From IMG/VR virus record IMGVR_UViG_3300009172_000041, positions 1-27,474 of that record: 27,474 bases of DNA; one strand, given 5' to 3'. Under the pieces are notes generated by a model that did no database searches, was not told where the DNA came from, and saw only the letters and a program-made list of their open reading frames with translations. Origin of the DNA: a virus. The translations under genes and the position numbers were made by a program. Positions 1-27,474 of this stretch are shown piece after piece (the stretch's first letter is position 1; each line of letters starts with the position of its first letter).

Positions 1-20
1 AAAATAAAGATAAATAATAC

Positions 21-1475
21 ATGTCAGACTTTAAACATATTAACGAGTTTAGAAAAGGTTCAATTTTAAGTAAGATCAGTGAAGATCCAACTTATTTGAG
101 TTTCTTTATGATGTTTGATGCAATAGACAGAGAACATTCACCATTATTATCAGGACCAGCAGAGGAATATCTTAGACAATTTGTTGATCCTCCTGGATCA
201 ACGTCTGACAAACCTGGAAAACATGTTGCAAACTTACGAGCTTTCAAAAAAGTGTTACTTAAGATCAATAAAGAACTTCCATGGTTTTGGCAGAAACTAA
301 ATGGCTTAGAAGCTACACAAGAATATAAAGACATGTCTGAGCCATTTAATGGAGCAGAAAAACCAAAAATAGAAATTGAATGCCTAGAAGAGAATGTTGA
401 ATTAACAGCGTTAGGTTTAATGCAGCTTTACAGAACTGCAGTATATGATTATAATAGATTCGTAGAGGTTTTACCAAAAAATTTAAGACACTTTAGAGTT
501 TGGATCGTTATGTCAGAAGTTAGAACATTTCAACAAAGCGTTGGCGCTAGAGAGTTTGGTTTATATGGTAATTCAACAACTGCTGCGTCCGTGTCAACAC
601 CTTCGGGTTTAAGTCAAATCAAATCAGCTTTGGGTAAAGGCAGTGAAACACAGATTAAGTCGGTACCTGGTGGATTTGATGAGCCATTAGTAAAAAATTA
701 TTCGGCTGAGGCGAAACCTCACATCATGATAGAATTAGGTCATTGTGAATGGGAAACTGATTCTATAAAAGAAATGTTTTCTGATTTAAATAAACAACCT
801 GAACTTAGAAAACCTAAATTGAGCTTTTATTGGAACACATCTAGCATTACCAGTAATAAATTTGGACCTAACATCTCGAGTCCAGAAGCCTCACCTCTAA
901 TGCCTACTTCAAAGAAAGATGATGAGTTGTATCCCAATACTCCATTTAATCCACTTGCAAATATTCAAAATGCAATCAGTGATAAAGTTAATGGAATAGC
1001 AGATGGTCTAGTAAATAGATTTAATAATCTAAAAAACAGTTTACCGGGTCAGGGCAATAATCCAATGGGTAGAGTATATCCAGAAGGTTTAACTGGAGCT
1101 GCGGCTACATTGGCTGAAGCTGGAATGGATAAAGTTAAAGCTTTATTTATGGATAATGTTCATGGAGCTTCTGGAGCATTAGGAAGTTTAGGAGATATTA
1201 ATTCTGCTTTAGAAGCTGGTAGTATCAATGGTATTATGAATTTAGCTGGTCAATTATTTAAACCTAAGCCAAATAAACCAGCAAATGGTAATATGTCTCC
1301 ACATGGGGTATATGATCCAGCAATTGATAGTTCACCTGATGATTTTATTAATGAAAAGGTATATGATCCTATTGCACAACAACCAAATAGTCAACCAATA
1401 TCACCTGGTAGAATTCATGAACCAGGAGTAGATAGTAGTCCAGATAATAGTATTAATGATAATGTACACGAATAA
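21..1475 (+). CDS. Putative baseplate hub / tail-tube junction structural protein (484 aa)
   Basis: I do not recognise this protein by a diagnostic motif. It lies directly before, and overlaps by one base (TAATG), a gp5-like spike gene, so a hub or tube-initiator role (the position of T4 gp53/gp48/gp54-type proteins) is likely. Residues about 128-172 form a conserved-looking helical segment ending in NLRHFRVWIVMSEVRTFQ, and residues about 234-258 contain PHIMIELGHCEWE. This layout reminds me of tail-tube and baseplate-tube junction proteins of large myophages, but this is an impression only. From about residue 285 the protein becomes Gly/Ser/Pro/Asn-rich and probably disordered. It ends with two copies of a 22-residue repeat. 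The start is the first ATG after an A-rich leader (AGATAAATAATAC) with no Shine-Dalgarno. Translation of the next gene is probably coupled to this one. Confidence 0.45.
   Translation: MSDFKHINEFRKGSILSKISEDPTYLSFFMMFDAIDREHSPLLSGPAEEYLRQFVDPPGSTSDKPGKHVANLRAFKKVLLKINKELPWFWQKLNGLEATQEYKDMSEPFNGAEKPKIEIECLEENVELTALGLMQLYRTAVYDYNRFVEVLPKNLRHFRVWIVMSEVRTFQQSVGAREFGLYGNSTTAASVSTPSGLSQIKSALGKGSETQIKSVPGGFDEPLVKNYSAEAKPHIMIELGHCEWETDSIKEMFSDLNKQPELRKPKLSFYWNTSSITSNKFGPNISSPEASPLMPTSKKDDELYPNTPFNPLANIQNAISDKVNGIADGLVNRFNNLKNSLPGQGNNPMGRVYPEGLTGAAATLAEAGMDKVKALFMDNVHGASGALGSLGDINSALEAGSINGIMNLAGQLFKPKPNKPANGNMSPHGVYDPAIDSSPDDFINEKVYDPIAQQPNSQPISPGRIHEPGVDSSPDNSINDNVHE
1302..1472 (+). repeat. Two-copy 22-residue C-terminal repeat in the 484-aa protein
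   Basis: Copy 1 (bases 1302-1367) and copy 2 (1407-1472) encode aligned segments sharing the core P-x-[IV]-D-S-S-P-D, followed by I-N and V at fixed spacing; most other positions are conservative (Y/H, D/E, I/V). The copies are separated by a Gln/Pro/Ser linker, and copy 2 runs to the stop codon. The tail looks disordered and may be a flexible binding peptide. Confidence 0.7.
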
Positions 1476-2188
1476 TGGCAGATGAGCTTTTTCAAGATAA
1501 TTTAAGAGATTCGCATTGGTTAGGAGAAGTCGTAGTAAACGAAGATCCTTTACTTAATGGTAGATGTCGTGTTAAAGTTTATGGTAAATTTGATAAACTT
1601 GAAAACGATTCAATTCCATGGGCAACGCCCATGAATAGAGATGCAGTGGGTTCTCATCATGTACCAAGAGTTGGTGACATAGTTGCAGTTAGATTTGATA
1701 ATGGTAACATATATCATCCAGAATATTGGTTTCAAATAGATCAAAATGACGATTTAAAAACAGATATATTGGAGACATCTGATGCACCACAAGATGTTAT
1801 AAGTTTAGTATATGATGCTGAGCGAAATGTAAGAATATATCATTCTCCTGAGGATGGTTTGGTTATCACTCGCGGTAGTGGAGCTAAAGAGAGACCAATG
1901 ATACAAATAGACGAAGAAGGATTCATTAAGATAAGCACGGATGCGAAAATGTTCTTAGACTGTGGTGATATATTCGTTTCAAATGAAGGTGAACCAGGTG
2001 CAGATGAGACAGAACCAGCAGTTAGAGGGCAATCTCTACAAGATTGGTTACAAATGTGGTTAGACGATTATAATGCACATATTCACCCAACGGGAGTTGG
2101 ACCATCCGGACCACCGATGCCACCTACACCAGTAACCGTAGGTAAACTATCAAGTACACATATTAACTATCAACAAAAAGGTAAATAA
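1475..2188 (+). CDS. gp5: Baseplate central spike / hub protein, gp5-like OB fold, lysozyme-less
   Basis: This is the central spike that sits under the tail tube and is pushed through the outer membrane on contraction. Residues about 15-86 match the OB-fold domain of the gp5/gpV/VgrG family: HWLGEVVVNEDPLLNGRCRV, then the IPWATPM strand, the HHVPRVGDIVAVRF turn and YHPEYW. Residues about 105-165 give short strands that could trimerise. The C-terminus contains HIHPTGVGPSGPPMPPTP, a His/Pro-rich ending often seen in spike proteins of this family. T4 gp5 is 575 aa with a lysozyme domain between the OB fold and the beta-helix; this protein has 237 aa and no room for one, so it resembles the shorter P2 gpV/cyanophage type. 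The ATG overlaps the previous stop (TAATG). Confidence 0.85.
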   Translation: MADELFQDNLRDSHWLGEVVVNEDPLLNGRCRVKVYGKFDKLENDSIPWATPMNRDAVGSHHVPRVGDIVAVRFDNGNIYHPEYWFQIDQNDDLKTDILETSDAPQDVISLVYDAERNVRIYHSPEDGLVITRGSGAKERPMIQIDEEGFIKISTDAKMFLDCGDIFVSNEGEPGADETEPAVRGQSLQDWLQMWLDDYNAHIHPTGVGPSGPPMPPTPVTVGKLSSTHINYQQKGK

Positions 2189-2190
2189 TT

Positions 2191-4047
2191 ATGCCAGCAC
2201 TGTGGCCAACATTTATACCAAATCTAGCCGGCGATATCGCAGGGCAATCTTTCACTAAACCTGGAGGTGCAATGGTATCTTATGAATTACCGAAAGTTGG
2301 AGTTGATCAAGTGCCTATTTTTCCACCATCTGCTGATTTAATAAAATCAATAAAACCAGGTAATCCGCTTAACGCTACATTAACTACTGATCCTACTGCA
2401 ATGATAAATGCAATTAATCTTGCACCATTAAGTGGAAGATATGATTTTGGAGTAAGAGTCGCTGAAAGATATCTCGAAGCTGTGAAGGGTTTGGCAATGA
2501 CACCATTTGGTGCAACACATACAAATAATCCAGCTGCTGAATTTTTGTTGAAGCAGGGATACGGATTAGTTTTTGAGAGAATGTTAAAAGAAGGTGATAT
2601 TCCTTTACAGGATCAAAAGGATGAAGATGGAAACATAATAGAAATGGGTAAAGAATCTCATCCTGATTATGCTGACTTTTGTCCAGATCCTATTGAGATA
2701 CCAGATCCTATTGAGGAAGAAAAGAAACAGGCTAAAAAGTTTAGTAAGTTTATAGAGGATTATAAAAATGATCCTATGATAGATTTACATAAGTTTAAAC
2801 ATTTTGAATTTCATTGCTTAGACGGTACAGAAACAGAAAATGATTTAATAAAATTATTCACCAATAGATTGTTACAACAATACGAGACTTTAACTAACGA
2901 TAACGCTAGATGGAATTATATTTTATGGGCTATTAGTTTAGGTAAAGAACGATATAAAGATTTGAGTACGTATGAGATGACACCCGGTGGAAGTTATTTT
3001 CGCAATAGATTTCCATATGTTAATGTTAGCACGAAGGCCAGAACAGATATATCAAATGCTGGATATTCATATCAAACACTTACCGATGGTATAAGTGCAC
3101 TGTTTTTATCAGTAATAGAACAATCATATCCATACTACAGTGCAGACGGTGAATTAGAATTTGATCTAGAAAAAAGAGTCAGAAATGGTTTGGTTAACCC
3201 AATAGTAAGGCCATGGCCATATGATCCTAATGAAAAAGAAGATTGTCCATTGTCCATGTATAAGATACAGGTTTCTTATAACAGAGAACATAACCCACCT
3301 GAAAACCCTAGCAAAAGACCTAAAATACTAACAGATCATGTTGTAGCTTTGTTTTCATATTCAAGTGTACCGGTGCGGGATTTTTGGTCAGCATTTAATT
3401 TAACAACTGGAGCTTCACAAGCATCCAGAAGAGTTTACTGGTGGCAGAAAGATAATAATTACGTTCAATTAAATTATGAAAACACAGAATATAAAATAAA
3501 TTGGATTAAAATTCCAAACGCAATAAATAACGCTAGAACACCGGAAGATATTATTGCAATAGATCCAAAACAAGGTGGAAGTCAATTTAAATTTCAAAGA
3601 CAACAAGTTATTGATGCTAAAACAGCGGCAGAAGAATGTGACGCAGCAGATGCTGATTCAGATATAAATTATAGTTGGCCAGGCGGAGATCCTTATGAAG
3701 AAATGGCAGAAATTACTATTGCATATTGGTATGCGTGTATTGTGAAACCTTTTGCGCCTACACCATCAGCATTGCCAGCATTAATACCAGCACCATTGAC
3801 TGGAATTTATATACCAATATATTATGGTGGTAAAAAAAGATTGGCAGGTAATTTAAGAAAGGCATGGAACACTGGAAAAACATTTAGTGTTATTCCTGCG
3901 CCACAACCACCTGCGTTTGCAGTTGCAACAGCAGTTGCTGCAGCTTATGCATTACATTTACTAGAATTTAAACTATTATACTTAGGAGGTATTCCAACAC
4001 CAGTTGGTCCGGTGCCCATGGTGGGTATTGTACCTGTTGTGTTCTAA
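2191..4047 (+). CDS. Unknown virion protein with hydrophobic proline-rich C-terminus (618 aa)
   Basis: I do not recognise a family. The gene follows the spike gene after two bases and probably belongs to the baseplate hub or tail. The N-terminal 120 residues are neutral and Pro/Ala/Gly-rich. Residues about 165-195 are charged and include a small DPIEIPDPIEEE duplication. The middle (about 200-480) is a mixed globular region rich in Tyr/Trp. From about residue 515 the sequence becomes hydrophobic: PFAPTPSALPALIPAPLTG, a basic patch GGKKRLAGNLRKAW, then about residues 573-600 (PAFAVATAVAAAYALHLL and following), which could form a membrane or amphipathic helix, ending in Gly/Pro/Val-rich sequence. 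A hub or membrane-contacting role fits the context but is inference. The start follows GGTAAATAATT and lacks a Shine-Dalgarno. Confidence 0.4.
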   Translation: MPALWPTFIPNLAGDIAGQSFTKPGGAMVSYELPKVGVDQVPIFPPSADLIKSIKPGNPLNATLTTDPTAMINAINLAPLSGRYDFGVRVAERYLEAVKGLAMTPFGATHTNNPAAEFLLKQGYGLVFERMLKEGDIPLQDQKDEDGNIIEMGKESHPDYADFCPDPIEIPDPIEEEKKQAKKFSKFIEDYKNDPMIDLHKFKHFEFHCLDGTETENDLIKLFTNRLLQQYETLTNDNARWNYILWAISLGKERYKDLSTYEMTPGGSYFRNRFPYVNVSTKARTDISNAGYSYQTLTDGISALFLSVIEQSYPYYSADGELEFDLEKRVRNGLVNPIVRPWPYDPNEKEDCPLSMYKIQVSYNREHNPPENPSKRPKILTDHVVALFSYSSVPVRDFWSAFNLTTGASQASRRVYWWQKDNNYVQLNYENTEYKINWIKIPNAINNARTPEDIIAIDPKQGGSQFKFQRQQVIDAKTAAEECDAADADSDINYSWPGGDPYEEMAEITIAYWYACIVKPFAPTPSALPALIPAPLTGIYIPIYYGGKKRLAGNLRKAWNTGKTFSVIPAPQPPAFAVATAVAAAYALHLLEFKLLYLGGIPTPVGPVPMVGIVPVVF

Positions 4048-4056
4048 AAAATAATA

Positions 4057-4068
4057 GGATATATAATA
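4057..4068 (+). promoter_or_regulatory. Candidate promoter element GGATATATAATA before the S1 gene
   Basis: The 45-base gap before the S1 gene holds GGATATATAATA, 24 bases upstream of the ATG. The same 12 bases occur in the 58-base gap before the 2732-aa gene (19197-19208), and a 9-of-12 match lies in the 56-base gap before the amidoligase-like gene (5406-5417). These are the three longest gaps in the window. The core resembles a TATAAT-type -10. No clear -35 or Bacteroidota TTTG box was found. The spacing would give a leader of roughly 15-20 bases. Confidence 0.35.
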
Positions 4069-4092
4069 TGTTACACCTTTAATATAAAATAA

Positions 4093-5385
4093 ATGAACAA
4101 CGAAAAAAACAAAAGAATTAGAATTGGCGAAACCAAAACTAATCAAACACCAGTTGAAGAACTAGACACAATTGTTGAAAACTTAAAAAAAGAGGAAGAT
4201 TCTGGACCTGAAGGTGCAGAATTCTTTGATGAAGCCGGAGAATTTGATTGGGATGCATTTGAAGCTACTTGCCCATCAAGAACGCGAAAACACAATCCAC
4301 ATATAAAAACACAGAATGGAGATAAAGTATTTTCTAGGGAAGTGTATGCTCAAGAAATGTATGACATTCTTTCAGCACATGACGAATCATTAGGAAATGT
4401 TATAACTATTCTAAACCCAGGAGAAATTCATGAGGGTAAAATATACGCAGTTAGTTCTGAGTTTATTAGTGTAGATATAGGTTACAGAGAATTAATATAT
4501 GTAAAATATGACAAAGAACCCGCAGATGTTCAGTCATTAAAACCAGGAGACGAGACTGCAGTATTAATTACTCAGCTAAGTAAAAACTCTCATGTACTGG
4601 GAAGTATTAATGGAGGTGTTAAACACAAGGTGTTTATGGATCTTAGGGAAGCTGTCGAATCGGGAGGAACTGCATGGATTGGTACAGTTACACACATGAT
4701 TGAAAACGGAGGTTACATGGTATTAATACAAGGAATTGAATGCTTTATGCCAGGATCACTAGCAGGAATTAATAAATTGCATGATTTTGGTTCTATTATT
4801 GGAACAGAAATGTATGTGGTTCCAGTGAGTTTCTCACCAGAACGAGGCACGTTGGTAGTTTCACACAGAAAATACTTACAAGCATTAATACCTAGTGAAT
4901 TAGAGTCATTAAAAGAAACACAGGGTGAAACACTTATAGGAAACGTAACAGGTACTGCTAAATATGGTGTATTTGTAGAATTTAACAAGTGTTTAACTGG
5001 AATGATACATAATAATGATTTAGATGAAGACACGTTAGCTAAATTTAAAGCTAGAGATATTAAACCAGGTGATGAAGTTTCATTTATGGTTAAAGATATT
5101 ATTAGTAATACTAAAATTACTCTAACACAAAAAGCTAATATAACGGTTAATCCTTGGTTAGACATACAATCAAGATATCAGATTCCTTCTGTAATACAGG
5201 CAACGGTAAAGACTAAGAAAGATTACGGTTTGTTTATTACAATAGAAGAGGGTGTGACTGGACTGCTACATGTTAGCGAATTGAGCGAAGAGGTAATGAG
5301 TGTATTTAAATCGGGAGATCCTATTACAGTACAGATTACCAGAATCGATGTTGACTCTATGAAAGTCTTCTTGAAAATGCCTTAA
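4093..5385 (+). CDS. rpsA-like: Phage-encoded ribosomal protein S1 homologue (four S1 domains)
   Basis: Bacterial S1 docks mRNA on the 30S subunit, which is most important when no Shine-Dalgarno is present. Four S1-type OB domains are visible at residues about 108-172, 192-258, 278-345 and 366-429. Domain 2 (GGYMVLIQGIECFMPGSLAG, ending VVSHRK) has the ribosome-docking S1 signature, matching the GG(F/M)xVxxxGIxAFLPGS pattern of cellular S1. Domains 3 and 4 (YGVFVEF..LTGMIH; DYGLFITIEEGVTGLLHVSEL) are typical RNA-binding repeats, with an NPW linker between them as in cellular S1. The acidic N-terminal 60 residues contain FDWDAFE, which resembles the N-terminal F-[ND]-W-x-x-F-E of flavobacterial S1 as I remember it. 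Cellular S1 usually has about six domains; this one seems to keep the first four. It has its own long leader and a candidate promoter inside a tail operon. Confidence 0.88.
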   Translation: MNNEKNKRIRIGETKTNQTPVEELDTIVENLKKEEDSGPEGAEFFDEAGEFDWDAFEATCPSRTRKHNPHIKTQNGDKVFSREVYAQEMYDILSAHDESLGNVITILNPGEIHEGKIYAVSSEFISVDIGYRELIYVKYDKEPADVQSLKPGDETAVLITQLSKNSHVLGSINGGVKHKVFMDLREAVESGGTAWIGTVTHMIENGGYMVLIQGIECFMPGSLAGINKLHDFGSIIGTEMYVVPVSFSPERGTLVVSHRKYLQALIPSELESLKETQGETLIGNVTGTAKYGVFVEFNKCLTGMIHNNDLDEDTLAKFKARDIKPGDEVSFMVKDIISNTKITLTQKANITVNPWLDIQSRYQIPSVIQATVKTKKDYGLFITIEEGVTGLLHVSELSEEVMSVFKSGDPITVQITRIDVDSMKVFLKMP

Positions 5386-5405
5386 TAACTATTGCAACGA
5401 GAGTG

Positions 5406-5417
5406 TGATATATATTG
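5406..5417 (+). promoter_or_regulatory. Candidate promoter element TGATATATATTG before the amidoligase-like gene
   Basis: This is the diverged third copy of the GGATATATAATA motif (9 of 12 bases), in a 56-base gap, 24 bases upstream of the ATG at 5442. That distance is the same as in the gap before the S1 gene. A weak inverted repeat (TGATAT ... ATATCA) overlaps it. The match is suggestive only, because the region is AT-rich. Confidence 0.28.
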
Positions 5418-5441
5418 AAACGGTAATATCATAATCTTAAT

Positions 5442-6752
5442 ATGCAAAAATTAACTATAGATTCTCCGAGAGAATCAATATTGAACGCAGCACTCATGGG
5501 TGTTGAGTTTGAATTCTATTCTGATCTCGATCTAGAAGTAACCAGAAAATCTCTGGCAAAGCTTCTAGATCGAAAGATTAGATTAGAGGATAAAGCACAT
5601 AGTGATTTTGAACCTTCAGCTGAAGAGTTTAAAATAGAACCAGATATGTCTGGTGGTAAAGGACTAGTAGAACTAGTGACTGGGCCAATCCCCTATAGAA
5701 ATGCCAGAATAATGGTTATTAAAGTGCTCGATTGGATATCTAAGAATGGGTATACCAATGATAGAGCATCAATACACATCAACTTATCATTTGATAAAAA
5801 ATATCTAGAGGATAAAGACACTGTCTTGAAGATGAATGTTCTTAAATTCATTTTAGAGTTTGACGAAAAACAAGTTTATAAGTTATTTCCGGATAGAGAA
5901 AAATCTGCGTATGCAAAAAGTGTTAAATGGGTGATGCCAAAATGGGAAGCATTTCATTTTGATGCCAATCAAATAGCTTCTAATAATTTTAAATTTGCCG
6001 ATACTAAATATTACGGAATAAACTTTTCTAAGAAGGAGAAGAATTATTTAGAGTTTAGATATATCGGTGGTGCGGATTATGAAAAGAAAGTTGATGATAT
6101 ATTATATCTAACTGAGAGTTTTTTAATGCAAATGTGGAAATCATGTAATGATGCCAGATTTAGTAGTGAAAATAAAATTGAACTTCAAAGAATTTTAAAT
6201 AGGAATAAACCAGTTTCTGATATGCTAAAAGATTACTCAGCGGTTTCAAAGAATTGGCCAGATATACAAATACTGACCGATTTACAAGACAATCCCACAA
6301 TCGTAAAGGTACACTGGGAGAGGTTTAAATTGAGAGTAATGGATTTATTAGTAAATGGATCAATGACTGAGGGTATTATTAATTATGACTCGGACTACGG
6401 TGCTGTTCAGATCAAGGATGGTAAATTCCCAACTGTGTATTTTTTAGAGAACTTTGAATTTATTGATTGCGAAATAGCGGGAAATGTAGATAATTCAAGT
6501 TTTTATAATTGCGATATATCTGGATCGGCTATCAAATGGGGTAGTTTATATAAAGGTACTAAAGTAAAAGAATCCAAGGTAGAATCTAGTTACACACACG
6601 GTAGTTGTGAGTTAACTAATTGTTATGTTGCTGGTCGTGATACCATGTTTAAAGGTAAAATGATAGGTGGTATATTCAGAGAAGGTTTTATGACAAACAG
6701 TGCTAGATTTGAAGACACTGAAATAGTAGTAAGTAAAAAAATAAAAGAATAA
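5442..6752 (+). CDS. Amidoligase-like (GS-fold COOH-NH2 ligase) protein with beta-helix-like tail
   Basis: Amidoligases join a carboxylate to an amine using ATP and have the glutamine-synthetase fold. Motifs in the expected order are: G20-V-E22-F-E24 on the first strand; LVELVTGP (E77), the acidic metal/substrate strand; the strand IHINLSF (H112, N114); YYGINF around 190-195; and YLEFRYIGG with E204 and R206. These suit the metal- and phosphate-binding residues of the family. Residues about 240-330 form a helical linker. From about 336 to 430 there are repeats such as FEFIDCEI, SSFYNCDISGS, CELTNCYVAG and ARFEDTEIV, which read as short right-handed beta-helix coils of the pentapeptide type, unusual as a fusion partner. 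The substrate is unknown: a peptidoglycan peptide, a virion protein or a small metabolite are possible. The start follows AATCTTAAT with no Shine-Dalgarno. The next gene begins one base after the stop. Confidence 0.6.
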   Translation: MQKLTIDSPRESILNAALMGVEFEFYSDLDLEVTRKSLAKLLDRKIRLEDKAHSDFEPSAEEFKIEPDMSGGKGLVELVTGPIPYRNARIMVIKVLDWISKNGYTNDRASIHINLSFDKKYLEDKDTVLKMNVLKFILEFDEKQVYKLFPDREKSAYAKSVKWVMPKWEAFHFDANQIASNNFKFADTKYYGINFSKKEKNYLEFRYIGGADYEKKVDDILYLTESFLMQMWKSCNDARFSSENKIELQRILNRNKPVSDMLKDYSAVSKNWPDIQILTDLQDNPTIVKVHWERFKLRVMDLLVNGSMTEGIINYDSDYGAVQIKDGKFPTVYFLENFEFIDCEIAGNVDNSSFYNCDISGSAIKWGSLYKGTKVKESKVESSYTHGSCELTNCYVAGRDTMFKGKMIGGIFREGFMTNSARFEDTEIVVSKKIKE

Positions 6753-6753
6753 A

Positions 6754-7596
6754 ATGAGTGAAATTAGAAGCGGTTCGAATAATGATCTTACAACTGGAAG
6801 GTATTTTGATCCTAATTGTTTAAATGCATTTTTAGAAGAATTAGGTGATGACATCACTGGAGCATGTATGGTACCTATTAATTTACCACAAAAAGAAATT
6901 ATTAATATAATCAAAAGAGCTAAAAAATGGTTCTATAAGAAGTATGAATATTCTGTAAAAGAAAACTATTATCATATACCACATTCTATATTTAGTACTG
7001 ATTATTTTAAAAGTCGTAGAACACTTAATCTACCTGGCCCTAGTTTAGATGGTGGAGGTGGAGTATATTCAGTATATGGATTATATGACCTTCAGTCAGG
7101 ATGGAATGGCGGTGGAGGCGGAATGGATGTAAGATTCGATTCTGGCTCTGATTTTTCTATGGACAGAATGCTGTTTAAAGGAATGTATGAAGGTGGAGGA
7201 ATGTCTGAAGCTGCAGAAGAATTACAATATTATGTATTGAATGCTTCTATGCAAGATTTAACTAGACAAATATTAAACAATCCTATTTCTTATAGTTACT
7301 CTAATTTAACTGGAGAATTAAAGTTCATGGGTGACACGCCGAAGGGTGATGTTATATTAGAATTATATGAAACTATACCTGATTGCGCGCTATACTCCGA
7401 TGAAATATTCTTTAGATATGTTAGTGCTAAAGTAAAACAATCCATTGGTTCTAAATTAGCGATCTTCAAGTTTGCACTACCAGGTAATGTAGATTTTGAT
7501 TACGATGCTATTAAATCAATGGGAGACGATGAATTATCTGCAATTGATGAAGAGATCAAGGGTGATGAAGGTGTTGACTGGATGATGCATTCGTAA
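6754..7596 (+). CDS. Putative neck protein, gp14-like (280 aa)
   Basis: This probably joins the head portal to the tail. The layout follows the gp14 neck family of T4-like cyanophages as I remember it: an N-terminal helical part (IIKRAKKWFYKKYEYSV, about 49-65), a HIPHSIF strand, a central variable part, and a C-terminal part where GDVILELYETI and a Tyr-Ser-Asp-Glu helix lead to KLAIFKFALPGNVDFDYDAIKSM and an acidic ELSAIDEEIKG. This parallels the family's ...KKFxGxxxPGxxxxxGxxIxxxAxxEI ending. Three glycine runs (about 99-102, 119-123 and 147-149) sit in the central part, which is unusual for a neck protein. It follows the amidoligase-like gene by one base. A different adaptor or baseplate role is the main alternative. 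Confidence 0.45.
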   Translation: MSEIRSGSNNDLTTGRYFDPNCLNAFLEELGDDITGACMVPINLPQKEIINIIKRAKKWFYKKYEYSVKENYYHIPHSIFSTDYFKSRRTLNLPGPSLDGGGGVYSVYGLYDLQSGWNGGGGGMDVRFDSGSDFSMDRMLFKGMYEGGGMSEAAEELQYYVLNASMQDLTRQILNNPISYSYSNLTGELKFMGDTPKGDVILELYETIPDCALYSDEIFFRYVSAKVKQSIGSKLAIFKFALPGNVDFDYDAIKSMGDDELSAIDEEIKGDEGVDWMMHS

Positions 7597-7606
7597 ATAA
7601 ATAGAG

Positions 7607-7618
7607 ATACATAAATAA
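7607..7618 (+). promoter_or_regulatory. ATACATAAATAA leader element before the gp25-like gene
   Basis: The 12 bases immediately before the ATG at 7619 are repeated at 7982-7993, where the final A is the first base of the gp6-like start codon. The element contains CATAAATA, 7 of 8 bases of the T4 late promoter TATAAATA; another ATAAATA lies at 7597-7603. Because the motif touches the start codon, a translation-initiation role (A-rich, SD-less leader) is as likely as a late promoter. Confidence 0.3.
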
Positions 7619-7975
7619 ATGGAATTATATATAAAATATCTTAGTGATCCTAACTACGACGAAACTCAAGTTCAGACTAATGATGAAATAGAAATGTTAA
7701 TCACACAGATTCAAACTGTTTTATTTACAAATACTGGTGAAGTTATGGGAAGTCATAATTTTGGGTGTAACTTAGAAGAACTTATATATGATTTTGGATC
7801 TAGTGCACACAACATAAAAGCTGTAATTACAGATCAATTGAATCAATATTGTCCGCTTGCTAGTAAATATAACTTGGAAGTTAAGATAGATTTTGTAAAA
7901 GGCGAGGTTAGAGATATGGCTTTCATAGATATTACGATAGATAGTAGATATGCTATAAAAATAAGCATGCAGTAA
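7619..7975 (+). CDS. gp25: Baseplate wedge protein gp25-like
   Basis: This is the small wedge protein of the GPW/gp25 family, which seals the inner baseplate ring and starts sheath assembly. Its length (118 aa) is close to T4 gp25 (132 aa). Residues about 25-60 carry the family pattern: an amphipathic helix (IEMLITQIQTVLFT), the conserved turn GEVMGSHNFGCNLEELIYDF in place of the usual E-x-x-x-R-x-x-(F/Y)-G-x-x-L, then a helix ending in DQLNQYCPLASKYN. Two strands follow (VKIDFVKGEV; FIDITIDSRYAIKISM). The gp6-like gene follows 17 bases downstream, the same pairing of gp25 and gp6/J as in T4, P2 and type VI secretion systems. The start is the ATG directly after CATAAATAA. Confidence 0.88.
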   Translation: MELYIKYLSDPNYDETQVQTNDEIEMLITQIQTVLFTNTGEVMGSHNFGCNLEELIYDFGSSAHNIKAVITDQLNQYCPLASKYNLEVKIDFVKGEVRDMAFIDITIDSRYAIKISMQ

Positions 7976-7981
7976 AAAAGT

Positions 7982-7993
7982 ATACATAAATAA
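7982..7993 (+). promoter_or_regulatory. ATACATAAATAA leader element at the gp6-like start
   Basis: This is an exact 12-base copy of the element at 7607-7618, here overlapping the ATG at 7993 by one base. It contains CATAAATA (7 of 8 against the T4 late promoter). With the motif this close, a transcript started from it would lack the start codon, so I favour a translation-leader role. Confidence 0.28.
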
Positions 7994-9822
7994 TGGCAGA
8001 ATTAAAATTTTTAAGTACAATTAGAACCGGGGCAAATGCTATAAAGGCAGACGCTAGGACGTATATTTCTAGGGTTTACAACAGGGCAGAAACTCTGTTT
8101 ACTGTTGCATCGCCGTTCGCTCAGATAATAAGCGTCTTATCAGAAATGATGGATCTTATTATGTTCTATATAGAGGATTCTGTTGTAGAACAAAACATAT
8201 ATACTGCTCAACAACCTGAGTCAATATATGGTATGTCTAGATTAACTGGCCATGACTCTACGAGAGGTTTTGCATCAACTGGTGAAATTACATTTAGATG
8301 GAAGCCTGGTGCAGATATGGCAAAGATTGCTGGAAATACACTAAACATAGAAGGTAGATCAAAACTTAAATTCGAAGCAAATGGTTTAACCTATACATTA
8401 TTAAATTCAGTAGATAGATATAAATTACAGAAAACAAATTACAGTTCATTTAAAACTGCTATCATTCAAGGTGAATTTGAGTCACAAACGGTAACATCTA
8501 ACGGTAACAAATTACAATCATTTAATATAAATACCGGTGGAATAACTGATCACAGTAAAGTTAGTGTTAGTGTCAATGGTGAAAAGTGGATGAAGCATGA
8601 ATCTCTATATGATCTCTTATCTGATGAAAAGGCATATTTAATTAAAACCGGAATTAGTGGAGGATTAGATCTTTATTTTGGAAATAAATCGTTTGGTATG
8701 ATTCCACCTTTAGGTGCTAGTATTGAAGTAGAATATGTAAAACATGTTGGTATTGCGGGTAATTTAGATGATTCGCCGGATTTAGCAATCAAATGGGATG
8801 GATCTGGTACAGATTCGAACGGAACAGAACATGATTTGAATGAATTTTTAGATGTGACTATTACTTCTTCACCTAAAATGGGTAGTGATAGAGAGAATAC
8901 AAAATTCACTAAAATAATGACACCATTGGCTAGTAAATCATTCGTACTGGCAACGCCAGATAATTATGAGTATTTCTTATCAAGATACAATATGTTTTCG
9001 TACATAGATGCATATAACACAACAGATGATCAATACTTGGATGACGATAATGTTATTTATATTTTCGCGGTTCCGGATATGAAAAAGAAATTAGCTAAAA
9101 ATCAAGATTATTTTAGCATACCTCAGGAAGAAATGTTCTTTGATCAAGGTGAATATGATGCAATGCAAAAGGTACTCGAAGACAGTGGGCAGCAGATGGT
9201 AACTACGGAAGTTGTATTTGTTAAACCAAAAGTGAGGTATTATAGTATTGACATCAATATTAGATATTTCGAAGGTTATACTAAAGAAGAAATTTATACA
9301 AATGTTAGAACTAAACTTTCAGATTATTTACTAAATATCACTCGAAGAGATAAATTACCTAAATCTGATATCATTTATATATTAGAAGATGTTGATGGAA
9401 TCGATGCAGTAAACATTAGGTTTATTTCAGAGACAGAAGAGACAGCTTTAAAGAATGGATATTTTGAATCTATTAACGTTAGCGTTGTTCCACAAGAGCC
9501 AGTAACGCTGGAGACTATTGGTAATGGAAAACAAAAATACGTTTTCTTTAAGAAAATAGAAGATGTAAAGGTGGTTCCAGTTGATAAGTCAACTGATATA
9601 CCTTACAGTATAAAAGGTCTAGATCAATGGGGTGATATTATCATGGAAAAAGAAGAGGTTGCAGTATTCAGAGGTGGATGGCAAGATAGAGATGGAGATG
9701 TAATAGAGGATGATGTATTACTAAATGCTGAAGCTGCAATTAGTATAAATTTTGAAGCAGACCCTGTTCCTAGAACTATATACACTAGAGTACAGTCTGG
9801 AAATAGAAAAGCACTTAAATAA
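7993..9822 (+). CDS. gp6: Baseplate wedge protein gp6-like (baseplate J family)
   Basis: gp6 dimers, together with gp7 and gp25, form the wedge core and the iris-like ring of the contractile baseplate. The N-terminal helical part (residues about 35-90, SVLSEMMDLIMFYIEDSVVE, then TAQQPESIYGMSRLTGH and the G-x-I-T-F strand) matches the N-terminus of myophage gp6/J proteins. Residues about 300-480 show the J-type pattern: an FVLATPDNYEYFLSRY segment, an acidic strand VIYIFAVPD, a helix before VTTEVVFVKPKVRYYSIDINI, then GYTKEEIYTNVRTKLSDYL, and SDIIYILEDVDGIDAVNIRF. The last 110 residues are an extra C-terminal strand-rich domain. The size (609 aa) is close to T4 gp6 (660 aa). The stop overlaps the next ATG (TAATG), so the following small gene is probably translationally coupled. 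Confidence 0.85.
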   Translation: MAELKFLSTIRTGANAIKADARTYISRVYNRAETLFTVASPFAQIISVLSEMMDLIMFYIEDSVVEQNIYTAQQPESIYGMSRLTGHDSTRGFASTGEITFRWKPGADMAKIAGNTLNIEGRSKLKFEANGLTYTLLNSVDRYKLQKTNYSSFKTAIIQGEFESQTVTSNGNKLQSFNINTGGITDHSKVSVSVNGEKWMKHESLYDLLSDEKAYLIKTGISGGLDLYFGNKSFGMIPPLGASIEVEYVKHVGIAGNLDDSPDLAIKWDGSGTDSNGTEHDLNEFLDVTITSSPKMGSDRENTKFTKIMTPLASKSFVLATPDNYEYFLSRYNMFSYIDAYNTTDDQYLDDDNVIYIFAVPDMKKKLAKNQDYFSIPQEEMFFDQGEYDAMQKVLEDSGQQMVTTEVVFVKPKVRYYSIDINIRYFEGYTKEEIYTNVRTKLSDYLLNITRRDKLPKSDIIYILEDVDGIDAVNIRFISETEETALKNGYFESINVSVVPQEPVTLETIGNGKQKYVFFKKIEDVKVVPVDKSTDIPYSIKGLDQWGDIIMEKEEVAVFRGGWQDRDGDVIEDDVLLNAEAAISINFEADPVPRTIYTRVQSGNRKALK

Positions 9823-10106
9823 TGGGATTATTTACAAATTTATTTAAATATAAGCAAGGTCGAAGATATGATTCTGTGAAAACTAGGAAAGATACTAGAT
9901 TGAACGATGGTTATGACTATGAAAATGAGTTAGCACCCGGGGAGTTTATGGGAAGATCGTTGTCTGGTCACATTCAAAGAAATCAAACAATGAGACACTT
10001 TTTAGTGTTTTTAGACGATGCTATTAAAAACCTTTTAAAGGGCGCAAGATATTTGCATAATTATAAAAATTACACGGTCGATCAAAATACAAAGAAAACT
10101 AGATAA
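9822..10106 (+). CDS. Small unknown protein between gp6- and gp7-like genes (94 aa)
   Basis: No family is recognised. The gene overlaps the gp6-like gene and the gp7-like gene by one base each (TAATG at both ends), which argues strongly that it is real and translationally coupled to both. It is basic at both ends, with a basic N-terminal LFKYKQGRRYDSVKTRK, an acidic middle (NDGYDYENELAPGEF), a helix MRHFLVFLDDAIKNLL and a Tyr/Asn/Lys-rich tail. It could be a small wedge subunit or clamp placed between gp6 and gp7. That is inferred from position alone. Confidence 0.65.
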   Translation: MGLFTNLFKYKQGRRYDSVKTRKDTRLNDGYDYENELAPGEFMGRSLSGHIQRNQTMRHFLVFLDDAIKNLLKGARYLHNYKNYTVDQNTKKTR

Positions 10107-12847
10107 TGTATAATAACTTAAGATTTTTTAAAGGAACAGACTACGATTTAAATTTCACTAAGAATTCTTCTGGTGTATTTAAGGGTACTGTTTACCTACC
10201 AGAAGTTTCTGAGGGTTTATATGAAACTATTAATTTGTTTATATTAGAAGAGTGCCAACTATCAGGTGATCCTATTATAAATTTTCCGGTTGCTGAAACT
10301 TCAAATGACGAAAAGTTTTTGTTTGAGTGGAATGAAGAGGGACAAGTTGGTAGTAAAGATATTATCATGTATGAAATTGATAATAATGGTAACCTTCCAG
10401 TTATTAAAGAATTAAAATCACAAAAAACTGATTTAGTTGATTCTAGTAAAATAGCGGCATATGATGCTGGAGTAAAACAATTATTAGAACAAGACAACAC
10501 TGCAATACAAATTAATATTACATTAAATTCATCAACTGCTGGGCCACATATTAGAAATCTAAATATGTATAATGAATCTGCAGGTATTAAGACTCTCATA
10601 GCTGTGATAGAAATCTATGGAGAAGTCGTTGCAGAAGATGAAAGATTAAAAGTACTTTTACAGAATTTTGGAGCTACATTAAGTGAATCAGATTTTATGT
10701 TATTTAAAGATCATGACATTAGTGAGATGTCTCCTGATTTTCAGTTGTTAAATAGAAAGAGAAAAGAATTACTTTTAGAATTACATAACATTAAACCATT
10801 TGTTGGTACATATAAAGCAGTACTAAACGCAATTGATTTCTTTGGTTATGATAAGATTACTTTAAAAGAGTATTGGTTAAATATTAATAATTCAGTTAAG
10901 AATTTCGGTAAGTTATTTGCTGTACCAGTACCACATTCATCAGTTAGAGGTGAAGCTACTAGGAAGAAATTGCCTTTTAAATTACCTTCTAATACTATGA
11001 AAAAGACTAGTAAGTTTAGTCTTGTTTATAGATTGAACGAACCTAATGGTACGTTTGATCATTGGGATATTCCAAATGTGGATGAGGTATTTGATTATAC
11101 ACCAGAAGAAGTTTTAATTAAACTATATGGTTTAAAGGCTAAATTACATAAAGAATATCTACCACTTCAAGCTAAAATTATAGATATTACAGCTGAAGGT
11201 GATTATTTTACACAAAGAAATATTAATGTATGGAATATTCAGAATGGTATAGATTACTTCAGTGAAGGACATGACATTAAATTTAGTGCATTTCCTAATG
11301 ATAGACAATTGTTTATAGAAGATATGTCTATGGTTTTAAAACCTTCGCTAGATCAAAACGACGATGCATCTAATTATAATTTATTTCTAAATTTGGGAAT
11401 TGCTAATGAGGATACATTGGATACATCTGGTAGGACAGAACTAAAGGATATATTTAAGAAATTCTATGAAACGTATCATGATAGAGAATTACATTCATAT
11501 AACCCAAATATTCCTATTGGATGTCCAGTAATATTAGACGGTACTGAATCATTTGATGATATATGGGATGAAGCTATTTTCACATGGGAAGACGCACACG
11601 ATCCTAACGCTAATTTATTAGTAACTTGGGACAATTGGTGGAAATCATGGGTATATGAGATAGAATGGATAGTTACTAGTAAAGACCGAGGGTTTAATGA
11701 GACATATAGAGGTGCGATAGATGACTACTTGGTGCTTCCGTTGATATTACCATATGCTGATGTATATACTGTAGAGATGAGAACTTATGATCTATTTGGA
11801 CATAGATCTCATTATAGAATGGATGATTTAATCGATATTAAATTAAAGCAATTAGAGTTATACGGAATATACAAGTGGCTAGAATACGATACATGGGACA
11901 ACAAGAAATTACCATGGTCAAAGTCTGGTGGTTACTGGGACTTGCCTCAGGACAATAAAACAACAATAGATGAAGATATAGCAACTTTATATTTAACACT
12001 TGACAGAGCAAATTATATTCATTTTGAAGAGGATCAGGGTATTAGGTTTTCAACTGTGCGAAGATATGTAGACACATATACAGAGGTTGGTTTTAGTGAA
12101 ACCACTGGACCATATACATGGGACGAATCTTCATTCAATTGGTCTGATACAGTACACTTAGCGTGGGATTATATGAGGATTGGACCTGATTTAGCTGCGA
12201 GTTTTAAAATAAACGATATAAGAAATAGCGAAAAGTTATTTATTAAATATAGAAATCCAACAACTGGTCTTATTGAAATAGGTGAACATGTTATACAAAA
12301 TGCTACACCAACTACGGTCAATGACGTTAATGGATGGAAACAGATAATGGATGAGTTAAATGCAAGTACAGATCCTATAATTAGCAAATTTAATTACAAT
12401 GCAGTATTTGAAGATGTAGATGACAATGACATAAGCGATGTGTTTAGGTTTATTTTAGCGGTTGGGTGGGAGTATTCTAGAACTCATGATTTTGAAGAGG
12501 CTGGTATTAAGGCTTTTATTGGTTCTAATTCTAATATAAGTGGAGAGAATCATGTAAAACATTATAACCCAACATATGACGATACTCGTGTTTTTAGTGA
12601 TTATGCAGAAATTGAAAAATCTACACATGTCACTATATCTACTGATATTTCTAAGTTTCCTGGTAGTAAAAATGCAAAATGGACCATCACTAATATAACT
12701 AACCCAGAAATCACTGATATATACTATAATAATATGTGGCTGACGTACATCTTTAAAGAACCTGGAGACTATTCAATTCAGTTAGAAGCGGAAGATACAC
12801 ATGGCAATAAAAACCTTGTAAAAAGGAACATGTTAAAAGTAAAATAA
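10106..12847 (+). CDS. gp7: Baseplate wedge protein gp7-like (913 aa)
   Basis: The position after gp6, the size (T4 gp7 is 1032 aa) and a P2 gpI-like segment at residues about 213-262 (LLNRKRKELLLE, KPFVGTYKAVLNAIDFFGY, LKEYW) support the wedge-core partner that clamps gp6 dimers. The N-terminus (about 1-200) is strand-rich. The region about 470-580 looks like an Ig/PKD-type domain (CPVILDGTESF, YTVEMRTYDLFGH), and the last 75 residues look like another (AKWTITNI, PGDYSIQLEAEDTHGN). Three Trp/Asp-rich stretches occur (about 480-510, 590-615 and 670-690), two of them with the same W-D-[ED]-x-x-F-x-W pattern. The ATG overlaps the previous stop. The assignment rests on context and the gpI-like segment; other multi-domain wedge proteins are possible. 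Confidence 0.68.
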   Translation: MYNNLRFFKGTDYDLNFTKNSSGVFKGTVYLPEVSEGLYETINLFILEECQLSGDPIINFPVAETSNDEKFLFEWNEEGQVGSKDIIMYEIDNNGNLPVIKELKSQKTDLVDSSKIAAYDAGVKQLLEQDNTAIQINITLNSSTAGPHIRNLNMYNESAGIKTLIAVIEIYGEVVAEDERLKVLLQNFGATLSESDFMLFKDHDISEMSPDFQLLNRKRKELLLELHNIKPFVGTYKAVLNAIDFFGYDKITLKEYWLNINNSVKNFGKLFAVPVPHSSVRGEATRKKLPFKLPSNTMKKTSKFSLVYRLNEPNGTFDHWDIPNVDEVFDYTPEEVLIKLYGLKAKLHKEYLPLQAKIIDITAEGDYFTQRNINVWNIQNGIDYFSEGHDIKFSAFPNDRQLFIEDMSMVLKPSLDQNDDASNYNLFLNLGIANEDTLDTSGRTELKDIFKKFYETYHDRELHSYNPNIPIGCPVILDGTESFDDIWDEAIFTWEDAHDPNANLLVTWDNWWKSWVYEIEWIVTSKDRGFNETYRGAIDDYLVLPLILPYADVYTVEMRTYDLFGHRSHYRMDDLIDIKLKQLELYGIYKWLEYDTWDNKKLPWSKSGGYWDLPQDNKTTIDEDIATLYLTLDRANYIHFEEDQGIRFSTVRRYVDTYTEVGFSETTGPYTWDESSFNWSDTVHLAWDYMRIGPDLAASFKINDIRNSEKLFIKYRNPTTGLIEIGEHVIQNATPTTVNDVNGWKQIMDELNASTDPIISKFNYNAVFEDVDDNDISDVFRFILAVGWEYSRTHDFEEAGIKAFIGSNSNISGENHVKHYNPTYDDTRVFSDYAEIEKSTHVTISTDISKFPGSKNAKWTITNITNPEITDIYYNNMWLTYIFKEPGDYSIQLEAEDTHGNKNLVKRNMLKVK

Positions 12848-12861
12848 TAAAAACAATAAAA

Positions 12862-13467
12862 ATGGCAAACATTACTGAAATTTTAGGAACTGACTCAGTT
12901 TCTGCATCGAGACCACTCATTAATAGTAACTTTGAGTTATTAAATGATGAATTAGCATCGGTTACCGCACTATTAAATCCAACTACACTATCACTGACCG
13001 GTTTGGCAAGTATTAGTACTTCAACATTAAGTGTTACACAAGGTGGAGTAAATCTTTTGTTAGTAAATAGCTTAGGAGCTACATTTGATACTGCAGCTAC
13101 TTTTGCGAGTAGTGCTAAATTAGGAGGCACATTAATTAAAAGCGGAGTTTTAGGGACTTTCGCAGTACCTACTACACAGGTTACACCATCTTCAATTACT
13201 GCAATAACATATATTGTTAATAGTAATTTTACATTACCAGAAGCAGTGGATGGTCAAGAGTTGACAGTCATTAATGCAATTGCTAGTTCTATATCATTAT
13301 TAGCATCAACCGGTGTAAGCTTAGGCGCAGCATCAATTGCATTAGCTGGATTAAATTCAACAGTAACATTAAGATGTTTCAATAACACATGGTATGTTAT
13401 TTCATCGTACAATACAACGTCGTCTTCTACTGGAAGCAGTAACGGAGCAGGTGTTGCAACAATATAA
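12862..13467 (+). CDS. Small fibre/baseplate-rim protein with NITEIL-type N-terminus (201 aa)
   Basis: The N-terminus MANITEILGTDSVSASRPL followed by INSNFELLNDELA looks like the attachment region of phage fibre-type proteins. The rest is rich in Ser/Thr/Ala/Leu with repeated short strands (about 45-110 and 120-185), including LTVINAIASSISLLAS and STVTLRCFNNTWYVIS, a pattern common in trimeric beta-structured fibres and tail spikes. The last 15 residues are Ser/Thr/Gly/Asn-rich. The partial gene at the end of the window starts with the related MAINIQEIL. The start follows a poly-A-rich leader (AATAAAAACAATAAAA). The receptor or partner is not predictable. Confidence 0.55.
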   Translation: MANITEILGTDSVSASRPLINSNFELLNDELASVTALLNPTTLSLTGLASISTSTLSVTQGGVNLLLVNSLGATFDTAATFASSAKLGGTLIKSGVLGTFAVPTTQVTPSSITAITYIVNSNFTLPEAVDGQELTVINAIASSISLLASTGVSLGAASIALAGLNSTVTLRCFNNTWYVISSYNTTSSSTGSSNGAGVATI

Positions 13468-13470
13468 ATA
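13463..13470 (+). promoter_or_regulatory. TATAAATA, T4-type late promoter match before the 645-aa gene
   Basis: The sequence is an exact TATAAATA, the consensus of T4 late promoters, overlapping the stop of the 201-aa gene and ending 19 bases before the ATG at 13490. T4 late transcripts start a few bases downstream of this box, so a short leader would result. In AT-rich DNA such octamers arise by chance, so placement is the main support. Confidence 0.35.
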
Positions 13471-13489
13471 AATAAAATTTAAAGAATAG

Positions 13490-15427
13490 ATGGCAACTCC
13501 TCTAGTTAGAATACCGCAGCCCATGGGTGGCACAATGTATGCTTTTGCTTCTTCAGCAAGAGACATGACTAGAGCTTTTAACAGTTCAGATTTAAATTTT
13601 GAGTTTAGTAAATATGCTTTATTAGATCTTCCGGATTTCACTGATTCAGTTAACGGTTCTAACACAATAGATTTCGAAACAAACCTTAAGCAGCCTTCGG
13701 GTCAAGCATATGTTGCTGGAATGCCTAATGTGGATTTCGCACAAACATTTCAGAACTATGCATTGAACTTGGAAGAATTGTTATTGAAAGATGATGATTA
13801 TGATCCAATATTATTACAATCAGATGCTGAAAAGGTATTCTTTAAATGGTTAAGTTCACTAGGAGCTGTTGATTTTATTGCAGCAGATTCTAATCAAACT
13901 CAATTAGGTAATTATACTGAAAAGGTAAATGGAACATTTGCTAGTGAAAATTACGATAGAATTGTAAAGTACTTAGGTACAATTGATGTAGAAAATGATG
14001 TTGCATATCAAGGTAACACATATCATGAAGTTTATATAAACGTTCCTACTTCAGTAGGTTATACGCCAACTGTTTTATTTAAACCAACAAACTACAACAC
14101 AACAGCAACTAAATTATACGCAGCTGATTATATAGAGGGCAGAGAGGGACAAACACACCCTGATCCTAATATAAATATCGATGCAGTAGTTGATGAATAT
14201 GCAACTAATAGCGGACCGTATTATGATGTTAGAACAAATGGTACAAATAGTGTTGGTATACAATTTGACGCAAATGCATATGAAGAGATTAACACCAATC
14301 CTGATGTTGAATCTTTATTAGATTTTGCTAAAAAAGGTCAAAAGTTTACATTCAATGCAATTCTTGTTTACTATGATCTATATAGTGAATCTATACCTGC
14401 AAATAGAGCAACTAACTTATATGGTATTTTAATATTAGATGATATACAAGATGCATATGGACCTGGTTCTAAGATTAATGAACAAATTAAATATAAACCA
14501 AACGAAGTTACTGGACTAAATGGTAACGCGTTCTCTTTAAAATTAAATTTAAAGTTTAATTCTTCATTAGATAATGTTGGAGTTGAAACTAGTGTAAATG
14601 ATTTTACAACGTTCTCCATGGATTTATTTATGGATACAACAACTGCATTGGAAAATGCAACAGAACTTTTAATACAGGCAAATAATAGATATAATTCAAT
14701 AGTTACTAGACTGGATAGTATAGAGAATTTAGTTACTGCAACAGAAGATGGAGCAGCTCTTACTTCTAGAATAAAGTCATTGGAAGATGAATTTCAAAAT
14801 ACATCGATACAATTAGCTGATTCAGATTCTCTTTTACAATTGATCAGCAAGGCACATAACAAAATCAACTCATTAATAGATGGGACTATTCCAGTAGAAT
14901 TACAATACAACACTGATGTTATATTCGCTGGAAAGGGTACAGAAATAGATAAAACAATTGCTAATAAAATTAAAATTAATAGCACAGTTGACGGTTATGC
15001 ATTAAACGATGTATTTTTATGGAATATTCCAGGAAAGGTAATAGCCACTCAATTATCAACAAGCTTGCCGTTTGATGCAGGTGTATTGGGGAGTGGATCA
15101 TCTAAGTTTGCTATATGGTCTAAGCTTAGTTTATTTTCTAATAGATTAAGTCTTAAAGGTTTAATATCTTCTGATCCGGAAAGTAATCTTAATATATACA
15201 TTGACGATAGTGTTGTCTCTTGGAAAACAGGACAAACATTTAAGATTACATTTGATACAATCAATATGACAGGAAATAACATAAAAATCTGGACCGGTAC
15301 ATCATCTGGATTTGATAAATTAATAGCTGATATTGATGGAACACAATTAATAACAAACAAACCATATATTGAATTAGTGTGTACTGATTACACTAACTAT
15401 CAATTTGAAGCCGATATATTAAGATAA
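13490..15427 (+). CDS. Large virion protein, probable distal baseplate / fibre-connector (645 aa)
   Basis: I recognise no family. The N-terminus (VRIPQPMGGTMYAFASSARD) continues into a globular half (about 1-385) with acidic strands. Residues about 388-460 predict a coiled coil (NRYNSIVTRLDSIENLV, then RIKSLEDEFQ and SKAHNKINSLI), which suggests a trimer or dimer. The C-terminal about 170 residues are strand-rich (VDGYALNDVFLWNIPGKV, FKITFDTINMTGNNIKIWTG), like a receptor- or connector-type beta domain. Gene order (after gp7-like, before two giant proteins) places it where T4 has gp8-gp10, so a rim or fibre-connector role is likely. The leader contains TATAAATA and an A-rich run. The next ATG follows the stop by one base. 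Confidence 0.5.
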   Translation: MATPLVRIPQPMGGTMYAFASSARDMTRAFNSSDLNFEFSKYALLDLPDFTDSVNGSNTIDFETNLKQPSGQAYVAGMPNVDFAQTFQNYALNLEELLLKDDDYDPILLQSDAEKVFFKWLSSLGAVDFIAADSNQTQLGNYTEKVNGTFASENYDRIVKYLGTIDVENDVAYQGNTYHEVYINVPTSVGYTPTVLFKPTNYNTTATKLYAADYIEGREGQTHPDPNINIDAVVDEYATNSGPYYDVRTNGTNSVGIQFDANAYEEINTNPDVESLLDFAKKGQKFTFNAILVYYDLYSESIPANRATNLYGILILDDIQDAYGPGSKINEQIKYKPNEVTGLNGNAFSLKLNLKFNSSLDNVGVETSVNDFTTFSMDLFMDTTTALENATELLIQANNRYNSIVTRLDSIENLVTATEDGAALTSRIKSLEDEFQNTSIQLADSDSLLQLISKAHNKINSLIDGTIPVELQYNTDVIFAGKGTEIDKTIANKIKINSTVDGYALNDVFLWNIPGKVIATQLSTSLPFDAGVLGSGSSKFAIWSKLSLFSNRLSLKGLISSDPESNLNIYIDDSVVSWKTGQTFKITFDTINMTGNNIKIWTGTSSGFDKLIADIDGTQLITNKPYIELVCTDYTNYQFEADILR

Positions 15428-15428
15428 T

Positions 15429-18400
15429 ATGAATACTAACAACTCTATTTCTAATTCGCTCAAGAAGTTACTTGAAATTAACGCAAATTCTTTAAAGACA
15501 TTTGAGAGAATTAACGAAGCGATAACAACTGATCAAAAGGACGTGTCTTTAGAGATACTAACAGATGGCGGAACCAAAACAGTTTATGTGCCATCGTTTG
15601 GTTTCATGAAACGAGAACTAGAGAGGTTAGATACTAATCTAAAATCTTTAGCAGGTTTAGGTAAAGGTAATACAAGGATAAAACTACCAGACGGTACATA
15701 TCAGAGTATTATTACTTCTACACTAAAAACGCCTGCTAGTGATATTACAAGTTTTAATAGACCTGTAAATTTTTCAACTAAAGCTAATTACTTTTTTGAA
15801 GATTTCTTAAACCCATTATTGACAACTTCGATTGACGTAAGCGGTCAAATACCGAACACGACCGAAAGAGTATTAGTTAAAAGAATTTTAATCGATTCGT
15901 CTAATGCAATATCTGTTGATTATTTTAATGCTAATTTTAAAAATAAAGATGGTTTAAATTATAATAGTGTAATTAAAGATATTACAAACAATAATATAGC
16001 ATATACTTTAGATGAAGATACTAGGGACATGCCATATAGAAACGCACAGTTTACTGGTAAGTTTGATGTATTAAAAATTAGTAATTCTAAGAGGGAACAA
16101 CTTTCTAGTGGTGCTGGTGCTGGAATTGCTGGAGGTGCAGGTATCACAGTAAAACGTAATATTAAACTATATACATTAGATACATTAACATACAGTGATT
16201 CTACTAAAACATTAAACGATACAGAAACTTTAAAGGTAGGATCTGAATTAATGATACAAAGTGGAGCTAGAAATACCAGATACAAGATTACACGTATTGA
16301 TGGATCTACAAATCAAGTTGAATTATTAGTAATCGAAGGATATGAGTCTATTAAATTAGGTGCTGATCAATTAAGTATTTACAAAAATGACACAGCTAAT
16401 CTTAGTATTGATATAAATGTAGGTTTTAATGAAAGAATGTTGGTGTTTGTTAAAGCAATTGATCCCGACTCTAAAATTCTAGCTGAAAACTGGTCACCGG
16501 GAATTGGACTATATAGTAACGAATTAACACTTATACAATCAGATGGTTCAAAAACAAGACTGGATGATTACTATAAGGAAGAAGTTGCAGATTTTGGAAG
16601 ATATATTAACGCATTAAAAGAGGATGCTATACCTCCGGCAGCACAAGGTATTACACCTGATGCTCCATCGCTTGACATTAACAACTTTAAGGTAGTACAA
16701 GTTAATACTCACCTGACTGCTAATGATACTGCTGATAAGATTAAGAAATTATCTGCTGATAAAACTACAGTTGAAGAGAAGATCAAAAGATTAGATGAGA
16801 CTATTGTTAAGAAAAGATCTGAGATTTCTACTAAGAAGTATGAATCTGCTATCCAAAAGGATAAAGACAAGAATGAACTAGAGTCTCTTATTACTGAAAG
16901 AACTAGTGAAACAAGTTTATATAATAGTATTGTGAACCAAATACAATCGTTAGCATCTGGGACTAATGCAACTAAGGTTGCACCTAAGTACAGAGTTAGA
17001 GGTTTTTGGGGAGTGCCAACTGCAAAGAAGGTTGCTGATACAGTTGATCAAAATATTGTACAGTTTGTTGTACAATATAGATATTTGTCAACTAGTGGTA
17101 AAGCAAGTGAAGTTACACAACTTCCGTTCACAGAGGGTACTAGACAGAAAACAGCGGTATTTTCTAATTGGAATGAAATGAAAACTAAAACTAGAGATAG
17201 ATTTAGAGATTCTAAAACTAGAAAGTTTGCATGGCAAAATAGTCTAGTAGAAGATGCACAAGAGGTTAATTTTAATCAATTAGACATTTCTATTAACGAA
17301 GGTGAGTTAGTTGAATTTAGAGTTAAATCAGTGTCTGAAGCTGGTTATCCTGCTAATCCAATATATTCTGAATGGTCAGAATCAATCACGATAGATTTTC
17401 CAATTGCGGAAATAGACACAACTAATGTAGATGCATTATTAATGTCGAACGCTGCTGAAACTGCTTCTGTTAAAATATCGGAGGAGCTTTCTTCTAAAGG
17501 TGTATATTCGCACATAGATGATTCATTTAGTGCAAACGAGAAATATTATGCACATACTGCTGTTAATATTGCATCAGGATTCTTATCTGCAGAACAAAAA
17601 CCAATTTCTGTATATGATAAAATTGCAGAACTCGAAGCTCAGATAGCTTCGCTTAAAGGCGCAGTTGAAGTTGAAATTGGCGAATTAGTAGTTAAGATAA
17701 TGGATGAAGATGGTACAGTTACTGTTATTAATAATGGGACCAAAAACCAAATATTCGCAGGTTATTACACGGACGAAGTTGCTAGTTTAACTGTTAAAAA
17801 AGGACATATTGTTACTAAGACATTTAAAATGTTATTAGAAAACACCAAAGCTACTAAATTAGAACTAGTTTCTAGATTAGTTGGTGATAGAAATTTACCA
17901 GCATATAGATCTACTACGGCAGGTTCTGCTATAGCAGATAACGGGTTTGGTGTAATAGAAAACGATAATAATATAGCAGACACTGATGTTAAGATTAGTT
18001 CTGATAAATACTATACATCTGAAGGTAAATATGATCTAGTGCCTATTCAATATCAAAACATAGATCAAGACTCAATATCAGCATATGACTTATTGTCCGA
18101 TGCTCCATATCAGTCTGCACAGAGACGTGGACAATTCGTTTATTCTAGATTCATGGATATCGCTAATCAAAATCCATTGTATATAACTGAATCTTTGTTA
18201 TCAACTGGTGTTGCGAGTTTGAATAATTATGAATACTCACTAAATTATGCGACATTCCAACCATTGACTTCAGATGTAGATTTAATTGCTCCAACTGGAA
18301 ATGGTAATTCAGTTGATTTTATATGGACTGGATCATTTGGTAAGAGCGCGGCTGGAAGTAGTGGAGTTGCAGATTTAAGTGTAGATTTCAGCGCTAGTCA

Positions 18401-19187
18401 AGTAGACGTATGCAGCATAGGTTTAATTGGTGCTGCAAATTACAACAACGGCCTATACATACACAAAGATCATCCTGATTTAGAAAACTTATATTTCGAT
18501 TTGCAAGAAACATCAAGCAATAACACAGCCGTAACTGATAGTGAACAAAACACGCATGTTCAAGCTATTGTTGATAATGCGATATACACAATGCCTATCA
18601 CATCAACATATGCAACAGGAACATCGTTTGTGTATAGTGGAGTTGGATCTGGTGCAGGCTCAGGGATTTATGGCCCGGCCGTAGTTACTGGAAACAACGC
18701 AACTAAACAATTGGCTTTTCAAAAGACTAGTGGTTTAATAGATCTAGGCGACAGATCTTTTAAGATGTCATTTGATGCAAATGATCAATATCTTTTAGGT
18801 GGACGTTCATGTGGAGCATTCTTATTTTTATCTCCTATTAATTTGAACACACTAAGAGTAGAGGGTGACACTAAACAAAGCAGAAAACAAATTAAAGGAA
18901 AAGTAGCAACGCTTGATAATTCTAATGCGCTTTCAGTTGATATTATATTTCAATATAGAATGACTGATTACTTTGGTAATGATCCGGATTCTGACACAGG
19001 ACGAGTTGGTGGTCAAGCTAAATTAAGATTTCCTAATTTAACATATACTAAAAAGATAGGTTTAGATATATTTGATAAACATGATCAACAATTTTCATTT
19101 GATATAGAAGTGTTTGCTAAATATACAGCAAAGGGTAAAAACTTAAACTCTATTCGAGCTGCAAAGCTTACAAGATACGGTGCATAA
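15429..19187 (+). CDS. Very large virion structural protein with coiled coil and FN3-like domain (1252 aa)
   Basis: This is probably a baseplate-rim or fibre protein; no family is recognised. The N-terminal part (about 1-140) contains helical segments (SLKKLLEINANSLKTFERIN, then FMKRELERLDTNLKSLAGLG) followed by strand-rich sequence. A Gly/Ala run occurs near 225-238 (SGAGAGIAGGAGITV). Residues about 428-505 form a charged coiled coil (ADKIKKLSADKTTVEEKIKR, continuing as KDKNELESLITERTSET). Residues about 517-660 resemble an FN3/Ig-like domain interrupted by a basic loop (KTKTRDRFRDSKTRKFAW), ending in ELVEFRVKSVSEAGYP. A second short coil lies near 728-757 (KIAELEAQIASLKGAVEVE). The C-terminal 500 residues are strand-rich without recognisable motifs. 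It lies between the 645-aa and 2732-aa genes, and its leader is only one base after the previous stop. Confidence 0.55.
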   Translation: MNTNNSISNSLKKLLEINANSLKTFERINEAITTDQKDVSLEILTDGGTKTVYVPSFGFMKRELERLDTNLKSLAGLGKGNTRIKLPDGTYQSIITSTLKTPASDITSFNRPVNFSTKANYFFEDFLNPLLTTSIDVSGQIPNTTERVLVKRILIDSSNAISVDYFNANFKNKDGLNYNSVIKDITNNNIAYTLDEDTRDMPYRNAQFTGKFDVLKISNSKREQLSSGAGAGIAGGAGITVKRNIKLYTLDTLTYSDSTKTLNDTETLKVGSELMIQSGARNTRYKITRIDGSTNQVELLVIEGYESIKLGADQLSIYKNDTANLSIDINVGFNERMLVFVKAIDPDSKILAENWSPGIGLYSNELTLIQSDGSKTRLDDYYKEEVADFGRYINALKEDAIPPAAQGITPDAPSLDINNFKVVQVNTHLTANDTADKIKKLSADKTTVEEKIKRLDETIVKKRSEISTKKYESAIQKDKDKNELESLITERTSETSLYNSIVNQIQSLASGTNATKVAPKYRVRGFWGVPTAKKVADTVDQNIVQFVVQYRYLSTSGKASEVTQLPFTEGTRQKTAVFSNWNEMKTKTRDRFRDSKTRKFAWQNSLVEDAQEVNFNQLDISINEGELVEFRVKSVSEAGYPANPIYSEWSESITIDFPIAEIDTTNVDALLMSNAAETASVKISEELSSKGVYSHIDDSFSANEKYYAHTAVNIASGFLSAEQKPISVYDKIAELEAQIASLKGAVEVEIGELVVKIMDEDGTVTVINNGTKNQIFAGYYTDEVASLTVKKGHIVTKTFKMLLENTKATKLELVSRLVGDRNLPAYRSTTAGSAIADNGFGVIENDNNIADTDVKISSDKYYTSEGKYDLVPIQYQNIDQDSISAYDLLSDAPYQSAQRRGQFVYSRFMDIANQNPLYITESLLSTGVASLNNYEYSLNYATFQPLTSDVDLIAPTGNGNSVDFIWTGSFGKSAAGSSGVADLSVDFSASQVDVCSIGLIGAANYNNGLYIHKDHPDLENLYFDLQETSSNNTAVTDSEQNTHVQAIVDNAIYTMPITSTYATGTSFVYSGVGSGAGSGIYGPAVVTGNNATKQLAFQKTSGLIDLGDRSFKMSFDANDQYLLGGRSCGAFLFLSPINLNTLRVEGDTKQSRKQIKGKVATLDNSNALSVDIIFQYRMTDYFGNDPDSDTGRVGGQAKLRFPNLTYTKKIGLDIFDKHDQQFSFDIEVFAKYTAKGKNLNSIRAAKLTRYGA

Positions 19188-19196
19188 ATTAAATCT

Positions 19197-19208
19197 GGAT
19201 ATATAATA
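19197..19208 (+). promoter_or_regulatory. Candidate promoter element GGATATATAATA before the 2732-aa gene
   Basis: This is an exact copy of the 12-base motif found before the S1 gene, in the longest gap of the window (58 bases), 37 bases upstream of the ATG at 19246. Its 3' end is also the left arm of the hairpin described separately, so transcription start or RNA folding may be linked. Confidence 0.35.
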
Positions 19209-19230
19209 CAGACAGATGAACTGTGTTATA
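19202..19230 (+). other. Hairpin in the leader of the 2732-aa gene
   Basis: TATAATACAG (19202-19211) and CTGTGTTATA (19221-19230) can pair over 10 base pairs with one T-G wobble, leaving a 9-base loop. On the + strand it is followed by AAAAAG, not a U-run, so it is not a classical intrinsic terminator for the genes here. It may be a leader structure, a processing site or an operator-like palindrome. Confidence 0.4.
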
Positions 19231-19245
19231 AAAAGATTTAAATAA

Positions 19246-22200
19246 ATGAGTGCAATTCAAAGTATACTAATTATAGATACAGGTCAAACAGACGCTGTAT
19301 CTGCTTGTTCCTTTTCGGGAGCAGGCTCAACGGGAGTACAATTTAATAGCGCATCACTTAAACCAGTTAATGGCGATATTCTTTATACTGATTACCAAAA
19401 CATTGTATTTAATGGTGGTGATCAATTCTTTAAGGAAACTGGCGCTAACGGTACAGAAACTTTTAAAGTTGACAGTGCCGGTGTAGTTTCTGAAGTAGCG
19501 ACATGTGTTATTCCAGATATTACTGCTCCTGTTATTACAGTAACTGGAAACAATCCTGTTACTGTTGAATTAGGAACGACTTATACAGACGCTGGAGCTA
19601 CCGCTGATGGTGGAGAAACAGTTACTTCTACTGGAACTGTTGATACCTCAACCATTGGATCGTATACCATTACTTACTCGGCTACTGATGCTGCTAATAA
19701 TACAGGAACTGCTAATAGAACAGTGAATGTGGTTGATACTACTGCTCCTGTTATTACTGTAACTGGAAACAATTATGTTACTGTTGAATTAGGGACGACT
19801 TATACAGACGCTGGAGCTACCGCTAATGGTGGAGAAACAGTTACGGCAACAGTTACGCCAACCGGAACTGTTGATACCTCAACCGTTGGAGCGTATACCA
19901 TTACTTACTCAGCTACTGATGCTAATAGCAATACAGGAACTGCAACAAGAACAGTGAATGTAGTTGATACTACTGGACCTGTTATTACTATTACTGGTAA
20001 TAATGCACCTACAATAGAGGCTGGTACCAGTTATACAGACGTTGGAGCTACCGCTGATGGTGGAGAAACAGTTACTTCTACTGGAACTGTTGATACCTCA
20101 ACCGTTGGAACTTACGATATTACATATACGGCAACAGATGCTAATAACAATACGGGAACTGCAACAAGAACTGTTACAGTTGTAGATACAACTCCACCAA
20201 TTATAACACTAAACGGTGACGCAACATTAAATATAAATGTGAATAGTACATATGCCGATCCAGGTTATACTGCTATAGATATTCACGATGGGGATATTAC
20301 TTCAAATGTTCTTGTCACAGGAACAGTAAATACTGCTGCTGTAGGAACATATACGATTAAATATAACGTCAGTGACGCTGTTCCACTCCCTGCAGTTGAA
20401 GTGACTAGAACTGTAAATGTAAATGATTCTTCCGCGCCAATTCCTGTAGATGTTGCATATGATGTAGCATGGAATCAAACATTGGCAATAACTTTAGAGG
20501 CTAATGACAACGTAGACACTACTACAGCTTTAACGTATACTATAATAACTCCACCAACTAGAGGTAATCTTACTGTTGTGGATAACAATGCTGTTATTTA
20601 TGAACACACAGCGAGCACTATTGGACCAGATTTTTTCACGTTTAAAGCAACGGATACAGAATTGAACGAATCTCTTATTGGTACAATAACACTGAATCCT
20701 TTAAATGATGCACCAGTCCTCAGTGATCCACATCCTTCTACTGGCACGATATCGGTAGATCAGAACTCATCTGTTACTTTTAATGTAACAGGTTCTGATG
20801 CAGATGGTGATCAAATTAATTGGATTATAACAACAAACCCAATAAATGGTATAATAACCAACCCGGACGCAACTGGTAATACACTTAGCTTGAAATATAC
20901 CCCAACGCTTGGTTATTTTGGACCTGATAATTTAAAATTAAAGGGAATTGATAGCAAAGGAGCTGAATCTCAAATATTGGATGTTTCTATTACGGTTGCA
21001 CAGGTACCATGGTTTGACATGAAGATTGGATCTTTTGGTGCTGACGCAGTATCGTTGTGTATTGCAAGCAGAAATGGAACAGCGTATGGTAATACAATAC
21101 AAGCAAACAATGTCGACCAATTAGCTGAAGGAGATACTATTTATTATGATGAATCTTTAAATCAAAAGGTTACTTCTAATAGTTCTAGTTCTCAATGGAT
21201 ACCTATTTCGGATGACGATACATCTAAGGTAGTAAAAATAGGTTTAACCGGAGAGATATTACAAATAGTAGCATGTAATGATACAGCAGTTTCTAAATAT
21301 ACTGAAGTTAAATATGCTACTAATACCATATCATATTGTGATGGTGATTTTCAAAGCATCAAAGTATATTACAAGTATGACGGGGTTGGTTCACCAAATA
21401 ATGGCATAAAGTCCCTAGAAGACTTGGTCAGTGCAGGAACCCCGCTTTTTAGCAGTGAGTTAGATTCTAATCTTTATACAATCACGGATGGAACTAGTTC
21501 ATCAGGTTTTATTGATAGTGGTATTTATAGTGATATTAATCAAAATGTAACTTATTATAAAAGATCATCTAGTAATACATGGGGAACAAATGGAGGTGTT
21601 GCTCAGTACACATGGGAATGTGATGGTGAAGATGTCAATTATACGTTTAGTTTGTCAAATATTAATAAATCTAGTATAGATGATCCTAATTTAAATCAGT
21701 TCTGTGCAACAGAAGCTGATCATTTAAACATACTGGATATATGGTATAATAGACCAGTCGATGTTGCACACTTATCATTAAAGGATCTAGCGAGATACAA
21801 TGTGCTCATATACAAATCCGAGACGGGTGCACAAACCGAAGATCAAGATGATTTATTTGAATCAAATATATTTTCAGATGAAGACGGTTACTTAGTATGG
21901 GATAATAAAGGGGATAATATAAATAACAATTGGTATGGTTATGATATCGATGGAAGATTAACAACTGGACTTGCGATATCTAATTATGGTAAATGTGATA
22001 ACTATGACAAACCAAGCATATCACCGGGCATAGTTAGGGAAAATACACCAACATCAAATGATATCAATGTATTCTATGGTTTTTACTCATGTGAGCCTGA
22101 GATTATTGGGCCAGGACACAATAATGGCGGCCTCGAGGTATTAGCTTGGCCAGTGTATATTATAGATGGTTTACATACAAACAAATCTGGTGATCAAGGA

Positions 22201-25200
22201 AGTTATATAAAGGACTTTACAGATACATTGTCTTTTGGAGATACTATCAATTCAAGTAATTTTGATAGTTGTTTAGAATATGCATTTGTGATAGAAAGTG
22301 AAAATATTGACACTGCTGTTTTACTAGTAAAAGATAGATTAATAGAAAAACAAACACCTGTAGTTTCTGATGGATTAGACATAGGAATAAGCAGCGAATC
22401 TATAATAGAGGTTTATCCTAAAGCTGATTACAAGTCATGTATCATTGATGATAAAATTAAAATCAGTGAAACATATACATTTCCTGTTATTAGCGGATAT
22501 GATTCTAGAAAGGCTGGTCCTAATTTTAATACACAAGTTAATTATGAGTTAGACAATGTCGCTAAACCATTGTTGAGAACAAATCCTAAATTATCTGGTA
22601 ACGTTAAGATAGTTACTAGTTCTGATGGGTCAATATTTTTAGAGAGCATTAGTGCGACAAAAACTTTAGCCTCAACACAATACAAGAAATACCCTATTAG
22701 CCCTAATGGAAATTATGCAAATGATGTTTCTGGGTTTTTTAAAGCCAATGGAACTCCATCTGATTTAATTTACTTAACTAAAAGGCAAGAATCTGATTTA
22801 ACGGTTCTTGATTCTTATGATAAACAAATAGAAGAAGAATATCAATATGGTACTTCTTATAGTTATTCTAAAAATTATGATGAAAAATTAAAGATATTTG
22901 CTCCGATATGGTCTGATAACAACATGCCAAAGAATTTTGTAATATTTAAGGTTGATAATCCAACAGGAGTTGACGCTGATATAGACGACGCTGGTAATTT
23001 TACTAGAGTTCAAGATTTGTTAAAGAATGCTGAAATAATAAAAACGTTTGATTTAACAAATGAATCAAATCTAGGAAAATACATCAGGAATCATGTACAA
23101 CAAGAAACATTTCCTAAGTCACCGATTACAGTTTCTTTTGGTAAAAATGAAGTAACAAATTATAATGGTATTGATTTAAACTCAGGTGAATTAACTAGCA
23201 AGGGCGAGTATATCTACAAAGATTTTGTTGAAACAGATAAACCTCTTATTGAGGCTAATGATTTCATAACTGACGGGTTTAAAAGAAACAACATATTATG
23301 TGCTAATTTAATAAACTTAGAATTTTTATTTGATGATGATACTTCAGAAGACTACAGTGTTAATAGATACTTTGGTTTATACGTGGATGATATAGATTCA
23401 GGAACAGGTGAAATATCTTCTATTACTAATAACGTTATTACGTTTAGTGAACTTAATTCTCTGGTTGATCCTAACGAAAGGTCTACTGCAATTCCGTCAA
23501 ACAAACAGATGACAACTACACCAACATTGGGTTATGTAAACATCAATGGTATATTCTATAAGATTTCTAACGAAGGTGTTTATGATTCTATCAAATCTGA
23601 GGTAAAAGTGGAAGATTCAACTAGAAATATAGAATCTACTATTGGGATTTCACATAATGGTAGTTCTGTTAATTTAACCAATAACGAAGACGTGGGTTAT
23701 GATTTTGTTAAAATGACAGTAATTGACACACCTGACAGCAGCGACAAAATTGCAGTAATAGAATCTAGAGAAGAGGTATATAAATTTACGTTTATAAAAC
23801 ACACTCCTGGAGAAAGTTTAAAATTAAACATAGGAGATTCAACGGCAAATTATGTGTTAGAATTTATAACAGGAAATAGTTTTACAGGCACGGTATCAAG
23901 CATTACTAGTAATTGGAATGCTTTAGGATTATCTGATTATTTGGAGATTACAGTAGATTATGAATCTAGTTCGTTTTTCATATCTGAAAAGTTTACTAAT
24001 TTAGGTGATTTGAACATGTATATTTCTGGAGCAACAAGCTCTATTATAAGAGTTGATCAAATTCAAACCAATGTCAATATTCAAAATAATACTTATTCTG
24101 CCAACTATACTTTAGATAAAGGTACATATAGCGGACAACAATTTTCTAGTCAAGGTAATACTGGCGAAATCGCATCCTCGATTGCAGCCGCTATCCATAA
24201 CGATGACAGTAATTTAGACGCATATAATATAGGATCAGACGTTTGGATTAAATCTAGAGTAGCTGGATACAGACTGATGCAACATGTTGTGTTAGTTAAC
24301 AAGTTAAATGTTATAGATTTTATTAAAGTAGAAAACGAAGACGTTTATAATTTATTAAAATTAAGAAAGGGAACTGGAACTGTACTTGATCAATGGAGAG
24401 CACATTACTTGAGTGGTGGACATTCTTCTTCTAAGTCAGTATATATTGATAATGAAACATTAAGTGAAATATCAATAGGTGACTCTTTGGAGACAAGATA
24501 TAACGGTGTTTATAATAAAGTTTTAGATATAGTTGAAGATATTAGTAATATTGATTCTGAAAAAACTAAACTAATATTAGAAGATAAATCTGACATTAAG
24601 GATGGTGAAGCTAGAGTATTTAATCAAAACGTGGTTAGGCTTGGTTTATTCTCAGCATATGACATATATGATATGAATTTTGATTTTTACGATACTTCAA
24701 ATTCTGACTTAAAAGAACTTGAATTTGAAACTAGAGAAAATATTGATTATGAACCATATGAAAACTCAATATTAAAAATAGATCCAATAACCGGCGAGTT
24801 TGACACTGCACTGGAAGCAAGTGATATATTTGACAATGATTATTCATTACAACCTGTTGATTATTTTTCAAACCTTTCCGGTATATTATCTGAAGAATCA
24901 ACGAATGAAGAGCTATCTGAAAGAATAACTAGTGAATTTGATAGATTAAAAGAGAATCAGTTAAAGGAGTTTGCTACAAATTCCAGAATAGTGCCAAATA
25001 TAAACAAATGGGTATTGAAAGATACATTGACTGTTAGAGATCAACCTTATTATTTAAACACTAATGAAGTTTTTGGAAGAACTAACTTTGCACCAGATTT
25101 GTCTGCTACTAGTAGAAATAAGGCTGACATGACACATGAATGGTTTTATATGGATAAAAAACCAAAGTATTTAAAGTATGACGAATTAAATGAAACGTTT

Positions 25201-27444
25201 TCATATATTAATTATATTGAGGATTTTGAATTAACATCTGATTTATTTAAAAGTACTAAAAATGATTACTTTGATAAATTTATGATAACTGAAGGTTTCG
25301 AAAAGCATTTAAATGAAGAAGATCTAGGTGACATTTATAATAAGTTTGGGGAGTATACTAGTGGTTATCTAAATAAAGATGATGTTAACAATACGTTCTT
25401 TAAAACTAATTTAAAAAAGAAGTATACCTTGATAGACGGTGGTGATACTAAATCGTTTGCAAGTACTGTTTTTAAAGGATTAAAGTTTGTATTAAAGAAC
25501 AGAAAGGAGTTTACTAATAAAACGGCGTTAGACTTTGTTAAAAACAGTGAATTTAATGGATACAAGTTTAGTATTTTATTGAAGACTAATACTGATAGCA
25601 ACACAAACGATATAGATTTTGAGATTATTCAAAATAAGAAGTTTAAATTCGTAATATTTTTTATTAATTTAAATATAAGTGATTATTGGATTAAGGGCAA
25701 CATGAACAGAAAACTGTTATATGAATTAAATCATAAAGTAGTGTATGATCACGTAGCTGAAGATTATATTTATGCTAATACATCGTTTGACGGTGCGCTT
25801 AATTGGAATCAAGCAGATTTTAGTGATAATTCACCATATATAATAGATGGTATTAACCATTTTGATGGAAGCGAGCCCGTATTTGATGATCAAATATTAT
25901 TGAATGAAAATGGATTATATGGAGATGTTATAATGGATTTATATCCAAATACTCCGGGCAATACATTATATAAATTCTCAATATATTCTGTTGTTGATAG
26001 TCGTACAATTAAAGTTGTATCTAAACCTGTAGAAGTAAATAATCCATCAGTTGAACTAGACGTTCAGTTTCTACCTAATTTTATTCAAAAACAAATTAAA
26101 TATTATTATGCTGACGGAGGTACAAATATACATAAATCTATATTAGAAAAACTTTCTATCAATAGTGTTGCTAGTTTAATTAACCTGAATGATGATAGTA
26201 TTACATATACAACTGTTAACGAAGATGATACTATTACTAATAATAGGTTTACTGTAAACATAGAAGATGGTACAGAAATAGTAAAATATGCCAACCTTTC
26301 AATAGAAGAAGATAATGACAAACCAAAGAGTTATAAATTATTTAAAGGTATTATAGGTTATAATCTAGTAGAATCTAGAGATGCATTATATTATCCGTTC
26401 TTAATTAGACACAGTGGAGCGTACACTGTTGATTTCACACCAGTAATAACATTCACTGATATGTATACTCACTTTAAATCTAATAGAGTTCAATCAACAA
26501 TTGACTACCGAGAAGCAGGATTCGAAAGTTTAATTTACAAGCACTCTATTATTAATGAGCACGAACTAGATACTGCAAAATCATATTATAACAGATATAA
26601 CAGGTGTGGAACTACATTTAATTTAGGGTTTATACAAGATAATAACAAACATGATTTGAATTGGGGAGTTATTAAGAATCATTTTTATCACAAGGTAAAT
26701 GAAATTAATCCAAGTGGAATAACTAAACTTACTAGATCTTCAGATAAACTGCCGCTATACCCATTAATTGATGAAATAACTATTGCATCAAAAGATGTTA
26801 ATGTATTTAGATCTTCATGGGACTCTGGTTATTACACTAGAGCTTATTCTAGTGGTAAAACAGAACTAGTTCCAGGGACATTAAATAATACCGAAGAACG
26901 ATCATATTTAGCATCTACTATGATGAAGGTTAAAGATGAATATGATATCACGTCATTCACATATCAATCAGTTGATAGTCAAGCCGCGCTAGATAAAATT
27001 CTTAAAAACTCTACAAACGAAAGTGAGGTAGTATTCTTTGAGGATAAAAAACAAATAGTGGCTGACTTTTATGTAACTGATTCTGCGGTACGCTTATTAA
27101 AAAATGATGGAGTACTTGATAGAATTCAAAGATATGTATCATCTCAGAATTCTGCAGGGGATAAAACTACAGTTTCAGATGATGCTGAATTTTATATAAA
27201 TAAAAATATTATTGAGCAGTTTGTTGTAGATTCTATATCATTATATACAAAAAGATTCAAGGGCAGTTCTAGTAGTATAATAGATACTTCAGATGCTAGC
27301 TTGATTCTTTCTTCAGGATTTTCCCCCGATAATAATTTTGCATATAAACCGCATAAACAAAAGCCTATGAATTTTAGGTTGATATATAATAAAAGATTAG
27401 GATATTCTTACGACATTAAACCTATGATAAAAATAAAGTCATAA
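19246..27444 (+). CDS. Giant virion protein with Ig-like array and cysteine-bounded domains (2732 aa)
   Basis: This is likely a distal baseplate or fibre protein that reaches the cell surface. A 90-residue N-terminal domain bounded by Cys21 and Cys87 is followed by four tandem bacterial Ig-like (HYR/DUF5011-type) repeats at residues 93-165, 166-242, 243-315 and 316-394 (APVITVTGNNPVTVELGTTY, TDAGATADGGETV, YTITYSATDAANNTGTA), then two cadherin-like domains (about 395-585; PTLGYFGPDNLKLKGIDSKG). A second copy of the N-terminal domain follows (Cys605-Cys677), then more Cys-bounded segments to about 1009. The remaining 1700 residues are acidic, Asn/Asp/Tyr-rich and strand-heavy, with no motif I recognise, including the segment APIWSDNNMPKNFVIFKVDN. 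There is no signal peptide, which argues for a virion protein and not a secreted host adhesin. The ATG follows TTTAAATAA. Confidence 0.65.
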   Translation: MSAIQSILIIDTGQTDAVSACSFSGAGSTGVQFNSASLKPVNGDILYTDYQNIVFNGGDQFFKETGANGTETFKVDSAGVVSEVATCVIPDITAPVITVTGNNPVTVELGTTYTDAGATADGGETVTSTGTVDTSTIGSYTITYSATDAANNTGTANRTVNVVDTTAPVITVTGNNYVTVELGTTYTDAGATANGGETVTATVTPTGTVDTSTVGAYTITYSATDANSNTGTATRTVNVVDTTGPVITITGNNAPTIEAGTSYTDVGATADGGETVTSTGTVDTSTVGTYDITYTATDANNNTGTATRTVTVVDTTPPIITLNGDATLNINVNSTYADPGYTAIDIHDGDITSNVLVTGTVNTAAVGTYTIKYNVSDAVPLPAVEVTRTVNVNDSSAPIPVDVAYDVAWNQTLAITLEANDNVDTTTALTYTIITPPTRGNLTVVDNNAVIYEHTASTIGPDFFTFKATDTELNESLIGTITLNPLNDAPVLSDPHPSTGTISVDQNSSVTFNVTGSDADGDQINWIITTNPINGIITNPDATGNTLSLKYTPTLGYFGPDNLKLKGIDSKGAESQILDVSITVAQVPWFDMKIGSFGADAVSLCIASRNGTAYGNTIQANNVDQLAEGDTIYYDESLNQKVTSNSSSSQWIPISDDDTSKVVKIGLTGEILQIVACNDTAVSKYTEVKYATNTISYCDGDFQSIKVYYKYDGVGSPNNGIKSLEDLVSAGTPLFSSELDSNLYTITDGTSSSGFIDSGIYSDINQNVTYYKRSSSNTWGTNGGVAQYTWECDGEDVNYTFSLSNINKSSIDDPNLNQFCATEADHLNILDIWYNRPVDVAHLSLKDLARYNVLIYKSETGAQTEDQDDLFESNIFSDEDGYLVWDNKGDNINNNWYGYDIDGRLTTGLAISNYGKCDNYDKPSISPGIVRENTPTSNDINVFYGFYSCEPEIIGPGHNNGGLEVLAWPVYIIDGLHTNKSGDQGSYIKDFTDTLSFGDTINSSNFDSCLEYAFVIESENIDTAVLLVKDRLIEKQTPVVSDGLDIGISSESIIEVYPKADYKSCIIDDKIKISETYTFPVISGYDSRKAGPNFNTQVNYELDNVAKPLLRTNPKLSGNVKIVTSSDGSIFLESISATKTLASTQYKKYPISPNGNYANDVSGFFKANGTPSDLIYLTKRQESDLTVLDSYDKQIEEEYQYGTSYSYSKNYDEKLKIFAPIWSDNNMPKNFVIFKVDNPTGVDADIDDAGNFTRVQDLLKNAEIIKTFDLTNESNLGKYIRNHVQQETFPKSPITVSFGKNEVTNYNGIDLNSGELTSKGEYIYKDFVETDKPLIEANDFITDGFKRNNILCANLINLEFLFDDDTSEDYSVNRYFGLYVDDIDSGTGEISSITNNVITFSELNSLVDPNERSTAIPSNKQMTTTPTLGYVNINGIFYKISNEGVYDSIKSEVKVEDSTRNIESTIGISHNGSSVNLTNNEDVGYDFVKMTVIDTPDSSDKIAVIESREEVYKFTFIKHTPGESLKLNIGDSTANYVLEFITGNSFTGTVSSITSNWNALGLSDYLEITVDYESSSFFISEKFTNLGDLNMYISGATSSIIRVDQIQTNVNIQNNTYSANYTLDKGTYSGQQFSSQGNTGEIASSIAAAIHNDDSNLDAYNIGSDVWIKSRVAGYRLMQHVVLVNKLNVIDFIKVENEDVYNLLKLRKGTGTVLDQWRAHYLSGGHSSSKSVYIDNETLSEISIGDSLETRYNGVYNKVLDIVEDISNIDSEKTKLILEDKSDIKDGEARVFNQNVVRLGLFSAYDIYDMNFDFYDTSNSDLKELEFETRENIDYEPYENSILKIDPITGEFDTALEASDIFDNDYSLQPVDYFSNLSGILSEESTNEELSERITSEFDRLKENQLKEFATNSRIVPNINKWVLKDTLTVRDQPYYLNTNEVFGRTNFAPDLSATSRNKADMTHEWFYMDKKPKYLKYDELNETFSYINYIEDFELTSDLFKSTKNDYFDKFMITEGFEKHLNEEDLGDIYNKFGEYTSGYLNKDDVNNTFFKTNLKKKYTLIDGGDTKSFASTVFKGLKFVLKNRKEFTNKTALDFVKNSEFNGYKFSILLKTNTDSNTNDIDFEIIQNKKFKFVIFFINLNISDYWIKGNMNRKLLYELNHKVVYDHVAEDYIYANTSFDGALNWNQADFSDNSPYIIDGINHFDGSEPVFDDQILLNENGLYGDVIMDLYPNTPGNTLYKFSIYSVVDSRTIKVVSKPVEVNNPSVELDVQFLPNFIQKQIKYYYADGGTNIHKSILEKLSINSVASLINLNDDSITYTTVNEDDTITNNRFTVNIEDGTEIVKYANLSIEEDNDKPKSYKLFKGIIGYNLVESRDALYYPFLIRHSGAYTVDFTPVITFTDMYTHFKSNRVQSTIDYREAGFESLIYKHSIINEHELDTAKSYYNRYNRCGTTFNLGFIQDNNKHDLNWGVIKNHFYHKVNEINPSGITKLTRSSDKLPLYPLIDEITIASKDVNVFRSSWDSGYYTRAYSSGKTELVPGTLNNTEERSYLASTMMKVKDEYDITSFTYQSVDSQAALDKILKNSTNESEVVFFEDKKQIVADFYVTDSAVRLLKNDGVLDRIQRYVSSQNSAGDKTTVSDDAEFYINKNIIEQFVVDSISLYTKRFKGSSSSIIDTSDASLILSSGFSPDNNFAYKPHKQKPMNFRLIYNKRLGYSYDIKPMIKIKS
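19273..19509 (+). repeat. Cys-bounded domain, copy 1 (in the 2732-aa protein)
   Basis: Residues 10-88 contain DAVSAC (Cys21), then GDILYTD, then FKV..AG.V...VATC (Cys87). The same order of motifs recurs in copy 2 after the Ig array. I know of no named family for it. Confidence 0.6.
19522..20427 (+). repeat. Four tandem bacterial Ig-like repeats (219, 231, 219 and 237 bases)
   Basis: The units start at 19522, 19741, 19972 and 20191. Unit 2 is 12 bases longer because of a TVTP-type insertion. Bases 19581-19659 (unit 1) and 20031-20109 (unit 3) differ at only two of 79 positions. Units 1 and 2 are also close, while unit 4 is diverged. Each encodes the T-x-P-x-I-T-V ... G-T-x-Y-x-D-x-G ... G-x-Y-x-I-x-Y-x-A-T-D pattern of surface Ig-like domains. 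Confidence 0.9.
20428..21000 (+). other. Two cadherin-like domains after the Ig array
   Basis: Residues 395-585 read as two tandem cadherin-like or Big-type domains. The first has EANDNVDTTTALTYTI and FFTFKATD, the second SVTFNVTGSDADGDQINWII and YTPTLGYFGPDNLKLKG with SKGAES. Such domains commonly extend adhesins and fibres; calcium binding is possible through the SDADGD-type acidic loops. Confidence 0.6.
21025..21279 (+). repeat. Cys-bounded domain, copy 2 (in the 2732-aa protein)
   Basis: Residues 594-678 repeat the copy 1 pattern: DAVSLC (Cys605), GDTIYYD, VKIG.TGEI, IVAC (Cys677). The Cys-Cys spacing is 72 residues against 66 in copy 1. The two copies bracket the Ig/cadherin block. Confidence 0.6.
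21337..22272 (+). repeat. Three further diverged Cys-bounded segments
   Basis: Cysteine pairs at residues 698/792, 820/917 and 949/1009 bound segments with a similar order of a Leu-rich stretch (SLEDLVSAGTPLF; LSLKDLARYNVLIY), a central aromatic Trp/Tyr segment and a Gly before the closing Cys. The similarity to copies 1 and 2 is weak and could be coincidental in part. Confidence 0.35.
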
Positions 27445-27445
27445 A

Positions 27446-27474
27446 ATGGCAATTAACATTCAAGAGATATTACA
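27446..27474 (+). CDS. Start of the next gene, fibre-type N-terminus (partial)
   Basis: The ATG follows the previous stop by one base (TAAAATG) and reads MAINIQEIL before the window ends. The related N-terminus of the 201-aa protein (MANITEIL) suggests another small fibre or rim protein. Only nine complete codons are visible. Confidence 0.5.

Follow-up and report, generated by a model that had tools for sequence, protein, structure and literature searches.

The window (a whole IMG/VR viral record of 27,474 bases, itself a fragment) encodes at positions 4093–5385 a protein that, as judged by homology, is a ribosomal protein S1 homologue, and the viral bS1 clade to which it belongs is apparently a core gene of its phage group. 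We consider it fairly probable that this viral bS1 delivers A-rich phage mRNAs devoid of Shine–Dalgarno (SD) sequences to the host 30S subunit late in infection. What is new here is a clade of S1 genes in a tail operon, its pairing with phage bS21 and a conserved leader; phage rpS1 itself was already known, albeit doubtfully.

A four-domain homologue of ribosomal protein S1

All 14 main open reading frames of the window lie on the plus strand. For the frame considered here, the initial annotation had proposed a ribosomal-type S1 homologue with four S1 domains, and both points were borne out. Profile searches (Pfam, NCBIfam) returned the ribosomal-S1 type and not the PNPase/RNase type: the Pfam S1 match had an E-value of 3.7e-22, and the best NCBIfam model was 30S ribosomal S1 NF004952 (E 2.2e-47; residues 80–429 on profile positions 24–373). 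Even with this best model, the protein missed the equivalog cut-off for 30S S1 (161.7 versus 524 bits), and we therefore name it a viral bS1 homologue, not rpsA. In a phmmer search of PDB sequences, residues 97–425 aligned to residues 10–342 of E. coli-type bS1 (best E 3.2e-38), and the PDB match improved to 1.6e-61 with a profile built from 28 phage homologues. A PNPase- or RNase-type S1 protein was ruled out, since only S1/OB-type domains passed the Pfam cut-off; no catalytic phosphorylase or RNB domain was found beside them in the window protein. None of the PHROGs v4 families matched it (E <= 0.001), and 67 of 68 clade members were likewise without a match, the remaining one matching phrog_13933 (nuclease, 3.3e-5).

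The AlphaFold2 model of the protein, obtained with 68 homologues in the alignment (mean pLDDT 80.2, pTM 0.58; an earlier model with a shallower alignment had a pLDDT of 67.4), contains four OB folds, at residues ~110–171, 195–257, 281–345 and 366–428. Domains D1–D4 of bS1 are thus all present and colinear, as judged from profiles, phmmer and structure superposition. The top Foldseek matches of the model were bS1 in 30S complexes. VIA-align placed model residues 86–430 on bS1 1–347 (Z 15.0, 326 residues) with an overall rmsd of 14.8, which is high because the domains are hinged; single-domain superpositions on bS1 gave an rmsd of ~2. Helix 86–100 of the model, which is separated by a linker from the disordered tail (residues 1–39), coincides in the superposition with the first residues of bS1 and thus takes the place of the helix by which the E. 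coli protein is anchored to uS2. The GIECFMPGS signature of domain 2 had been taken for the part that docks on the 30S subunit, an assignment that has to be abandoned: the docking of bS1 relies mainly on domain 1 together with its preceding helix (D'Urso 2023, PMC10123108).

Comparison with Bacteroidota bS1 (rpsA) revealed the same D1–D4 order, the same type of N-terminal FDWxxFE segment, the same helix before domain 1, a K/R at the uS2 pocket and most of the D3/D4 RNA-face residues. The resemblance of FDWDAFE to flavobacterial S1 noted in the initial annotation is real, its counterparts in Bacteroidota bS1 including FDWDAYE and FDWDSFE. By contrast, the phage S1 is only 24–30% identical to Bacteroidota bS1, has an extra linker of 25–30 residues and carries LAGINKL as its D2 signature in place of QIDVKPIRD or similar; its gene sits in a tail operon. 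Bacteroidota bS1 has six domains (PMC6705787), and domains 5–6 are missing from the window protein, which has four domains in 430 residues.

Table 1. Features of the S1 gene, its leader and its neighbours (positions in the window)
Feature	Positions	Strand	Basis or remark
Neighbour A2, gp5-type OB baseplate protein	1475..2188	+	PF04717, PHROG 37871; conserved neighbour
S1 leader: box and A-rich stretch with pyrimidine tract ACACCTTTAA; candidate autoregulatory site	4048..4092	+	conserved in relatives
Promoter-like box GATATATAATATGTTA	4058..4073	+	of 80 loci, exact in 56 and one base off in 23
Viral bS1 homologue, S1 domains 1–4	4093..5385	+	ATG start, 430 aa, 0 internal stops
Residues 1–39, predicted disordered, basic start KNKRIRIG	4093..4209	+	pLDDT <50; alignment
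FDWDAFE segment, residues 51–57	4243..4263	+	counterparts in Bacteroidota bS1
Helix, residues 86–100, candidate uS2 anchor	4348..4392	+	AlphaFold2 model and VIA-align
S1/OB domain 1, residues 110–171; R132 at the place of E. coli K43	4420..4605	+	alignment, AlphaFold2
S1/OB domain 2, residues 195–257; GIECFMPGS and phage-specific LAGINKL	4675..4863	+	alignment, AlphaFold2
GIECFMPGS, residues 214–222	4732–4758	+	translation
S1/OB domain 3, residues 281–345	4933..5127	+	Pfam S1, AlphaFold2
S1/OB domain 4, residues 366–428	5188..5376	+	Pfam S1, AlphaFold2
Neighbour B1, weak amidoligase match	5442..6752	+	PF12224, 22.1 bits vs cut-off 22
Neighbour B2, head-tail adaptor, Ad2-like	6754..7596	+	PHROG 211
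Neighbour B3, gp25-like	7619..7975	+	PF04965, E 0.0019, below cut-off
Neighbour B4, gp6/Baseplate_J-like wedge protein	7993..9822	+	PHROG 219, PF04865

On the ribosome, bS1 contacts uS2 through F5, F9, Q7, E10, K43 and F79, and its mRNA pocket comprises K117, F120 and F130 (D'Urso 2023, PMC10123108). We scored these positions in 111 distinct phage S1s (out of 171) and compared them with 22 of 48 aligned Bacteroidota bS1s. The initial annotation had named a lack of uS2-binding residues among its grounds against the ribosomal assignment; for the most part, though not entirely, the residues contacting uS2 and RNA are retained. The position of K43, the lysine that enters the uS2 zinc pocket, is occupied by R (89) or K (17) in 106 of the 111 phage S1s, the window protein having R; F79 is not kept (it is variable among Bacteroidota bS1 too), and K117 of the OB2 pocket is found in just 7 of 111. 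F130 is kept in all 111 proteins, as is an aromatic residue (Y or F) at the F120 position, and the register of the F5/F9 aromatic pair differs between the sequence and structure alignments. On the RNA face, Phe and His are kept in 111/111 and 95/111 phage S1s for D3, and in 95/111 and 106/111 for D4. Y85, A86, Q87 and Y90 are invariant across 39 marine sequences, and the S1s of Lak phages have Ser at the K43 position and are missing domain 4. Between the window S1 and 11 relatives, dN/dS was 0.06–0.20, with synonymous sites near saturation, and on this measure the phage S1 is under purifying selection. The residue pattern appears to be that of a protein still selected for uS2 and RNA contact, with variations of its own.

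Gene order, distribution and descent

The description of the locus as a structural (tail) gene cluster held: the S1 gene is flanked by genes for an OB baseplate protein, an Ad2-like adaptor, a gp25-like protein and a gp6-like wedge protein. B1, by its marginal amidoligase match, would be an enzyme-like protein adjoining the baseplate genes. The very large distal proteins of the window matched solely PHROGs of unknown function; the 2,732-aa protein at 19246–27444 had a partial match to one such PHROG and nothing else, and a relative of it sits closely upstream of S1 in LR745206, LR756502 and L217–L225.

An IMG/VR scan with the window S1 gave 172 relatives, of which 80 were fetched, representing 46 distinct proteins of 427–435 aa (the neighbour table for these S1-selected marine loci covers 41 of the 80). 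To sample without bias towards S1, we picked loci by gene B2 and fetched 80 of at least 394 B2 relatives, five of these contigs (L280, L320, L325, L327, L331) being also reached by other queries. S1 was present in 75 of the 80 B2-selected loci, the remaining 5 being too short upstream to tell, so that none was demonstrably without S1; the gene therefore behaves as a core gene of the phage group. The initial annotation had called a four-domain S1 in a structural operon uncommon, which no longer applies: wherever the loci of this large phage group could be tested, the gene was there. B1 was found in all 80 loci, A1-A2-S1-B1-B2-B3-B4 was the sole order as far as the contigs reach, and all 490 genes detected share one strand. 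That so wide a radiation of phages keeps a viral bS1 in the tail operon suggests that, in these phages, control of initiation belongs to the core functions and not to the accessory ones; it also gives a meaning to a PHROG-less tail-operon gene of many uncultivated aquatic phages.

Distant S1 relatives occur in Lak and other huge phages, and a scan with a huge-phage S1 gave 9 loci. In a 462-kb phage (L083), A1-A2-S1-B1-B2 is kept at 33–50% identity; a viral scan with the baseplate protein of this phage returned five loci, two of them useful. In L084, L089 and L217–L225, S1 lies instead near a B10-like giant tail-cluster gene located upstream, and no homologue of the searched tail neighbours was found beside S1 in L085–L088. 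Five phages (Tenacibaculum phages pT24 and PTm1, Flavobacterium phage MaF61, Chryseobacterium phage MA9V-1 and Sphingomonas phage PAU) have the wedge gene and gave no Pfam S1 match; S1 therefore marks one branch and is dispensable in neighbouring lineages. Note that the huge phage LR745206 encodes a second S1-domain protein (L346:1883–3787, minus strand), which is an RNase R/II-type RNB exonuclease, and that the second S1 frames of G139 and G141 are similar to it in size.

Proteins resembling rpS1 were reported in a few huge phages and linked to the rarity of SD sequences, true rpS1 being 'difficult to confirm' (Al-Shayeb 2020, PMC7162821). They probably belong to the same family as the window protein: homologues of the latter are found in LR-numbered huge-phage records and Lak phages, and form one clade with it. 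Whereas that report dealt with a few genomes, all >200 kb, the gene is found here in many phages, including contigs of ~27–165 kb, with a core position in the tail cluster, a leader and a pairing with bS21. The corresponding passage of Mizuno 2019 (PMC6375957) set the S1 domain aside as ambiguous. A 2026 paper describes a phage-encoded bS1 in the Microcystis cyanophage PhiMa05 (PMC13157829); by its description, this protein was traced to a Vampirovibrio-like donor and is accompanied by large-subunit proteins. We found no earlier account of the tail-operon S1 clade, its leader or its bS21 pairing in the open-access literature.

In the phylogeny against cellular and viral S1 proteins, the phage S1s formed one clade, whose joins to Bacteroidota and to the outgroup were weakly supported. 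A first tree of 79 rows placed its 28 phage S1s together (100/100) on a very long stem, and a second tree of 38 rows with more distant phages again gave a phage clade (SH-aLRT 100). This clade, composed of marine phages together with Lak and other huge phages, lies outside the sampled Bacteroidota bS1s, which grouped without phages in both trees, with weak support (64/0; 84). Deep joins were poorly supported, with an AU p of 0.55 for keeping phages and Bacteroidota together at the outgroup join; the tree, in which long branches meet, does not show the donor of the phage S1. The best matches in 117 of 118 Bacteroidota genomes had 24–30% identity (E <= 1e-15), one genome giving nothing at that limit. 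A recent capture from the host was rejected on the grounds of this low identity and of the single, long-stemmed phage clade. Host contamination was also rejected for the S1 family of the window protein, because its members lie on phage contigs with conserved tail genes and because of the same distance to Bacteroidota bS1s. The hosts are probably marine Bacteroidota, as judged from the FDWxxFE segment and from relatives in Prevotella, Tenacibaculum and Flavobacterium phages. Three records looked bacterial and were used as outgroup only: L092 (an Acinetobacter 'phage'), which has cmk, himD and pyrF as neighbours of rpsA, and the unverified faecal clones L090/L091, with S1 behind an IspH-like domain judged by eye.

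The S1 leader and translation signals

The initial annotation had credited the gene with its own leader and a candidate promoter, in agreement with the occurrence of GATATATAATATGTTA ahead of S1 in 79 of the 80 related loci (56 exact, 23 with a single base change). The box is kept even where the immediate upstream sequence diverges. In 8 large records, a degenerate form of the box is found once each at 0 mismatch, always as the copy before S1 (contig coordinates), and G009 holds one additional 1-mismatch copy. In the window alone, a 3-mismatch search found 5 boxes against a mean of 2.87, with 15 of 100 shuffles reaching 5; this count is not above chance, and the case for the box therefore rests on the relatives. 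Sigma-70-type sites around the S1 gene numbered 5 (7.1 expected). The box is not universal, since the exact GATATATA lies within 80 nt in just 47 of 91 leaders of distant relatives. For the core GATATATAA, the large relative G006 has 23 forward and 0 reverse copies (Markov mean 6.85, both strands together), and the large relative G009 has 15 reverse and 0 forward copies (Markov mean 2.1, both strands together). This core looks like a phage-wide promoter element of several genes, with an extended version at S1. The strand bias of GATATATAA follows the coding strand in both genomes (L240–L254).

A pyrimidine tract, mostly 18–21 nt before the ATG, is present in 53 of 87 distinct S1 leaders versus 62 of 770 other leaders, for a motif defined after inspection of the leaders and among related leaders that are not independent. 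Cellular bS1 represses its own synthesis (PMC6705787), which makes an autoregulatory site in the phage S1 leader a natural guess; the conserved leader may let the phage S1 tune its own synthesis. Downstream of S1, the spacer before B1 (5386–5441) contains a second GATATATA box (5407–5414) inside an imperfect inverted repeat; relatives keep this repeat, its arms being altered in L063/L066/L076/L078. This spacer was rejected as a structured RNA, as it gave just a weak consensus hairpin (-1.2 kcal/mol) with one pair changed on both sides.

Translation signals were examined in the same two large relatives. Of the 139 genes in G006, 2 have an SD-like word upstream (2.6% at random places); none of the 135 genes in G009 has one (0.3% at random places). 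The upstream regions are A-rich in both. In Bacteroidetes, binding of S1 to unstructured leaders has been proposed as a substitute for SD pairing (PMC3155529). When bS1 was added to a Flavobacterium system, initiation on one SD-less mRNA increased approximately two-fold, and that on the rpsU mRNA changed little (PMC9976891).

Proposed role and alternative readings

The phage S1 likely acts on the ribosome. In the mechanism that we infer, with respect to host identity, 30S docking, replacement of host bS1, mRNA preference, timing and autoregulation alike, a long-established four-domain derivative of ribosomal S1, encoded among tail genes, would use domain 1 and the N-terminal helix to attach to uS2 on the 30S subunit of its Bacteroidota host, either displacing the host's own bS1 or sitting next to it. 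Domains 2–4 would hold the A-rich, SD-less phage leaders at the exit channel, raising the initiation of phage mRNAs at the time of bulk virion protein synthesis. Some of these phages have a bS21 of their own, which would act at the same exit-channel site, and the S1 leader would possibly let the viral bS1 adjust its own synthesis, like cellular bS1. Counted against this reading are the missed equivalog cut-off, the loss of K117 in all but 7 of 111 proteins, the unplaced F5/F9 pair, the Ser and the missing domain 4 of the Lak proteins, the five S1-less relatives, the weak effect of bS1 on the rpsU mRNA and the absence of bS21 from 27 of 48 records and from the window.

The conserved leader with its extended box would also suit an RNA-binding regulator that operates off the ribosome, without 30S docking, and binds phage late transcripts, including its own leader, so as to repress, chaperone or stabilise them. 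The pyrimidine tract (53/87 S1 leaders against 62/770 others, the motif being chosen after inspection) points the same way, as does the better conservation of the D3/D4 RNA-face residues compared to some ribosome-side residues. We nevertheless consider such a regulator unlikely: nothing in this role would explain why domain 1, the helix that precedes it and the uS2-pocket K/R have been retained, and a one- or two-domain S1 protein would be enough for it. The predicted anchor, when combined with four domains versus the six of Bacteroidota bS1 (PMC6705787), would also be compatible with a decoy that occupies uS2 or host mRNA, blocks host bS1 and shuts off host translation. However, the gene lies in the tail cluster and is therefore probably expressed late, which would make the shut-off late as well; moreover, most D3–D4 RNA-face residues are kept, and four domains are the usual number for the bS1s of Firmicutes and Actinobacteria (PMC6705787). 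A decoy thus seems very unlikely to us.

We give even less credence to a tail or virion protein that reuses S1 domains, or to an assembly factor. It would account for the fixed place between tail genes in every testable locus and for the B10-like giant gene upstream of S1 in L084, L089 and L217–L225, but not for four domains that all correspond to those of bS1, in the same order, and retain most of the RNA-face residues, nor for L085–L088, where S1 is found with none of the searched tail neighbours, nor for the phages that share the wedge gene and have no S1.

The viral bS1 reading can be extended to bS21. Like the phage S1, phage bS21 (Mizuno 2019, PMC6375957; Chen 2022, PMC9723584) is a phage-borne version of a small-subunit protein of the exit channel; it is tied to late structural genes and expressed late with them (Chen 2022, PMC9723584). 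It is a different protein, and the curated bS21 phages are said to be without other ribosomal protein genes, whereas 21 of our 48 S1-bearing records (9/22 + 5/11 + 7/15) encode both bS1 and bS21. These figures are counts and not rates, many of the 48 records being fragments and some near-copies. bS21 was not seen in the other 27, many of them fragments, nor in the window record; none of the 5 S1-less wedge-gene relatives showed it either, a sample too small for comparison. The bS21 of E. coli forms a bridge between OB1 of bS1 and the 16S rRNA (PMC10123108), and Tyr54 of Bacteroidia bS21 redirects the 16S 3' tail (PMC9976891). A Tyr is found at this position in all 16 phage bS21s read (of the 21 records), which were compared with four host sequences. 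A phage making both bS1 and bS21 could remodel the whole exit channel. It is possible, if rather doubtful, that the two form a dedicated SD-independent initiation module, in which viral bS1, joined in many genomes by a viral bS21 that carries the anti-SD-sequestering Tyr, would rebuild the host 30S exit channel into specialised late ribosomes preferring phage leaders, with viral bS1 regulating itself through its leader. In any case, a natural four-domain S1, together with a matching bS21 in some phages, provides test material for SD-less initiation.

Finally, the phage bS21 may escape the SD-based autoregulation of the host, as judged from the start regions of the genes. The four host rpsU genes read (L342–L345) have a GGGAGG/GGAGG-type SD upstream, and most phage bS21 genes read (L093–L101, L335–L341) are without SD, LR756501 (L094) having AAAGGAGG.
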